DNA from: Chitinophagales bacterium
Lineage (GTDB): Bacteria > Bacteroidota > Bacteroidia > Chitinophagales > Chitinophagaceae
Length of the DNA stretch: 64,000 nucleotides
Assembly: GCA_030832085.1 (NCBI GenBank)
Contig: JAURJU010000064.1
Coordinates: 1 to 64,000 of the forward strand
Direction of reading: 5' to 3'
The notes below the pieces were generated by a model. That model was given only the letters and a program-made list of their open reading frames with translations, had not been told where the DNA came from and ran no database searches. The position numbers were made by a program, and so were the translations under genes. Of this stretch, positions 1-64,000 are shown piece by piece. The first letter of the stretch is position 1; each line of letters starts with the position of its first letter.

Positions 1-69
1 CTGACCATAGGTCTTGTTGCCATTTACCAATGGTTCCCTTAACTGTGATTCGTACTTTGTAACACTCAT
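1..69 (-). CDS. actC: ActC, NrfD-like membrane subunit of alternative complex III (N-terminal fragment)
   Basis: An ATG at 67-69 on the minus strand opens a frame that runs off the window edge after 23 codons, beginning MSVTKYESQLREPLVNGNKT. That start resembles the Bacteroidota ActC/NrfD family, the polytopic quinol-oxidising subunit of alternative complex III. It follows actB by 36 bases on the same strand, which is the usual act gene order (actA, actB, actC). Only the N-terminal tail before the first membrane helix is present, so the call rests on order and this short match. Confidence 0.7.
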   Translation of the reverse strand, partial: MSVTKYESQLREPLVNGNKTYGQ

Positions 70-105
70 GCGTTGCTCATTTATGAGATTTCCCTGCTTT
101 CTTTA

Positions 106-3100
106 TTAATGTGCTGCTTCTGCTTTCTTTTCTTCCTTGTGTCCGCCTTCCACCTTGTGTTCACCGACGTTTGCAGGTGATGCCTCATGATGGCCTTCTT
201 CTGAAACACCCACATGCCTGTCGGTGTTCCTAATCTTGGCGAGATAGCTGACATTGGGCAACACGTGGATCTGCTCCAATGTGTAGAACAACCTGTTCGT
301 TTGCTCTTCGTTGCGGATCTTGCTGACCGGGCTTTTCTTGTCGTTCACATTACCGAATACGATGGCATTGGTAGGACAAGCCTGCTGACATGCGGTTTTG
401 ATGTCCCACTTGCCATCAGCGCCGGTTTCAAGCGGCCTGTTTGCCTTTTTGGCCTTCAGCTTTCCTTCCTGCAGGCGCTGAACACAGAAAGAACATTTTT
501 CGATTACACCACGGGACCTTACGGTAACATCCGGATTCAATACCATTCTGGTAAGGTCATCGTTCATCATCATCACCGAATCATCCAACACTTCTCTTTG
601 GTTGTCACCAAAACTGTCCGCTCCCATATAATCAGACCAGTTGAACCTTCTCACTTTATATGGGCAGTTGTTGGCGCAATAACGTGTACCAATGCAACGG
701 TTGTAGGTCATTTGGTTGAGGCCTTCACTGCTGTGGTTGGTTGCATTTACCGGACAAACGTTTTCACAAGGAGCGTTGTCACAATGTTGACAAAGCATGG
801 GCATGAAGACCACATTGAGGTCATCTAGGTTGTCTGCACCTGAGTCATCACGGTAGGTGGCAAAATACCTGTCGATGCGGAGCCAATGCATTTCATGGGC
901 GCGCATCACTTCAGATTTACCCACTACAGCAACATTGTTCTCAGATGTACAGGCAACTGTACATGCGCCGCAACCAATACATGAATTGAGGTCAATGCTC
1001 ATTCCCCACTTGGGCCCGGGATAAGGATGGCTTGGATAAAGCGTTCCTTCTGCAGCATAATTATTGGTGTTCTTGGCATAATCCTCAACAAGCTTGTGCC
1101 TGTCATCTGCCAATACAGTTGGGTTTTTCTTGAAATCGACCAAAGAGAACTCACGCACCACTTCGTCGCGGCCTTCATATTGGTTGTGTGTTTGTGTATA
1201 GGCGAGTTTGAATGTTTCATTGGTTTTTGAAACAGTTACCCCTGCTGCGCTATAGGCAAATGATTTACCATCAAACCCTACAAGAGGGAATGCGTTTTGC
1301 CCAACATTGGCAGCGGCACGTCCTGATTTCGCTGAGCGACCGTAACCAAGGGCTAGCGCAATGACATTCTTGTGCATTCCGGGAATGACCAATACCGGAA
1401 GCTTCATTTCCTTGCCTCCAACCTTTACGTTGATGACAGGCTTGTCCACTTCCACTTCGTAGTTGTCATCCACGAGGATGCCGAGCTCCTTTGCCGTAGC
1501 AAAAGATATCACCGCATAGTTGTCCCAGGTAGCCTTTGTAATGGGGTCGGGCATTTCCTGCAACCATGGGTTGTTGGCTTCCTTTCCTGCACCAATTGCC
1601 ACTTTAGGATATACAACGATTTCCATTCCTGCGGAAGGCTTCACTGCAGCAATTGCTGCAACGGCTGTCGCCAGGGCTGAGCCATTGTAGCTTCCTGCAG
1701 CCACAGCAGCTGGGGTTTCAACCACACCATCCTGCAAGGCCTTGTCCCAGGCGGCTTGTGAGCCGAACTTGGTGAGCCAATATTGTTTGAAATAATCTCC
1801 GTAAGCAGTTGCCTCACCAGACCATTTCAACAAGGAAGTTTGGAAAGCCCTTGTCTTGAACAAGGGAGCAATGGTAGGCTGGATGAAGCTCAGGTAACCT
1901 GATTTCATTTCAGCATCACCCCAACTTTCGAGGAAGTGATGATCGGGAATGGCAAACTTGCAAAGGGAAGTGGTTTCGTCCTCTCTATCATTGAATGAAA
2001 CAGAAACGGCAACTTTTGCCAATCCTGATTCGAATTTCTTTGCATCAAAATAATCGTATGCGGGATTGACACCATGGATCAACAAGGCTCCAATCTTTCC
2101 TTCGTTCATTTCCTGGACAAGCTGGACCATTGCAGCATCATCGCCCTGGCGTGTATTCAATGTGGTTCCCCAATCGATGGTAGTGCCATAAGCACCGAGG
2201 AGCTGGTTGATGGCATTGACCACCAATTGAACATTTGCATCATTGCTTCCGCTCACCACAAGTGAAGCTGCACCTGATGCTTTCAAGGAAGCCACTGCCT
2301 GGCTGATTCCTTTCTTGAGGCGTTCGTCAGCCAATGCAGGAGCGGTAACCGCACCTCCAAGGGCTGCATAAATATTGAGTGCTACAGCACCTGCCTCGGA
2401 AGGAAGATGTACATACCTGTCATCAGCGTTTGCACCAGTGAGGCTGAGCATGCTCTCAAACTGGATGTGTTTGCTCATTTGGGGATTCTTCTGGTCGATT
2501 TTTCTGCCTGTTGCGTACTGGCGTGCGTATTCAACCGGACTCAACCATGTTCCGAGGAAATCGGCACCAAGGCTGACAATTGTTTTTGCAGCATGAAACT
2601 GGTAGGAGGGAATCGCCCTTTTTCCAAAAGAAGCAGCATTGGCATTCAGTATTCCGTTGGATGAAATCGCATCATACTGTACATGACGTGACCCTGGATG
2701 TTTTGCAAGGAATGCAGCAATGATATTTTTTGTGGTAACTGAGCTGATGGTTTCTGTCAACAGGATGGTTGATTTTCCAGCTGCACCAGCCATGGCATCT
2801 GCCACCATTTTATCGAAAGCGTCGAAAGTGCTGGCCTCTTTTCCATTGGCCAGGGGATACCTCAGCCTGGCAGTATCGTACACACCCAAAACAGAAGCCT
2901 GAACCCTGGCGGATGTACCACCGTTGGTAATGGTTGAAAGTTCGTTCCCCTCAATCTTGATGGGCCTTCCGTCGCGCACCTTTGCCACAACCGGAATGGC
3001 ATCCCCGTCCAAGACATAGGTAGTGGCATAATAGTTGGGAATGCCTGGTGTGATGGTGTCGGGCTTGTTGAGATAGGGAATGCTCTTTTTAACGGGCATT

Positions 3101-3303
3101 TCACAACTGGCTGCAGCTGCGGCGGCGGCAGTGCTGAATCCAAGGTATTTGAGGAAGTCCCTGCGGGGGGCTTTTGATTCAAGCAGACCATTGTCTTGCT
3201 CGCCTGTGGTCAGGTCTTCGCCAAATTCATCCTGGGCCCTCTCCTGGAAATTTTCACTGTTCTTCAATTCACCGAAACTCTGCCAGTATTTTTTTTGCTT
3301 CAT
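106..3303 (-). CDS. actB: ActB, fused molybdopterin-like / iron-sulfur subunit of alternative complex III
   Basis: This 1065-residue protein is the large peripheral subunit of alternative complex III, which oxidises menaquinol and passes electrons to cytochrome c or an oxidase. It has a twin-arginine motif (R47-R48-DFLK), an Ala-rich hydrophobic stretch and a Cys at about 67 that could be lipidated. Next comes a long domain related to molybdopterin oxidoreductases, which in ActB binds no cofactor. The C-terminal 300 residues are a ferredoxin-like module with four cysteine clusters: CIGCGACTVAC, CQHCDNAPCENVCP, CIGTRYCANNCP and CSFC with CQQACP. That fits the three 4Fe-4S plus one 3Fe-4S set known for the family. 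The tail is His/Glu/Lys-rich. It lies 48 bases after actA and is presumably co-transcribed with it. Confidence 0.95.
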   Translation of the reverse strand: MKQKKYWQSFGELKNSENFQERAQDEFGEDLTTGEQDNGLLESKAPRRDFLKYLGFSTAAAAAAASCEMPVKKSIPYLNKPDTITPGIPNYYATTYVLDGDAIPVVAKVRDGRPIKIEGNELSTITNGGTSARVQASVLGVYDTARLRYPLANGKEASTFDAFDKMVADAMAGAAGKSTILLTETISSVTTKNIIAAFLAKHPGSRHVQYDAISSNGILNANAASFGKRAIPSYQFHAAKTIVSLGADFLGTWLSPVEYARQYATGRKIDQKNPQMSKHIQFESMLSLTGANADDRYVHLPSEAGAVALNIYAALGGAVTAPALADERLKKGISQAVASLKASGAASLVVSGSNDANVQLVVNAINQLLGAYGTTIDWGTTLNTRQGDDAAMVQLVQEMNEGKIGALLIHGVNPAYDYFDAKKFESGLAKVAVSVSFNDREDETTSLCKFAIPDHHFLESWGDAEMKSGYLSFIQPTIAPLFKTRAFQTSLLKWSGEATAYGDYFKQYWLTKFGSQAAWDKALQDGVVETPAAVAAGSYNGSALATAVAAIAAVKPSAGMEIVVYPKVAIGAGKEANNPWLQEMPDPITKATWDNYAVISFATAKELGILVDDNYEVEVDKPVINVKVGGKEMKLPVLVIPGMHKNVIALALGYGRSAKSGRAAANVGQNAFPLVGFDGKSFAYSAAGVTVSKTNETFKLAYTQTHNQYEGRDEVVREFSLVDFKKNPTVLADDRHKLVEDYAKNTNNYAAEGTLYPSHPYPGPKWGMSIDLNSCIGCGACTVACTSENNVAVVGKSEVMRAHEMHWLRIDRYFATYRDDSGADNLDDLNVVFMPMLCQHCDNAPCENVCPVNATNHSSEGLNQMTYNRCIGTRYCANNCPYKVRRFNWSDYMGADSFGDNQREVLDDSVMMMNDDLTRMVLNPDVTVRSRGVIEKCSFCVQRLQEGKLKAKKANRPLETGADGKWDIKTACQQACPTNAIVFGNVNDKKSPVSKIRNEEQTNRLFYTLEQIHVLPNVSYLAKIRNTDRHVGVSEEGHHEASPANVGEHKVEGGHKEEKKAEAAH

Positions 3304-3351
3304 AACAGTTGTTAGATTGTGCTTAGTATGAGATGTTTCTGAGTGCGTTTT

Positions 3352-4608
3352 TTAGTAGTGACATTTTTGACATTCTGTTCCCCCAATCTTCTCGACGGTC
3401 ACACTGTCGATTTTCTTGTTCTTCATGTCCTCATGGAACTTCTCATAAATGCTGTAAAATTTATTTTCTGTGAACTGCACTTTTGATTCCCTGTGACAGT
3501 TTACACACCAACCCATGCTCAGGTCTGAAAACTGGTATACCTCGTCCATTTTTTGGATTTCTCCGTGACAGGTCTGGCAGTTTTGCTTTCCGGCAGTGAC
3601 GTGCTGTGAGTGGTTGAAATAAACATGGTCCGGTAGGTTGTGGATACGAACCCACTCGATTGCCTTTCCTGCTCCAGTGTATGCTTTTTTGGCGGGATCC
3701 CAACCTGCAAACTGGTAGAGTTTCTTGATCTCTGCAGTACCATCCACCTTGCTTCCATCTTCTCGGTACAGTTGTGGCCCTTTGGCATATTCGTTGATTC
3801 CCATGTGGCAGTTCATACAAACATTCACTGAAGGAATGTTGGCATGCTTGCTCTCCTGCGCACCACCATGGCAATAAAGACAGTTGATCTGGTTGATTCC
3901 GGCGTGAACGGTATGGGAATAGAAAATCGGTTGCTCAGGCTGGTAATTCTTGGACCTTCCCAACCCTTGCGCACCTTGAAACGTCATGTATCCACCGCCA
4001 AGAAAAAGAAGGATGGCGAATATGGCGATATAGGCCTTGTTGCGGTAAAAAGGAATGGGCTCTGCAGTGTGAGCACCTTCAGCCTCATCCGACATTTTGC
4101 GAAGATTGCTGTTGACCTGAAGGAGAATCAGGGCAATGACCGCAAGCACCAATGTCAGTATCCCATACAATAAATTTGAATCTGAACTGGATGCATCCGG
4201 CGCCGGTGTTCCTTCTGCAGGAGCTGCAGTTGATGCGGCTGCTTTTGCTCCGCCGGTGTTGATATAACCAAGAATCGCATCGATGTCAGCATCCTTCAAC
4301 TCTGGGAAGGCAGACATTTGGATTTTGTTGAATTCGTTGTATACAGTAACGGCACGGGGATAGCCCTTCTTGATGACAGCTGCACTGTTGCGAACCCAAT
4401 TGTACAACATGGCCTTATCGTCCCAACGGTCTTCAACACCTTTCAGTGCCGGACCAACAAGCTGTTTGTCAATCGCATGACATGAAGCACATTTTTGGTT
4501 AAACAGGGCCTTGCCATCCTGGGCGCTGAGCGCCAGTGGACCGGACAAAGAGACCAATAAAACGAAAACTGAAATAATTTTTTGAAATACTGTTCTTTTC
4601 TGATTCAT
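3352..4608 (-). CDS. actA: ActA, multiheme cytochrome c subunit of alternative complex III, fused to a monoheme domain
   Basis: The protein (418 residues) carries six CxxCH heme sites. One is at C40-H44 in an N-terminal cytochrome c domain. Five form the ActA pentaheme domain: C243, C264, C344, C368 and C413, the last almost at the C-terminus. A signal anchor (about 10-28) and two further hydrophobic helices (about 147-164 and 191-208) separate the two heme modules. In many organisms the monoheme subunit ActE is a separate gene, so this looks like a monoheme-pentaheme fusion. The frame is open upstream to 4683, but I chose the ATG at 4608. It gives a proper signal sequence, and the likely promoter (-7 box at 4659-4666) lies downstream of the longer start. 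Confidence 0.93.
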   Translation of the reverse strand: MNQKRTVFQKIISVFVLLVSLSGPLALSAQDGKALFNQKCASCHAIDKQLVGPALKGVEDRWDDKAMLYNWVRNSAAVIKKGYPRAVTVYNEFNKIQMSAFPELKDADIDAILGYINTGGAKAAASTAAPAEGTPAPDASSSDSNLLYGILTLVLAVIALILLQVNSNLRKMSDEAEGAHTAEPIPFYRNKAYIAIFAILLFLGGGYMTFQGAQGLGRSKNYQPEQPIFYSHTVHAGINQINCLYCHGGAQESKHANIPSVNVCMNCHMGINEYAKGPQLYREDGSKVDGTAEIKKLYQFAGWDPAKKAYTGAGKAIEWVRIHNLPDHVYFNHSQHVTAGKQNCQTCHGEIQKMDEVYQFSDLSMGWCVNCHRESKVQFTENKFYSIYEKFHEDMKNKKIDSVTVEKIGGTECQKCHY

Positions 4609-4658
4609 ACCCTCAGTGAATTGTGGTTGAAATGGAACCGGGTCCAATTGATCGCGTG

Positions 4659-4691
4659 CAAATTTAGCACAGGATTTTAACAATATATCAA
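4659..4691 (-). promoter_or_regulatory. Promoter of the act operon
   Basis: Read on the minus strand, TTG (4691-4689) is followed after 22 bases by TAAATTTG (4666-4659), a full match to the Bacteroidota -7 element TAnnTTTG with a -33 TTG. Transcription would start near 4652, about 45 bases before the actA ATG. No second promoter is visible in the 48-base actA-actB gap. Confidence 0.55.
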
Positions 4692-4799
4692 CATCCCGAT
4701 ATTTTTTTTAATGCAGTACTGGCCTATGTTTCAAAGGATTATCTTTTGGCTGTGCGGAGATTTGTCATCAAAACGTAAGGTTTATCCTCTTTGAAATAA

Positions 4800-4807
4800 T
4801 AAGTTTG
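4800..4807 (+). promoter_or_regulatory. -7 promoter element upstream of the purN fusion gene
   Basis: TAAGTTTG matches the Bacteroidota TAnnTTTG element and lies about 40 bases before the ATG at 4849. A TTG lies 25 bases upstream (4772-4774), slightly farther than in the other promoters of this window. Confidence 0.4.
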
Positions 4808-4848
4808 GTAAAACCACACCGAATCCCTTTTTTTCTTCTCTTTGCAGA

Positions 4849-5712
4849 ATGTTTAACAAATTGCAGCAAAAGTGGAACGTTTCATCGATTCAACTTTTTC
4901 TGATCCTTTGCACATTTGCCGTAACCGGTACAACCACTGCCTATGTTTCAAGGGTTGCCACCACATGGGTGGGATTTGACGAAACAACCTATTGGTTATG
5001 GAAACTTGCACTTAGGCTTTCCATCCTCATTTTCGGTTACCAGATCATTATCCTGATTGTCTCCTTTTTCTTTGGGCAATTCCGGTTTTTTTGGAATTAT
5101 GAAAAGAAGATCCTGCGCAGGCTTGGGCTGATTTCAAAAGAGCCCATCCGCCTGGCCATCTTTGCCTCAGGCAAGGGGAGCAATGCAGAAAAAATTATAC
5201 AATACCTTGAAGATCATCCCATTGTAAAAGTTTCCCTGGTTGTTTGCAACCGTCCAGGGGCCGGTGTGCTGGACATTGCTGCCCACCACGGCATCAAAAC
5301 GCTGCTGATTGAAAAGAACCTGTTTGAAAACAGCAGTGAATATGTTCAAGTACTTAAAAATGAAGGAGTTACACATGTTGTTTTGGCTGGGTTCCTGTGG
5401 AAAATTCCAAAAAACCTTGTACAGGCTTACAACAACAAGATTGTCAACATCCACCCTGCCTTGCTTCCGGCCTATGGGGGAAAGGGCATGTATGGGGAAA
5501 AGGTGCACCAAGCGGTGATCAAGGCCGGTGAAAAGCAATCCGGCATTACCATCCACCTCGTGGATGAACATTATGACAACGGAAAAACCCTTTTTCAAGC
5601 CACTGTAGATGTGCTTCCTGTTGACAATGCAGATTCCCTTGCTGAGAAAATTCATGCACTGGAGCATGAACATTATCCAAGGGTTATATCCAAGTGGTTG
5701 AAAATCATATAG
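4849..5712 (+). CDS. purN: Phosphoribosylglycinamide formyltransferase (PurN) with an N-terminal membrane domain
   Basis: The C-terminal part (about residues 99-287) is a complete PurN, which transfers a formyl group from 10-formyl-THF to GAR in purine synthesis. Visible signatures are the nucleotide-binding start IFASGKGSN, the catalytic Asn200 and His202 in NIHPALLP, and an Asp at about 243 in the DEHYDNGK segment. Residues 1-95 are a separate module with two hydrophobic helices (about 15-33 and 51-76) and a basic linker. It resembles the small Bacteroidota family DUF6787 (MFNKLQQKWNV...). No Met lies near the junction, so a separate PurN start is unlikely. Stand-alone PurN is about 190-210 residues and soluble; this one would be tethered to the inner membrane, with the enzyme presumably cytoplasmic. 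Confidence 0.88.
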   Translation: MFNKLQQKWNVSSIQLFLILCTFAVTGTTTAYVSRVATTWVGFDETTYWLWKLALRLSILIFGYQIIILIVSFFFGQFRFFWNYEKKILRRLGLISKEPIRLAIFASGKGSNAEKIIQYLEDHPIVKVSLVVCNRPGAGVLDIAAHHGIKTLLIEKNLFENSSEYVQVLKNEGVTHVVLAGFLWKIPKNLVQAYNNKIVNIHPALLPAYGGKGMYGEKVHQAVIKAGEKQSGITIHLVDEHYDNGKTLFQATVDVLPVDNADSLAEKIHALEHEHYPRVISKWLKII

Positions 5713-5817
5713 TTACTTAATCAAACCCCTTGGATTAACATTTATTTTGGTTTGGACAGCCCCAACTGATGGGCATCGGTTCTATATTTACACCTCCTGA
5801 AATCCCATTCTGAAACA

Positions 5818-6549
5818 TTGAAACTGTTCCTGCCAATACTGCTGCTGCTTGTTGTCCATGCCAAATCGCAGGTCTGGTTAACCGGCAGGGTATACGATTC
5901 CACCAGAATGGTGGCAGTAGGATCGGTGAAAGTGAGTTCCACAAAGGGAGAAATGACATTTACAGATTCCATCGGAAGATATGGGCTTACGGTAGATAAA
6001 AACGATTCCATATTTTTTACCTACAGGGGGAAATCCACAATGCTGTTCCCGGTCAGTACCATAAAGTACCCCGCCGGGTTTGATATTGCACTCCAGGTCA
6101 GGGTACAAGACCGTTATCAAACCCTCAAGGAGGTCGTGGTTATCGGCAAATCTTATCGCCAGGACTCCCTGGAAAACCGGGAGCGGTACAGAAAGATTTT
6201 TGAGTTTGAAGGGGGCGGCCTCCAAACCACTTCAGCAGGAAACCTCGACCCCAATAGCCTGATCAATGCCTTCAGGTTCAGGCGAAACAAGGTGATGCGG
6301 AGCTTTCAGAACCGGCTTGTCCTCGAAGAGCAACAAAAATTCATTGACAGCAGGTTCACAAAAGGGCTGGTAAGACAGATAACAGGCCTGAATGAACGGG
6401 ACCTCGAGCGGTTCATGACCCTATGGCGCCCCACCTACGAAATGGTCGCCTTCAACGATGAATACCAGTTCCATAAATACATACTGGATGCCTCAAGGTA
6501 TTTCAAGACCGGCGTGATGCCCAGGAACACCAGCCCCGAAACCCGTTAG
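5818..6549 (+). CDS. Secreted carboxypeptidase-like regulatory-domain protein
   Basis: This 243-residue protein has a short signal peptide (LFLPILLLLVVHAKSQ). A beta-sandwich resembling the carboxypeptidase D regulatory domain follows (about 19-100; VWLTGRVYDS, SVKVSSTKGEMTFTDSIGRYGLTV). The remaining 140 residues are polar, with many Arg, Phe and Glu, and match nothing I know. The frame has no ATG before the signal peptide, so I take the TTG at 5818 as start; the next ATG would remove the signal. Such domains occur alone or at the N-terminus of TonB-dependent receptors, but no receptor follows here. The function is unknown. Confidence 0.72.
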   Translation: MKLFLPILLLLVVHAKSQVWLTGRVYDSTRMVAVGSVKVSSTKGEMTFTDSIGRYGLTVDKNDSIFFTYRGKSTMLFPVSTIKYPAGFDIALQVRVQDRYQTLKEVVVIGKSYRQDSLENRERYRKIFEFEGGGLQTTSAGNLDPNSLINAFRFRRNKVMRSFQNRLVLEEQQKFIDSRFTKGLVRQITGLNERDLERFMTLWRPTYEMVAFNDEYQFHKYILDASRYFKTGVMPRNTSPETR

Positions 6550-6573
6550 AAAGAATTACCGCAACCGCACTAG

Positions 6574-6636
6574 CCCCTCGTCCCTTGTCCCTCGTCCCTC
6601 GTCCCTTGTCCCTCGTCCCTTGTCCCTCGTCCCTTT
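6574..6636 (+). repeat. Tandem heptamer repeat, locus A (TCCCTCG/TCCCTTG units)
   Basis: Nine consecutive 7-base units, alternating irregularly between TCCCTCG and TCCCTTG with slightly altered first and last units, fill most of the gap between the regulatory-domain gene and the serine hydrolase gene. The same unit in the same orientation recurs at 50144-50178 and 57884-57918. Confidence 0.9.
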
Positions 6637-6666
6637 TTAAGTACCTTCATCCCACATAAATGACAT

Positions 6667-7947
6667 ATGAAAAAAATACTGCTCATCATTTTGTCTGCGG
6701 GCTTATTTTCCGTTTCAACTGCACAAACAGCTAACCCATCCAGCCAAAAATTAAAAGCCCCAAGCAGCCTATCTGCCGAGCGCCTCAAAACAGCAGACCA
6801 GGTCATTCAAAGCTGGGCAGATAAAGGATGGATGAACGGAGGAGTGGGACTCATTCTGCGCAATGGAAAGGTTGAGTATTACAAGGCCTTCGGATATGAA
6901 AACATCGAAATGAAAACACCCATGCGGACAGACCATATCTTTCGCATTGCATCACAAACAAAGGCCATCACCAGCACAGCCGTCATGATGCTTTTTGAAG
7001 AAGGGAAGTTTCTGCTCGATGAGCCAGTGTCTAAATTCATTCCTGAATTCAAAAGTCCAAAGGTGCTCGATAAATTCAATGCATCTGATTCAAGCTATAC
7101 CAGCATTCCTGCCAAACGTGAAATCACCATACGCGACCTGCTCACACATACCTCAGGCATTGGTTATGCGCAAATCGGCTCTTCCACTGCAAAGGCCATC
7201 TATGCAAAAAATGGCGTGGTTGGTGGCATTGGTGTAAAAGACATCAGCCTGGCAGAAAGCATTAAAAAACTTGGGCCCCTGCCATTGTTTCATCATCCCG
7301 GTGAAAAATATTTATATGGACTCAATACCGATGTGCTGGGCTATCTTGTTGAAGTGGTTTCTGGCATGACCCTGGATGCGTTTTTTCGCAAGCGGATCTT
7401 TGGGCCACTGGGCATGAAAGACACTTACTTCTATCTGCCAAAAGAAAAACAGCAAAGATTGGTCAGTCTTTATTCACACAAGGAAGGCAAGTTGAAGATG
7501 ATGGATCAAACCTATGCGCTGTCAGGAACTTTTTACCGAGACTTTCCCAACATGGATTTCAAGATGTTCAGCGGCGGTGGAGGCCTCTCTTCCACCATCA
7601 TGGACTATGCCATTTTTCTTCAGATGATGCTGAACGGAGGAGAATACAATGGAGTACGCATCCTCAGCAGAAACAGTGTGCGCATGATGACACAAAATCA
7701 AATCGGTGAAATCAGCAACGGAACGGATAAGTTTGGATTGGGCTTTGGCATCATCACTGCTGGCGGAAGCGGAAGGCTTCCCACCAATGAGGGAACCTAC
7801 AGCTGGGGTGGAATGTTTTCCTCCACTTATTGGGTGGATCCTAAAGAGAAAATGGTGGGTCTTTTTTTCACCAACATCTACCCGATGCAATTCGGTGATA
7901 TCCACGACAGGTTCAAAGTGCTGATGTACCAATCCATCAATGACTAA
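6667..7947 (+). CDS. Secreted serine hydrolase, beta-lactamase class C / esterase family
   Basis: A 426-residue exported protein with a signal peptide ending near STAQ20. The fold is that of class C beta-lactamases, DD-peptidases and family VIII esterases (PF00144). The SxxK nucleophile motif is S96-Q-T-K99, and YGLNTD around 220 supplies the likely catalytic Tyr. The late GLGFG and SWGGMFSSTYWVDP segments resemble the family's C-terminal active-site strand. Substrate cannot be read from the sequence: peptides, D-amino acid amides or esters are all possible. It is followed two bases later by a dipeptidase and then a penicillin acylase, so an export-and-degrade role for peptide or amide compounds is plausible. 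Confidence 0.88.
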   Translation: MKKILLIILSAGLFSVSTAQTANPSSQKLKAPSSLSAERLKTADQVIQSWADKGWMNGGVGLILRNGKVEYYKAFGYENIEMKTPMRTDHIFRIASQTKAITSTAVMMLFEEGKFLLDEPVSKFIPEFKSPKVLDKFNASDSSYTSIPAKREITIRDLLTHTSGIGYAQIGSSTAKAIYAKNGVVGGIGVKDISLAESIKKLGPLPLFHHPGEKYLYGLNTDVLGYLVEVVSGMTLDAFFRKRIFGPLGMKDTYFYLPKEKQQRLVSLYSHKEGKLKMMDQTYALSGTFYRDFPNMDFKMFSGGGGLSSTIMDYAIFLQMMLNGGEYNGVRILSRNSVRMMTQNQIGEISNGTDKFGLGFGIITAGGSGRLPTNEGTYSWGGMFSSTYWVDPKEKMVGLFFTNIYPMQFGDIHDRFKVLMYQSIND

Positions 7948-7949
7948 AC

Positions 7950-9131
7950 ATGAAAAAAATATTTCTCGCTGCACTGGTGATTGCTGCAGCACAGATGACT
8001 GCTGTTGCACAGCCATTCAAAAAAATCCACAGGAAGGCCATTGTGATTGATACCCACAATGATTTCATCAGTACGGGCCTTGAAAAAGGGAAAAGTTTTG
8101 ACCAGGACCTGAAAGGCATTACCCATTCTGATCTTGGAAGAATGAAAACCGGTGGCATTGATGTGCAGGTGTTCTCCATTTTCTGTGATGAAAATTATGG
8201 GATGGGAAGGGCCTATGCATTTGCTAACCGCGAAATTGATACCCTGTATGCAACAGTAAACCGCAATCCGGACAAGATGATGCTGGTGCGCAATGCTGCT
8301 GACCTAAAGACTGCCGTGAAAACAGGAAAGCTTGGTTCCATGATTGGTGTGGAAGGCGGACACATGATTGAAGACAGGATTGATTACATGGAAAAATTAT
8401 ACGAACGGGGCGCACGCTACATGACACTGACCTGGAACAACAGCACATCATGGGCCAGTTCTGCTGCCGATGAAAGGGCAAACAAAGACCTTGGACATCC
8501 ATATGGCTTGAATGCACTGGGGGAGTCCATTGTAAAGCGCATGAACGAGCTTGGGATGATTGTGGATGTTTCGCATGTAGGTGAAAAAACATTTTACGAC
8601 GCATTGCGCATCAGCACAAAACCCGTCATTGCCTCTCACAGTTGTAGCTATGCACTCTGCCCTGTTCCTAGAAATCTTACCGACGATCAAATTCGTTTGA
8701 TTGGAAAAAACAATGGCGTCATTCACCTGAATTTTTATTCGGGATTTGTGGACAGCAGCTTCCGCGAAAAAAACAATGCCTTCATCCGAAAGCATCAAAA
8801 GGAAAAAGATTCCTTGCTGAAAATCAATCCCAGTGATTTTTATGCCAATCTTTTTATCCATGAAAAATACAAGGATGAAATGAACAATGTACGCCCATCG
8901 CTTGCACAACTGATCGACCACCTCGACCATATTGTACAATTGATCGGCGTGAACCATGTTGGAATTGGCTCTGATTTTGATGGCATCAACTCCTCACCGC
9001 GTGAACTCAATGATGTAACTGACATGCCGTTGATCACGGAGGAATTGTTGAAAAGGGGATATAACAAAAAGGATGTTGTAAAAATTCTGGGTGGAAATTT
9101 TATCCGGGTTTTCAAGGCGAACCAACGTTGA
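7950..9131 (+). CDS. Secreted membrane-dipeptidase family protein (peptidase M19)
   Basis: This 393-residue protein matches the renal dipeptidase family, zinc enzymes that cleave dipeptides and tolerate a D-residue at the C-terminal position. A signal peptide (ending near AVAQ20) is followed by metal-site motifs: IDTHND at the start of the barrel, the EGGHMIE bridging Glu, IVDVSHVGE, VIASHSC, and VGIGSDFDG near the end. These are in family order and length. The ATG is two bases after the stop of the serine hydrolase, so the two are translationally coupled. Confidence 0.93.
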   Translation: MKKIFLAALVIAAAQMTAVAQPFKKIHRKAIVIDTHNDFISTGLEKGKSFDQDLKGITHSDLGRMKTGGIDVQVFSIFCDENYGMGRAYAFANREIDTLYATVNRNPDKMMLVRNAADLKTAVKTGKLGSMIGVEGGHMIEDRIDYMEKLYERGARYMTLTWNNSTSWASSAADERANKDLGHPYGLNALGESIVKRMNELGMIVDVSHVGEKTFYDALRISTKPVIASHSCSYALCPVPRNLTDDQIRLIGKNNGVIHLNFYSGFVDSSFREKNNAFIRKHQKEKDSLLKINPSDFYANLFIHEKYKDEMNNVRPSLAQLIDHLDHIVQLIGVNHVGIGSDFDGINSSPRELNDVTDMPLITEELLKRGYNKKDVVKILGGNFIRVFKANQR

Positions 9132-9195
9132 TCGATACAACACCGAAAAAACATGATCCCCTGCAGCTTGTTCATGACATCCTAAAACGTATACA

Positions 9196-11364
9196 ATGAG
9201 AAAAATATTATTGCTTTTATTTTTTCCCGTGTTCTCGCTAGCACAGTCAAAGCAGGATGTTTTGCGTTGGCAGGAAACCGCCAAAAGGGTAAACATCATA
9301 CGCGACAAATGGGGCATTCCGCACATCTACGGAAAAAGCGATGCAGATTGTGTATTCGGGTTGCTGTATGCACAATGTGAAGATGATTTTCAACGGGTGG
9401 AGATGAATTATGTCACCATGTTGGGAAGAACCAGTGAAATCAATGGAGAGCAAAGCATTTATGAAGACCTGTTGGTGAAAATGGTGATTGATTCTGCAGC
9501 AGCAGTGAAGGATTATGAGAGCAGTCCGGATTGGATGAAAAAATTACTTCATGCATTTGCTGATGGAGTGAATTATTATCTCTATAAAAACCCAAAGGTT
9601 AAGCCTGCATTGCTGCGCGAATTCAAGCCCTGGTATCCTTTGACCTATACGGATGGCAGTATTTCAGCGATTCAGACCAGCGACCTAACTGCCAACGATA
9701 TCAAGAAGTTTTACGCAGGACTGTCAACAGACCTTGCTTCACTGAAAAAGAAAGATCTGGAACAACTGATCGGGTCAAACGGATTTGCGATCGCTCCCTC
9801 AAAAAGTGTCAGCGGCAATGCCATGCTGTATATCAATCCACATGTCACTTTTTATTTTCGACCCGAAGTGCACATGGTCAGTGAAGAAGGACTCAATGCA
9901 TATGGTGCAGTGACCTGGGGACAGTTTTTTGTTTACCAGGGATTCAATGAACACTGCGGATGGATGCATACCTCCAGCCAGGCCGATGTAGCGGACCTGT
10001 ATGCAGAAAAGATTGTCAAGAACAAGGATGGCATTTCCTACGTGTACGACAACAAGCTGCGACCTGTTGAAACAAGGACTACAACGGTAACCTACAGGAC
10101 TGCCAATGGAAGCATGGCAAAAAAGGATTTCAAGGTGTACACCACGCACCATGGTCCTGTGATGGCCATGCAAGACGAAAACTGGATCAGCATGCAATCC
10201 AACAACAGGTCCCTCAAGGGCCTGATACAATCCTGGAGCAGAACAAAAGCAAAAAATTTTGCTGAATTCAAATCGATCATGGACCTCCGTGAAAATGTTT
10301 CCAACAACACGGTGTATGCAGATGCGGAAGGCAATATTGCCTACTGGCACGGGAATTTCATGCCGCGTCGCAATCCGAACTACGACTGGAATGGCATTGT
10401 AGACGGATCAACATCGGCAACAGACTGGAAAGGACTGCATACCGTTGATGAAACGGTTCATCTCTACAATCCTGCGAATGGATGGTTGCAAAACTGTAAC
10501 GCCACCCCCTTTACCGTTGCAGGAAATGGAAGCATTTCCAAAAAGAAATATCCCGGATATATGGCGCCAGATCCCGAAAACTTTCGTGGCATCAATGCGG
10601 TAAAAGTGCTGGGAGGAAGGGACAAGTTTGACATCAATGCCTTGATCGCATCGGGATATGACACTTATCTTGCTGCCTTTGATGTCCTGCTGCCGTCTTT
10701 GTTCAGTGCCAGCAGAACTGCAATTGCAGACGATACGAAAGCTGATGTCAACAAGGCCATCAACCTGTTGGCAGCATGGGACCGAAGGTCAGCCTCCAAT
10801 TCTGTAGCCACAAGTGTTGCCATCCATTGGGCGGAGCGTGTTGTTCCCTACCTCACAAGAGGCAAAAAAGGACCGATGGATCTGCCGTTCGAGCTGCCCC
10901 GCCTGTTGAAAGAAATGCCCGATGCAACGAAAATCAATTTCCTTGTTGAAACCCTCAAAAAGTTGAAGTCGGATTTTGGCACCTGGGAAATCGCCTGGGG
11001 CGATATCAATCGTTTTCAAAGGATCGACAATGCCATGAAATCGAAGTTTGACGACAACCAACCCAGCATTCCATCACCCTTTGCGTCTTCCGCCTGGGGC
11101 AGTCTCCCCTCCTTCAACTCCCGCACACATGAAGGAAGCAAGAAGCGCTATGGATATGGCGGAAACAGTTTTATCTGCGCCGTTGAATTTGGAAAAAGGA
11201 TAAAGGCGAAATCCTTGTTGGCGGGTGGAGAAAGCGGAGATCCGTCATCCAAACATTTCAAGGACCAGGCAGAAATGTACACCAAAGGGCAGTTCAAGGA
11301 CGTATTGTTTTACAAGGAGGATGTTTTGAAGAGTGCCGAAAAGCAATACCATCCTGGATTATAG
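9196..11364 (+). CDS. Penicillin acylase family (S45) N-terminal nucleophile hydrolase
   Basis: The 722-residue protein is a precursor of the penicillin G acylase / acyl-homoserine-lactone acylase family, which cleave amide bonds between an acyl chain and an amine. A signal peptide (1-16) precedes the alpha chain, which begins with the typical DKWGIPHIYGKSDADC block. G193-S194 in LIGSNGFAIAPSKS is the autoprocessing site: Ser194 becomes the N-terminal nucleophile of the beta chain. In-family blocks YINPHV, HTSSQADVADLY and the C-terminal GGESGDPSSKHFKDQ are present. Whether the substrate is a quorum signal, N-acyl amino acid or beta-lactam cannot be told. It lies 64 bases after the dipeptidase and is probably in the same transcript. 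Confidence 0.92.
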   Translation: MRKILLLLFFPVFSLAQSKQDVLRWQETAKRVNIIRDKWGIPHIYGKSDADCVFGLLYAQCEDDFQRVEMNYVTMLGRTSEINGEQSIYEDLLVKMVIDSAAAVKDYESSPDWMKKLLHAFADGVNYYLYKNPKVKPALLREFKPWYPLTYTDGSISAIQTSDLTANDIKKFYAGLSTDLASLKKKDLEQLIGSNGFAIAPSKSVSGNAMLYINPHVTFYFRPEVHMVSEEGLNAYGAVTWGQFFVYQGFNEHCGWMHTSSQADVADLYAEKIVKNKDGISYVYDNKLRPVETRTTTVTYRTANGSMAKKDFKVYTTHHGPVMAMQDENWISMQSNNRSLKGLIQSWSRTKAKNFAEFKSIMDLRENVSNNTVYADAEGNIAYWHGNFMPRRNPNYDWNGIVDGSTSATDWKGLHTVDETVHLYNPANGWLQNCNATPFTVAGNGSISKKKYPGYMAPDPENFRGINAVKVLGGRDKFDINALIASGYDTYLAAFDVLLPSLFSASRTAIADDTKADVNKAINLLAAWDRRSASNSVATSVAIHWAERVVPYLTRGKKGPMDLPFELPRLLKEMPDATKINFLVETLKKLKSDFGTWEIAWGDINRFQRIDNAMKSKFDDNQPSIPSPFASSAWGSLPSFNSRTHEGSKKRYGYGGNSFICAVEFGKRIKAKSLLAGGESGDPSSKHFKDQAEMYTKGQFKDVLFYKEDVLKSAEKQYHPGL

Positions 11365-11401
11365 CCTTTCGATCTTTAATGGCATCATATCTGGATCCAT
11401 C

Positions 11402-12964
11402 ATGATACATCGCATTCCAATAATTTTATGTTGTCTTTGGGCATCCAGCTTCCAGCTGTTTGCGCAACAACTGCATTCTCCAGAGGATATACAATTTGTA
11501 AGACAGGGAGTACGGCGTTTTATTTTTGACAACAACCAATCAATCGCTTTATCAGCGCTCCACCCCAATGAAATCATCGGCATGCCGGTGATGTATCCAA
11601 CATCACATCGCCTTAAGGCAGAAGCAACAATGATTACTGAAGGCAATCGATTGTCCATACAATCCATTGCTGCAACAGAAACCGCGATTTGGTTTGGAGG
11701 CTTCAACCCATTTGCCACCTATACCATCGACCTCGACAGCTGCAAAGGCAATGGAGAAATTGGATTTGAATTTTCAGATGCAGCGCAAAAAAACCAATGC
11801 GCCATCACGGCTGTTTTCAATGGCTATAACATCCTTGATGTAAAAATGAAGGTTGTTGAAAATGGAATTGCACGTGTTGATACTTCCATCGCCATCAAAA
11901 CGAATGAAAAAAACCTGCTTTCCAACAAGCTCATATTGCACATGCTTGGAAGCGGACTTGTAGTGTATACGCAAAAAGATGAACTGCCAAAACCCGTTGG
12001 CCAGGCTGATTTCAGCGGATACATCGACCTGCGAAAAACGGCCCATATCAATGGTTTCCAATCCAAATTGTTGGTAAAACTCAAGGAGGGGAAAGTCGGC
12101 ATCAGGAAAGTAGCTTCCTGCCTGTCCAGCGGAATGGGGCTTGCAGACATCAGGGCCATCACCTATGAAAATGGAGACCCGATACTAGACAGGGGACGGT
12201 TATGGTATACCATGACCATCAGGGGGCTTGGATTGCCGCATCCCCTTCAGGGTGTATTCAGCATGGATCCAACTGTATTTGACATCAGGCTGGAAGGGGT
12301 TATTGTATTTGACAGGCAGGATGGGTTGCTCAGGAATGAAGTGGCATCGCATGTCTATTACGACCGGAAAGACAGTATTTGGCGTGGTTTGACCACCGGG
12401 TTCAGTGCATTCGCCAACAAGACCGAGAAAAAACAATTGCTGACCATTGAAAGCAAGAAAGATCCGCGGTTTGGTTTTTCCATCATGCGTGCTGAACCTT
12501 TCGGCATGGTCGGTGATTACGAGGACCCGCATATTTTGTTTGATGCAAAAGCTAAGAAATGGCGAATGCTGACCTGCACCAATGAAAATGGATACAAGGC
12601 CATCATGTTGGAATCTGACTACTGGAACAAGGGTTATACCAAAATTGCAGGACCAGTGGCCTACAACTCCACGGGAACATCCATCCAGAAAATTGGAAAT
12701 CAGTTTTATTGTTTTTCCGGCAGCAAAGACCGCATCATCTATATCTATACTTATCCCAATCTACAAGAAGCCGGTACACTCAAGATGGACCTTCCGCCAT
12801 GGAATGAAACATCTGGCTCTAGGGTATGGCCGAATGTTGTTCAGCTGCCGGAGGGATATCCATTTCGGTATGTTGCACTGATGATGGACCGTTTCAATTA
12901 TCCCGGCCTGAAGGGCCCCAACTGGACCTATGGTGCGTTATACCTGTACCACGGACATGAATGA
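11402..12964 (+). CDS. Secreted protein of unknown function, possible glycoside-hydrolase-like beta-propeller
   Basis: I do not recognise a named family. From the ATG at 11402 it has 520 residues with a clear signal peptide (MIHRIPIILCCLWASSFQLFAQ). The frame is open upstream to 11333, overlapping the acylase gene, but only this start gives an export signal. The N-terminal half looks all-beta. From about residue 240 there are repeated blade-like segments (DPILDRGRLWYTMTI, DYEDPHILFDAKAKKWRM, GNQFYCFSGSKDRIIYIYTYP) that recall five-bladed propellers of GH43/GH32-like proteins. The ED-P pair could be a catalytic acid. The assignment to a glycosidase is an inference only. Confidence 0.6.
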   Translation: MIHRIPIILCCLWASSFQLFAQQLHSPEDIQFVRQGVRRFIFDNNQSIALSALHPNEIIGMPVMYPTSHRLKAEATMITEGNRLSIQSIAATETAIWFGGFNPFATYTIDLDSCKGNGEIGFEFSDAAQKNQCAITAVFNGYNILDVKMKVVENGIARVDTSIAIKTNEKNLLSNKLILHMLGSGLVVYTQKDELPKPVGQADFSGYIDLRKTAHINGFQSKLLVKLKEGKVGIRKVASCLSSGMGLADIRAITYENGDPILDRGRLWYTMTIRGLGLPHPLQGVFSMDPTVFDIRLEGVIVFDRQDGLLRNEVASHVYYDRKDSIWRGLTTGFSAFANKTEKKQLLTIESKKDPRFGFSIMRAEPFGMVGDYEDPHILFDAKAKKWRMLTCTNENGYKAIMLESDYWNKGYTKIAGPVAYNSTGTSIQKIGNQFYCFSGSKDRIIYIYTYPNLQEAGTLKMDLPPWNETSGSRVWPNVVQLPEGYPFRYVALMMDRFNYPGLKGPNWTYGALYLYHGHE

Positions 12965-13037
12965 GCTTTATACTGAAAATGGGCATCAGCAATGTGTTGA
13001 CAAAATGCATTACATTTAAATCATAAAAACCATTTGG

Positions 13038-13865
13038 ATGAAAAGATTGATCCTGTCGCTTGCCGTTGTTTGCACCACAGTTTTTTTTGCTGCTGCACAG
13101 GAAATTGGACTGCAGTTGTATTCCATCAGGAATGAAGTGAAAACAGACCTGAAGGGCAGTCTAGAAAAGGTGAGAAAAATGGGCATCAAGGAATTGGAGG
13201 GAGGAGAACTTTATGGGATGGACATCATGAGCCACAAAAAAATGCTCGACCAGATGGGATACAAAATGGTGAGCATAGGTGTTGATTACGTGGAGCTGGA
13301 CAAGGACCTCAGCCCTGTAATCCAAAAAGCAAAAACACTGGGCGCCACTTATGTTGTTTGCTTTGGAATCAACCACAAAGGCAATGAATTTGGCATGAAA
13401 GAAGTTGAAGAAGGCGCAGCGAGATTCAACAAGGCTGGAAAGATTTTAAAAGAGAATGGACTTCAATTGTGTTATCATCCACATGGATTTGAATTCAGGC
13501 CTGCTGGAAACGGAACATTGTTTGATCGCCTTGTTGAACAAACAAATCCACTGTACATCAACTATGAACTTGATGTCTATTGGGCAAAACAAGGCTGTGC
13601 AGATCCGGTTGCCTTGTTGAAAAAATACCCTACCAGGTTTCTGCTCATGCACCTGAAAGACCGTGCGCATGGCACAATATGCAATGACACAGGTAGTGCT
13701 GATGAAGAAACAAATGTGGTGTTGGGAAAAGGAGATGTCAACATCAAGGCAGTGATGAAAGCAGCCAAAAAAACCTCAGTCAAGCATTATTTTATTGAAG
13801 ATGAATCCACACGCGTGATGGCACAGTTGCCCTTGAGCCTTCAGTTCCTGAAGTCCTTGCGCTAG
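13038..13865 (+). CDS. Exported sugar phosphate isomerase/epimerase family TIM-barrel protein
   Basis: 275 residues with a signal peptide (MKRLILSLAVVCTTVFFAAAQ) and then the xylose-isomerase-like / AP-endonuclease-2 barrel: EIGLQLYSIRNEV at the first strand, LCYHPHGFEF and YINYELDVYWAKQG carrying metal-binding His and Asp, FLLMHLKDR, and HYFIEDE near the end. The family covers isomerases, epimerases and dehydratases acting on sugars and inositols. Exported versions are common in Bacteroidota and their substrates are mostly unknown. It stands alone after a short gap and converges on the metallophosphoesterase gene. Confidence 0.85.
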   Translation: MKRLILSLAVVCTTVFFAAAQEIGLQLYSIRNEVKTDLKGSLEKVRKMGIKELEGGELYGMDIMSHKKMLDQMGYKMVSIGVDYVELDKDLSPVIQKAKTLGATYVVCFGINHKGNEFGMKEVEEGAARFNKAGKILKENGLQLCYHPHGFEFRPAGNGTLFDRLVEQTNPLYINYELDVYWAKQGCADPVALLKKYPTRFLLMHLKDRAHGTICNDTGSADEETNVVLGKGDVNIKAVMKAAKKTSVKHYFIEDESTRVMAQLPLSLQFLKSLR

Positions 13866-13899
13866 GTTGATCATCCAACAATCACCACGAAACCAAATT

Positions 13900-15399
13900 T
13901 TATTTTACTGTATAAACATGCCTTTCTGTTGTTGCTGGTGCAAGGTTTTCCTGCTTGAAATACGACCTGATATATTCCACTTTCACTTCTTTTTGTCCAA
14001 CAGAAACATTGAGAAATCCCGAATTGGGCAAGATCTTTCCTGATGTATATGCTTCCTTGTTGAACGCAGTATGGGTATCATCCGCCGGATTGGGAACTGA
14101 CTGATAAATTACACCATCAAGTTCTTGTTGTGCATAAATATGATCATGTCCCTGAAAGAAAATGGTAACCTTGTTTTTCACCATCAACTGGTGGATGGGC
14201 AAGGCCCAGCTTGGCCTGTATTGTCCAAATTGTTGTGCGCCATTGGGTGATTTCCCTCCCCATTCAAAAAATGGAGCACGTTCTACACCTCCTCTGCCTG
14301 TTCCCATGACATGGTGCGCAAAAACAAATTTGAATTTGGCTTTACTCTTTTCCAGCGTGGTTTTCAACCAATTGTATTGTGCATCGCCAATGGTGATTTT
14401 CCACTGGTCTTTTTTGCCTTGCTTTTCCTGCGATCCTGGCTGATTATCAACCGCCACATCCGAATGCCAATAGGGATCCAGGACAACAAACAATGCATTC
14501 CCCCATTCAAATGCATAATAATCTTTCAAAAGCCCGATATGTTCCACGGTATCCTTGTCTCCTGAATAAAATCCTTCCGGTGAAGGCAGGGGAAAATATT
14601 TTTTTCGGGCATTCGCTGCAATCACTGCAACATTCGTATCGGTTCCATCTAAAAGGTATTTTGCCGACTGCTCATGGTTGCCATTGACAAGAAAAAGAGG
14701 TGGATTGGAGCCCATGTTCCCCAAATATTTTCTTTGCAGCTGGTAGCTGGCCTTGATACCAGATTTATTCAAACTGGGGTTGGATAGAAAACGGTCGATA
14801 TTGAAATCATCTCCCATCATGAAATAAAAATCTGGTTTGTATGCTGCCACACTGTCAAGGGTTTGCTTGTACATCAAGGGATGAAACATCTTTCCTTCCC
14901 TCTCTGGATGAGAATCCCCCTGAACACCAAAGGAAAACGATGTTCCACTTTTTTTCTGCGTAGAAAACCAGGATTCGCTTGTTGCAACGAATGCTGCACT
15001 GTTGGGTAGCTTGTAATTCAATCTGTAAAAGTATTGAGTGTTTGACGTCAAGTTTTTGATCAGAATTTCTATTGGAGTTTCAGCGCCCGCAACAATTGGA
15101 ATTGTTTTCTGCTTGTATTCACCTGATTTTGCTGAATATTCAAGAAAGACTTCTGTTCCCTTTTCCACTACAATACTCGCTGTGATGGAATGGTCGGTTG
15201 GAACACCCATTACACAATTACCATTGGCAATGGGATCAAGGTTCATTTTTTTAGGGGAGCCCAGTGCCTGGCCTCCACCGCCACGGCCTTTCCCATTTGT
15301 CTTTTGTTCTTGCCCTCCCCGTTTGGGTTTGGGCTGTTGCGAAAATCCAATGTTTGAAAAAGTGAGTATCAAACAAGCAGCAAGGAATAGTCTATACAT
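13900..15399 (-). CDS. Secreted metallophosphoesterase with N-terminal beta-sandwich (purple acid phosphatase-like), copy 1
   Basis: The 499-residue protein has a signal peptide, a basic Gly-rich linker (about 22-50), a fibronectin-III-like domain (about 55-150) and a calcineurin-like phosphoesterase domain. The metal ligands are visible in order: GDSH, MMGDD, NGNHE, FAHHV and GHDHIY. This layout is that of purple-acid-phosphatase-type enzymes, which hydrolyse phosphomonoesters or diesters outside the cell. It is a clear paralog of the gene at 17505-18857. It lies 23 bases after the YHYH gene on the same strand and probably shares its transcript. Confidence 0.88.
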   Translation of the reverse strand: MYRLFLAACLILTFSNIGFSQQPKPKRGGQEQKTNGKGRGGGGQALGSPKKMNLDPIANGNCVMGVPTDHSITASIVVEKGTEVFLEYSAKSGEYKQKTIPIVAGAETPIEILIKNLTSNTQYFYRLNYKLPNSAAFVATSESWFSTQKKSGTSFSFGVQGDSHPEREGKMFHPLMYKQTLDSVAAYKPDFYFMMGDDFNIDRFLSNPSLNKSGIKASYQLQRKYLGNMGSNPPLFLVNGNHEQSAKYLLDGTDTNVAVIAANARKKYFPLPSPEGFYSGDKDTVEHIGLLKDYYAFEWGNALFVVLDPYWHSDVAVDNQPGSQEKQGKKDQWKITIGDAQYNWLKTTLEKSKAKFKFVFAHHVMGTGRGGVERAPFFEWGGKSPNGAQQFGQYRPSWALPIHQLMVKNKVTIFFQGHDHIYAQQELDGVIYQSVPNPADDTHTAFNKEAYTSGKILPNSGFLNVSVGQKEVKVEYIRSYFKQENLAPATTERHVYTVK

Positions 15400-15422
15400 T
15401 TGAGTTGGGTTTTTGATGAATT

Positions 15423-16802
15423 CTACCTTTGATAGGTTGTTGTAACTGCATTGCCTTCCGTATCCACAAGCGTATAGGTAAACTTGTTGAAAGCATCCCA
15501 GCTGTAATGAACATAGCCATTTTTTGAGCCAATGGCATATGTTAGCGAATAGGCATTCGGCGAAGTAGCCTTAAAATCAGTGATTACAGCGTCCCTGAGC
15601 GGCGTCAATGCTGGCCTTGCAGGCTTTGCGAATGCCTGGGGCAGAATTTGATTTTCAGGCGCCGGGGTCTGGGGATCCGTGCTGACCTTGCCCTTCATTG
15701 CGCCGATGACATAGGGATAATCTGCCGTTCCATGATAATGATAGACGCCGTTTTTACCAATGTGTCCATGGCAAACATCAAGTGCTTCCATCACTGTGCC
15801 TTCCGGCTCTTTTGCACCATATACTGCAAATCCATCCAACGCAAACGCGATGGGCATCAGACCGGTCTTACTCGAAAGATGCATTGGCGCTGCATGGTAA
15901 TGGTAATCATCTGCCCTTCCGCAATGTCCACCCCAATTGTCAAGTTCTCCAATCAGGTAGGAATCTTCACCCCGGTTGTTCAATGCGTTAAAAATGGGAA
16001 TTCCATTTACAGCAATGGCAACTGCCCCTTTCATGAAATTGGATTTCGTGCTCATGGGAGTGGCGGCATATTCAGGCTGCAATGGTATTGACCAGCTGTT
16101 GCTCCCTGAATAGGCTTGTGGTATGGGCACCTGTTGTTGCCAACTCTTGATGCCAACCATCATGTTGTGCTCAGGAATGCCAATTGAGGCTATATGGTAA
16201 TAGGTGGCATCCCACCTCGTTTCTATGGATGGCTTAAAAAAAGCAAAGGAAGAATCAAGGAAAGTTGTCCGTGTCTTTGCAATGGAACGGCCATCATTGA
16301 CAGAAGGTACCAATGCCTTTTTACATGCATAAATGGAAGCAATGGCAACAAACAATACAACAGCGACTTGTGCAGGATGATGGGCATTGAACACCTTCCT
16401 TACCGATAAATGCTCTTTTTTAATGGCCCGTACACCCAGCAATGCAATCAACAGAAACGCTAAAAAATAAAGAGAAAGGTTTGCCACACTGTGTTGGGGA
16501 GTTTGAGGGTATTCCTTGACCTGGTTCAGCTTGGCCATTCTGGCTCGCTTAAAACCCACAAGACCAATATCTTGGGTAGATAATGATACAATCGGAATGG
16601 ATGCAATTCTCCCATCTGGACCCTCAAGGAACAACGTATTATTGTCTGCATAGCTGAAGTTTCCCATGACCACTTCTCCAGTTTTCATTGTCCATTTGTT
16701 CAACACAACATGATCGCCTTCCTGAAAATGACCACCAGGATGTGCCAGCATAACCGATGAAAAGACAACGGTCAACAACAACAATAAAATTTTTGCTTTC
16801 AT
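15423..16802 (-). CDS. YHYH-domain protein with membrane-bound N-terminal part
   Basis: 459 residues. After a signal peptide comes a small beta domain (about 22-85; GDHVVLNKWTMKTGEVVMGNF), then two membrane helices (about 107-123 and 145-160). The large exported YHYH domain (PF14240, about 185-410) has the two namesake signatures, DDYHYHA and VYHYHGT, with the HCGRADD and CHGHIG segments between. The two His-Tyr-His clusters suggest metal binding, but the biochemical role of the family is not established. Its ATG overlaps the stop of the PEBP gene (ATGA), so the two are translated together. Confidence 0.85.
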   Translation of the reverse strand: MKAKILLLLLTVVFSSVMLAHPGGHFQEGDHVVLNKWTMKTGEVVMGNFSYADNNTLFLEGPDGRIASIPIVSLSTQDIGLVGFKRARMAKLNQVKEYPQTPQHSVANLSLYFLAFLLIALLGVRAIKKEHLSVRKVFNAHHPAQVAVVLFVAIASIYACKKALVPSVNDGRSIAKTRTTFLDSSFAFFKPSIETRWDATYYHIASIGIPEHNMMVGIKSWQQQVPIPQAYSGSNSWSIPLQPEYAATPMSTKSNFMKGAVAIAVNGIPIFNALNNRGEDSYLIGELDNWGGHCGRADDYHYHAAPMHLSSKTGLMPIAFALDGFAVYGAKEPEGTVMEALDVCHGHIGKNGVYHYHGTADYPYVIGAMKGKVSTDPQTPAPENQILPQAFAKPARPALTPLRDAVITDFKATSPNAYSLTYAIGSKNGYVHYSWDAFNKFTYTLVDTEGNAVTTTYQR

Positions 16803-17377
16803 GGTGTTTGAATGGGTGTTTTGGGAGATCGGGAATAGGTGACAGAAAGCACTGCGGAATCAATTTTGTCCTTCTCAATTTCCCTCATCACGACGTCCAT
16901 GGTAATGTCCCTTTTGTCTTCAGCGGGAGTGATGATTTTATTAACGGCATAGAGCGTAAGAACATAATGCTTGGGACCTGGTCCTTTTGAGCAAGGGGGG
17001 GCATACACATTCCCTCGATTGACGGTATTGGTGCCCAATGAACCAATATCCGTTACACCGGCTGGAAGCTTGTACACCGATGCGGGAATATTGTACACGA
17101 CCCAATACACATGTCTCTTTCCAGTTGGATCTAGATGGTGCATCGTCAAAACATAGCCAGCAATTCCTTTTGGAATACCATCCCATTGAAGCGCTGGCGA
17201 AATGCCTGTGCTGTCGCAGGTGTACTCCTTAGGATAAACCCCACTGTCTGCAAAACCAATACCTTTCAATGTCAATCCATTCGTTGCTTGTTCAGGCCGG
17301 TCAATAAAAGAAAAAAAGAGCAAAAAGATTGCGCAAGACAAAACCATTGGAACCGATATGATGACAGTGGATGGCAT
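16799..17377 (-). CDS. YbhB/YbcL family phosphatidylethanolamine-binding-like protein (PEBP)
   Basis: 192 residues with an N-terminal membrane or signal helix (about 5-24), then a PEBP fold. Visible are the family hallmarks SPALQWDGIP, HHLDPTG followed by HVYWVVYNIP, and YAPPCSKGPGPKHYVLTLYA, which together line the anion-binding pocket. PEBP proteins bind phosphate or phosphate-like head groups; the bacterial role is poorly known. It is the first gene of the PEBP-YHYH-metallophosphoesterase unit and diverges from the second metallophosphoesterase across a 127-base gap. Confidence 0.9.
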   Translation of the reverse strand: MPSTVIISVPMVLSCAIFLLFFSFIDRPEQATNGLTLKGIGFADSGVYPKEYTCDSTGISPALQWDGIPKGIAGYVLTMHHLDPTGKRHVYWVVYNIPASVYKLPAGVTDIGSLGTNTVNRGNVYAPPCSKGPGPKHYVLTLYAVNKIITPAEDKRDITMDVVMREIEKDKIDSAVLSVTYSRSPKTPIQTP

Positions 17378-17406
17378 TGAATAGATTTATCGTGATGATT
17401 GGAATT

Positions 17407-17423
17407 TGACACTTAAAATGTCA
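17407..17423. promoter_or_regulatory. Palindrome in the divergent gap between PEBP and metallophosphoesterase genes
   Basis: TGACA and TGTCA arms flank a 7-base spacer. It lies between two divergent genes and could bind a dimeric regulator that acts on both. No regulator gene lies nearby, and the arms are short. Confidence 0.3.
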
Positions 17424-17504
17424 CAAGGTTTAATTCATTTTGCAGATGGATTAAACTTCATTGCTCTTAAGCTGTCAATAGATAACAACACAAATGAAAT
17501 ATTG

Positions 17505-18857
17505 ATGAAATACTTGGTGATCTTGATCAGCCTCTGCGTTTTTACAGGTTCAAAGGCACAGGCACCTTCTGAAATGTTGGGAAGACCAACAGATGGATCC
17601 ATTACCATCAATGTACTGTCTACTTCTGCAATGGAAATGTATTGGGAATATGGAACAAAGCAGGGTGCATATTCAAGCAAAACGCCTGTTTTCAATGTTG
17701 CGGCTGGACTCCCATTGGAGCTTGAATTGAAGCAACTCAGCCCCGATACCAGATACTTTTACAGGAGTCGGTTCAGGGCAAGTGGTACAAAGGGTATATT
17801 TACTGAAGGGGATGAGCATTTTTTTCATACGCAACGAAAAACAGGAAAATCATTTCAATTTGCGGTTGAGGCAGACCCACACCTGGACAGCAATACAATT
17901 CATGAGGCCTATAGAACTTCGCTGAGGAGCATGCTGCTGAACAAGCCTGATTTTCTGGTAGACCTGGGTGACAATTTCATGAATGATAAACTGCCAAACC
18001 CCAGTCGCGAGGAGATAACAAAAAGAAACCTGTTGTTCCGTTCTTTTTTCAATGAACTCAACCACAGTGTTCCACTCTACCTGACACTGGGAAACCATGA
18101 AGGTGAAGTGGGGTGGCGGCAAAAACCAGGACATGATAGCCTTCCGATCTGGGCAACTCAAATAAGAAAACAATATTACCCCAATCCCTATCCCAATGCA
18201 TTTTATTCAGGAAACACAGTTACATTGAAGGGTGTAGGGCTTCCGGAAAATTATTATTCCTGGCACTGGGGCGATGCCCTCTTTCTGGTCATTGACCCAT
18301 ACATACATACCAAAAACAGGGGGGAATGGGCTTGGACACTGGGCAAGGATCAATACGACTGGTTCAGGAATACCCTTGAAAAAAGTAGCGCGACTTTCAA
18401 ATTTGTATTCAGTCACCAGTTGGTTGGGGGAAGCGGCAAAGAAGCACGTGGAGGCACAGAATTTGCCCACCTTTTTGAAATGGGAGGAAGAAATTCTGAC
18501 TCAACCTGGGGATTCGATGCCAACAGGCCGGGCTGGGGAAAACCCATCCATCAGCTGATGGTTGAGAACAAGGTGAGTGTCTTTTTTCATGGCCATGACC
18601 ACTTCTACGGAAAGCAAGACAAGGATGGGGTGATATACCAGGCAGTGCCGCAGCCTTCTTCAAGAAACATCAACAAGATAACAGGAACAGCTTACGGATA
18701 CAAGGATGGCGTTTTGTTGCCGGGCCGTGGCTATATGCTCATCCATGTTTCTTCCAATGAAGCCAAGGTGGAATTCATCAGAACCTATTTGCCCCACGAA
18801 GAAAATCCAAACAGGAAAAATGGGGAAGTGGCACACAGTTATACCATTCAGCGCTGA
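17505..18857 (+). CDS. Secreted metallophosphoesterase with N-terminal beta-sandwich, copy 2
   Basis: From the ATG at 17505 the product has 450 residues and a signal peptide (MKYLVILISLCVFTGSKAQ). An earlier in-frame start at 17406 would bury this signal, so I reject it. A fibronectin-like domain (about 25-115, MLGRPTDGSITINVLS) leads into the phosphoesterase domain with ADPH, DLGDN, LGNHE, SHQLVG and GHDHFYGK. The first Asp motif is ADPH in place of the GDSH of copy 1. It shares many segments with copy 1 (KPIHQLMVENKV, DGVIYQ, KVEFIRTY), so the two arose by duplication on either side of the PEBP-YHYH pair. Confidence 0.88.
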   Translation: MKYLVILISLCVFTGSKAQAPSEMLGRPTDGSITINVLSTSAMEMYWEYGTKQGAYSSKTPVFNVAAGLPLELELKQLSPDTRYFYRSRFRASGTKGIFTEGDEHFFHTQRKTGKSFQFAVEADPHLDSNTIHEAYRTSLRSMLLNKPDFLVDLGDNFMNDKLPNPSREEITKRNLLFRSFFNELNHSVPLYLTLGNHEGEVGWRQKPGHDSLPIWATQIRKQYYPNPYPNAFYSGNTVTLKGVGLPENYYSWHWGDALFLVIDPYIHTKNRGEWAWTLGKDQYDWFRNTLEKSSATFKFVFSHQLVGGSGKEARGGTEFAHLFEMGGRNSDSTWGFDANRPGWGKPIHQLMVENKVSVFFHGHDHFYGKQDKDGVIYQAVPQPSSRNINKITGTAYGYKDGVLLPGRGYMLIHVSSNEAKVEFIRTYLPHEENPNRKNGEVAHSYTIQR

Positions 18858-18900
18858 TATTCTATCCAATAGATGCGGTAAATTCCCTGTCCAGCATGAA

Positions 18901-20112
18901 TTACAGGACCAGTGCATCAATACCAACCCCAAGCAGTTGCTGAACAATTTCGTTCAAGCTTTCCTTGGTTCCTTTCAGGTGGATGGTCCTGTGCAGATGG
19001 GTTTGGGTTGCTCCGGGAGCCAATGCAGCTGCAGGAGATGAGCTTTCCAGTTCATAGAATTTTCCCATTTGCTTTCCTTGAACGGGCCCATCATTGTATG
19101 CATTCACAGCATCACCTGAAAATGGATGTTGTTGTTGCTCCCAAAGTGAATTGACATAATCTTTTGTGTTTCCAGGAAGGCTGAACTGCGCAATGGTAAG
19201 CACATTGTTTTTAGCATCATAGCTTAATGCCATGGGCATTGCCCTCTCAGGAGAAATGCCGATTTTGCTGCGCAGGTTTCCATCCGCCTTGAACAGGATG
19301 ATGCCATTGCCAACTTTCAATCGATCAACCGGCACTTTACCGAAATAATCATCTGTAACAATCTTTCCGAGCAATGCAGAATCACCTTGTTTATAGGGTA
19401 TTGCAATGGTTGTGTTGTTTCCTGCATTCAACATGCTCAATATCCAAATGGAAAGCATGCCGCCTTGTTTGTTCCATGTTGTGTTTCCTGTATTCGTGAT
19501 GGCGTTTTCTGATTGAAATCCAACAGCATTTACCCCGGTTGGAAGCCCGCCCAGCAAGGCATTGATCGAGGAATCACGCAGCAACCGAATATCGCGCCTA
19601 ACCTTTAGGTCGAATGTTGTTCCTGAGAAATTTTCCAGATGCATTTGCTTTTCAAATTGTGCAGATGTTTTGTCTGAAGCAACCAAATCAAATGCCTCGG
19701 TATCCAACTCCTTTGGCACAAACCAATTATCAAATTTAAATTCAACCCCTTTTTTGAAGTATATGGAAAATTGACCGCCTTCAGGTCCAAGCCAAAATCT
19801 TTCCTCCCCACCAAAGGCACTGAAATGTTCCGTAAATTTTCCATCTGCGATTAGCCTATGGTTCAACCAGCCGAAACTGGCTCCAGCATTGCCTTCTGCA
19901 GTACTGGTCATGATGCGGCCCTGATAGGCAGGCAACACGATCAGTTTGGCATCTCCGCTTTCCAAAAGCACAAGGTCCTTGTGGTACTTGCGCAAGAATG
20001 CTAGGTCATACCCAAATGTTCCCGGTTTCATTTCAACGTCTTTTCTGTTGCTGTGGTTGCATCCAAACAATAGCACCAAGAGCAACGGCAGTAAGGATTT
20101 CAGTTTTCCCAT
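18901..20112 (-). CDS. DUF6786 family lipoprotein
   Basis: 403 residues with a lipoprotein signal (LLLVLLFGC, Cys18). The body resembles DUF6786, whose hallmark segments are visible: GRIMTSTAEGNAGASFGWLNH and FGGEERFWLGPEGGQFSIYF. Predicted to be mostly beta, it may have the supersandwich fold of sugar-binding mutarotase-like proteins, but no reaction is known. It begins 7 bases after the GH172 stop, as the last gene of a seven-gene minus-strand run, next to glycoside hydrolases. A carbohydrate-related role is inferred from that context. Confidence 0.75.
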   Translation of the reverse strand: MGKLKSLLPLLLVLLFGCNHSNRKDVEMKPGTFGYDLAFLRKYHKDLVLLESGDAKLIVLPAYQGRIMTSTAEGNAGASFGWLNHRLIADGKFTEHFSAFGGEERFWLGPEGGQFSIYFKKGVEFKFDNWFVPKELDTEAFDLVASDKTSAQFEKQMHLENFSGTTFDLKVRRDIRLLRDSSINALLGGLPTGVNAVGFQSENAITNTGNTTWNKQGGMLSIWILSMLNAGNNTTIAIPYKQGDSALLGKIVTDDYFGKVPVDRLKVGNGIILFKADGNLRSKIGISPERAMPMALSYDAKNNVLTIAQFSLPGNTKDYVNSLWEQQQHPFSGDAVNAYNDGPVQGKQMGKFYELESSSPAAALAPGATQTHLHRTIHLKGTKESLNEIVQQLLGVGIDALVL

Positions 20113-20119
20113 GGTTGAA

Positions 20120-21385
20120 TTATTTTTTCCTGCTCCAAACTTTTTCTTTCATTCCTTCAATGCGCAGCTGCTTGTCCTTCATCTCAGGCAAGTTGCTGTA
20201 TGGCTTGTTCAAATAAAAATAAGCAACAGATGAAACATCATCAGACCGGTAAAAATTTGCACCAAAATCATCCTTGCCAAACATTGGGTCATTGATGCCT
20301 TTGAGATCAGGTCTGTCGAGCAGAAGAATTTGTTCAGGGGGCTTACCCTGAAGATTGAAAATGTCCGTGTTGCTCCCTTGTTTGAAAACCCATACTGGCT
20401 TGAGTTCTACGCCCCTTGCCAACATGTCACGCATGTTCTTTACACTGGTGTTTCCAATTTGCTGTATTGTTACTTTACAGCCCTGCTGAAAATAAACAGG
20501 GTCGGGAACATGGTACCGGTAAAATGCATATACATCATTTTTACTATCAGAGACCAATGAACCCTGGTAGAGGTCCTGGTATTCACCTTGCCCCCATCCT
20601 GTTCCGATATAGTCTTCGGTTCCTGTCCCTGCAAGTGTCGGCAATGCCGTATCGCCATCCAAATAGATCTTCACTTCGCCTTCACCGAACCAGGTATTGC
20701 GGTAGGCGGAATCACCAATTACACCAATATTCGTTCCAAGAAACCTTCCCTTGCCTTTGACTTCCGGAAGTATAACATGGTCAACACCCAATGTTGTTTT
20801 GGGGTTGCGGTCCCAATAGGCATGGAAATACATTGCATCTTTGGGCGGGGTTTCAACTGTATAATTGATGTCATACCAAACCAGCGCATGGGAGGTTGAT
20901 TCATTGGTGATGACAATCCTGGCGCCAGTCCTGTAAGGCATCGGAATGGTAAAATTAAATGAGCGCCCTTCCGGATTAGAGAACAACGCATTTTTATAGG
21001 GAACTGACAAACCCAATCCCAATCCGAAAAAATCTCCGATGGGTGCAGACACTGCAGGCTTCTTGCTCCCATCCCAGTACATGTCTATCCTTACCATTCT
21101 TCTTTGCGCTTCGCTTCTGGGGATGGTGCCGCTGAGCCACATGCGGCGAATGATGCCAGCACCCTTCACGTCCATCATCACCAGTTGTTCTCCGGCCTTG
21201 ACGGTGAAAAAAGCGCTGCCTTTTGCACCCTGGTTTGCTTTTCCTGCCGCTCCCTTTTCTCCTTTTGGATTCTCAGGACTGATCCATCTTGTTGTGGCCG
21301 ATGGCTTTGGTGCAGTAAAAAGTTCTTGCGCCTGTGTCAGCATGGCCAGGCATTGAAACAAAAAAAGAAACCCTGATTTTTTCAT
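20120..21385 (-). CDS. GH172 (DUF2961) glycoside hydrolase, secreted
   Basis: 421 residues from the ATG at 21385, which gives a signal peptide (MKKSGFLFLFQCLAMLTQAQ). The open frame extends 30 codons upstream into the slyD gene without an export signal, so I reject that start. DUF2961 is now glycoside hydrolase family 172, which includes difructose-anhydride and D-arabinofuranose-active enzymes. Family blocks present are GIIRRMWLSGTIP, DMYWDG with APIGDFFGLG, NFTIPMPYRTGARIVITNES, and GTGTEDYIGTGWGQGEY, which holds the conserved acidic residues. It sits between SlyD and DUF6786 with gaps of 10 and 7 bases. Confidence 0.85.
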   Translation of the reverse strand: MKKSGFLFLFQCLAMLTQAQELFTAPKPSATTRWISPENPKGEKGAAGKANQGAKGSAFFTVKAGEQLVMMDVKGAGIIRRMWLSGTIPRSEAQRRMVRIDMYWDGSKKPAVSAPIGDFFGLGLGLSVPYKNALFSNPEGRSFNFTIPMPYRTGARIVITNESTSHALVWYDINYTVETPPKDAMYFHAYWDRNPKTTLGVDHVILPEVKGKGRFLGTNIGVIGDSAYRNTWFGEGEVKIYLDGDTALPTLAGTGTEDYIGTGWGQGEYQDLYQGSLVSDSKNDVYAFYRYHVPDPVYFQQGCKVTIQQIGNTSVKNMRDMLARGVELKPVWVFKQGSNTDIFNLQGKPPEQILLLDRPDLKGINDPMFGKDDFGANFYRSDDVSSVAYFYLNKPYSNLPEMKDKQLRIEGMKEKVWSRKK

Positions 21386-21395
21386 GCAGTTTTTT

Positions 21396-21887
21396 TTAAC
21401 AACAGCCCGCGGGGCCACAACTGTTTGCCATTGGCATTGAAGGTACTCCATTGATGATCTCCTCTTCGGTTGCATCCCGAATGCCCGATATTTTTACCGT
21501 ATAGTACAAGGTTTGTCCGGCAAGGGGATGGTTGGCATCAACAATGATATGGTCTTCATTTTTCTCTACCACAATGGCTTCTGTTCCATCGAACAATTGA
21601 ATGTACTCACCGACGTTAACAGCAGCGTGATCCTCAAGGTCTCCATTGGCCACTTCGATGATCAGACTGACCTCCCTGGGACCATATGCCTCTTCCGGAT
21701 AGATCACCACGTCGATGACCTGGTCAATTTTCAATCCCTCCAGCGCCCGCTCCAATCCCGGCAAAATGTTTTCTGCCCCATGCAAATACTCCTCTGGACT
21801 GTAGCCGTCATTTCCCTGTAAAACAGTACCCGCTTCGTCTTTCAGCATATAGTTGATGGATACCACTTTGTTGTTTGATATAATCAT
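21396..21887 (-). CDS. slyD: FKBP-type peptidyl-prolyl isomerase, SlyD type, with Cys-rich tail
   Basis: 163 residues without signal peptide, so cytoplasmic. The FKBP half-domains (VVSINYMLKDEAGTVLQ, LPGLERALEGLKIDQ and DANHPLAGQTLYYTVKISGI) surround an inserted flap domain, as in SlyD prolyl isomerases and chaperones. The C-terminus ends NSCGPAGCC; three cysteines in nine residues recall the metal-binding tail of SlyD, though much shorter than in E. coli. It begins three bases before GH116 ends and is embedded between two exported glycosidases, a setting that suggests a folding helper for them or simple co-expression. Confidence 0.88.
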   Translation of the reverse strand: MIISNNKVVSINYMLKDEAGTVLQGNDGYSPEEYLHGAENILPGLERALEGLKIDQVIDVVIYPEEAYGPREVSLIIEVANGDLEDHAAVNVGEYIQLFDGTEAIVVEKNEDHIIVDANHPLAGQTLYYTVKISGIRDATEEEIINGVPSMPMANSCGPAGCC

Positions 21888-21890
21888 GTG

Positions 21891-24551
21891 TTACATTGTA
21901 ATATGGAGTGATTGATCTTTTGAAACCAGCACTGTTTTTTTAAACTGGATGGTACAGTTGTCACCATCGTGCTTGAAGGTGGCAGGAATGATTTTGTTTC
22001 CCAGACGCACTGTAATTCTTTCAACTTTTTTTGAAGGCTGCAATGAAAAAACATTGAGGGATACTCTTCCATGGGCAACTGCAATGCTTGCCTCTAGGCC
22101 TTGTTTGTTTTTTTGTTGTGCATAGGATCCCCAGCCTTCGGCTGCAGTGAAGGGGGCCCTGAAATTTTCTGCACCCAACCTCGGCGAAAATCGCATGTAT
22201 CCTTTGGGGCCATGGTACTCAAAGCCACAAGCAGCAATGAAAGTTCCATAACTCGCCATGGCTCGAGCATAGTGGTCACTGCATTCAATTTCATTGAATG
22301 GGTTTCGCTTACCGGCATGGTAACGGTCGTGGATCATGCGGGTCAATACAAGCGATTCATCCAACATGCCTTCAGCCATCATGTGTGCCGCAACCTGGTG
22401 CTCAAATCCACTCATGCATTCGTGAAAATACCCCAGTTGCCAGGTCATGTTTTCACCATAGGGTTTTGCCTCATTGCGGGGATTGGTATTCATCACCAGT
22501 CCACCTTCGCCCGGCAAGGCATAAGGCCTTCCGCCTGGCCTTTCCTTGATGTAGGGCCCAACATCGGGAGTAAAATTGTATTTCCACAAAGCCCGCAGGG
22601 CAGACAATGTTTTTCCCCTGTCGATGATCCTGCCCAGGCCAACCTGATGGGCCCAGCTTTGTCCATAGACCTGGTCGATATGACAGGTATTGTATGAACC
22701 CAGTTTTTGACGGCCTTTGATGGCATCCGGACGGTGGATATAATATTCCCCATTGAACAATTTCTCATCCATGTTTTTGCTTCCCTTTGCAACATAGGAT
22801 GCACAAGCGGCAGCAAATTCCTGATCCCCCATCTCCAGCGCCATCGCTTCCCCTGCCTTTACTGCAGCAATGCAAAGCCCCACCAACCAGGCAATCTCAC
22901 CATCCCAGACAGCGTCCAGCGTGTTTTCTATCGGTGTATCTTCCATGCCATCCCTGTTTCGGTCCTGGTTGATGACCCACTGGGTGGCCAATTTTATTTT
23001 TGTCCAGTTCCTTTGAAGAAAACTGTTGTCTGCACTCATCTGGTGCTCACGGTATATCCTGAGAATGGTGCCCGCCTGTCCGTCAATGGCCGGCCCCTTG
23101 ACCACTTCGCCACGGTACCATATCATGCCATCGGGTTGAAGAGACAATCCAAGGTCAACCCTCTCCCGGGTATCCCTTTCAATGGATGGGAATATCCGGC
23201 CCATTGCATGGGCATATTGCCATACATGTGTGCAGGTGCCTTCACAACATCCCACCCCTTCCCAGGCATAAAACCTGCCAGACTCAAAACGGTGTGCGGT
23301 GGTAGTAGCCAAGGTGGAAATATTCAAAAATGTTCTTTCCAGAAACCACCAGGGAAGACTGGAATCATACCAGTTTTTTTTCCAATGCCTGCTTTCGGTA
23401 AAAAGTTTTTCTGCATTTGTTGCAACATACTGTGCTACTTCTCCAGCAGACTTGAACCAGGTATTGTAATAGCGTCCTTTGTCCTGGATGGATGTGTTCA
23501 ATTTCAGGTTTGCAAAATGCCAGCTGATCACCACTTCGGTGGAAGCAGTTTTACCAGTTGCAATCTTGTGTGATGAACAGACAGCAGCAATGAGTTGATT
23601 GCCTTTGCTTTTTTCAACTGTTGATGCATTTGTTTCATCAAATGATGCTGACTGGATCGGCAACAACAGATGGGTATTGCTGGTTGATGTTGATGAAAGC
23701 GCTGCAATGGCCATGGTGCCATGGTCTGCAGCAGTGGATTGAAGTGCATCTCCATTGGGCTTGATCGAACAGACAATGCCATGGGCAGTGGTGCCCGACA
23801 TCACTGTATTGATCCGCTGGTCTCCTTCCTTTGCGGAACGCGGCGAAACCTTGTTTTCCAACCATCCCAACACATCAACTGCAATATCGATTTCAGCCCT
23901 GTTTTTTATGCTGATGGAATAAACAGTACATGGCAATGATGAATTTTTCTCATCCAATGGAATGAAGGGTGAAAAAACTTCTGCAATGATGTCTACTGGC
24001 AACTGCTTGTCGATGTACTTTATTTTGGCCATGGGATACGTGGCTTCGAAAACAATATCATCCCAGTCTGCCAATTCCATTTTTTTGATGATGGTCTTTT
24101 CTCCAATGCGTATCCTGAAGGCAAAGCCCTGTTCCAACGGACGAATGTCCCTTGCAGGTTGTACATAAGCGGAACCGTCTTGTGACCTGATTTTTTTGCC
24201 GACATGCACCGATGAATGCCAATCAATGGTTTTGGGATCAACACCATTTTGGTTGGCATTGAAAATATCCCACAACCATAGTCTTCCATCTCCACCAAGA
24301 TAGACGGTGCCTGCGTTGATGCCGCCAACAGGCATCCCGATGTACTTGAGTTCATTTCTGGTTTTGATGTACTTGGTTACATATCCCCGTTTGGAAAGGG
24401 ATTGTATCCAACTTGGCTCAAGTCTTTTGTCTACAGGGATATTGTGCAGGAGTTCATCGGGTTGAAATGGGCCCGCAATGGCCTTGGCATTGCCGGCGTA
24501 AAGGCCGGCAGCAAAAATTCCTGAGGAGCGCAAGAAGTTCCTGCGTTGCAT
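21891..24551 (-). CDS. GH116 family glycoside hydrolase (GBA2-like), exported
   Basis: 886 residues with a twin-arginine-like start (MQRRNFLRSSGIFAAGLYAG). It matches the non-lysosomal glucosylceramidase / GH116 family: an N-terminal beta-sandwich beginning with IGMPVGGINAGTVYLGGDGRLWLWDI, then an alpha/alpha toroid (from about 400). The CEGTCTHVWQY segment carries the likely catalytic nucleophile Glu and TLDAVWDGEIAWLVG the likely acid/base Asp, by analogy with GBA2. GH116 enzymes act on beta-glucosides, beta-xylosides or N-acetylglucosaminides. It is followed by slyD and GH172 and preceded by the M16 peptidase genes. Confidence 0.88.
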   Translation of the reverse strand: MQRRNFLRSSGIFAAGLYAGNAKAIAGPFQPDELLHNIPVDKRLEPSWIQSLSKRGYVTKYIKTRNELKYIGMPVGGINAGTVYLGGDGRLWLWDIFNANQNGVDPKTIDWHSSVHVGKKIRSQDGSAYVQPARDIRPLEQGFAFRIRIGEKTIIKKMELADWDDIVFEATYPMAKIKYIDKQLPVDIIAEVFSPFIPLDEKNSSLPCTVYSISIKNRAEIDIAVDVLGWLENKVSPRSAKEGDQRINTVMSGTTAHGIVCSIKPNGDALQSTAADHGTMAIAALSSTSTSNTHLLLPIQSASFDETNASTVEKSKGNQLIAAVCSSHKIATGKTASTEVVISWHFANLKLNTSIQDKGRYYNTWFKSAGEVAQYVATNAEKLFTESRHWKKNWYDSSLPWWFLERTFLNISTLATTTAHRFESGRFYAWEGVGCCEGTCTHVWQYAHAMGRIFPSIERDTRERVDLGLSLQPDGMIWYRGEVVKGPAIDGQAGTILRIYREHQMSADNSFLQRNWTKIKLATQWVINQDRNRDGMEDTPIENTLDAVWDGEIAWLVGLCIAAVKAGEAMALEMGDQEFAAACASYVAKGSKNMDEKLFNGEYYIHRPDAIKGRQKLGSYNTCHIDQVYGQSWAHQVGLGRIIDRGKTLSALRALWKYNFTPDVGPYIKERPGGRPYALPGEGGLVMNTNPRNEAKPYGENMTWQLGYFHECMSGFEHQVAAHMMAEGMLDESLVLTRMIHDRYHAGKRNPFNEIECSDHYARAMASYGTFIAACGFEYHGPKGYMRFSPRLGAENFRAPFTAAEGWGSYAQQKNKQGLEASIAVAHGRVSLNVFSLQPSKKVERITVRLGNKIIPATFKHDGDNCTIQFKKTVLVSKDQSLHITM

Positions 24552-24593
24552 ATGTCAATCGTTTGATGCAGAAGTTACACCATTGTCTTCAGA

Positions 24594-25874
24594 CTAGACC
24601 ACCACCAGCTCATAAAATTCTTCTGGTCTCAGGTATTTATTGGCCATCGCTTTCAGCTCTTCTGCGCTGATGGTTTTGATGGTATCCACAGAATGATAAA
24701 AAAATTGTTCATCCAATCCATTCAAAACAAGGTTCTTCCAACGTGCAATGATGTGGAACGGACCGTCTAGATCCCCGAGCAGGGTTCCGATCAGGTAATT
24801 CTTGACCAGCAACAGTTCTTCAGGATCAATATCGCCTTCGCGGAGTGCCTGCATTTCATTGTAAACTTCCTGGACAGTGGCGCCACAAACATCCCGGCCT
24901 GCCTCAGTGCTGATCATCCAGGCGCCGCCATGGATATGGTTGACAAGAAAACTGTAGATGCCATATGTATAGCCCTTGTCTTCCCGGATATTGTTCATCA
25001 ACCTTGATCCAAAAAATCCGCCAAACAAAGTGTTCAATACCTGAACCTTGGGGAAATCGGGATGGTGCCTTGTTGGGAAAGGACGCGCGATGCGCACTGC
25101 ACCCTGCACGCCCTCAGGATCGTTGATGATGCTCCATTTTTTTTGTTCAGCAGGAACGACAGGGTGTTCCACTGTCTCAATGGGCAACTGGTTTAAAGGG
25201 AGGCTGCCAAAAAACCCATTCATCAGTGCCGGATAATTTGAAGGCAGGATTCCTGCAGAAAAAATTGTGCAGTGTCCCTGCTGGTAGTAGGTGGCATAGT
25301 ATTTCCGCAGGTCCGCAACATCCAAAGCATCATAATCGGACATTTTGCTGTACACACCATAAGGATGTTTTGCACCAAAAAGGATTTCATCGATTTTTCT
25401 ACCTGCCACGAAGTCGCATTTTTTCAGGTTGACTTCCAGCTTCTGCTTCATGTTCTGTCTGAAAATATGGAGCTCTTCCTCAGGAAAAATGGCTTCCATG
25501 AAAAGTTCCTGTACCAATGGCAGCAGGCTTTCAAGTTGCCTTGACAAACAATGCAGCGTTACCACTGCAGTTTCATTGTAACAACTGCGGTTGACATATG
25601 CCCCATAAAAATCAACATACTCGTTAATGGCATAAGCCGACTTTTTCGCTGTGCCGTTTTTGATCAGAAAATTGGTGGCCGAAGCAATGTTGTTGCTTTT
25701 TTCGTACCAGTTGCCTGCCTTGAAAATCCACTCTATTTGTACAACCTCTTCTGTTCCTGCGTTCACGTTATATACCTTGACGCCATTGTCAAGGCTGAAA
25801 ATTTCAGGTTTTTTCAATTCAATTGCGTACTCAATGGCATCCTTTATATGGGGCGCTTTGCTTCTGTCTGGCAT
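24594..25874 (-). CDS. M16 family peptidase-like protein, non-catalytic partner
   Basis: 426 residues in the insulinase / processing-peptidase fold without a signal peptide. At the position of the zinc motif the sequence reads ASATNFLIKNGT, so the HxxEH ligands are missing. The C-terminal half retains a GFFGSRLMNNIREDKGYTYGIYS block with the Arg/Tyr pair used for substrate binding in the partner subunit. This is the usual pattern of two-gene M16 systems, one catalytic and one binding subunit. The catalytic partner ends 24 bases upstream, which supports a heterodimer. Confidence 0.9.
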   Translation of the reverse strand: MPDRSKAPHIKDAIEYAIELKKPEIFSLDNGVKVYNVNAGTEEVVQIEWIFKAGNWYEKSNNIASATNFLIKNGTAKKSAYAINEYVDFYGAYVNRSCYNETAVVTLHCLSRQLESLLPLVQELFMEAIFPEEELHIFRQNMKQKLEVNLKKCDFVAGRKIDEILFGAKHPYGVYSKMSDYDALDVADLRKYYATYYQQGHCTIFSAGILPSNYPALMNGFFGSLPLNQLPIETVEHPVVPAEQKKWSIINDPEGVQGAVRIARPFPTRHHPDFPKVQVLNTLFGGFFGSRLMNNIREDKGYTYGIYSFLVNHIHGGAWMISTEAGRDVCGATVQEVYNEMQALREGDIDPEELLLVKNYLIGTLLGDLDGPFHIIARWKNLVLNGLDEQFFYHSVDTIKTISAEELKAMANKYLRPEEFYELVVV

Positions 25875-25898
25875 GGAATGTTTTGAAAGGTTAATGTT

Positions 25899-27137
25899 CT
25901 AATTTTCAGCAAGGTACCAGAGGGTATTGCTGTTGGAAGGCTTCAGCACCGCATTGGCGATGCGGTTGAGGTCGTGCACCGTAACGTCTTGGTATTTTCT
26001 GAACTCCGTGTTCATCAGCTCGCCATCACCCAGCAACTCATAGAATGCAAGACTGCCGGCCCTGTTCATTACACTCATATCCTCAAAAGCCATTACGCTT
26101 TCGGTTTTATTTTGAACTTTCTGCAGTTCCCGTTCATCAATAAGTTCATGGCGTATCTTGTCCAACTCCGCTTCAATGGCCGCTTCCGCTTTTTTGATGT
26201 CAACACCTTTGATCAGTTGTCCTTCTATTGCAAGCAGTCCCCTGTCAAGACTTCCAAAATGATAACAGTTGATGCCCGTAAACAATTGTTGTTCCTTTAC
26301 CAGCGATTGGTAGAGTCTTGAGGAAGCACCACCACCCAGGATATCAGTCAACAGGTCTGTTGCATAATAATCATCATCCAGGCGGCTGCACATGTGCCAT
26401 GTCTTGTATATTGCGTCAGCAGGCACTTTGCGATGAACGGTCATACGCCTTTCTTCCATTTGTTCGGGCTCAACAGGAAGATTGCGCCTGTACTTTTCCC
26501 CTGAGGGGATGTCACCAAACCATTTTTCTGCCAATTCCCTTACCCTTTCGGTCGATACATTTCCTGCCACCACCAGTATGGCATTGCAGGGAGTATAGTG
26601 CTTGAAGAAAAAACGCTTTACGTCTTCAAGCTGTGCATTTTCGACATGTGAAAGTTCCTTGCCGATGGTCATCCACCGGTAGGGATGTGTCTTGAAAGCC
26701 AACTCACGCATGGTATGCCAAACATCGCCATAAGGCTTGTTGATATAGTGCTCCTTGAACTCTTCGCAGACCACTTTTCGTTGCACATCCAGGCTTTTTT
26801 TGCTGAAGGCAAGGCTCAGCATGCGGTCGCTCTCCAACCAAAAAGCGGTTTCCAGGTTTTCGGAAGGAAGTTGGCAATAATAGTTGGTAAGGTCATTGGT
26901 GGTATAGGCATTGTTCTCACCACCTGCAACCTGCAGGGGATCATCATAATCAGGGATGTTCACCGACCCCCCGAACATCAGGTGTTCAAACAAATGGGCA
27001 AATCCCGTTTGTTGCTCGTCTTCATCCCTTGCACCTACATCATACAACACATTCACCACCGCCATGGGTGTGCTTTGGTCGGTATGCACCAATACTTTCA
27101 ATCCGTTGTCCAATATGAATCTTTCAAACTTCACCAT
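25899..27137 (-). CDS. M16 family zinc peptidase, catalytic subunit
   Basis: 412 residues of the insulinase family with the inverted zinc motif H48-L-F-E51-H52 in the context FAHLFEHLMFGG. A distal Glu lies in the helix after EEFKEHYINKPYGD. The protein has no signal peptide, so it acts in the cytoplasm unless exported by other means. M16 dimers cut peptides of about 10-40 residues enclosed in a chamber. With its non-catalytic partner downstream and an exported aspartyl protease upstream, peptide processing or clearance is a likely joint role. Confidence 0.93.
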   Translation of the reverse strand: MVKFERFILDNGLKVLVHTDQSTPMAVVNVLYDVGARDEDEQQTGFAHLFEHLMFGGSVNIPDYDDPLQVAGGENNAYTTNDLTNYYCQLPSENLETAFWLESDRMLSLAFSKKSLDVQRKVVCEEFKEHYINKPYGDVWHTMRELAFKTHPYRWMTIGKELSHVENAQLEDVKRFFFKHYTPCNAILVVAGNVSTERVRELAEKWFGDIPSGEKYRRNLPVEPEQMEERRMTVHRKVPADAIYKTWHMCSRLDDDYYATDLLTDILGGGASSRLYQSLVKEQQLFTGINCYHFGSLDRGLLAIEGQLIKGVDIKKAEAAIEAELDKIRHELIDERELQKVQNKTESVMAFEDMSVMNRAGSLAFYELLGDGELMNTEFRKYQDVTVHDLNRIANAVLKPSNSNTLWYLAEN

Positions 27138-27158
27138 AACACAAATGTAATCAATACA

Positions 27159-28358
27159 TTAGAATATGCTTATCGGCTTCATGGAGAGCATCATCGGCAT
27201 CCCATCCCTGATGACCAAAAAACGCAGTTTTTGACCAAGCGTTTGCATGATCGTTTTGTAGACCTGGATGTTGTTGCTGGTATTGTTGTTGATGGCAACA
27301 ACCACGTCATCCCTTTTGAAGCCGGCCTTTTCAGCAGGCGACCCGGACACTACATCGTCTACAATGATCCTGTTATCGATAAAATAGATCGAAAGACCAC
27401 TGTAGGCATAATCAAAGACGTCCTTGAAATGAACATTTGGAAGGATATGAACCTGCTGCTTCGCATAGTTAAAAGTGATATTGAACCTGCGCAGGATATC
27501 GTTGCCCAACAGTCCGCCCACGTAAGGATAGTTGGTCACATTGTATTCATCCTTGAAAAGAAAGGTTGGCACATGCCTGAAGCGGTAAGGACCCACCCTG
27601 ACCTCCTTAACTGTTGTCAGGCGCATGCTCATCTTCCCCCCAACACCTTCGGCCTGTGTAACCACCGGTGGTTTTCTTTTTTTCCTCAACACTGCGCTGT
27701 CGTTGATATAGCTTTCAGAAAGCAGGAAATTCAACCCAGCACCGGTGTCCAAATAAAACCGCTGCACAAATTTTCGGCTGTCAGTGAACTGAAGCGACTG
27801 CATGGGGAGGCCTGTGAACATGGGAGTCAACACCACCCCTGAAGAAGGATAACTATATTCTCCCTTTGAAAAAACATTGATCTGGAGAAAATCATAATTG
27901 ATGTTGACAATATACCTGCTGAAAAAACTGTACCCGATGATGCCGTCAATCTTTATGCCATACACACTGGTCAGGATAGAATAATCGTTGACATGAAAAT
28001 TCAGGCTATCCACTTGCAGACCCGGAAGTTTCAAACTTGCATTGTTGTAAAAAGAGACCTTTCGAATACCACCAATCCCCTTAATGGTTCTCTCTGAAGG
28101 ACTAACTGGAATGGCGAGCTCCTCTACAGTGGAAGAATCCAGCGAAATGCCGCCACTTCCTGTATCAAGGATAAAATTGAGGCTGTCAGGATAATGATTG
28201 ACCGCCGCTTTCACCAAAACAACCCCTCCGTTCAACATCACGAAAGAAAATGAGCTGATGAAGCGGGAGGGCGGTTCAACAAACAACTCTTGTGATTGCA
28301 GTTGCACAGGGCATGAGGCCAACAGTGTCAAAACAAATATGAAATTGATCCGCCTCAT
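27159..28358 (-). CDS. Exported retropepsin-like aspartyl protease with C-terminal PDZ domain
   Basis: 399 residues. After a signal sequence (MRRINFIFVLTLLASCPVQLQS, possibly a lipoprotein Cys at 16) come two aspartyl protease half-domains. The active-site motifs are D65TGS in NFILDTGSGG and DTGA around residue 205 in FYLDTGAGLNFLL. A PDZ domain (about 310-395) begins DVVSGSPAEKAGFKRDDVVVAINN. It is the first gene of the minus-strand run and diverges from mqnC with only 44 bases between the starts. Confidence 0.88.
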   Translation of the reverse strand: MRRINFIFVLTLLASCPVQLQSQELFVEPPSRFISSFSFVMLNGGVVLVKAAVNHYPDSLNFILDTGSGGISLDSSTVEELAIPVSPSERTIKGIGGIRKVSFYNNASLKLPGLQVDSLNFHVNDYSILTSVYGIKIDGIIGYSFFSRYIVNINYDFLQINVFSKGEYSYPSSGVVLTPMFTGLPMQSLQFTDSRKFVQRFYLDTGAGLNFLLSESYINDSAVLRKKRKPPVVTQAEGVGGKMSMRLTTVKEVRVGPYRFRHVPTFLFKDEYNVTNYPYVGGLLGNDILRRFNITFNYAKQQVHILPNVHFKDVFDYAYSGLSIYFIDNRIIVDDVVSGSPAEKAGFKRDDVVVAINNNTSNNIQVYKTIMQTLGQKLRFLVIRDGMPMMLSMKPISIF

Positions 28359-28386
28359 TTAGTCCGAATTTAAACCATTGTTGCCC

Positions 28387-28394
28387 TAACTTTG
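28387..28394 (+). promoter_or_regulatory. -7 promoter element of mqnC
   Basis: TAACTTTG, a full match to TAnnTTTG, ends 8 bases before the first ATG of mqnC (28403). Transcription would start at or just before that ATG, so the message would be leaderless or begin at the downstream ATG at 28415 with a leader of about a dozen bases. No good -33 box is visible. Confidence 0.4.
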
Positions 28395-28402
28395 TTGCCT
28401 TG

Positions 28403-29542
28403 ATGATGAATTACATGAATGATCTCAATGGATTGTACGAAAAAGCACTGAACCTGGAGTTCCTTAGCGCTGAAGAGGGACTTTTCCTGTTCAAGGAAGC
28501 GCCACTGACCAACCTGATGCATGTGGCGGACGAACTCAGAAAGAAGCAGGTGCCACATGGAAAAGTAAGCTGGCAGATCGACCGCAACGTGAATACCACC
28601 AACGTGTGCATCGCGAATTGCAAGTTCTGCAATTTCTACCGCATCCCAGGACATGCAGAGGCTTATATCACCACCATGGACACCTACCGGGAAAAAATCC
28701 GCGAAACCCTCAAGTGGGGCGGGGATCAATTGCTGCTGCAAGGTGGCCACCATCCTGATCTTGGGCTAAAATACTATACCGATACCTTCAGCGCCATCAA
28801 GGCTGAGTTCCCAGAAATAAGGTTGCATACCCTCGGGCCACCTGAGGTAGCGCATATTGCCAAACTTGAAAAAATGACCCACCGTGAAGTGTTGTCCGCA
28901 TTGAAAGCGGCTGGCATGGACTCCCTGCCTGGTGCAGGTGCAGAGATCCTGGTGGACAGGGTCAGAAGATTGGTCAGCAATGGGAAATGCGGCGCACAGG
29001 AATGGTTGGATGTGATGGCAGAAGCCCATCAGCTCAACATCACCACATCTGCCACCATGATGTTTGGGCATGTTGAAACACTGGAAGAGCGCTTTGAGCA
29101 CCTGATCAAAATCCGTGAGGTTCAGTCGAGAAAGCCTGAAACAGCAAATGGATTCCTGGCCTTCATTCCATGGACATTCCAGGATGTTGATACCCTTTTG
29201 ACCAAGATCCGTGGGGTACAAAACCTCACCACAGGAGAGGAATACATCAGGATGGTTTCCATCAGCCGCATCATGTTGCCGAATGTCAAGAACATCCAGG
29301 CTTCCTGGCTTACTGTGGGCAAAAAAATTGCCCAAACCTGCTTACACGCTGGTGCCAATGATTTCGGAAGCATCATGTTGGAAGAAAACGTGGTCAGTGC
29401 TGCAGGGGCTCCGCACCGGTTCACGTATAAATCCATGCAGGATGCTATCCGCGAAGCAGGATTTGAACCACAGCTCCGCAACCAGGAGTACCAATGGCGC
29501 GAAATGCCTTCCAATATTGAAGAACAGGTGATCAATTATTAG
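28403..29542 (+). CDS. mqnC: Cyclic dehypoxanthinyl futalosine synthase (MqnC), radical SAM
   Basis: This 379-residue enzyme closes the ring of dehypoxanthine futalosine in the futalosine pathway to menaquinone. The radical SAM cluster motif CIANCKFC lies about residues 69-76 in the family context DRNVNTTNVC. Also typical are LLLQGGHHPDLGLKYY, GLPPEV-like GPPEVAH, and the C-terminal NIQASWLTVG and GANDFGSIMLEENVVSAAGA blocks, which separate MqnC from the related MqnE. Three ATGs (28403, 28406, 28415) are possible starts. The other mqn genes are not in this window. Menaquinone is the substrate of the respiratory complex at the window start. Confidence 0.92.
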   Translation: MMNYMNDLNGLYEKALNLEFLSAEEGLFLFKEAPLTNLMHVADELRKKQVPHGKVSWQIDRNVNTTNVCIANCKFCNFYRIPGHAEAYITTMDTYREKIRETLKWGGDQLLLQGGHHPDLGLKYYTDTFSAIKAEFPEIRLHTLGPPEVAHIAKLEKMTHREVLSALKAAGMDSLPGAGAEILVDRVRRLVSNGKCGAQEWLDVMAEAHQLNITTSATMMFGHVETLEERFEHLIKIREVQSRKPETANGFLAFIPWTFQDVDTLLTKIRGVQNLTTGEEYIRMVSISRIMLPNVKNIQASWLTVGKKIAQTCLHAGANDFGSIMLEENVVSAAGAPHRFTYKSMQDAIREAGFEPQLRNQEYQWREMPSNIEEQVINY

Positions 29543-29574
29543 TACAATGGTCGTAAGTTGTAGGCATAAACAAC

Positions 29575-30264
29575 ATGCTTCCTCCAAGGATATACAACAT
29601 ACAAGATTGTGCCATCACCATTGAGTTCTCCCAGGAAATCAATGAGGCAACAAACATGCGCGTCATTGCCTTGCAGCATGCCATTGAGTCCAGTCCCATC
29701 AAGGGTTTCATTGAGGCGGTACCTGCATATGGCAGCTTGACGGTATATTTCACTGAAGAGGTTTCTGTGGCAGCAGTTCGTTCTTGGCTTTCCAAATGGA
29801 TTGACGATGTTCCCAACAACAATCATTCGATGCTCCCCATGGAACATAGCAAACAGGTTACCATACCTGTCTGCTATGACACTTTGCTCGGCCTGGATCT
29901 TCCATGGGTTGCAGACCACTTGAACATGTCCATGGAAAACATCATTGCATTGCATGCTTCCATAGTATACCGGGTTTACATGATTGGCTTTGTTCCGGGA
30001 TTTCCTTATTTGGGAACATTGCCCAATGCCTTGGAGGTGCCCAGAAAACAAACCCCTTCCATGAAAACTCCTGCAGGAAGCGTGGCCATCGCTGGAAAAC
30101 AAACAGGAATATATCCGGCTGAAGTGCCCGGCGGTTGGCAAGTGATTGGAAGAACACCCCTGAAGATGTTCGATCCATCTGCATCACCCTGCAGTTTTTT
30201 GAATGCCGGAGACACGGTTCAATTCAAGCCCATCACCATGGAAGCATTCAACCAATATTCATGA
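29575..30264 (+). CDS. pxpB: 5-oxoprolinase subunit PxpB (KipI family)
   Basis: 229 residues matching the KipI / allophanate hydrolase subunit 1 family, now known as a subunit of the prokaryotic ATP-dependent 5-oxoprolinase PxpABC, which opens pyroglutamate to glutamate. Typical blocks: IYNIQDCAITIEFSQEI at the N-terminus, IPVCYD, and GFVPGFPYLGTLP followed by KQTPSMKTPAGSVAIAGKQTGIYP. It is cytoplasmic. The stop overlaps the pxpC start (ATGA at 30261-30264). It lies 32 bases after mqnC, so the three genes may share a transcript. Confidence 0.92.
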   Translation: MLPPRIYNIQDCAITIEFSQEINEATNMRVIALQHAIESSPIKGFIEAVPAYGSLTVYFTEEVSVAAVRSWLSKWIDDVPNNNHSMLPMEHSKQVTIPVCYDTLLGLDLPWVADHLNMSMENIIALHASIVYRVYMIGFVPGFPYLGTLPNALEVPRKQTPSMKTPAGSVAIAGKQTGIYPAEVPGGWQVIGRTPLKMFDPSASPCSFLNAGDTVQFKPITMEAFNQYS

Positions 30265-31241
30265 GCATCACCATCCTCAAACCCGGCATGATGAGCAGTG
30301 TCCAAGACCTTGGCAGGTGGGGCTCCCAGCAGTTTGGTGTTCCCATCGGTGGTGCAATGGACAAGGTTTCTGCAACAATGGCCAATCTCATTTGTGGCAA
30401 TGATGAAAATGAGGCAACGGTTGAAATGACCTTGCATGGCACGTCCTTCATGTTCAACGAAGCAGCCTTTTGTGCAATTGTGGGTGGCGGCTGTCAAGCA
30501 TTTGCAGGCGATGTGGCACTTCCCTTCAATCGATTGCTTTGGATTCCTGCCTTCAGCACCATCAGCACAATTGCAAGTGCGCAGGGTTGCAGGTCATATC
30601 TTGCAGTCAGTGGTGGATTCAACATTAAAAAAGTCATGGGAAGCGCATCAACCTATGTGCCTTCTGGGATTGGAGGCATACATGGAAGGACCCTGGTTGG
30701 TGGAGACCTGTTACCCTTCAAGCGTGAACAGCATGTGCAAGCCGCGTTAACTTTAAAAATGCTTCCCAGCGGAATAGGCATCTCCCACTGGCATACTGCA
30801 AATCGAATTCCAGCTTTACCAGGTGTTACAACAGTACACGCCATCGAAGGGCCTGAGTTTGATCGCTTCCAGGTCAAAGCGCAAAAAAATATTTTCAGCT
30901 CCGTGCTCACCATTTCATCCCGTTCCAACAGGATGGGGTATCGGCTGGATGGAAATAAATTTACACTCGAACAAAAATTCGAAATGGTCTCAACCCCTGT
31001 AACGGCAGGCATTGTGCAAGTTACACACGAAGGCGACCCCATCATCCTGATGGCAGATGCACAAACCACTGGAGGATATCCACGCATTGCAAGGGTCTGT
31101 ACTGCAGATATCCCATTGCTGGCACAAATGCGACCAGGGCAAATGATTCAGTTCAGTGCAATTGGGGAAGAGGAAAGCCTGCTTCGTTACAAGAAAATCC
31201 TTGAAGGCTTGATGATGTTGAAAACAGGATTGAAAAGTTGA
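30261..31241 (+). CDS. pxpC: 5-oxoprolinase subunit PxpC (KipA, biotin-dependent carboxyltransferase family)
   Basis: 326 residues from the ATG at 30261, which overlaps the pxpB stop; a longer frame from 30135 inside pxpB is not credible. The start ILKPGMMSSVQDLGRWG and the GVPIGGAMD segment identify the KipA / allophanate hydrolase subunit 2 family. A later GPEFDRF, SSRSNRMGYRLDG and MADAQTTGGYPRI complete the family pattern. With PxpB and PxpA it forms the 5-oxoprolinase. Unlike the compact operons known elsewhere, pxpA here lies 3.2 kb further on. Confidence 0.93.
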   Translation: MSITILKPGMMSSVQDLGRWGSQQFGVPIGGAMDKVSATMANLICGNDENEATVEMTLHGTSFMFNEAAFCAIVGGGCQAFAGDVALPFNRLLWIPAFSTISTIASAQGCRSYLAVSGGFNIKKVMGSASTYVPSGIGGIHGRTLVGGDLLPFKREQHVQAALTLKMLPSGIGISHWHTANRIPALPGVTTVHAIEGPEFDRFQVKAQKNIFSSVLTISSRSNRMGYRLDGNKFTLEQKFEMVSTPVTAGIVQVTHEGDPIILMADAQTTGGYPRIARVCTADIPLLAQMRPGQMIQFSAIGEEESLLRYKKILEGLMMLKTGLKS

Positions 31242-31314
31242 ATGCGTTGTTGGGATGAAATATAGGTTTTCATCACATGGTGCCGCATCGATTTAAAGCA
31301 ACTGACCTTCATCT

Positions 31315-32031
31315 TTATTTCGCCTCTTCCCTGATATACTTTGCCCTTTCCCTTGAGTCTGGATGTGTGCTGATCCAGGAAAGGTTGCCCAATGCACCAT
31401 CTTTTTCCCCAAGACGATACAGAAAATCTGCAAAGCCGTTTGCACTGATGCCCGTTTTTTTGAGGTACTCAACGGCTTTCACATCAGCATCTTTCTCAAG
31501 TTTTCTGTCATAGGCGGTGGATGACAACATGCCCAATACCTGTTTGATGGCCTCGCCTCCTGCCTCTCCGGTCGTGAGGTTGATCAAGACGGTATAGCCC
31601 AATTGCTTGAGCAATTTTTTCATGACATGTGACAGTTCCATGTGTGCAATTTCATGTGCCAGCACACCGCTGAGTTCATCATTGTTTTTTACTGCATTGA
31701 TCAACCCGGTATGCACCACCAGATGGTTGTCGGGCATCGCGAATGCGTTGACTTCATTGTCGCCCATGATATGCACTTTGATTTTTTTTCTGTTGATGCC
31801 ATTGCTTTTGCACAATGCAGTAACCAAACTGTCTACGCGGTTGTATTCGCTTCCCGCTTCAACAGATTGCTCCTTCATCCCCTCCCATACGATATCACCA
31901 ACTTTTTTCTCCAATGCATCCGACATTTTTTCAATGCGAAACAACTTCATCCAATCCACACGGCTGACCAGCAGGTACACGCCCGTGATCAGGAGCAGGA
32001 GAACAATTGCCTGTACAAGTGTTTTTTTCAT
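31315..32031 (-). CDS. M48 family zinc metallopeptidase, membrane-anchored
   Basis: From the ATG at 32031 the protein has 238 residues with one N-terminal membrane helix (about 4-22). The zinc motif HEIAHMELSH follows LSGVLA, and the third ligand region is ADVKAVEYL. The C-terminal STHPDSRERAKYI is typical of the BepA/Oma1-like branch of M48, which degrades misfolded membrane or periplasmic proteins. The frame is open upstream to 32085, but that start lacks the clean anchor. It begins one base after the DUF4870-like gene ends, as the last gene of a four-gene overlapping unit. Confidence 0.9.
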   Translation of the reverse strand: MKKTLVQAIVLLLLITGVYLLVSRVDWMKLFRIEKMSDALEKKVGDIVWEGMKEQSVEAGSEYNRVDSLVTALCKSNGINRKKIKVHIMGDNEVNAFAMPDNHLVVHTGLINAVKNNDELSGVLAHEIAHMELSHVMKKLLKQLGYTVLINLTTGEAGGEAIKQVLGMLSSTAYDRKLEKDADVKAVEYLKKTGISANGFADFLYRLGEKDGALGNLSWISTHPDSRERAKYIREEAK

Positions 32032-32032
32032 A

Positions 32033-32467
32033 TCAGGGTTTGCACATGATTTGGGTGAGAGGACCATAAAAATACCATGAAACATGCATGCCTTTTCTGG
32101 TTTTGATGGCAGCTGAAATGGTCATGGCCAATTCAAGAACATTGAAAACAAAAACAGTTATGATATAGGCCAGGTAAGGATTAGAAACATGTTCATCTTC
32201 CATGACCAAAACCGACACCGTCCACCAGAATCCAGTGCTGTTTACAATGAAAAGGCTGAACTGCGAGAGCAATGCCTGTGTGCAATGCCACCTGACAAAA
32301 TATCCCGACTTTCTGTTGGCAATATAAAATAGCAGTGTGGCCAGCAAATTGATGATGGGCAATGGAAATCCAACCATGATGGCGACGAGCGACATCAGGT
32401 AGCTGTTCGAAGCCTTCTCTGCTTCCGCTTCTTCAGGGTGATATGGAAATGTTGAGGCCATGTTCAT
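32033..32467 (-). CDS. DUF4870-like small membrane protein
   Basis: 144 residues from the ATG at 32467, which overlaps the stop of the DUF2752 gene (ATGA). After an acidic N-terminus come three or four hydrophobic helices: about 23-48, 66-84, and 100-123. A charged YIANRKSGYFVRWHCTQALLSQ segment between the first two helices resembles the DUF4870 pattern, where a conserved loop precedes a helix with Gln/Asn. No function is known. The overlap with neighbours on both sides indicates tight co-expression with DUF2752 and the M48 peptidase. Confidence 0.65.
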   Translation of the reverse strand: MNMASTFPYHPEEAEAEKASNSYLMSLVAIMVGFPLPIINLLATLLFYIANRKSGYFVRWHCTQALLSQFSLFIVNSTGFWWTVSVLVMEDEHVSNPYLAYIITVFVFNVLELAMTISAAIKTRKGMHVSWYFYGPLTQIMCKP

Positions 32468-32877
32468 ACACCTTTGTAAATGTTCCAGCACCAATTGATC
32501 AGGATCAGGAACACCAAGGGCCAGGCCATCTTTTTTTGAATGATGTTCCTTTCAATGGTTGCATAAAAACCATGAAAGCTATTTTTCCCGAGTACAAGAT
32601 CGTAGACCAACCAAAATGGAAAGATGATCAATGCAAGCAGCAGAAAAAACCCCAAGGGATTCCACAAAAAACCCTGCAGAAAGTTTCCATGGAGGAATGC
32701 AAGCATTGACCTTGTTGCACCACAGGATGGACAGGGAAGTCCTGTTGCCTTTTTGAACAAGCAAACGGGGCCAACCCATCCCAACAACCTGTCGTCCAAA
32801 TGCATCATGAGCCAGGAATATCCTGCTGCACAAAAAAGCAGTATCAACAGATAGAGGCTTTTTCTACTGATTCCCAT
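32464..32877 (-). CDS. DUF2752 domain membrane protein
   Basis: 137 residues from the ATG at 32877, which overlaps the TM2 gene stop. The DUF2752 signature is clear: FKKATGLPCPSCGATRSMLAFLHGN after the first helix, with a Cys-x2-Cys-Gly pair and the conserved Arg. Two or three further helices follow. The family's role is unknown; the Cys pair could bind metal or form a disulfide. It often neighbours TM2-domain genes, as here. Confidence 0.88.
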   Translation of the reverse strand: MGISRKSLYLLILLFCAAGYSWLMMHLDDRLLGWVGPVCLFKKATGLPCPSCGATRSMLAFLHGNFLQGFLWNPLGFFLLLALIIFPFWLVYDLVLGKNSFHGFYATIERNIIQKKMAWPLVFLILINWCWNIYKGV

Positions 32878-33215
32878 CAATACAACAACTGCTGAAATTT
32901 GGCAAAATTTTTCTCTCTGGTTGCACCCATGATCAGGAACAAATCTACCAGCGCCCAAATGCCAAGTCCTCCGCAGGTCAGTAATTTTCCGATACCAAGT
33001 CCGGTATCACCAATCATGAAACGATCAATGCCCAACGCTCCCGCAAGGATTGAAACAATGATACTGGTCGTGGGGTCCTTGAACTGTAGGGTTTGGACCA
33101 ATGACCATTTTGAGTCATCCATGGCAAGCAACTGCTCCCTGATGTAGATCAATTGGTTGCTTTCAAAAAACTTTCCATTGCTTAAAATAAACATGTCCAC
33201 CTTGTTCGAATCCAT
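32877..33215 (-). CDS. TM2 domain-containing protein
   Basis: 112 residues from the ATG at 33215. A soluble N-terminal half (about 1-50) is followed by the TM2 hairpin: two hydrophobic segments joined by a short turn, with the characteristic LAGALGIDRFMIGDTGLGIGK block and LVDLF. A TTG 12 codons upstream (33251) is an alternative start. Function is unknown; TM2 proteins often sit in small membrane-protein operons. Its stop overlaps the DUF2752 start. Confidence 0.85.
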   Translation of the reverse strand: MDSNKVDMFILSNGKFFESNQLIYIREQLLAMDDSKWSLVQTLQFKDPTTSIIVSILAGALGIDRFMIGDTGLGIGKLLTCGGLGIWALVDLFLIMGATREKNFAKFQQLLY

Positions 33216-33304
33216 TTGTTTCGTTATTTGTATTGTATGATGTTTGTTCAACCTCCCAGCCTTCGGTTTACCAACATGAGGTTGGCTGGCTAGTTAAGCC
33301 TTTG

Positions 33305-34411
33305 CTATGCCCTCGTCAACTTAATTGGTGTCGTCCTGTCTGCATTCCACTGACACACATAGATGCTTTGGTCATCATCGATACAAACATCGTGTCCGTG
33401 TTTGAAAACCCTTGATTCGTGCTGGAATGTTTGTTGTAAAATTCCGTTTTTAAATACAGGAGCCGTGCCACCCGGGCTGGCCAATACTTTGTAATTGGTA
33501 TCCAGGATGGTAAGGAATCCTGTTGCGTTTTGCTTTTTGCCTTCCGCGTCTTTTGACCAACATACCCCTGCATAAAGGTGCTGCCCGTGAATCACAGGCC
33601 TGCATACATACATACCGGGCGTATCAATGCGCTTGATGAATTTGCCATCCAGCGTAAACACCTTGAAACAACATTCCTCCCTTGAAGTGCAAATCAAAAC
33701 AGGATTGTTTTTGTCTCGGTTGTCCACCACAACACCATGCGCACAATAGAGGTTGTGTTCTTTGTTTTCGTTGTTGCGTCCGCCAAACTTCCTGATGAAC
33801 CTGCCCCTGCTGTCAAATTGGATGATATAATCAGATCCGTATCCATCGGCCACATAAATATCTCCATTGGGAGCAACTGCAGTTTCTGTTGGACGGTATG
33901 CTTCCTCATCCTTGTAGGCTCCGATGGTATGGGGCTGTGCCAGTGAAAAAACAATCCTTCCCTTGAGGTCAGTCTTTACGACATTTCCAGGCTGTGCTTT
34001 TGATTTGCCAGAAAGATCCTTGTAAAAACCATTGTCCACAATCAATAGAAAATCCTCATCGTTTTCCTTGCTGATGGTAAGCCCATGCCCTGCAGGGAAT
34101 GAGGTTCCCCATGCATCCAGCAACTGACCCGACTTGTCAAAAACAAGGATGTTGTTGTGGATGTCATCGCCAATCATGATGAGACGACCCTTGCTGTCCT
34201 GTACCATTTCATGGCAGTTGATTACCGGGTGGGTGCTGGCACTGATTTTGGCCCATCCCTTGTCCACCTTGTACGTGAATCCATTGTGTCCGATGATCAA
34301 CTCTTCGGGTTGCCTGTTCTTGTCAACAATAGAAAAGGCAAATGACTTACTGGCCAGCAATCCTGCGGATGCAAATGCTGTTGACCTGAGGAAGGTTCTT
34401 CTATTTTTCAT
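33305..34411 (-). CDS. Exported NHL/six-bladed beta-propeller protein
   Basis: 368 residues with a twin-arginine-like signal (MKNRRTFLRSTAFASAGLLAS). The body is a series of NHL-type blades: MIGDDIHNNILVFDKSGQLLDAWG, AVAPNGDIYVADGYGSDYIIQFD, HGVVVDNRDKN and DVCIDDDQSIYVCQWN. This resembles the peptidyl-alpha-hydroxyglycine lyase-like branch of NHL proteins, but catalytic residues cannot be assigned by eye. Exported propellers of this kind often bind sugars or peptides. It diverges from pxpA by 52 bases and is separated from the TM2 gene by about 90 bases. Confidence 0.8.
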   Translation of the reverse strand: MKNRRTFLRSTAFASAGLLASKSFAFSIVDKNRQPEELIIGHNGFTYKVDKGWAKISASTHPVINCHEMVQDSKGRLIMIGDDIHNNILVFDKSGQLLDAWGTSFPAGHGLTISKENDEDFLLIVDNGFYKDLSGKSKAQPGNVVKTDLKGRIVFSLAQPHTIGAYKDEEAYRPTETAVAPNGDIYVADGYGSDYIIQFDSRGRFIRKFGGRNNENKEHNLYCAHGVVVDNRDKNNPVLICTSREECCFKVFTLDGKFIKRIDTPGMYVCRPVIHGQHLYAGVCWSKDAEGKKQNATGFLTILDTNYKVLASPGGTAPVFKNGILQQTFQHESRVFKHGHDVCIDDDQSIYVCQWNADRTTPIKLTRA

Positions 34412-34451
34412 TCGATGAATTTAGGTAAAAAAAGGGAATTGTTATTTGAAC

Positions 34452-34459
34452 TACATTTG
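34452..34459 (+). promoter_or_regulatory. -7 promoter element of pxpA
   Basis: TACATTTG, a full match to TAnnTTTG, ends only four bases before the pxpA ATG at 34464. If used, transcription would begin on or next to the ATG, giving a leaderless message. No TTG lies at the usual distance upstream, so this is a candidate only. Confidence 0.35.
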
Positions 34460-34463
34460 AAAT

Positions 34464-35204
34464 ATGCTTGGGAAAATTGACCTCAACTGCGATATGGGCG
34501 AAGGCTTTGCAAATGATGCACTGATCATGCCCTTGATCAGTTCAGCCAACATTGCCTGTGGATTTCATGCCGGTGGAGGAGCGCTGATGCACCAAACCAT
34601 TCGCCTGGCCATGCAGCACCATGTTGCCATCGGCGCACATCCTTCCTTCAACGACCGGGAAGGCTTTGGGAGAAGAATATTACAATTGCCGACCACAGCA
34701 ATTCATAGGATGGTCAGCGATCAAATCGACCTGATGATGAAAGCAACTGCAGCTGAAGGGGGAAAACTTTCTCATGTCAAGCCACATGGTGCACTCTACA
34801 ACATGGCGGCAAACGAACTGCCGGTGGCCGATGCCATTTCCAGGGCAATACAAGAGATCGATGATACCCTGATTGTTTACGGATTGCCAGATAGTGCCTC
34901 CGAATCATCCGCAAAAGCACACGGGTTGCGGTTTTACAAAGAAGTTTTTTCTGACAGGACTTATACAAATGAAGGAAAACTGACACCACGCGAGGAACCC
35001 CATGCCATGATTGAAACAGCTGTGCAAAGCCTTGAGCAGGTCCTGAAGGTCATCCTCCACGAAACCATAAAGTCCACCGGCGGACATGAAATTTCAGTGA
35101 AGGCAGATACCATTTGCATCCATGGGGATGGAGAACATGCCCTGGCATTTGCGCAGCTGATCAATACAACCCTGGTTAAACATGGCATAGCCATCAAACA
35201 ATGA
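34464..35204 (+). CDS. pxpA: 5-oxoprolinase subunit PxpA (LamB/YcsF family)
   Basis: 246 residues, cytoplasmic. The N-terminus IDLNCDMGEGFAND, then SSANIACGFHAGGG and AIGAHPSFNDREGFGRR, are LamB/YcsF hallmarks; the His and Asp residues form the putative active site of the 5-oxoprolinase catalytic subunit. Later blocks HVKPHGALYN and ADTICIHGDGEHA also fit. The stop overlaps the ATG of the Nramp-fold transporter. pxpB and pxpC lie upstream on the same strand, beyond a five-gene block on the other strand. Confidence 0.94.
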   Translation: MLGKIDLNCDMGEGFANDALIMPLISSANIACGFHAGGGALMHQTIRLAMQHHVAIGAHPSFNDREGFGRRILQLPTTAIHRMVSDQIDLMMKATAAEGGKLSHVKPHGALYNMAANELPVADAISRAIQEIDDTLIVYGLPDSASESSAKAHGLRFYKEVFSDRTYTNEGKLTPREEPHAMIETAVQSLEQVLKVILHETIKSTGGHEISVKADTICIHGDGEHALAFAQLINTTLVKHGIAIKQ

Positions 35205-36382
35205 AAACAAAACTGTCACGGCTCAGCCATTCACCCGTCATCGCCGCAGCCTTTCTGATGGCCACTTCAGCAATTGGGCCAGGCTTTCTCACCCAAACCG
35301 CTGTTTTCACCAATACCTTGCTGGCAAGCTTTGGCTTCGTGATCCTGATTTCAATCATTTTGGACATCGGTGCACAAATGAACATCTGGAAAATACTTGG
35401 TGCATCCGGATTGCATGCGCAGGAACTGGCCAACAAAGTCTTTCCCGGTGCAGGCTACTTTCTCACCCTCCTGATTGTGGTGGGAGGGCTGGCATTCAAT
35501 ACTGGAAATCTTGCAGGGGCAGGTCTGGGGCTGAATGTACTCACTGGTTGGCGTACAGAAACAGGAGCGGTAACCAGTGCAGCAATCGCTATCCTGATTT
35601 TTGTCAACAAGCAGTCGTTAAAGTGGATGGACATGTTTGCAAAGGCATTGGGGCTGGCGATGATCCTCCTGACCCTTTACGTGGTCTTTGTGGCTGCTCC
35701 GCCCATCGGAGATGCCATCCACAAGACCTTTGTTCCAGACAATATTGATGTTATCGCCATCATCACCCTGGTGGGCGGTACTGTTGGCGGGTATATCAGT
35801 TTTGCAGGGGCCCATCGCCTGATTGACGCAGGCCTGACCGGACCAGCACATACCAGGGAGGTGAGCCGCTCCGCCGTCTCGGCCATCCTGCTGGCCTCTG
35901 TCATGCGGATACTCCTTTTCCTGGCTGCATTGGGCGTGGTCTCAAAAGGGCTGTCCCTGGACAGCAGCAATCCTGCTGCATCTGTTTTTCAGTTGGCGGC
36001 AGGAAGGGTTGGTTACATGATATTTGGAATCGTCATGTGGAGTGCAGCCATCACCTCTGTGGTGGGATCCGCCTACACTTCCATCTCTTTTTTTCGCTCC
36101 TTTCATCCAATCTTTGAAAAAAATGAAAAGCCGATGCTGGTGGGTTTTGTGCTGATTGCATTGCTGGTATTCATCACCATAGGAAAGCCCGTGAAAACAC
36201 TGGTCGTGGTGGGCGCCTTGAACGGATGCATCCTCCCGGTGGCGCTGGGTCTGATCCTGCTGGCAGCATCCAACAAAAAAATAGTAGGGGAGTATAAGCA
36301 TCCCCTGTTCCTGAAAATATTTGGTCTTGTTGTAGTGCTCGCCACCTTGTACCTCAGTGTAAAAACAATCTCCGGTCTCTGA
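35201..36382 (+). CDS. Nramp-fold transporter lacking the canonical metal-site motifs
   Basis: 393 residues with about eleven membrane helices. The GPGFL at 26-30 in helix 1, and the helix spacing, place it in the Nramp family. Two hallmarks of metal transporters are absent. After GPGFL the DPGN motif is replaced by TQTAVFTN. In helix 6 the MPHN motif is replaced by VGGTVGGYISFAGAH. It therefore probably does not carry manganese or iron as MntH does. Its ATG overlaps the pxpA stop, and in Bacillus subtilis an Nramp homolog (ycsG) also sits beside the pxp genes. A substrate linked to 5-oxoproline is inferred from that. Confidence 0.85.
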   Translation: MKTKLSRLSHSPVIAAAFLMATSAIGPGFLTQTAVFTNTLLASFGFVILISIILDIGAQMNIWKILGASGLHAQELANKVFPGAGYFLTLLIVVGGLAFNTGNLAGAGLGLNVLTGWRTETGAVTSAAIAILIFVNKQSLKWMDMFAKALGLAMILLTLYVVFVAAPPIGDAIHKTFVPDNIDVIAIITLVGGTVGGYISFAGAHRLIDAGLTGPAHTREVSRSAVSAILLASVMRILLFLAALGVVSKGLSLDSSNPAASVFQLAAGRVGYMIFGIVMWSAAITSVVGSAYTSISFFRSFHPIFEKNEKPMLVGFVLIALLVFITIGKPVKTLVVVGALNGCILPVALGLILLAASNKKIVGEYKHPLFLKIFGLVVVLATLYLSVKTISGL

Positions 36383-36415
36383 TGCATCCTCCATCATGTT
36401 TAGGATGGATGTATC
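36381..36415. terminator. Hairpin between convergent transporter and helicase genes
   Basis: GATGCATCC (36381-36389) pairs with GGATGTATC (36407-36415), with three further inner pairs after a bulge. It starts in the stop codon of the transporter gene and ends three bases from the helicase stop. There is no T-run, so termination efficiency is unclear. Confidence 0.4.
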
Positions 36416-36417
36416 GG

Positions 36418-39400
36418 TTAGCTGAAGAGGTATTCCACATCCTCTCTTGACAGCGTTTTCACAAAACCATCGTCATCAGACACAAGGTCTTTTGCAAGGG
36501 CGCGCTTTTTGTCTTGGAGCTGCAGGATTTTGTCTTCAATGGTGTCCTTGCAGATCATGCGGTAAGCAAAAATGTTCTTGGTTTGTCCGATACGGTGTGT
36601 ACGGTCAATCGCCTGTTGTTCAACTGCTGGATTCCACCAGGGGTCAACTATGTACACATAGTCTGCTGCAGTAAGGTTGAGGCCCACACCACCCGCCTTG
36701 AGCGAAATCAGGAACACGCGCACCTCGTCGTCCTTTTGGAAACGCTGGATTGCTTTTTCCCTGTCAACCGCAGAGGTACTTCCATCAAAATACTCAAATT
36801 TTACCCCCAGTGCAGTAAGTTTTTCCCTGATCAATCCCAGCATGCCGAGGAACTGGGAAAATACCAGTGCCTTGTGGTTGCCAATGTTTTCAGTGATCTC
36901 CCTGGACAATTCATCCAGCTTGACCGATGCGTTCGGCATCTGTTCGTTCTCGTTCATGATGGCAGGTGAATCACAGATCTGGCGAAGCTTCATCAAGCCC
37001 TGCAAGATGGTCAGCTGTGATTTTTGGATGCCCTGTTCCTTGATCACACCCAGGATCTTGTCGCGGTAATCGTTCCTGTATGCATCGTAAATGTTGCGCT
37101 GCTCCTCTTCCATTTCACAGAACAGGATGGTCTCTGTCTTTTCGGGAAGGTCTTTTGCCACCTGCTCCTTGGTGCGCCTGAGGATAAAGGGGAAAAGCAG
37201 TTTTTTCAAGTGTTCCTTGTGTTCCTTTTCACCAAACTTGTCGATGGGTGTTGCAAACTCATTCCTGAAATATTCTACGCTGCCGAGCATGCCCGGATTC
37301 AGGAAGTTCATCTGCGCATAGATATCGAAGGTATTGTTCTGCAGCGGGGTACCGCTCATGCAAAGCCTGTTTTTTGCATTCAGCAAACAGGCTGCCTTGG
37401 TTACCTTGCTTTGCGGATTCTTGATGGCCTGTGATTCATCCAAAACGATATAATCAAAATTGGTTTCAAGCATGAACTTGATATCACTCCTGAGTGTCCC
37501 GTAGGTGGTGATGACCACATCATGTTCTTCAAATATTTTTTTATCGCGGATTCTTTCGCCACCATGGTGGATGCGATAGGTTAAATTCGGTGTGAACTTC
37601 CTGATCTCATTCTCCCAGTTGAACATCAGTGTTGTCGGACATACCACGATGGCCGTCATGGTCTTGTTGTTTTCGCGGTACAACTGTAGGGAAGAAAGTG
37701 CCTGGATGGTTTTACCAAGACCCATGTCATCGGCCAGAATACCTCCCCAGCCCACTTCCGTGAGGTAGTTGAGCCAGTGATAACCCGCCACCTGGTATGG
37801 ACGAAGAATTTCTGCGAGTTGCTTCGGCGGATCAATCTCATTGATCCTGTTGAACGACCTGAGCCTTTCGTACTTTTCTTCCAGCTTAATCATCACCTCG
37901 GTTTCATCGATGTTGTTGTAGAGTTCATCAATGACACTGAGGTGGTATTTCGAAAGCCTGAGTTGGTCTGTTTTTCCTTCGCCAACACGGAAGAGCAGCG
38001 AATATTTTTTAAGCCACTCATCGGGCAGGATACCCAGCGTACCATCGTTCAACTGAACAATCTGCTGCTTGTTGTTGAGCGCGCGCTTGATTTCTTCGAT
38101 GGATACCTTTTGGTCTCCAAAAATAATTTCCACTTTTGCATCGAACCAATCCACCCCATTGCTGATCTGGATCCTTGTCTGTGGTTTTGCAGTATTGAAA
38201 CGGTAGTTTTTCAAGACCTCAAAGCCAACAACAGGAACTTGGTATTCTTTCATCGCATCCACAAAAAGAAAGAACCAGTTGTTCTTGAGCACCTCAGTAC
38301 CCCTGAGCACCAGGTTGAAACTGTTTTCTGTTGGGATGAAATTGGAATGCAGCGAAGCAAGTTGCCTGACAAATTCCCTTTCCTTTTCCAGGTCTCTTCT
38401 GATCATCTTGATCTTGCCATTTTCTGGCAGGAAAATGGTTTCCTTGTCGGAATATTTCACTTCATATCCCTGATACAGAAACATGGGTGTGAAAACGAGG
38501 TATTCATTCTTTTCCTGCAGTTGCAGCCTGGTTTCCGGTTCACCATTGAAAAGTTCTGTCATCAATGACTTGTCAAAATCAACCTTGTATTTTCTTGCAA
38601 ATGGCAGCACTTCCCTTTCAAGGAATTCAGGCCATTGTGAAAGTGCAACTTTTCTGTTTCTTTCCGGAAGGAATGCTGTGATGGCTTCAAGGTCTTCCAA
38701 AGAATTCCAGCAGTAGAACTTGTCGTTGAACAGCGCCACCAATGAGGAAGACCATTCGTTGGCAGAGAGTTCAATGTCCCACTCCTCAACATATGCCACG
38801 GGCGTAATGGTGGCCTGTTTCTTTTCAAGCGCCACCTGCAAACCGGGCCTCATCTTTCCGCTTCCAATGCCAGATTTGACCAGGTTGGCAGTGGTGAAAG
38901 GCTTTCCAGGAGAGAGTTTCATGAACAAGGTGCGGTCTGCATTGTCTGCAAACATCTTGACAATTTTGGGGTGCAGATACTCATCCATCAACAATGTTGT
39001 TTCCGCGGGAAGCCCCTCCTCTTCAGAGTAAATGATGTTTTCCCAGATGCCAGAGAAAGGGGAGTTCCTGCTTACATATTTATCGATTTCAGCACGCTGC
39101 AATTTTCTCACCGCATTCATCAGGGTGATGTCTTCCGGCACCAAATCTGTGGTGGGTACATATTTGGAAAGGTCAATGTGCTCAACTTTTCCCAAGAACT
39201 CCATGTTTTCCTGGTCAAACTCACCGCTGACCAGCTCAACGTTGAAACCCGGATATTTTCCAGGCGTTTCTATGAACACCACACCAATCCTTTGGGATGA
39301 AAACACGGGCTCAGTCACAGCATTGACCACCTCAGCCTTTTCCTCTTTTCGTTGAACCACGGATTTTTCTTCCGGAACAGGCATGGTTACCCGCTTCACC

Positions 39401-40179
39401 GTAGGATCAAGGACCCTCAAGAAAGGCTTGCCATCCTTATAGGTAAATTCAAATTTCTTCTGCCAATCGGGCTCATTCATGCTGTAGCCATAAATACCAA
39501 GCAACTTGTTCTTTTCTTTGTCCCAGTTGCGAATCGTATCAAAATACAGGTTGCCAAAGGCATTCAAGAGCTGAAGGAACAGCGCAGTCTTGTGCACACA
39601 AAGCGGATGGTTTTCCTCCGTGCACTTGCAAGATGTATCGAAATTGCGCTCCTCGTTTCTTTGGATGACCATGGGAAATGCTTCTCCATTGATCTCAATC
39701 ATGGCTTCCACCCGCTCATCTTTTGCGCTGGTAATTGTGGCTTTTGTAGATCGAAGAATCACTTCTGCCTTTTCGCAAACTTCCTGTGTGGCCAGCATGC
39801 GAATGGTGCGCAGCTCGATTTGTTTCATCTTGATGACTGTATGCCGCTGGTCGTATTTGATGGCATTGTCGCCAATCATGTTCTTGTCTACCAGATCCTG
39901 CAGTTGCAACAATGCAGCGGCCTCGTGTCTGCAGATGTCACCAAGGTTGTAAGGGCAGGAACAGCGCAATGCCATGGCACGCGGATCCTTGTATTTCTGT
40001 ACATGAACCTTGTAAAAGGTACTGTAGTTGTCGTCTTTGACCCTGAAACTTACTGCACCGAGCAGGTCGTCGTATTCAATGAATTCAACGTATCCTATCG
40101 CATGAATTTTTTTCCCGCGACGGATGACTTCATCCGTTCCATTGTTGTAAATGAATTTCAGTAAATGCGATAATGACAT
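36418..40179 (-). CDS. SNF2-family helicase with two SWIM zinc-binding motifs
   Basis: 1253 residues. The N-terminus holds two zinc-binding motifs of the SWIM type with identical spacing, CxC-x7-CxH: C73/C75/C83/H85 and C184/C186/C194/H196. A long middle region (about 210-780) has no clear match. The SNF2 ATPase occupies about 790-1250: LADDMGLGKTIQAL (Walker A), VVCPTTL, YGTLRSD, DESQAIKN (motif II), MSGTPLQNN, LKAGGVGLNLTAADYVY and DRTHRIGQ. Such proteins translocate on double-stranded DNA; bacterial members relate to RapA and to recombination helpers. It is a stand-alone gene with a 150-base leader. Confidence 0.92.
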   Translation of the reverse strand: MSLSHLLKFIYNNGTDEVIRRGKKIHAIGYVEFIEYDDLLGAVSFRVKDDNYSTFYKVHVQKYKDPRAMALRCSCPYNLGDICRHEAAALLQLQDLVDKNMIGDNAIKYDQRHTVIKMKQIELRTIRMLATQEVCEKAEVILRSTKATITSAKDERVEAMIEINGEAFPMVIQRNEERNFDTSCKCTEENHPLCVHKTALFLQLLNAFGNLYFDTIRNWDKEKNKLLGIYGYSMNEPDWQKKFEFTYKDGKPFLRVLDPTVKRVTMPVPEEKSVVQRKEEKAEVVNAVTEPVFSSQRIGVVFIETPGKYPGFNVELVSGEFDQENMEFLGKVEHIDLSKYVPTTDLVPEDITLMNAVRKLQRAEIDKYVSRNSPFSGIWENIIYSEEEGLPAETTLLMDEYLHPKIVKMFADNADRTLFMKLSPGKPFTTANLVKSGIGSGKMRPGLQVALEKKQATITPVAYVEEWDIELSANEWSSSLVALFNDKFYCWNSLEDLEAITAFLPERNRKVALSQWPEFLEREVLPFARKYKVDFDKSLMTELFNGEPETRLQLQEKNEYLVFTPMFLYQGYEVKYSDKETIFLPENGKIKMIRRDLEKEREFVRQLASLHSNFIPTENSFNLVLRGTEVLKNNWFFLFVDAMKEYQVPVVGFEVLKNYRFNTAKPQTRIQISNGVDWFDAKVEIIFGDQKVSIEEIKRALNNKQQIVQLNDGTLGILPDEWLKKYSLLFRVGEGKTDQLRLSKYHLSVIDELYNNIDETEVMIKLEEKYERLRSFNRINEIDPPKQLAEILRPYQVAGYHWLNYLTEVGWGGILADDMGLGKTIQALSSLQLYRENNKTMTAIVVCPTTLMFNWENEIRKFTPNLTYRIHHGGERIRDKKIFEEHDVVITTYGTLRSDIKFMLETNFDYIVLDESQAIKNPQSKVTKAACLLNAKNRLCMSGTPLQNNTFDIYAQMNFLNPGMLGSVEYFRNEFATPIDKFGEKEHKEHLKKLLFPFILRRTKEQVAKDLPEKTETILFCEMEEEQRNIYDAYRNDYRDKILGVIKEQGIQKSQLTILQGLMKLRQICDSPAIMNENEQMPNASVKLDELSREITENIGNHKALVFSQFLGMLGLIREKLTALGVKFEYFDGSTSAVDREKAIQRFQKDDEVRVFLISLKAGGVGLNLTAADYVYIVDPWWNPAVEQQAIDRTHRIGQTKNIFAYRMICKDTIEDKILQLQDKKRALAKDLVSDDDGFVKTLSREDVEYLFS

Positions 40180-40330
40180 GAACGGTAAAGGTTAATCTGC
40201 GAATTTAATGCAAAAGAACCCTATTCTTATCGGTTGTGAACTATAAATTAGAAAGCCCGAAAAACAAGAAAAATATGGTGAAAATTCCGTAAATTTGCGC
40301 CTTTTTTCATGCTCCTCATGGAGCCATGGG

Positions 40331-41065
40331 TCATCCTTCTAGGACCAACCTGTCGCCCCTGAAAACGGGAAGCACATTGGCCACATCAGCAGAAAGACAA
40401 TAGCGAATATCTTTTTCCAGACCATAGTTCATCAGGCGATGGTAGTGTGTTGCGCCGCGGCGTTCCATGAAACCGAACCTGTCCTCGCCGGCTTCCAAAA
40501 AAAGGCTTTCCGCCATTTTGGTTGCATCGCAATGCATGTCAAAACATGACTTGATCCTGTTGATGACAGCACCAGCAAACATGGTGTCTTCCATGTTGAT
40601 CCTGTCTTTCCAGGCAGAACAACCAAGCAATACATCCTTCCCCGATGCAATCAAATGATCACATACTGCAGAAAGGTTGGGAAAAGACCCGGTAATGATT
40701 TCAGGCGCTCCACTGTCAAGCGCCATGTGCAAGAGCTTGGTTCCATTGGTGGTGGTCAACACCAATAATTTGTTCTCAATAAATGACCTGGGATATTCAA
40801 ATGGTGAATTGCCGTGTTTCAATCCTTCAGCAACCCTGCCATCTCGTTCTCCGGCAGTGATGCCGTTGAGTTCTGCGCCCAACTCAATGCAACGTGGAAC
40901 AGTAGCCACCGGTACTACAGCCTCGGCGCCGTTGTACAATGCAGTTGCAATGGTGGATGTGGCCCTCAATACATCGATGATCACCACAACACTGTTGCTG
41001 ATGTCATAAAGGTTCAACAAGGCCGGCGATAAAGATGTGAAAAGCTTTCTCTGTTGCGCGCCCAT
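40331..41065 (-). CDS. comB: 2-phosphosulfolactate phosphatase family protein (ComB)
   Basis: 244 residues from the ATG at 41065. Family blocks: VVIIDVLRATSTIATALYNGAEAV, NSPFEY, LTTTNGT, and LLGCSAWKDRINMEDTMFAGAVI. ComB removes phosphate from 2-phosphosulfolactate in coenzyme M synthesis in methanogens. No other sulfolactate gene is nearby and this lineage is not known to make coenzyme M, so the real substrate may be another phosphosulfonate or a different phosphate. It begins five bases after the gcvT stop, in the same transcript. Confidence 0.85.
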   Translation of the reverse strand: MGAQQRKLFTSLSPALLNLYDISNSVVVIIDVLRATSTIATALYNGAEAVVPVATVPRCIELGAELNGITAGERDGRVAEGLKHGNSPFEYPRSFIENKLLVLTTTNGTKLLHMALDSGAPEIITGSFPNLSAVCDHLIASGKDVLLGCSAWKDRINMEDTMFAGAVINRIKSCFDMHCDATKMAESLFLEAGEDRFGFMERRGATHYHRLMNYGLEKDIRYCLSADVANVLPVFRGDRLVLEG

Positions 41066-41070
41066 CAAGC

Positions 41071-42159
41071 TTATTTTACAAATGGAAGCTGAACCACAAC
41101 TGCCTTGATCTGCTTGTCGCGGATATCAACAAAAATTTCAGTGCCAACGGCAGCAAATTCAGCAAGCACATAACCCATGCCGATGCCTTTGTTGAGTGTG
41201 GGAGATTGTGTACCTGAGGTAACACGACCAAGCAGGTTTCCTTCGGCATCCCTGATCATGTAATCATGGCGCGGGATTCCGCGTTCAATCATTTCAAAAC
41301 CCACCAGCTTTTTTTCAACACCCGTTTCCTTTTGTTTTTTCAGGAAAGTTGAGGAAGTGAAGTCTTTTGTAAATTTTGTGATCCATCCCAGCCCGGCCTC
41401 CAGTGGCGTAGAATAGTCATCTATATCGTTTCCATAAAGGCAATATCCTTTTTCCAACCGCAAGGTATCGCGCGCACCCAAGCCCACGGGCTTTATGCCT
41501 GCTGTCGCTCCGGCTTCAAAAATCGCATTCCAAATTTTGACGGCATTGTCTCCCTCGTTCTCAAAATAAATCTCAACACCACCCGCACCGGTGTAGCCGG
41601 TTGCACTCACCAATACATTTTCAACGCCGGCAAATTTGCCCTTTGAAAAGGTATAGTATTTCATGTTGAGGATGTCCATCTCGGTGAGGGGCTGCAATAT
41701 TTTCGTGGCATTGGGACCTTGAATGGCCAAGAGGCAGGTCTTGTCGGAAATGTTGTGCATTTCAACCTTCCCCTGATTGAATTCCTGAATCCAATCCCAG
41801 TCTTTTTTGATGTTGGAAGCATTCACCACCAACATATAGACCTTGTTTTGTTCTACACAATAGACCAACATGTCATCAACAATTCCCCCGTTTTGGTTGA
41901 GGATGCAGCTGTACTGGGCCTGTCCATTGATGAGTTTTGAAGCATCATTGGAGCTGATCTGCTGAATCAGTGCCAAGGCATTCTCACCCTTCAGGATGAA
42001 CTCACCCATATGGCTTACATCAAATACACCCACATTGTTGCGCACCGCATGGTGCTCGTCATTGATGCCGGTATAGGAGATGGGCATGTTGTATCCCGCG
42101 AACTCGGCCATTTTTGCGCCAAGGGCCTGATGAAGATGGGTGAAGGGAGTCGATTTCAT
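41071..42159 (-). CDS. gcvT: Glycine cleavage system aminomethyltransferase (T protein)
   Basis: 362 residues, the normal length for GcvT, which transfers the methylene unit from lipoyl-bound aminomethyl to tetrahydrofolate and releases ammonia. Visible blocks: [27 protein letters not shown], the folate-binding [16 protein letters not shown], and [16 protein letters not shown] with [22 protein letters not shown]. The gene lies 16 bases after the PspC gene on the same strand. The partner genes gcvP and gcvH are not in the window. Confidence 0.96.
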
Positions 42160-42175
42160 GGGGGCAAAGATAATT

Positions 42176-44341
42176 CTATCTCCCCATCTTCAACAAATTC
42201 ATGGCGCCAAAGAAAAATCTTGCCCTAGGGGATGAAACACCAGCCGCATCCGCATCCTCCTCATCAGCCATGGCGGTGGTATTGATCTTGACATTGACTG
42301 TGGTATCTCCGTTTTTGATCTTCATGTCCATCTCTTCAATCTTGTTGTTTTCTTTTTCAATTTCTTCTTTCATTTGCTGGATCTTGTCCATCAGCTCCCT
42401 CTTATCGGAATCACCTTCATCCTTGAACTTCTTTTCAATACCAGTTTCTTTCATGATGTACCAAACCCCGTTTGTCCAGATATTGTCTTCATCATCATCA
42501 TCTACATTGATGGACAAACCATTTGCACCACCCCTGACGGAATACCAGTTTAAGTAATGGGCCTTTTCGTCCACATAAATTTCCTTGCCAACAGGCACTT
42601 CAATTTTCACGATCACCTGCTGGTTGTGAAACTTGTTTTGGGTAGTGATGGGAAAAGCACTTGGAATACTGAGGATGCTGTCGTATTGTTCAACCGCATA
42701 GGATATTTGCTCAGCGATGATTTCAGCATTCCTGGGTGAGGAAGACCTTGCACGCTTGATGAGCGTAACATGGAAACTGTCATCCCGGCTTTTCTCCAGT
42801 TTGATGCGGATGTTCTTGAGCAACAAGCTGTCCTCATTTACTGAAAGCATTACATCGGATGACCTGTAGCGATCCTGGTCATCATTGTCTTCCCAATCCA
42901 AATCCAGGGGATAGTACTTTCCTTCGGGATCCTTAAACTCCACTTTCAACCTGCCTGAAGATGGTTGAACAATGTCAATGGCTGAGGAAATTTGGCCCGG
43001 GCGTTTGAATTCTTTTGAAACGGTAGCCACCAACATGACCAGCGAAACCCAGCCGAGTGCCCAGAGTACGCCAAAGGTCAATGCGATATAAGGACTTTTG
43101 AATGTTGATCCAGCAATCCTTCTGACCAGCCATTGCACCAATGCAACGATGGGAACAGCAACAAAGAGAATGAGGGTTGCCCAGGCATAGGTCTGGATCT
43201 GGGAGCTGTTCACTGCATAATCCTTGAGCGGAAGGAGCATGTTGAATCCCGCAAACAAGGCCACCAACCCTGCAATCATTCCTATGGCAATCACACCCAA
43301 AAAGAAGAAAATAAAAAACTTGATTACTCCAACGATAAACCTCCCAAAGCCTCCTCCAGTGCGCCTTATGGCAGGTCCTGCCTCGCCTGCAAAACGCTGG
43401 GCGGTGTCTTTTGCTTCCTGACCAAACTCATTGGCCTTTGTTGAAAAGTCCTGTTTCCATTTGCTGGCATTCTCTGTAAAATTTTTCTTCACTCCCTGCA
43501 TTTCATCCTGCACCTTGTTTTTGATGGATTCAAGATCCACCTTCTTGCCCTTCATTTCCAACTTCTCTGAAGCGGTTACCGCCTTGGGAACAACGATCCA
43601 CAGGATCAGGTATATCAGGAACCAGGTTCCAAAAGGGAGGGTAAACGCCCCCCTGAAATGAACCCAATGAAACAGGCTTTCAAATGCTCCGAGGATAAAA
43701 GGCAGTGCAAAAATCAAGCGAGGGATCCAGACAGCAACATTAAAATACTGCGCAATGCCACTGGCCACACCGCCAAATACCTTCTGGTCTGCATCACGGT
43801 AAAGTTTTCTGGTAACAGCAGTATGGTTCATAAAGCGTTCTGGCAGAATTGCCCAAAGCACTATATAAAATACCAGGCCAAATCCAAATGATCCTACGGC
43901 CAGCATGGCAAACAAGACACGCACAATGGTCGTATCAATCCTCAAATATGCTCCGAGTCCGCTGCAAACACCGCCCAGTATTTTCTCGTTGCTGTTTCTG
44001 TACAGTGAGCCGCGGGGCTCGTTAGAGGAGGTTGAAGGAGTTGAAGCGGTTGAAGAATAATTGTCTTCAATGGTAACATCATCAAACTGCTCCGGTCTGC
44101 CAATGCTTGAAATGATGGCAGCAACATGGGCCTGGCTGATGAATGCAGACGGTCCGGATTTGAGTTTTTCGCTGAACAATTCTGCAATGCGGTTCTCGAT
44201 GTCATTGATGATTTCCTCTTTTCCTTCCTCGTTGGCAAAATGATTGCGGAGGCTTTCAATGTATTGTTTCAATTCTTCATATGCCGGTTCCTCAATGGGA
44301 ATTACCCGGCCCTGGAAATTGATATTGATTACTTTGTTCAT
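42176..44341 (-). CDS. PspC-domain membrane protein with two PspC modules
   Basis: 721 residues. The N-terminus (1-100) is soluble and begins [21 protein letters not shown]; its helical [13 protein letters not shown] segment is common in Bacteroidota PspC proteins. Two PspC domains follow (about 112-170, [16 protein letters not shown], and about 183-250, [16 protein letters not shown]). After them come a long helical spacer (260-325), further membrane helices (about 335-440) and a C-terminal DUF4097-like beta region ending in a coiled coil (about 660-690). PspC is a phage-shock membrane-stress factor. PadR is encoded immediately upstream and likely controls it. The linker before the first PspC domain carries a 9-base tandem repeat. 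Confidence 0.85.
44031..44057. repeat. Tandem nonamer repeat in the PspC gene
   Basis: Three successive 9-base units GTTGAAGNN on the plus strand (GTTGAAGGA, GTTGAAGCG, GTTGAAGAA) lie inside the PspC reading frame. On the coding strand they encode part of a Ser/Thr/Pro-rich linker at about residues 95-104. The same unit recurs inside the neighbouring padR gene. Confidence 0.85.
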
Positions 44342-44384
44342 GGTAATAGATTGTACGTTAAGGTTGATGGATGTTGTTGAAGGA

Positions 44385-44445
44385 TTTACAATGATGGTGA
44401 AGCTTGATCATATTGAAGTTTTACAATGATGCTTAGACTTGATCA
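44385..44445. repeat. Imperfect 26-base direct repeat at the end of padR
   Basis: Two copies, 44385-44410 and 44420-44445, share TTTACAATGATG at one end and CTTGATCA at the other. The second covers the last codons and stop of padR; the first lies in the gap before the PspC gene, as if the padR end had been duplicated. Confidence 0.7.
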
Positions 44446-44897
44446 GTTGGGGGATGATTGTTTTCATCAGTTGAACTGATTTCGGTATCGATTGGTTGCT
44501 CAGGTTGCACTTGAACTTCCGTCTTGCCTTCAACCGCTTCAACCTTCCCCTCTTCAACCCCTTCAAGCTTTTTATTTCCAATTACCCGTTCAACAGAATC
44601 ACTCATTTCCCTCCAGGTGTTCTCCAGCTCCTTGTAAAAAGCTGCGCCCTTCTCCGTCAATGAAAAATACTTGCGGGGTGGCCCGCCGGAGCTTTCCACC
44701 CAACGGTAGGCAAGCAGGTCAGCATTCTTAAGTCTTGTGAGCAAGGGATAAAGTGTTCCCTCAAGAATATTGAGGTGGGCCTTTTTCATCTCTTCGATGA
44801 TATCACTGGGATAGGCCTCTTCGCGCTGGATGATGGACAGGATGCAGAATTCAAGCACCCCTTTCCGCATCTGACTTTGTGTATTTTCTATGTTCAT
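44433..44897 (-). CDS. PadR family transcriptional regulator
   Basis: 154 residues. Residues 1-95 are the PadR winged helix: RKGVLEFCILSIIQREEAYPSDIIEEMKKA, LEGTLYPLLTRLKNADLLAYRWVESSGGPPRKYFSLTEKG. PadR proteins are dimeric repressors that usually control a neighbouring membrane or stress gene. The last 50 residues are an acidic low-complexity tail (EGVEEGKVEAVEGKTEV) created partly by a 9-base repeat, and are probably disordered. A perfect palindrome over its own -33 box suggests autorepression. The PspC gene follows 91 bases downstream and is the likely second target. Confidence 0.92.
   Translation of the reverse strand: MNIENTQSQMRKGVLEFCILSIIQREEAYPSDIIEEMKKAHLNILEGTLYPLLTRLKNADLLAYRWVESSGGPPRKYFSLTEKGAAFYKELENTWREMSDSVERVIGNKKLEGVEEGKVEAVEGKTEVQVQPEQPIDTEISSTDENNHPPTDQV
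44528..44569. repeat. Tandem nonamer repeat in padR
   Basis: Four 9-base units of the form CTTCAACNN (last one CTTCAAGCT), interrupted once by six bases, lie inside the padR reading frame. This is the reverse complement of the GTTGAAGNN unit found in the PspC gene. They encode the acidic GVEEGKVEAVEG tail at about residues 110-123. Confidence 0.85.
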
Positions 44898-44933
44898 GGT
44901 CCTGTTTTGAATGTAAAAGATTCAATAACAGGG

Positions 44934-44973
44934 CAAAGATATATAGTTTTACAATACTATGCAATACATAGTA
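44934..44973 (-). promoter_or_regulatory. padR promoter with overlapping palindromic operator
   Basis: On the minus strand TTG (44964-44962) and TATCTTTG (44941-44934) are 20 bases apart, a full Bacteroidota promoter. A perfect 19-base palindrome, TACTATGCAATACATAGTA on the plus strand (44955-44973, 7-base arms, 5-base spacer), covers the -33 TTG. PadR operators of the ATGT/ACAT type have similar symmetry, so autorepression by blocking polymerase is likely. Confidence 0.6.
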
Positions 44974-44992
44974 CTAATTTTTTAAGAGTACT

Positions 44993-46318
44993 TTAAAGGT
45001 ATTTAACCAACAGTAGTTTTTCCTGCCTCCCGCCGATATACCGGAAGGTTTTTCCATCAAAAAAGCCGTCTTCCTCCAACATAATCCTGATCTCCTTCCC
45101 CCATTCCGGAATAAAACTGGAGGAATTGAGTTCGATAGAATAGGCGGTGTTGGGATGCAGGGGATAGTCCCCGCTGCCTGGAACACCCTGCTGCATGTCC
45201 CACATTCCGATGGTCGGGCCGGCTGCATGACCATGCAGTCCAAGCGGATGGGTGTAGATGCTGGGCACAATTCCCTCTGATTTGGCCTGCTTTATCGCAG
45301 CAAGCAACATTTCATTGCCGGTTCTGCCGGTCTTGAACTGGGAAGTCAGGATGTCTTGCAGCCTGTTGCTGACAGCAAAGGCCTTTTTGATGGATGCCGG
45401 AGCGTCGCCTTCACCAGGTTTAAGTACATAGGCATGCTGCTGAATATCTGTATTCAACCTCAGGTAGCTGATACCAAAATCTACGTGGAGCAGGTCTCCG
45501 GGCCTGACCACGTCATCTTTAGGGCGGTTTGAAAAACTTCTCAAATGCTCAAAATTGGCGGTATCATTTCTTTGAATCGCAACCGATGGATGAAACCATG
45601 TGCTGAGTCCCAATGCACTGAGTTTCTGCCTGAACCACCAAACAAGGTCATCACTGGTAGTAACCCCAGGAGTAATCACTTTTGAAGAGAACGCCTCGGC
45701 TATGATATCGTGAGAAACCTTGACCAATTGGGGATAGATTTGCATCTCACGCGGGGTCCTGCTCTCCAGCCATGCCACTGCCAGCGGCTCTGCTGACAAC
45801 ACCCGCGAACGCAGGGAAGCAGGCAATTTGCCCATGAAGATTTCATGATGGGTATGATCCAATCCATCTGCATGACCAAAATTTTTTGAAACATTCAATC
45901 CAATTTTTTGTGGGCTGTGTTTGCTGATGATGTCCATCAGTGCATCCCATTGATCAGGAAATTTTTGCATGTCCCAGGCGGCCTGTATTGACTCCCCTAC
46001 ATTGTATCGGGCAACGGCATATTTCTCCAGTTTTTTGGTCTTGAAATCAAGATAGAAAACAAGCATGGTTGTTCTTCTGGCTGACAACCAGGTAGAGGGC
46101 AGCATGGTTTTAAGGACCGGGTCTTCATTGTATTCCCGGGAGATGATGACCCACATGTCTATGCCTGTTCTCTCCATCAACTGCGGTAACAGGACGTTGA
46201 AGCGTTCATTCAGGATCTCGTCCACCACACGCGATTGCTCGCGTTCAGGCAATATTTGTGCCTGGGAAAAATGAGTCAAGAAAATGGAAACAAAGAGGAT
46301 CAGGAATTTCTTTTGCAT
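44993..46318 (-). CDS. Exported M24 family peptidase (Xaa-Pro aminopeptidase-like)
   Basis: 441 residues from the ATG at 46318, with a signal peptide (MQKKFLILFVSIFLTHFSQAQ). The N-terminal creatinase-like domain (about 25-190) precedes the pitta-bread domain. Metal-ligand regions are visible: LLHVDFGISYLRLNTDIQ with two Asp, HPLGLHGHAAGP with His, and the late YSIELNSSSF with Glu. The pattern VDFG/TDIQ is slightly altered from classical aminopeptidase P, so the exact specificity is open. It stands alone behind its own promoter. Confidence 0.85.
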   Translation of the reverse strand: MQKKFLILFVSIFLTHFSQAQILPEREQSRVVDEILNERFNVLLPQLMERTGIDMWVIISREYNEDPVLKTMLPSTWLSARRTTMLVFYLDFKTKKLEKYAVARYNVGESIQAAWDMQKFPDQWDALMDIISKHSPQKIGLNVSKNFGHADGLDHTHHEIFMGKLPASLRSRVLSAEPLAVAWLESRTPREMQIYPQLVKVSHDIIAEAFSSKVITPGVTTSDDLVWWFRQKLSALGLSTWFHPSVAIQRNDTANFEHLRSFSNRPKDDVVRPGDLLHVDFGISYLRLNTDIQQHAYVLKPGEGDAPASIKKAFAVSNRLQDILTSQFKTGRTGNEMLLAAIKQAKSEGIVPSIYTHPLGLHGHAAGPTIGMWDMQQGVPGSGDYPLHPNTAYSIELNSSSFIPEWGKEIRIMLEEDGFFDGKTFRYIGGRQEKLLLVKYL

Positions 46319-46350
46319 GACCCTAAAATACACAAGAAGTTGGAAGCAGC

Positions 46351-46382
46351 AAAAGATATGGTCGGTGCAAAATCACGGACAA
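46351..46382 (-). promoter_or_regulatory. Promoter of the M24 peptidase gene
   Basis: On the minus strand TTG (46382-46380) is followed after 21 bases by TATCTTTT (46358-46351), one mismatch from TAnnTTTG. It ends 33 bases before the ATG. Confidence 0.45.
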
Positions 46383-46519
46383 CAATTGTTTGAATCCATT
46401 ACAACAAACGGGTATTGTAAATACAGCCAACATGCTATTTTATTTTAAAAAATGCTTTATATATTAGTGCCGGGTTTTATTCTTTACTATGACAAGCGTA
46501 TATGAAATACCTTTAATTT

Positions 46520-49126
46520 ATGCAAAAATTAAAACCAATTTATACTTTCATATTTCTCTGTTGTATTTTGACCTCTTCGGTTTCTCTCTGCCAAACAACG
46601 GTTAATCTTTCAAAATACAAAATTGATGAGCTTTCAAAAAGTTCAAAATTTAATTGTACAGCATTCAGAATTACCATCCCGATTGATCTAAACAATGATG
46701 GCAGTATTGATTTTGTAACCACAGGAGATGATATGGGGCCCTGTGGAACAAACGGTGAAATTTCTTATCTAAAGTTTTTTGTTAACAATGGGGAAGAAAG
46801 CTATACGGATCAGACAAAGTCATTCTCTTCTGATAGCTTATGGGTCATAAGGCCAAACTGGTATTTGGTAGAAGATTTTAATAATGATAATAAAAAAGAT
46901 ATTTTTATCACAGGAGAACATATTCATGCAAACTGGGATAAAAAATACTTGGCTGTTTATCCCTTCCTGAAACCTAATATCGATTTTGACACTTCCAATA
47001 ATTTTTCGTTCTTACAGAGGAGGCATCATCTATATTTATCTCAGAAAGATGGAACATACAAGGATTCTCCCGAATTTCTTAGAGGGATGCGACTGGGGTC
47101 TACTTTTGGAATTACCGCCATTGATTATAATAAAGATGGGTATGTTGACTTAATAAATACAATTCAACAATTCAGTAACAATGACAAGCTCTATCCCAGC
47201 GGTTGGGACATTGAAATATTTCTTAATTACAAGGGTGAATATTTAAATCGAACTACGCCATTTACGGTAAGAGGCGCATTAGATCACAACAACAATACTT
47301 TCAATAAATCAAGGATTGATAGTTTGAATGGATGTGTTGAAGGCCCTGAGAATATCAAATTTCATGATGTAAATGGAGATGGTTTCTATGACATGATTTT
47401 TGCAGATCGCTCAGGAAATTCATTGTGCATGTTAAGCCAGAACAAGTACTTGGACTTATATTCTCCTATTATCAAATTTGATGATTTTGCAAAAAATGAT
47501 TTGCTGACAGGCATGCCTGGTTCTTCAATTGGAGTAAGAGGGTTTTATATCACAGATATTAGAAAAAACGGCTCTACCCAACTGATTGCCCACTGGGCAA
47601 ATGGTGGAGGTGATTACCAAGCTGGGAAAAAATTATACCAGCTGATCAAGGTTTTTGATATTAAAGACAAGTCAATAGTAGATGTAACTTCAAGTTACTT
47701 TGAAGGTAAAAGCAATATTGGCACTGCATATGGAAATGCGCTTCTTGAATTAATTGATATGGACAACGATGGCTATGTTGATCTTTTCCCAAAATGCTTT
47801 GATCATGATGGTATGGGGAATCAGGGATTCAACAACATGGATTCTACTGTCTATTTCAAGAATTCAAACGGAAAATTCAAGTTGGTATCGCTTGGATTAA
47901 AGTATTATTTCAAGGAATTTAAAGACATGGCAGATTCCATGAAAATTTACAAGTATGACACAATTCATAAATTTTCAATTGCCAACAACCTCATTCCAGT
48001 CAAAACGGGCAAGTCAAATAAATTAATATTTTATTCATATGCGACAGAACCAGGAATTGATGGTTATTATCTAAATCAATATCCGAACAAATATTTTTTA
48101 AATACAAAAAATAGGGTTTTCAACGATAGCTTAAAAAATTATTTTACTGGTTTTATTTTAAAACCCGACTGCAATTATCTTTCTGGGAAATTTAAAGAAG
48201 ATACAAAATTATCAATGTGTGTAAATCAATCAAAAACAATTTCATCAATCGACACTTTTCCTAATATAAAGTACCAGTGGTATTATAACAACAATAAAAT
48301 TGACAGTACAAAGAATAAAATTATAGCTACAAAAGATGGACAGTACAGGGTTTTGTTAAATGATGAAAACAATTGTTTTAAATTTTCAGATACCCTAAAA
48401 GTTACTGTTAACCCCTTGCCAAAGAAACCAATCTTTAATACCACAAAATATTCATTTTGTGCAAATGATAGCCTAAGGTTGACAATAATGGATATTTTAA
48501 AAAGTGATACCCTCAAATGGTACTTTGGAACAAAATCTGACCTTTCAAATGTTCCCTATAAGACATTCACCGACAGCTCGAAAGTGTACGTAACAAGAAC
48601 TGACAGCTTAGGATGTATGATATCATCTGATACAATTCAAATTACAAAATACTCCATACCCTCAACTCCAACAATTTCAAGAGACACTGCAAACAATCTT
48701 GTAGCCAGCATAGATGGAATCACCTGGTTCAAAGATGGTATCAAAATTTCTGACACAACCCAGAAAATCAAACCAACATCAAACGGTATTTACTCAGCAA
48801 CTACTACCCAAAATGGCTGTACAAGTGCAATTGGCCAGGGGTATTACTATCTGACCAATGCTGTAAGCAATCTTTCAATTGGCGAATATTTCAAAATATC
48901 ACCAAATCCGACTACAGGTGAATTGAATATTAATTACAAGATTTCATCTTTCAAAAACGTCAATATCTCAATATTTGATATCAATGGTAAACCCATCTTC
49001 CTGAATAAAAAAATTGAATCAGGCAGTAAAATCAATATCGCGTCACTTGCAAATGGAAATTATCTCATCCAGGTAAGGGAAAGTAATGGGAAAATGATTA
49101 CAAGCCAAAAGCTGATCAAGGACTAA
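46520..49126 (+). CDS. Type IX secretion cargo with FG-GAP-like repeats, copy 1
   Basis: 868 residues with a signal peptide (ending about SLCQ25). The first 520 residues carry several calcium-loop repeats of the FG-GAP/VCBS type: DLNNDGSIDF, DFNNDNKKDIF, DYNKDGYVDL, DVNGDGFYDM, DMDNDGYVDL. Two Ig-like segments (about 550-710) and a repeat-like SRDTANNLVASIDGI block follow. The C-terminal 80 residues are a type A sorting domain: KISPNPTTGELNINY, then ISIFDINGKPI and a GNYLIQVRESNGKMITSQKLIKD end. The protein is exported across the outer membrane and attached or released there. The gene is visibly richer in A and T than its neighbours. It is paralogous to 55629-57722. Confidence 0.88.
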   Translation: MQKLKPIYTFIFLCCILTSSVSLCQTTVNLSKYKIDELSKSSKFNCTAFRITIPIDLNNDGSIDFVTTGDDMGPCGTNGEISYLKFFVNNGEESYTDQTKSFSSDSLWVIRPNWYLVEDFNNDNKKDIFITGEHIHANWDKKYLAVYPFLKPNIDFDTSNNFSFLQRRHHLYLSQKDGTYKDSPEFLRGMRLGSTFGITAIDYNKDGYVDLINTIQQFSNNDKLYPSGWDIEIFLNYKGEYLNRTTPFTVRGALDHNNNTFNKSRIDSLNGCVEGPENIKFHDVNGDGFYDMIFADRSGNSLCMLSQNKYLDLYSPIIKFDDFAKNDLLTGMPGSSIGVRGFYITDIRKNGSTQLIAHWANGGGDYQAGKKLYQLIKVFDIKDKSIVDVTSSYFEGKSNIGTAYGNALLELIDMDNDGYVDLFPKCFDHDGMGNQGFNNMDSTVYFKNSNGKFKLVSLGLKYYFKEFKDMADSMKIYKYDTIHKFSIANNLIPVKTGKSNKLIFYSYATEPGIDGYYLNQYPNKYFLNTKNRVFNDSLKNYFTGFILKPDCNYLSGKFKEDTKLSMCVNQSKTISSIDTFPNIKYQWYYNNNKIDSTKNKIIATKDGQYRVLLNDENNCFKFSDTLKVTVNPLPKKPIFNTTKYSFCANDSLRLTIMDILKSDTLKWYFGTKSDLSNVPYKTFTDSSKVYVTRTDSLGCMISSDTIQITKYSIPSTPTISRDTANNLVASIDGITWFKDGIKISDTTQKIKPTSNGIYSATTTQNGCTSAIGQGYYYLTNAVSNLSIGEYFKISPNPTTGELNINYKISSFKNVNISIFDINGKPIFLNKKIESGSKINIASLANGNYLIQVRESNGKMITSQKLIKD

Positions 49127-49319
49127 CTCCATTGCATTCTCCATCTGCTCAGTTGTCTTATGGGATTGATGGGCCAATCGAGAAAATGTCATGCAACGTC
49201 AAAAACTTTGCGATTTTCTGTGCGCATTAAATTGAAAATCCTTGAAAGTTCAATACGTACAAGGGTTTCTTGTTAAGGTTCTGTGTTGAGTGCAATTGCA
49301 TTGCAACACAATTTCAACA

Positions 49320-51812
49320 TCACTCCACAATCCTCAACTTCGCATAGTTCAGCATGATTTTCTTTTCCCCATTGAGTTTGAATTTGATGGTGGCAATGGG
49401 ATTGTGGGCAGCACCTTCCATTTTCAGGACTTCTCCAAAACCAAATTTCTGGTGTTCCACCTGTTGTCCCGCCTTGAGGTCGGTGGTGTCACTGGGCCGG
49501 AAGTCCGCTGATGGCTGGTGTACAACTGGTTTGGAAACAGCTGGCTGAACAGGAAGATAGGTTGGCTTTTCAGGCTGCTTCCTTGGCTCGTTGAAATAGG
49601 TTCTGTTTTGTGGTGTGGCAGATCCTGATCCGCCCCAACCCCTCATCCGCTCTGATGCGGAAGGTCCGCCGGACGACTGGTTCCTGAATCCACCACCAGC
49701 GTAGGAGCGGTCCAAATGGTCTTCCGGCAGTTCACTGATGAACCTGCTGGGTTCATTCTGCACCACTTGTCCAAATTTATACCGTGTGTTGGCATAGCTG
49801 ATCCAAAGTTTGTGCTTTGCCCGCGTAATCACCACATAAAAAAGTCTTCTTTCCTCTTCAAGCTCTTCACGGGTATTGATGCTCATGGCACTGGGGAAAA
49901 GCATTTCCTCCAGGCCCACTGCAAAAACACAGGAAAACTCCAGTCCTTTTGCAGCATGAATGGTCATCATTTTGACTGTATCGGCATGCTCATCCTTGTC
50001 GTCTGCATCCGTCAAAAGGGTAATCTGTTGCAAATATGCCGACAACAAAACATCTTCCCTCAGGGGTTTTTTTGCATCAGCATCCACAGGAGCATTTGCC
50101 TCCACATCAGGAATTCCGCTGAACAGGTCTGACGCTTGGCTGTTCCCCTGTCCCTCGTCCCCTGTCCCTCGTCCCTGGCTGTCCCCCTCCAGCATCACAC
50201 CATCCTCATCAATCTGTGCACGGTTCTGCTTGTCATCAACCCACTCTTTGATGGAGTTCAAGAGTTCCTGCACATTTTCGTATCGCTGAATCCCTTCAGT
50301 ACTTTTATCGTTGAAGAGCTCCCGCACGAGACCGGTTTGCTTTCCCACATGAAAAGCAACATCATACGCATTGCTGTTGCTGAGCATGCTGGCAAAGCTC
50401 CTGATCATCAACACGAAGTTTTCGATGGCCTCCAAAGTTCCTGCCTTGAAGCCGAATGAGGCGGCGCGGGTCATGACTTCCCAAAGGGTGATGGCCTGCT
50501 CATTGGCAACCAGTATAAGCCTGTCCAGGGAGGTCTTTCCTATCCCCCTGACAGGATAATTGATGATCCGCTTCAGCGCTTCCTCATCGCGGGTATTCAC
50601 GATCAACCTGAGATACGCAACATAGTCTTTGATTTCCTTGCGTTGGTAGAAACTCATCCCACCAAAAATGGTATACGGAATGTTCATCCGCCTCAAGGAT
50701 TCTTCCATCGCGCGGCTCTGCGCATTGGTCCTGTAGAGAATGGCAAAATCCCTGTTGAAAAAATGGTTCCTGAGCTTTTGCTCCTGTATGGAATCCGCAA
50801 CAAACTTTCCTTCGTCATTGTCTGTCATGGTCCTGACCAACCTGATCTTGTCGCCTTCACCATTTTCTGTCCAAAGCTCCTTTGGTATTTGCCCCTTGTT
50901 GTTGCCAATCACCTGGTTGGCAACATTGAGGATCTGCTTTGAACTCCTGTAGTTTTGTTCCAGCTTGATGACCTTCACGTCATCATAGTCCTTTCTGAAC
51001 AAGAGGATGTTTTCGATGGTTGCACCACGAAACGCATAAATGGATTGTGCATCGTCGCCCACCACGCAGACATTCTCGTGCATGGCACCCAGCAACTTGA
51101 TGATCTCGTACTGTGCAGGATTGGTATCCTGGTACTCATCAATCATGATATGGCTGAACTTGTGCTGGTATTTGTGCAGGGCATCGGGATGGTTCTTGAG
51201 AATAAGGTAGAACTGCAGGAGCAGGTCATCAAAATCCATTGCACCATTCTTGAAGCAACGTTTTGCATAGGCCGTATAGATTTGTGCAATGGCAGGTCGG
51301 TTGGCACGGGCATCTTCCTGCTGCAACCCAAAATCCTTTGCATATTCTTCCGCCGTAACGAGTGCATTTTTTGCAGAAGAAATCCTGTTGTAGACGGTTG
51401 CCGGTTTATAGATCTTGTCATCCAGGTGCAATTCATTGATTACCGTCTTCAGTACGCTCTTGGCATCATCGGTATCGTAGATGGTGAAGCTTGTGGGATA
51501 GCCTACTCTCGATGCCTCCGCCCGGAGAATCCTGGCAAAGACGGAGTGAAAAGTTCCGATGTATAAATTTCTGGCTTCTTTGTTGACCAGTATCTTTTCA
51601 ACCCGCTCTTTCATTTCCTTGGCTGCCTTGTTGGTAAAAGTCAACGCAAGAATCTTGAATGCATCCACGCCATTGGCCATCAGGTGGGCAATGCGGGTGG
51701 TCAATACCTTTGTTTTACCGCTTCCTGCCCCTGCAATGATCATGAGTGGGCCGTCGAGATGCAGCACTGCTTCCCGCTGTTGCGGGTTGAGCTCATTCAG
51801 GTAATCAAACAT
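49320..51812 (-). CDS. pcrA: UvrD/PcrA-type 3'-5' DNA helicase, superfamily 1
   Basis: 830 residues. The family motifs are in order: QREAVLHLDGPLMIIAGAGSGKT (Q motif and Walker A), TFTNKAAKEM, GTFHSVFARILR, DEYQDTNPAQ (motif II), GDDAQSIYAFRGA, LEQNYRS, MTIHAAKGLEF and RRLFYVVITRAKHKL. It unwinds DNA in repair and removes RecA filaments. The C-terminal 60 residues hold the usual short basic domain (GQQVEHQKFGFGEVLKMEG). Between about residues 545 and 557 the chain contains a GDSQGRGTGDEGQGNSQ stretch encoded by a 7-base tandem repeat. Elsewhere this region is a linker in the 2B subdomain neighbourhood. Confidence 0.95.
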   Translation of the reverse strand: MFDYLNELNPQQREAVLHLDGPLMIIAGAGSGKTKVLTTRIAHLMANGVDAFKILALTFTNKAAKEMKERVEKILVNKEARNLYIGTFHSVFARILRAEASRVGYPTSFTIYDTDDAKSVLKTVINELHLDDKIYKPATVYNRISSAKNALVTAEEYAKDFGLQQEDARANRPAIAQIYTAYAKRCFKNGAMDFDDLLLQFYLILKNHPDALHKYQHKFSHIMIDEYQDTNPAQYEIIKLLGAMHENVCVVGDDAQSIYAFRGATIENILLFRKDYDDVKVIKLEQNYRSSKQILNVANQVIGNNKGQIPKELWTENGEGDKIRLVRTMTDNDEGKFVADSIQEQKLRNHFFNRDFAILYRTNAQSRAMEESLRRMNIPYTIFGGMSFYQRKEIKDYVAYLRLIVNTRDEEALKRIINYPVRGIGKTSLDRLILVANEQAITLWEVMTRAASFGFKAGTLEAIENFVLMIRSFASMLSNSNAYDVAFHVGKQTGLVRELFNDKSTEGIQRYENVQELLNSIKEWVDDKQNRAQIDEDGVMLEGDSQGRGTGDEGQGNSQASDLFSGIPDVEANAPVDADAKKPLREDVLLSAYLQQITLLTDADDKDEHADTVKMMTIHAAKGLEFSCVFAVGLEEMLFPSAMSINTREELEEERRLFYVVITRAKHKLWISYANTRYKFGQVVQNEPSRFISELPEDHLDRSYAGGGFRNQSSGGPSASERMRGWGGSGSATPQNRTYFNEPRKQPEKPTYLPVQPAVSKPVVHQPSADFRPSDTTDLKAGQQVEHQKFGFGEVLKMEGAAHNPIATIKFKLNGEKKIMLNYAKLRIVE
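50144..50178 (+). repeat. Tandem heptamer repeat, locus B, inside pcrA
   Basis: Five 7-base units (TCCCCTG, TCCCTCG, TCCCCTG, TCCCTCG, TCCCTGG) run in the reverse direction to the gene, which reads through in frame. The last 12 bases and the following CTGT are shared exactly with the end of locus C (GTCCCTCGTCCCTGGCTGT). Confidence 0.9.
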
Positions 51813-51919
51813 TGTTGCAAGTTAATGAATTCGCTTGTTGCTTTTGGGATATGGATCAGATGTTAAAATATTGTTTAAGCACTTGGTCTGCTTAAACCAA
51901 CAGAAATTCAGCGGGTCTA

Positions 51920-51952
51920 TTGTTATGTCCGGGTATTTGTACCCTATGTTTT
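51920..51952 (+). promoter_or_regulatory. Promoter of the DUF4382 lipoprotein gene, with an internal palindrome
   Basis: TTG (51920-51922) and TATGTTTT (51945-51952) are 22 bases apart, close to the Bacteroidota consensus. The perfect palindrome GGGTATTTGTACCC (51931-51944) fills the spacer up to the -7 box and could be an operator. Confidence 0.4.
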
Positions 51953-51974
51953 TAAAACCTAAAAAACAATAATT

Positions 51975-52841
51975 ATGAAAACAAGTAAATTTTTTCTCGG
52001 CCTCGCCTCAGCAGTCATTGCCATGGTATTGGTTTTTTCTGCATGTACAAAATCGGGTATGAATGGAAACTCGTCCGTCAGTGTACTGCTGACCGATGGC
52101 CCTGGGGATTTTGATGCGGTTAACATTGACATCCAAAAAGTGGAAGTGAAAGTGGACAAGGACGAGAAGCACAAGCGTGATGACAACCGCAATGGCCTGG
52201 ATGATGACAAGGACGACCATTTGAGGAATAAAGATGATTTCGGTGAGTGGATCGATCTGGGTTTTGCCCCTAAAGTAATTGATGTGCTGACCCTGAGGAA
52301 TGGAATAGAAACCCAGCTTGGAACTGCCAATATTGACGCAGGTACCGTTAGGAAAATCCGCATCACCCTTGGAACTAAAAATACTGTTGTAAAAGCAGGG
52401 GTTACTTCTGACCTGTTGCTCGACAGCCAAACTTCCAATTTTCTGTACATCCAATTGTTTGACAAGCACAGGGAACGTGGGAACAGGAATGATGTAAAAG
52501 TTTGGGTTGACTTTGATATTGCCAATTCTATTGTAGAATCAAATGGCAAGTTCTACCTGAAGCCCGTTCTTCGTCCTTTCTGCAACGCCAATTTTGGTGA
52601 AATCGAAGGAAAGGTGCTCCCGCTTGATGCAAAGGCAGTGGTTCGTGTAACTGATGGAGCTGGTTTCAATGGTGTTGCATTGCCCAACAGGGATGGTGAT
52701 TTCAAAATCCGCGGCTTGAACGACGGTACGTATACTGTAACCATTGAGGGTATATCCCCTTATATCAAACAGACCATCTCCAATGTAGTGGTTAAAAAAG
52801 GTGAGGACACCAAAATTGGTACCATCACCCTGGTAAAATAA
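51975..52841 (+). CDS. DUF4382 domain lipoprotein
   Basis: 288 residues with a lipoprotein signal (VFSAC24). The DUF4382 domain (about 33-190) begins SSVSVLLTDGPGDFDAVNIDIQKVEVKV and includes a highly charged Asp/Lys/Arg loop (62-85), plausibly calcium-binding or flexible. The last 80 residues (about 205-288; GEIEGKVLPLDAKAVVRVTDG ... FKIRGLNDGTYTVTIEG) form a carboxypeptidase-like regulatory beta-sandwich. The function is unknown; related lipoproteins are surface proteins in Bacteroidota. Confidence 0.85.
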   Translation: MKTSKFFLGLASAVIAMVLVFSACTKSGMNGNSSVSVLLTDGPGDFDAVNIDIQKVEVKVDKDEKHKRDDNRNGLDDDKDDHLRNKDDFGEWIDLGFAPKVIDVLTLRNGIETQLGTANIDAGTVRKIRITLGTKNTVVKAGVTSDLLLDSQTSNFLYIQLFDKHRERGNRNDVKVWVDFDIANSIVESNGKFYLKPVLRPFCNANFGEIEGKVLPLDAKAVVRVTDGAGFNGVALPNRDGDFKIRGLNDGTYTVTIEGISPYIKQTISNVVVKKGEDTKIGTITLVK

Positions 52842-52866
52842 AAGGTTTGGGTTGAAAAATGAAAAG

Positions 52867-52894
52867 GGTCGTCCAGCAATGGGCGGCCTTTTTT
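52867..52894. terminator. Bidirectional terminator between DUF4382 and deacylase genes
   Basis: GGTCGTCC (52867-52874) pairs with GGGCGGCC (52881-52888) around a 6-base loop, followed by TTTTTT. On the other strand the hairpin is followed by CTTTTC. It serves both convergent genes; the deacylase stop lies at its end. Confidence 0.8.
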
Positions 52895-54461
52895 ATTGGT
52901 TCCCTTTGAGGGCAATGCCACTTCTTTCCCCAGTATGTTTTCCATTGTTGATCACCAGTTTGCCATTCACCAAAACATATTCAATGCCTTTCGTGAACTG
53001 GTGAGGATTTTCATATACGGACATGTCCTGGATGGTCTGCTCATCAAAGACGAGTATATCTGCAAACTTGCCCGTCATGATCAGTCCACGGTCCTTGAGG
53101 TTGAATTTGGTGGCGGGCAAGGAAGTCATCCTGCGCAAGGCTTCTTCTAGACCAATCAGTTTTTCTTCCCTCACGTACTTTGCAAGCACCCGGGCATTGG
53201 TTCCATACCCCCTTGGGTGGGGCATGCCTTTTCCATTGCTGACACCCCCATCGGCTGCAGGCATGTTAAAAGGATATTTCATGAAATGGGCCAGGTCTTT
53301 TTCATTCATGGTATGGTAAATCATTTGTGCATTGGCCCTGGCAAGCATGTCGAGAATGGTATTGGCCTCGTTCAGGAATTTTTTCTTTTTCCCAAGCTCC
53401 CTGTTGATCTGGCTGATGTTTTTCCCATTGAAACTGCTGTCTGGACCAAAATTGGCAACAACGGCATAGGTATAGTCTTTTCTTTTTGCCGCTTTGAGGG
53501 ATTTGCCCATCCCGTCGATGATTTTTTTCCGTTGATCGGGGTTTTTCATCCTGACCCTTAAAGAGTCCAGGCCGCCTTCAAGTGCCCAATCCGGAATGGT
53601 TACCGCCAGGTTGGTACTGCTGGCCGTGTAAGGATATTGATCGATCGTCACATCATAACCCTGCTTTCTGGCATCTTCGACCATGGCCAGTGTTTCGGTA
53701 GACCGCCCCCAGTTGTTTTTTCCAGTCACCTTGAAATGGGAAATTTGAACTGGGATATTGGCCTCCCTGCCGATGGTAAGCGCCTCATTGATGGCCTCAT
53801 CCACCTTGGTTCCCTCATAGCGCATATGGGTTGCATAGACCCCGCCATTGGATGCAGCCACCTTGGCCAGGTCCACGATTTCTTCCGTAGGTGAATACAT
53901 GCCGGGGAGATAGATGAGTCCGGTGGACAATCCAACAGCCCCGTCTAGCATGGCTTTCTGCATCAATGCCAGCATCTTTTTCATTTCCTCTGGTGTAGCC
54001 TTTCGGTTGTCCAATCCCATACCCAATCTGCGAATGGTATTGTGGCCAGCCAGCGTTGCCACATTGATGGAGGTTTTCACACTGTCAATCTTTTTCAAAA
54101 AAACAGCAACATCATCAGCAGCACCGCCACAGTTGCCTGTTACAACGGAGGTCACGCCATCATAGATATAATTGTCTGCGGTTGGCCGCTCGAAAACACC
54201 GCCTTCAATGTGGGCATGCACATCAATAAAACCCGGTGAAACAATCATGTTCCTTGCATCAATGGTTTTTGCTGATGGAAATTGCGCAACCAATCCCTTT
54301 TTGACTGCAATGATCCTGTCTCCCTTTACTGCAATATCCGCCCTGAACCAGCTGTTACCAGTACCATCAACTATGCGGCCATTGGTGATGATGAGGTCCG
54401 GGTTTTGTTGCGCAAAAAGCATGGTGGGAATAAGGAGAACAATGGTGATGAATTGTTTCAC
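52893..54461 (-). CDS. Exported N-acyl-D-amino-acid deacylase family amidohydrolase
   Basis: 522 residues if started at the GTG at 54461, which gives a signal peptide (MKQFITIVLLIPTMLFAQ). Longer ATG starts (54518, 54509) put 20 charged residues before it and seem less likely. The protein belongs to the D-aminoacylase family: the DVHAHIEGG metal motif, GVTSVVTGNCGG with the conserved Cys, THMRYEG, ISHFKVTG and the C-terminal GMPHPRGYGTNARVLAKYVRE. It removes N-acyl groups from D-amino acids, or cleaves related N-acyl dipeptides. Its exported location fits the other hydrolases of the window. Confidence 0.9.
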   Translation of the reverse strand: MKQFITIVLLIPTMLFAQQNPDLIITNGRIVDGTGNSWFRADIAVKGDRIIAVKKGLVAQFPSAKTIDARNMIVSPGFIDVHAHIEGGVFERPTADNYIYDGVTSVVTGNCGGAADDVAVFLKKIDSVKTSINVATLAGHNTIRRLGMGLDNRKATPEEMKKMLALMQKAMLDGAVGLSTGLIYLPGMYSPTEEIVDLAKVAASNGGVYATHMRYEGTKVDEAINEALTIGREANIPVQISHFKVTGKNNWGRSTETLAMVEDARKQGYDVTIDQYPYTASSTNLAVTIPDWALEGGLDSLRVRMKNPDQRKKIIDGMGKSLKAAKRKDYTYAVVANFGPDSSFNGKNISQINRELGKKKKFLNEANTILDMLARANAQMIYHTMNEKDLAHFMKYPFNMPAADGGVSNGKGMPHPRGYGTNARVLAKYVREEKLIGLEEALRRMTSLPATKFNLKDRGLIMTGKFADILVFDEQTIQDMSVYENPHQFTKGIEYVLVNGKLVINNGKHTGERSGIALKGNQ

Positions 54462-54559
54462 GGTCTTCGGTTTTAATGGCTCAAAAGTTAACCATTTTTT
54501 GGAAAGCATCCTTATCATGGTGAGTTTGCCAAAGAATACCTAATTTACCAACAGGAACA

Positions 54560-55072
54560 ATGCATATGCCCATCAGAACTTTTATCACCGGCGGAACATT
54601 CGACAAGGAATACAATGAACTCAACGGGGAATTGTTTTTCAAGGATACCCACTTGCATGAAATGCTCAGGCTCGGTCGGTCAAAACTCGATTTGAACATC
54701 ACCACGCTGATGATGATCGATAGCCTCGACATGACATCCGAAGACCGGGAAAGGATTGCGCAGGAATGTTCCAATGCACCTGAAGAACGCATACTCATCA
54801 CACATGGAACAGATACCATGGCCATCACCGCATCCGTATTGTCTCAAAAAGTAAAAGGCAAAACCATCGTCATCACCGGCGCCATGGTTCCATACAAGTT
54901 CGGCAGCTCAGACGGAATGTTCAACCTGGGCAGTGCATTGGCCTTTGTACAAACCCTTCCCCATGGCGTATATGTGGCCATGAATGGAAAAGTGTTTGAA
55001 GGCGATAATGTCAAGAAAAACAAGGCAACCGGAGAATTTGAAACCATTAACCCAAAACAATACAGATCATGA
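54560..55072 (+). CDS. One-domain asparaginase-like protein
   Basis: 170 residues covering only the N-terminal domain of L-asparaginases (usual length about 330). The two active-site segments are present: RTFITGGTFDKEY with the nucleophile Thr, and ILITHGTDTM with the second Thr-Asp pair, followed by KTIVITGAMVPYKFGSSDG, which carries the Lys region. The C-terminal domain, which completes the active site in classical enzymes, is missing, and the frame ends cleanly after KQYRS. Similar short proteins occur in other bacteria, so this is likely a real subfamily rather than a truncation. The stop overlaps the next ATG. Confidence 0.85.
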   Translation: MHMPIRTFITGGTFDKEYNELNGELFFKDTHLHEMLRLGRSKLDLNITTLMMIDSLDMTSEDRERIAQECSNAPEERILITHGTDTMAITASVLSQKVKGKTIVITGAMVPYKFGSSDGMFNLGSALAFVQTLPHGVYVAMNGKVFEGDNVKKNKATGEFETINPKQYRS

Positions 55073-55503
55073 AAAGGATTTTTTTAGCCCTTATTTTTGC
55101 CTCAACCTGCTGCTTCACAACCCAGGCCCAGTCCAAAAAGCCAAAGCATGTGGCGTCTGCAGTGGCTGCGTTGGTCAAGGCAATGGAAACCGGTGATCGT
55201 GCGGCATTGGAAAAACTTTCATCCGAACACCTGAGCTATGGCCATTCTGGTGGTCATGTTGAAAACAAGGCTGAATTTGTTGAAGCCATTGCCAGTGGAA
55301 CATCTGATTTTGTCACAATCGATATCAGTAAGCAAAGCATTGATATTACTGGTAAAAATGCTATTGTAAGGCATCAGCTTGATGCCAAAACCATGGACAA
55401 AGGCAAACCCGGAGAAGCACATCTTAACGTGCTCTATGTTTTCAGAAAAGAAAATGGCGAGTGGAAAATGCTGGCCAGACAAGCGGCGAAGATTTTGAAG
55501 TGA
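55069..55503 (+). CDS. Exported NTF2-like (DUF4440/SnoaL) protein
   Basis: 144 residues with a signal peptide (MKRIFLALIFASTCCFTTQAQ) and a cone-shaped NTF2-like domain: VAALVKAMETGDRAALEKLSSEHLSYGHSGG at the N-terminus and LNVLYVFRKENGEWKMLARQAAKI at the end. Such domains bind small molecules and some are enzymes; no catalytic residue stands out except the HSGGH-type turn. It overlaps the asparaginase-like gene (ATGA), so the two are made together, though only this one is exported. Confidence 0.82.
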   Translation: MKRIFLALIFASTCCFTTQAQSKKPKHVASAVAALVKAMETGDRAALEKLSSEHLSYGHSGGHVENKAEFVEAIASGTSDFVTIDISKQSIDITGKNAIVRHQLDAKTMDKGKPGEAHLNVLYVFRKENGEWKMLARQAAKILK

Positions 55504-55580
55504 TGGCGATGGGAGTGGAATTTTTTTGAAGACGCTTGATGAAAAGCTGTGCAAAACAGACGAGGAATTATCAAATTTTA

Positions 55581-55610
55581 TTTGGTTTTTAGGTTGGTGC
55601 TGTAGTTTTC
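55581..55610 (+). promoter_or_regulatory. Promoter of the second type IX cargo gene
   Basis: TTTG (55581-55584) and TAGTTTTC (55603-55610, one mismatch from TAnnTTTG) are 18 bases apart, and the ATG follows 19 bases later. Confidence 0.35.
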
Positions 55611-55628
55611 TAAAATCATATAAATAGT

Positions 55629-57722
55629 ATGAGAGCTTTATTTTTATTAATTATCATATTAGTAGAAAAAAATTTATACTGTCAAACTCAAATAGTAAGT
55701 AAAGTTGAGACCTATACCTTTGACCTAAATTTCCTTCAGATTGGTCAAGAAAGTAATGGACAGGGTTTAGGCGGAGCAATGACAAATACGGTATCCTCAA
55801 GTCTCATGTATAGATCAAATGGAGTAGAAAACATTATCTCCATACCCAATTATGGGGCAAAAGATCTTTTTCCTTTGCATTTTGTTAGAAAGAATAAATC
55901 TTGGTCTCTAGATTCAATTTATTACGGAACTCCAATTGTTGGTAGAAATTATTCGTTTATTGACACTATTGGGACACTGGCATATGCAGACCATGGTAGA
56001 GAATATGGTGATCCAAGTACTTGGCCATATGGTCATTTATGGTACCTGAAAAACATGAATGGAAAGATTGGTTGGCAGCAAGTTTCGAAATTTAAAAGTT
56101 TTTTTCATAGCGTTGGTACTGGAGATCTGAACAATGATGGTAAAACTGACGTTGTCGGATTGCACATGAAGTCTTTTAACAATTGGAAAGGCTATGCAAA
56201 TTTGCAACCATTCAAACAAAATGAAGATGGAAGTTTTTCAGAGTGGTATGATATTCTAACAGATGCTCAGGTTCCACAACAATTTGGAAGTAGTGCTGGA
56301 GCTGTTTTTGTAAAAGATCTATATGGTGATAAGAGGCCGGAGATTGTCCGAGCTACATATGGACAGGGGGCCGACGCAAGAAGATATGCACTGATGTTTT
56401 TCGAATTTGATCCTGTTGCCAATATCTACAAGTATAGTAAAACTACAATGGATCTTGGAATATTTGGGGAAAACCCGACAGTAGGCTGCACTTCAATACA
56501 ATCGATTGATTTCAATCGTGATGGACATATGGACCTTGCTGTAGCTTTTGAAGGGTTTTATAATGGTATTCAACTTTGGAAAAATGATGGCAAAGGAAAC
56601 TTTTTTTCAGATCAATATTTTGCTTTCAAAGGTGGATCGCCGGGAGATACTACAGGTTTCCCAATTCGTGAATTTGAGGTAGCAGATATTGATCAAGATG
56701 GTTGGCCAGATATTCTCGCGCATCCGAGTGGTTTTGATTCACGATTTCGAATAGATCCCCTTCCAGCGCCCAGCCCCAATACAAAAGGAAAAGGTATTCG
56801 GCTGAATGTGGCAATCTGGAAAAATACCAAAGGAAGTTTTTCATTTTTAGAAAAAGAAATATCTTTTCCAGGCTTATACCCAGGTTTCATGAAAGGTTTT
56901 TACATAAACAGTGATGTCAGATACTTTGGATTTGAAAATGCAGAGTTTAATGGTAATACACCTCGATTACATGTTTTTAAACTGCATGATATTACTATTC
57001 ATTTCTGTCGAGATCTGATAAAGCCTGCATTTAGTGCATCCAAATTCGGCTTCTGCTCAGGTGATAGTTTAAAGTTGTCCGTTACAAATGTTAATAAAGG
57101 CGATACCCTCAAATGGTATTGGGGGACAAAATTTGATTTTACAAATGTTGCCAATAAAATATTCACTGATAGCTCCAAACTTTACGTAACAAGAACTGAT
57201 AGTTTAGGGTGTTTGATATCATCTGATACGATTCAAATTGTAAAATACGCGATACCACCATCTCCAAGTATTTCAAGAGACACTGCAAATAATCTAGTGG
57301 CCAGTATAAATGGAATTACATGGTATAAAGACGGAGCAAAGATCTCTGACACAACACAAAAGTTCAAACCAACGACAAATGGACTATATACGGCTTCAAC
57401 GACACAGAATGGATGTACTAGCAGTATTAGTCAATCATATTACTATTTGACCAGCTTCTTAACAAATCTCTCTAATGGGGAATTTGTTAAGATCTCACCG
57501 AATCCAACTTCAGGTGAAATAAGAATTGATTACCAATTAAATACTCCTGCTGATCTGTTAATCTCCATAAATGACATCAATGGCAGAGCCATTATTTCAA
57601 GTCAAAAGATTAAATCGGGTAATAAGATCAATTTGAGAGAATTGGTTTCCGGAAGCTATGTTGTAATGTTAAAAGATAACGCAGGAAGATTGATTTCAAC
57701 ACAGAAAATAATAAAGGAGTAA
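55629..57722 (+). CDS. Type IX secretion cargo with FG-GAP-like repeats, copy 2
   Basis: 697 residues with a signal peptide (MRALFLLIIILVEKNLYCQ). Calcium-loop repeats are fewer than in copy 1: DLNNDGKTDV, DFNRDGHMDL, DIDQDGWPDI. The C-terminal 240 residues match copy 1 closely (TDSLGC-ISSDTIQI, SRDTANNLVASI, TTQNGCTS) and end in the same kind of type A sorting domain (VKISPNPTSGEIRIDY ... QKIIKE). Copy 1 has one more Ig-like segment. The N-terminal halves differ widely. The AT-rich codon use is again unlike the flanking genes. Confidence 0.88.
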   Translation: MRALFLLIIILVEKNLYCQTQIVSKVETYTFDLNFLQIGQESNGQGLGGAMTNTVSSSLMYRSNGVENIISIPNYGAKDLFPLHFVRKNKSWSLDSIYYGTPIVGRNYSFIDTIGTLAYADHGREYGDPSTWPYGHLWYLKNMNGKIGWQQVSKFKSFFHSVGTGDLNNDGKTDVVGLHMKSFNNWKGYANLQPFKQNEDGSFSEWYDILTDAQVPQQFGSSAGAVFVKDLYGDKRPEIVRATYGQGADARRYALMFFEFDPVANIYKYSKTTMDLGIFGENPTVGCTSIQSIDFNRDGHMDLAVAFEGFYNGIQLWKNDGKGNFFSDQYFAFKGGSPGDTTGFPIREFEVADIDQDGWPDILAHPSGFDSRFRIDPLPAPSPNTKGKGIRLNVAIWKNTKGSFSFLEKEISFPGLYPGFMKGFYINSDVRYFGFENAEFNGNTPRLHVFKLHDITIHFCRDLIKPAFSASKFGFCSGDSLKLSVTNVNKGDTLKWYWGTKFDFTNVANKIFTDSSKLYVTRTDSLGCLISSDTIQIVKYAIPPSPSISRDTANNLVASINGITWYKDGAKISDTTQKFKPTTNGLYTASTTQNGCTSSISQSYYYLTSFLTNLSNGEFVKISPNPTSGEIRIDYQLNTPADLLISINDINGRAIISSQKIKSGNKINLRELVSGSYVVMLKDNAGRLISTQKIIKE

Positions 57723-57810
57723 CTTACCAATGTAAGGTTTCCCTTATTTAAACCACTTCCAAGCTTTTTCAAGCGACAAATCGCAGCAAATTTGTATCAC
57801 CTTCAAGCAT

Positions 57811-57845
57811 AAAAGAGCCCATGCAAAACTGCATGGGCTCTTTTC
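57811..57845. terminator. Bidirectional terminator between type IX cargo and ompA-like genes
   Basis: A perfect 15-base stem (AAAAGAGCCCATGCA against its complement) surrounds an AAAC loop, with T-rich ends in both directions. It serves the plus-strand cargo gene and the minus-strand OmpA-family gene. Confidence 0.9.
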
Positions 57846-57883
57846 ATATTTGTACGTTTATTTGCTCGCAGAACTTCCGCACA

Positions 57884-57918
57884 ACCCTCGTCCCTCGTCC
57901 CTTGTCCCTCGTCCCTGG
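57884..57918 (+). repeat. Tandem heptamer repeat, locus C
   Basis: Five 7-base units (ACCCTCG, TCCCTCG, TCCCTTG, TCCCTCG, TCCCTGG) lie just beyond the ompA stop, in the same orientation as loci A and B. The end GTCCCTCGTCCCTGGCTGT (57904-57922) is identical to the end of locus B. Confidence 0.9.
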
Positions 57919-57927
57919 CTGTATAAC

Positions 57928-58806
57928 CTACTTCTTCTCCAACAACTTAAAGAACTGATCCAACTGAGGAAGGATCACAATCCTTGTCCTGCGGTTGGCA
58001 GCACGTCCGGCTTCAGTAGAATTGTCAGCCAACGGACGGAATTCTGCACGTCCGGCAGCCACCATCTGTGCAGGGTTCATGTCATACTGCTTTTGGAGCA
58101 AGCGAACAATTGTTGTTGCGCGCTTTACGCTGAGGTCCCAGTTGTCCATCAGATCCTTGTCGCCCTTCATGGCAACATTGTCTGTATGCCCTTCGACCAT
58201 GAACTCGATATCGGGTTGGTTTTTCAAGACCAGTGCCACCTTTCCAAGAACGGTCTTGGCCCTTTCGCTCAGGTCAAAGCTGCCTGTCTTGAACAATACC
58301 TTGTCTGAAATATCAACATATACCACACCCTTGTCTACCTTGATGTTCACGTCCTGGTCGTTCAAATCTCCAATGGCGCCTTTCAGGTTCATCACCAGTG
58401 CCATGTTCATGGAATCCTTTCTTGCCGCTGCCGACTGGATGGTTTGAATATATGCATCTTTTGATCCGATGTTGTCCAGTGATTTTTTGATGCTCTCTGC
58501 CTGGGAAGATGAAATGACCGAAAGGTCTTCCAATTGCTTCAGGGTTTGGTTGCCGCTTCTCTTTAGGAATTCAATCTGGTCTTTCAATGATCCGATTTGT
58601 GCTTCACGTTGTGCATCTGCAATGGAGCGCTGGCGCTCTGCCTCAGCTTTCTCGTCACGGCAGGCCTTTGCTTCCTTTTGTGCTGCAATCAATTGATTGT
58701 TGAGGTCGCCGTATTTTCCTGTAAGTGCCTGGAATTTCTTGGAGCTTACACAGGAGAACAAGGTAACAACCATCACCAAAGGGAGAACAAGGAATTTGCT
58801 TTTCAT
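57928..58806 (-). CDS. OmpA-family lipoprotein with coiled coil
   Basis: 292 residues. Lipoprotein signal LFSC19 is followed by a long helix-forming region (about 25-120) rich in Gln, Glu, Ala and Lys, likely a coiled coil. The C-terminal OmpA domain (about 165-280) contains the peptidoglycan-binding core EFMVEGHTDNVAMKGD with NWDLSVKRATTIVR and AAGRAEFRP, then NRRTRIVI. It anchors the outer membrane to the cell wall. A -7 promoter element lies about 35 bases upstream. Confidence 0.92.
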   Translation of the reverse strand: MKSKFLVLPLVMVVTLFSCVSSKKFQALTGKYGDLNNQLIAAQKEAKACRDEKAEAERQRSIADAQREAQIGSLKDQIEFLKRSGNQTLKQLEDLSVISSSQAESIKKSLDNIGSKDAYIQTIQSAAARKDSMNMALVMNLKGAIGDLNDQDVNIKVDKGVVYVDISDKVLFKTGSFDLSERAKTVLGKVALVLKNQPDIEFMVEGHTDNVAMKGDKDLMDNWDLSVKRATTIVRLLQKQYDMNPAQMVAAGRAEFRPLADNSTEAGRAANRRTRIVILPQLDQFFKLLEKK

Positions 58807-58840
58807 CTTTTCGATTTTTTAAAAGGTGTTGTCTAAAACG

Positions 58841-58848
58841 CAAATATA
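58841..58848 (-). promoter_or_regulatory. -7 promoter element of the OmpA-family gene
   Basis: On the minus strand TATATTTG, a full match to TAnnTTTG, lies 35 bases before the ATG. No TTG at the usual distance was found. Confidence 0.4.
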
Positions 58849-58899
58849 AATTCTCCTTGTCAATTCATCCCCATTAATAATCCACACCAACAACATGGG

Positions 58900-61314
58900 T
58901 TATTTTTCATCGGTATCTATGGTTCTTAAAAAAGCGCTTCTTCTTGGTGCCGGCATGGTGCTGTTTTCTCCCCTGATGGCTTTCCAAATCACTTCATTGA
59001 ATTCAAAGTCATCTGCACGGTCCTCCTTGCTGAAGTCAAAGCTGAGGCTCTTTCTGGAAAGGCTGTTGGCCTTTAGGTTCTTTTCATTCAGGTCAACCCT
59101 TGCAGGAAGGGATTGAAAGGGAGAAAGGTCAGGGGTCTTTGAAAAACTGTTCCACATGGGTGTGGCCGCGGCATCATATTGCGACATGGGCGGTAAGCCG
59201 AGGATCAATTCAATGGTCCTCAACATAGAAGAAGTGCTGTATGGGGTATGATCAACATGGCGCCTTTTCACAAATCCTCCCGCAACATAAGCTGTTGTGC
59301 GGTGTGCATCCACATGATCGGGACCATTTTGTGCATCGTCTTCCACAATGAAAATCGCCGTTTCCTTCCAGATGGAAGATTTGGAAAGGTATTCCACAAA
59401 CATCCCTACGGCAAGGTCATTGTCTGCCACATGCGCAAAAGGAGTTGGCCTTCCAACGCTGGCTCCTTCTGTATGGTCATTGATGAAACGCAGGGTATTC
59501 AATTGCGGTACTGCATTTTTCGCAAGCAATGAATCGAACTCTCGTTTCCACTGGTAAAACCGCGTGGTGTCCCGGACGGTTTCATCCCAACTGGTATAAT
59601 AAGGACAGAAATGCCCTTCCAATACCGGGATATTGGCCTTGTAATCATCCGCAAATTCGCCATAGGTCCTGTAACTCACTCCTCTGCGTTGTGCAAGGTT
59701 CCAAATGAATCCGCCCTTGTTGTTGGCAGCTTCCCTTGTTCCCTCTGCTCCATAATCGCCACCCCTGCCTCCATAATTGGTGGGCCAGGTTTTTTCAAGG
59801 TAGTCTGTTGCGTAAGCGCCAAGGCTCCAGTTGTGTCCGTCCGCACTCACTTCCCCATCCACATAAAAATTATCCAACAAAACGAATTCCTTGGCCAGGG
59901 CATGTTGGTTCGGAGTGATGTTTTCCCCAAACAACAGCAAACTGGTATCGCCATTTCCCCCCGGAATGTCAGACAGCACCTGGTCGTAGGTCCTGTTTTC
60001 CTTGATGATATAAAATACATGCTTGATGGGAGACAGATCACCGACTTTCATGGGGATGGGATTGCCCGGTTCTCCCGATGCCAGGGTTTCCCTTTGCTTT
60101 GAATATGGGGTGTTGGCATATACTGCTTTAGACAGGCCGGCAAGCGCTGTGGCAGTCGGTTCCTCAAAAACGCTCATGGTACCCTTGAAGAGTCCGCCAA
60201 TATATTGTACATCCTTTGGCCTTCCCGCATCACCCTGCTGGTAAATGACCTGTTGTTTTTTCTGAACAGGATTGGGTCCAAAAGGATTGGCCATTGATGT
60301 GAAGCCTTTTCCATTACTCACAAAAATCTTTTTGCCGATCACGCGCACATTCGTGGGATACCAACCAACAGGTATAAAGCCCATGGACCTGCTCTCTCCC
60401 TTGGTCTCAACATCAAATACTGCAATACAATTGTTGTCTGCATTGGCGATATACAATCTTTTTTCATCGGCAGAAAGTGCAAGTCCATTGGAGGCAGAAC
60501 CGGCAGGAGCAGCAGGGTACAGCGCAGCATCCAGCGTTTCACTGACCTGCATGGTGGATGTGTTGATGACTGAAACACTGTTGTCGTTGGCATTGGCAAC
60601 GAAAATCCTGTCTCCCTTTTTGGACAAGATGATCTCATTGGGATTGTCCCCAACACTTGTTGAAGCCAATACGGTTCCGGAAGCGGCATCCAGTTTCAAA
60701 AGCTTGTCGCCTCCCCAAACGGAAACATAAACGAATTTCTTGTCCTGCGAAAGCAAACATCCGTATCCCTCAGCTCCGATGGAGATTTTTCTGATCAACT
60801 TTTTGGAAACAAGGTCAATGGTATAGAGCGCACTGTCTTCTCTTGTGACCACATAGAGCTTTTTGTTTCGATCATCCAAGGCCAGACCCGCAGGACCTAC
60901 CCTGTTGGGCCAGGGTGCGCCAAGAAGAATGCTGTCTACCAGTTGCAGGGCGTTTGATGAAACAGCGTATTTATTGATGCGGTTGTCGTGACCGCCAGAA
61001 GCATACAGGAATTTTTCGTCTGCTGAGAACACAAGCCCATACCAGGCCTTAGGGAGTTCCAGGGTATGCAAGACCTTTTCCGCAACCGGATCAATGAGCT
61101 GAATCGAATGCAGGCTTTGGCCATTGTTGGTGACGGCCACACGCTTCCCTGAAGAGGATACTGCAATGTTCAAGGGAAGATCCCCGAGTGGAAAACTTCT
61201 GCCAAAAGGTGAAAGGGACCATCCGTTGGGAAGCCTGACCGGTTCAGGAACCTGGGCAAAAAGACCCGTTGAAAACAGGAAAAAATGAATTGCAATGGCC
61301 AATATTTTGTTCAT
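58900..61314 (-). CDS. Exported YncE-like beta-propeller fused to a phosphoesterase domain
   Basis: 804 residues with a signal peptide (MNKILAIAIHFFLFSTGLFAQ). The first half (about 25-390) is a seven-bladed propeller of the YncE type with repeated units such as KKLYVVTREDSALYTIDL, KGDRIFVANANDNSVSVINT and EKRLYIANADNNCIAVFD. The second half (about 425-770) is a phosphoesterase / alkaline phosphatase-like domain: VFYIIKENRTYDQV with the putative Thr nucleophile, FYVDGEVSADGHNW, and IFIVEDDAQNGPDHVDAHRT for the metals. This two-domain arrangement recurs in bacteria. Whether it acts on phosphomono- or diesters is unknown. Confidence 0.88.
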   Translation of the reverse strand: MNKILAIAIHFFLFSTGLFAQVPEPVRLPNGWSLSPFGRSFPLGDLPLNIAVSSSGKRVAVTNNGQSLHSIQLIDPVAEKVLHTLELPKAWYGLVFSADEKFLYASGGHDNRINKYAVSSNALQLVDSILLGAPWPNRVGPAGLALDDRNKKLYVVTREDSALYTIDLVSKKLIRKISIGAEGYGCLLSQDKKFVYVSVWGGDKLLKLDAASGTVLASTSVGDNPNEIILSKKGDRIFVANANDNSVSVINTSTMQVSETLDAALYPAAPAGSASNGLALSADEKRLYIANADNNCIAVFDVETKGESRSMGFIPVGWYPTNVRVIGKKIFVSNGKGFTSMANPFGPNPVQKKQQVIYQQGDAGRPKDVQYIGGLFKGTMSVFEEPTATALAGLSKAVYANTPYSKQRETLASGEPGNPIPMKVGDLSPIKHVFYIIKENRTYDQVLSDIPGGNGDTSLLLFGENITPNQHALAKEFVLLDNFYVDGEVSADGHNWSLGAYATDYLEKTWPTNYGGRGGDYGAEGTREAANNKGGFIWNLAQRRGVSYRTYGEFADDYKANIPVLEGHFCPYYTSWDETVRDTTRFYQWKREFDSLLAKNAVPQLNTLRFINDHTEGASVGRPTPFAHVADNDLAVGMFVEYLSKSSIWKETAIFIVEDDAQNGPDHVDAHRTTAYVAGGFVKRRHVDHTPYSTSSMLRTIELILGLPPMSQYDAAATPMWNSFSKTPDLSPFQSLPARVDLNEKNLKANSLSRKSLSFDFSKEDRADDFEFNEVIWKAIRGENSTMPAPRRSAFLRTIDTDEK

Positions 61315-61363
61315 GTGCTGTGGTTTGGTATCCCAAAAATAACCAAGACCGCTGCAAATAAAT

Positions 61364-61397
61364 TTGGTCTGCTATCAACAAATAATTGTTATATTTA
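61364..61397 (+). promoter_or_regulatory. Promoter of the candidate small RNA upstream of recA
   Basis: TTG (61364-61366) and TATATTTA (61390-61397, one mismatch from TAnnTTTG) are 23 bases apart, and would start a transcript near 61404. Confidence 0.35.
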
Positions 61398-61403
61398 TAT
61401 AGA

Positions 61404-61488
61404 TTTTTGTCACCGGTAGCTTGCCGGAGTTTCTTGTTTGTTTTCTCATGTCTACCCTGCTATTTGTCTAAATAGCAGGGTTTTTTGT
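61404..61488 (+). ncRNA. Candidate small RNA or recA attenuator leader
   Basis: This stretch between two divergent genes has a small hairpin (CCGGT 61413-61417 with GCCGG 61423-61427) and ends in a strong terminator (61454-61486). A terminator here cannot serve either flanking gene, whose transcripts lead away from it. A short plus-strand RNA of roughly 85 bases ending at 61488, or premature termination of a recA leader, are the simple explanations. I do not recognise a named RNA family. Confidence 0.4.
61454..61486 (+). terminator. Strong intrinsic terminator between divergent genes, 118 bases before recA
   Basis: ACCCTGCTATTT (61454-61465) pairs perfectly over 12 bases with AAATAGCAGGGT (61470-61481) around a GTCT loop, followed by TTTTT. 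There is no U-run in the minus direction, so it acts on plus-strand transcripts only. Confidence 0.9.
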
Positions 61489-61603
61489 TGAAAACACCGC
61501 CCCATGAAGAGAAAAACACTAATATTTTTAGTGGAAAAAATGCTAAAAAAATTAGTTTGTGATGTCAAATCCCCATATCTTTACTCTCTCAAAATTTTAA
61601 ACT

Positions 61604-62605
61604 ATGTCAAATTCAGAAAAATTAAAAGCGCTGAAACTCACGCTGGACAAGATCGAGAAGGATTATGGAAAGGGAAGTGTGATGATGATGAATGAAAAAG
61701 GGGAGGCGCAACTTGAAGCAATTTCAACAGGTTCAATTGGTCTGGACAGTGCGCTGGGAATTGGCGGATTGCCAAAGGGAAGGGTCATAGAAATCTATGG
61801 ACCGGAGAGCTCGGGAAAGACCACCATCGCTACGCATGTCATTGCGGAAGCGCAGAAAAAAGGCGGCATGTGCGCATTCATTGACGCAGAACATGCGTTT
61901 GACAGTGTCTATGCAAAAAAACTGGGGGTAGATGTAGACAACCTGCTGATCTCTCAGCCGGACTATGGTGAGCAGGCATTGGAAATTGCAGACAGGCTTA
62001 TCCTTTCGGGGGCGTTGGATGTCGTGGTGATTGACTCAGTAGCGGCATTGGTACCCAAAAGCGAACTGGAAGGCGAGATGGGAGACAGTAAAATGGGATT
62101 GCATGCCCGTTTGATGAGCCAGGCACTCAGGAAACTGACCGCCACCATCAGCAAAACAAACACGATTTGCATTTTCATCAACCAGCTTCGTGAAAAAATC
62201 GGCGTCATGTTTGGCAACCCCGAAACAACCACCGGTGGCAACGCCTTGAAGTTCTACGCCTCTGTTCGCCTGGACATCCGCAGGGCTGCACAAATAAAAG
62301 ATGGTGATGAAGCAATCGGGAACCGCGTGAAAGTGAAAGTGGTGAAAAACAAGGTTGCCCCACCTTTCCGCTCTGCTGAATTTGACATCATCTATGGGGA
62401 AGGGATTTCAAAAACAGGTGAGATCCTCGACATGGGCGTTGAACTCGGAATCGTCAACAAAAGTGGCAGCTGGTACAGTTACAACGGGGACAAACTTGGA
62501 CAAGGACGTGATGGTGTGAAACAACTGTTGATTGACAACCCGGAAATGGCAAATGAAATCGAAACAAAGATCAGGGAAAAAATCAAGGAAGCTCAGGCAT
62601 CATAA
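61604..62605 (+). CDS. recA: Recombinase RecA
   Basis: 333 residues, of near-standard length. Visible are [14 protein letters not shown] (Walker A), [36 protein letters not shown] (L1), [27 protein letters not shown] (L2), and the C-terminal domain. It forms filaments on single-stranded DNA for recombination and SOS signalling. The ATG at 61604 is the family start. It has its own terminator and no co-transcribed neighbour. No LexA box of any known type was evident upstream; a weak -7-like TTAGTTTG lies at 61552-61559. Confidence 0.97.
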
Positions 62606-62631
62606 ATGCAGTTGGTGCTTTTGTTTAGAGG

Positions 62632-62658
62632 CCGCATCCCGCAAGGATGCGGTTTTTT
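62632..62658 (+). terminator. recA terminator
   Basis: CCGCATCC (62632-62639) pairs with GGATGCGG (62645-62652) around a CGCAA loop, followed by seven T. It ends recA transcription 27 bases after the stop codon. Confidence 0.9.
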
Positions 62659-62687
62659 TATTTACATTCACACTGTTAAATCACAAC

Positions 62688-63143
62688 ATGGAAAAGAAGA
62701 GAGACCTGGGTGCCAGGAAACGCATTGCATTGGTTGCACACGACAACAAGAAAAAAGAAATCATTGATTGGGTGGTATACAACAAGACGGCCCTTTCAAG
62801 ACATGAACTTTTGGCAACAGGCACCACAGGACGATTGATAGAAGAGGCCCTTGACAGGTCCATCAAAAAATTACTGAGCGGGCCATTGGGTGGCGATCAA
62901 CAAATAGGCGCCATGATCGCAGAAGGAAAGGTTGATGTGCTGATATTTTTTTGGGACCCCATGGAAGCCCAACCCCACGACCCGGACATCAAGGCTTTGC
63001 TGCGGCTGGCAGTAACCTGGAACATTCCCTTTGCCTGTGACCGCGCAACAGCAGACTTCCTGCTTACCTCACCATTGATGCATGAAGCCTATTCCTGCAC
63101 CATTCCTGATTATTCTACCTATATCAGAAGGGAGATGAAATAG
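62688..63143 (+). CDS. mgsA: Methylglyoxal synthase
   Basis: 151 residues, the standard length, from the ATG at 62688; an open frame from 62532 overlaps recA and its terminator and is rejected. MgsA turns dihydroxyacetone phosphate into methylglyoxal and phosphate, an overflow valve when phosphate is short. Family blocks: RIALVAHDNKKKEIIDW, LLATGTTGRLI, SGPLGGDQQIGAMIAEG with the catalytic Asp, and FFWDPMEAQPHDPDIKALLRLA. The gene stands alone between the recA terminator and the amidase gene. Confidence 0.95.
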   Translation: MEKKRDLGARKRIALVAHDNKKKEIIDWVVYNKTALSRHELLATGTTGRLIEEALDRSIKKLLSGPLGGDQQIGAMIAEGKVDVLIFFWDPMEAQPHDPDIKALLRLAVTWNIPFACDRATADFLLTSPLMHEAYSCTIPDYSTYIRREMK

Positions 63144-63211
63144 GCTGCTCAATTTTATGCAGCAAAGAACTTTTGATCAGTGGCTTTGTTTATTGACCAA
63201 AGACTTTTAGC

Positions 63212-64000
63212 ATGATGAAACTATTGTTTGCCGTAATCCTTTTAATGGGAAACGTATGCTTGGCCCAGGACAGCATCAAGCCTGCTGATGTGCACAGGAT
63301 GGCGGATTTGCTTGACCTGAAATATTCTGATAAGGAAGTGGGGATGATGATACCAGACCTGAAAGACAACATCATCGACTATAAAAAAATGCATGCGCTG
63401 TCGCTGGACAACAGCATCTCCATGAGCTTGGCACAGCGTTTAATACCTGAAGCAATCAAACAAGAAAGACTGAAATGGAAATACGATAAAAAAATTAAAC
63501 TCCCGGTCAACAAAAATGAACTGGCATTTTATTCGATCCAAGCCCTTGGGTCATTGCTTCGAAACAAGTCCATCACTGCTGTTGAATTGACAGGGTTTTT
63601 TATCAACCGGTTGAAACAATTTGGAGATACGCTTCAGTGCACGATAAGCCTTACAGAATCAATAGCGATGGAGCAGGCAACAAGAGCAGATGAAGAATTG
63701 AACAGGGGTATAGATCGAGGTCCGCTGCATGGTATTCCATATGGTTTAAAAGATCTTTTTGCTGTGAAGGGCACAAAAACAACCTGGGGCGCAGCACCAT
63801 ATAAAAACCAAACCATCGATGAAGACGCTTATGTTTACACCCGGTTGAAAGAGGCAGGAGCAGTGTTGGTGGCTAAATTTACTTTGGGTGCTTTGGCGAT
63901 GGGAGACCATTGGTTTGGTGGAAGAACAAAAAACCCCTGGAACCTTGAAAAGGGCTCCAGTGGCTCATCTGCAGGATCCTCTTCTGCGACCGTGGCTGGC
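63212..64000 (+). CDS. Exported amidase signature family enzyme (C-terminus beyond window)
   Basis: The frame is open from the ATG at 63212 to the window edge (263 codons seen). A signal peptide (MMKLLFAVILLMGNVCLAQ) and a polar N-terminal extension of about 95 residues come before the amidase signature domain. The catalytic Lys lies in HGIPYGLKDLF, and the cis-Ser and nucleophile Ser in GSSGSSAGSSSATVAG at the window end. The family hydrolyses amide bonds of diverse substrates; exported Bacteroidota members are common but their substrates are unknown. Confidence 0.9.
   Translation, partial: MMKLLFAVILLMGNVCLAQDSIKPADVHRMADLLDLKYSDKEVGMMIPDLKDNIIDYKKMHALSLDNSISMSLAQRLIPEAIKQERLKWKYDKKIKLPVNKNELAFYSIQALGSLLRNKSITAVELTGFFINRLKQFGDTLQCTISLTESIAMEQATRADEELNRGIDRGPLHGIPYGLKDLFAVKGTKTTWGAAPYKNQTIDEDAYVYTRLKEAGAVLVAKFTLGALAMGDHWFGGRTKNPWNLEKGSSGSSAGSSSATVAG

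Follow-up and report, generated by a model that had tools for sequence, protein, structure and literature searches.

What does an Nramp-fold protein carry when its gene overlaps that of a 5-oxoprolinase subunit? The question is raised by a stretch of 64,000 nucleotides from a Chitinophagales bacterium (assembly GCA_030832085.1, contig JAURJU010000064.1), the whole of which is called the window here. A preliminary description had noted an Nramp-fold ORF with an ATG overlapping the stop codon of pxpA. The ORF was found exactly as described and gave 87 bits with the Pfam model PF01566 (cut-off 29.8), and the overlap was also found (Table 1); an NCBIfam search at an E value of 0.001 matched no model. 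The same 4-bp overlap was present in the closest named relatives among the best 80 of at least 595, namely a Chitinophagaceae MAG (L045, 88% identity) and the unclassified L046 (89%), but was scored at just 6 of the 56 loci where it could be measured, a script having picked the start codons. Judging from the overlap, pxpT may be translationally coupled to pxpA.

Table 1 Features of the pxp region in the window.
Feature	Position	Strand	Remarks
pxpB, 5-oxoprolinase subunit B	29575..30264	+	
pxpC, 5-oxoprolinase subunit C	30261..31241	+	ATGA overlap with pxpB; end 3.2 kb 5' of pxpA
Four ORFs between pxpC and the NHL gene	31315..33251	-	
NHL-repeat protein gene	33305..34411	-	Nearest ORF to pxpA
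pxpA, 5-oxoprolinase subunit A (LamB/YcsF)	34464..35204	+	
ATGA overlap, pxpA stop (TGA) and pxpT start (ATG)	35201..35204	+	
pxpT, carrier of the PxpT/YcsG clade by sequence, Nramp (PF01566) fold	35201..36382	+	393 aa
Helix 1, GPGF (residues 26-29) at the DPGN columns	35276..35287	+	G and F instead of the ligands D and N
Helix 3, N100 to N103	35498..35509	+	MntH has D109 to E112
Helix 6, GGYI (residues 196-199) at the MPHN columns	35786..35797	+	
H205 R206, helix 6b, clade-specific	35813..35818	+	H in 108/108 and R in 107/108 rows; candidate carboxylate contact

The gene order in the window is pxpB-pxpC, five ORFs on the opposite strand, and then pxpA-pxpT. The NHL-repeat protein has RRTFLR near its start and was found in the same position in the close relatives L045 and L047-L050 with 78-93% identity; the identity of PxpA there was 49-69%. 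Three of the other four opposite-strand ORFs are small, and one of the four matched an M48-type peptidase below the NCBIfam cut-offs. In L047-L050, pxpC directly adjoins the NHL gene and these four ORFs are missing. The same genome also encodes a canonical MntH, which scored 460 bits, and a third protein of Nramp type (L002, 254 bits), in which helix 1 carries DPSG and helix 6 carries SPYL.

The AF2 model of the window protein was built on 70 sequences and had a pLDDT of 90.4 and a pTM of 0.88. In the model, residues 24-26 form the break in helix 1, which stops at the opening G of GPGF, and the break in helix 6 falls on residue 196, where GGYI starts; this matches the register of the alignment described below. 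Broken helices 1 and 6 are those of the LeuT fold of the APC superfamily, and AdiC, ApcT, and others matched the model. The best Foldseek match was the Bacillus subtilis YcsG chain 9a52_A, which comes from an integrative model and not from an experimental map (60% identity, TM 0.94; 60-61% identity with VIA-align included), followed by EleNRMT (TM 0.84) and DraNramp (TM 0.83). The VIA-align Z values were 62.2 (9a52 YcsG chain), 43.7 (best DraNramp entry), and 43.1 (best EleNRMT entry). Nramp structures were recovered by both profile search and fold search; with phmmer, the window protein gave just two weak matches to PDB sequences, both of them DARPins.

Set A2 comprised 69 of the 80 named loci, without L110 and L112, for which no start was found, and without nine near-duplicates removed by hand. 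In the tree, 17 PxpT rows formed one group with support of 100/100. L064 of Bacillus tequilensis, a stand-in for B. subtilis YcsG, fell in the same clade; its locus differs from the window in that a DUF1445 gene follows the carrier and pxpB-pxpC lie downstream. On this evidence from sequence, the window protein belongs to the PxpT/YcsG clade.

A carrier of this kind was already reported in 2026 (PMC13274462). In Corynebacterium glutamicum, deletion of pxpT (cg1142) abolished growth on 5-oxoproline and was complemented, and growth on 5-oxo-L-proline as the sole carbon and nitrogen source needed the gene. Both the C. glutamicum protein and the window protein are of the Nramp family and encoded with pxp genes, which are arranged as pxpTABC in Corynebacterium; the former is placed via YcsG, for which PMC13274462 gives 50% identity. 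The window gene is a further PxpT. The same paper also cites Niehaus 2017 for a YcsG deletion that blocks 5-oxoproline use in B. subtilis, names the C. difficile homolog PxpG, and leaves metal transport by PxpT possible.

Subsequently, the metal-site columns were compared in an alignment of 108 PxpT rows (about 98 genes, without the duplicates L003/L004 and the split L041, and with L146-L155 as repeat genes), 26 MntH rows, 21 clade-2 rows, and 7 others. GPGF occupied the DPGN columns and GGYI the MPHN columns in 108/108 PxpT rows, an agreement that is partly by construction, since 80 of these rows came from a scan with GPGF- or GYI-containing patterns and a further 10 rows repeat genes already among those 80. 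All 26 MntH rows had DPGN and kept MPH. In E. coli MntH numbering, helix 1 of PxpT has D34 replaced by G and N37 by F with the P and G between them kept; these two changes, together with E112 to N, M209 to G, H211 to Y, and H216 to G, were found in 108/108 PxpT rows and 0/26 MntH rows, and the helix-3 position of D109 was N in 106/108. The six substitutions of the metal and proton site were also found in 21/21 rows of a later PxpT set, in which L206 and L211 are repeats and the broken pieces L226-L230 were left out. Among the rows found without any motif pattern, they were present in 39/39, and in total in 129/129 PxpT rows.

In the window protein, N100, N103, Y198, and G203 stand in place of D109 and E112 of helix 3 and H211 and H216 of helix 6, and GPGF stands where the NRMT proteins have the DxxG motif of helix 1 (as defined in PMC8806188). 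The fold is common to the window protein and the metal transporters of the MntH/Slc11 and NRMT types, whereas their DPGN-MPH and DxxG sites are missing from it. The absence of DPGN and MPHN claimed in the preliminary description was confirmed by the alignment. GPGFL, which it had regarded as a kept part of helix 1, fared differently: GPGF is present but is not a separate motif, as it occupies the DPGN columns itself. The same description had considered that the metal-site residues might lie at shifted positions; the alignment columns and the helix breaks of the AF2 model agree, so that the positions are present and substituted, not shifted. The shared changes D to G, E to N, and H to Y were rejected as a signature of 5-oxoproline; they also occur in L020 and L021, whose genes lie away from pxpA, and are therefore not specific to pxp linkage.

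These columns bear on a first alternative, in which PxpT would import a divalent metal (Mn) through a non-canonical site and provide the enzymes encoded next to it with Mn. Against it, Asp, Asn, Met, and His are missing from the canonical ligand positions throughout the PxpT rows, helix 3 likewise lacks its acid pair, and the metal-moving NRMT and NRAT clades are described as retaining the Asp of DxxG/DxxN (PMC8806188). Metal binding by PxpT at the canonical site appears unlikely from these residues, which do not overturn the published Mn measurements.

The linkage to pxp genes was examined in several phyla. In the fetched DNA of the best 80 of at least 595 relatives from the scan of named genomes, pxpA, B, or C was found for 76, and pxpA for 70. 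The four others were L077 and L094, which lie on short contigs or close to a contig end and have less than 1 kb of upstream DNA, and L093 and L115, with no pxp gene within 10 kb. Among 198 Bacteroidota genomes, PxpT was found in 8 and lay beside pxpA in 7. Canonical MntH (Nramp genes of at least 325 bits, with PF01566 matches listed from at least 227 bits) lay within 6 kb of pxpA in 0/68 cases in these genomes, 7 of the 68 being in pxpA-bearing genomes; it was also encoded in 7 of the 8 PxpT genomes, that of the window included. The adjacency of PxpT and pxpA is not due to chance (76/80 versus 0/68 for canonical MntH), and the latter count also speaks against the Mn importer.

PxpT was found in 19 of 199 Bacillota genomes as 20 pieces, 18 of which, in 17 genomes, lay within 1.5 kb of pxp genes; this count of loci includes the broken pieces L226-L230. 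Among 200 Pseudomonadota genomes it was found in 6, all of them with PxpT beside pxpA by coordinates and one of them the seed genome. As pxpA was found in 56 of the 200, but PxpT in just 6, other carriers must serve there. The suggested count of such neighbours across phyla thus gave pxp linkage in Bacteroidota, Bacillota, and Pseudomonadota. PxpT genes with no pxp neighbour in the DNA seen were also found, namely L039, L224, L225, and that of genome G190, and these count against the 5-oxoproline reading. In Ilyobacter, the 9 kb flanking L039 on each side are free of pxp genes, and this locus was retained in the alignment and the tree as a counter-example; in G190 (L006/L181), no pxpA was found in the genome. 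L006/L181 and Runella L115 are closely related PxpT copies, both without a pxp neighbour. In L226-L230 (Bacillota genomes G241, G419, G374, and G323), PxpT is truncated, in pieces, or has internal stops. As pxp genes still adjoin it, the carrier seems to be decaying there.

Most of the Bacteroidota matches about 25% identical to the window protein formed another group, clade 2, and taking them for MntH proved wrong. The metal columns of clade 2 hold GPGT and VPYN in 21/21 rows, and G100, Y104, G107, N108, G111, and G115 of helix 3 (L013 numbering) are invariant. The orphan Slc11 outgroup of Cellier is described by G-Y-G-N-G-G in helix 3 and V..Y in helix 6 (PMC10606218), and PMC9606685 describes its outgroup as lacking features needed for Mn and proton transport. 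Clade 2 has both patterns and no metal site; it appears to match the orphan outgroup, a match of motifs and not of the published sequences themselves. PxpT, about 25% identical to clade 2, has the helix-3 pattern in common with F for Y: G95, F99, and N103 were found in 108/108 rows and G102 in 107/108, and all four are missing in the 26 MntH rows. The window protein has the four Gly and N103, but F99 in place of Y, and G196 with Y198 in place of V..Y. It grouped apart from clade 2 at 100/100; in the AU test, neither PxpT and clade 2 as one clade (p 0.22) nor MntH and clade 2 as one (p 0.17) was rejected. In a larger tree, the clade-2 rows did not form a single group (3 changes).

Clade 2 is likewise found with pxp genes. 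At 520 bits or more it was present in 29 of the 198 Bacteroidota genomes, one copy being interrupted by an internal stop. Each of these 29 genomes also has pxpA, which lay within 6 kb of the clade-2 copy in 25. The corresponding count for more distant matches was 0/17. None of the 198 genomes had both PxpT and clade 2, and one or the other lay beside pxpA in 32 of the 47 pxpA-bearing genomes. A carrier and pxpA were found together in 36 genomes, the carrier alone in 1, pxpA alone in 11, and neither in 150 (Fisher p 1.4e-28, without correction for common descent). The order Nramp-pxpA-pxpB-pxpC was seen in all ten clade-2 regions picked for a nearby pxpA, and no pxp gene in three regions picked for having no pxpA nearby (L182-L184). 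Clade 2 was also found in 7 of 199 Bacillota genomes, with 6 copies within about 3.5 kb of pxp genes and four of these inside the operon, and in 3 of 200 Pseudomonadota genomes, where pxp genes accompany one copy, genes for HyuA and HyuB another, and neither set the third. Among viral contigs, a clade-2 scan yielded 105 pattern matches, none of them a relative.

On haloarchaeal plasmids, clade-2 proteins 47-50% identical to L014 were found among the 12 listed of 551 matching records, a total that will include ordinary MntH; five of the 12 regions were opened. In all five, genes for HyuA and HyuB (hydantoinase/oxoprolinase family) directly follow the clade-2 gene. The gene after these, in four of the five, is annotated as an Asp/Glu racemase (three) or a maleate isomerase (one), and Pfam placed one gene so annotated closest to arylmalonate decarboxylase. 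The five carriers have GPGT and the helix-3 pattern, with VG.Y where the others have VPY. In the tree, the haloarchaeal copies grouped with two pxp-linked Bacillota copies (99/98), and the HyuAB-linked Pseudomonadota copy paired with a pxp-linked copy (100/100). The carrier seems to have kept its place while the enzyme switched between two unrelated types that open cyclic amides. HyuAB is functionally broad and gave NCBIfam matches below the cut-off, so that a substrate common to the HyuAB- and pxp-linked carriers is a tentative proposal.

This parallel branch bears on a second alternative, in which PxpT would carry a relative of 5-oxoproline, such as D-5-oxoproline, a hydantoin, or another lactam, or would act mainly as an exporter relieving the build-up of 5-oxoproline. 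It fits with the best NCBIfam matches of HyuAB, which were caprolactamase subunits below the cut-off, and with a D-glutamate cyclase family gene (DUF1445/PF07286) that is frequent in the PxpT operons outside the window. The need for pxpT during growth of Corynebacterium on 5-oxo-L-proline as the only source of carbon and nitrogen (PMC13274462) instead indicates import of that compound, and we regard the second alternative as unlikely.

Membership of the PxpT clade also brings in proteins published as Mn importers. The A. baumannii locus L034 has the order LysR, Nramp, PxpA, D-Glu cyclase, PxpBC fusion, and biotin carboxylase, which matches the published mumR-mumTLUHC. The Nramp protein of this locus shares 45% identity with the window protein and has the same GPGF and GGYI; Pfam gave Nramp at 87.7 bits, a D-glutamate cyclase family protein, and a carboxyltransferase fusion of the PxpB-PxpC type, and the slot assigned to allophanate hydrolase showed no amidase domain. 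From this synteny, L034 presumably carries MumT, which is reported as an Mn importer (PMC5050338, where it is tied to urea carboxylase; PMC11796373). B. subtilis YcsG was renamed MntG as an Mn importer in PMC10448178, which doubts the earlier 5-oxoproline result on the ground that polar effects were not ruled out, and an efp study builds on this assignment (PMC13055313). The position of YcsG and, by synteny, of MumT in the PxpT clade is in conflict with the published role. As judged by titles and abstract openings, no literature tying MumT or the orphan outgroup to 5-oxoproline was found. The L034 record itself (NZ_CP064203.1) is labelled a plasmid and is chromosome-sized at 3.97 Mb.

From whole-cell ICP-MS and genetic interactions, YcsG and MumT were reported to raise cellular Mn (PMC10448178, PMC5050338). 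For YcsG/MntG, the published case includes Mn changes in overexpression strains, binding of MntR at PpxpA, and an mntH mntA ycsG triple mutant that could not be built (PMC10448178), with the efp study in the same line of work (PMC13055313); for mumT, the deletion gave Mn toxicity and ICP-MS phenotypes (PMC5050338, PMC11796373). Set against this are the residues and gene neighbours described above and the loss of growth on 5-oxoproline after pxpT deletion (PMC13274462), and we consider Mn import through a non-canonical site to be quite improbable.

A third alternative would reconcile the papers: the carrier might take up a metal-organic complex, Mn- or Mg-pyroglutamate, or both substrates together. 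Metal-chelate carriers are known elsewhere, and phenotypes on 5-oxoproline and on Mn have both been reported within one clade. No metal ligand set is visible in PxpT, though a chelate might need none; we rate this alternative as very improbable.

Taken together, these findings suggest that PxpT, the window protein, very probably imports 5-oxoproline. The preliminary description had proposed it as a possible uptake partner of PxpABC, and this idea gains support from three lines: the protein belongs to the YcsG clade, its metal ligands are gone, and related genes adjoin pxp genes in more than one phylum. Clade 2 offers a parallel, as it too lacks the metal site, is encoded with pxpABC or HyuAB, and has the helix-3 pattern in common with PxpT. 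For the Corynebacterium ortholog the idea is already in print on the basis of deletion and complementation (PMC13274462), and it is disputed by PMC10448178 and PMC5050338. As a 5-oxoproline importer, PxpT would be a LeuT-fold secondary carrier bringing in 5-oxoproline (pyroglutamate), which would then go to the PxpABC 5-oxoprolinase encoded by pxpA and pxpB-pxpC. With Asp and Met gone, the unwound segments of helix 1 (G-P-G) and helix 6 (G-G-Y) may leave space for a small organic anion. The anion would be held by backbone amides and by the invariant or nearly invariant polar residues Q32, T33, N103, Y198, H205, and R206, much as G-x-G motifs hold the substrate in APC amino-acid carriers.

If the 5-oxoproline reading is true, the name of divalent metal transporter misleads for the whole clade, the Mn importers of B. 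subtilis and A. baumannii included, and conclusions built on that name need to be re-tested with 5-oxoproline. A definite substrate can then also be proposed for the orphan Slc11 outgroup, and with it a possible cargo of the proteins ancestral to the metal transporters. A wider proposal is tentative and rather doubtful: both Nramp branches without a metal site might carry lactams of the 5-oxoproline type, paired with PxpABC or HyuAB, two ATP-dependent oxoprolinases that are unrelated to each other, metal-transporting Slc11/Nramp might have arisen within them, and the Mn phenotypes of MumT and MntG might be indirect.

PxpT also occurs on plasmids, where 168 records matched, 93 of them from Klebsiella; the annotation "NRAMP family divalent metal transporter" was given in 45 of the 60 listed among these 168. 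The Klebsiella plasmid locus L035 has the order GntR, pxpT, pxpA, DUF1445, PxpBC fusion, and biotin carboxylase, and genes for IS1- and IS3-type transposases lie near it.
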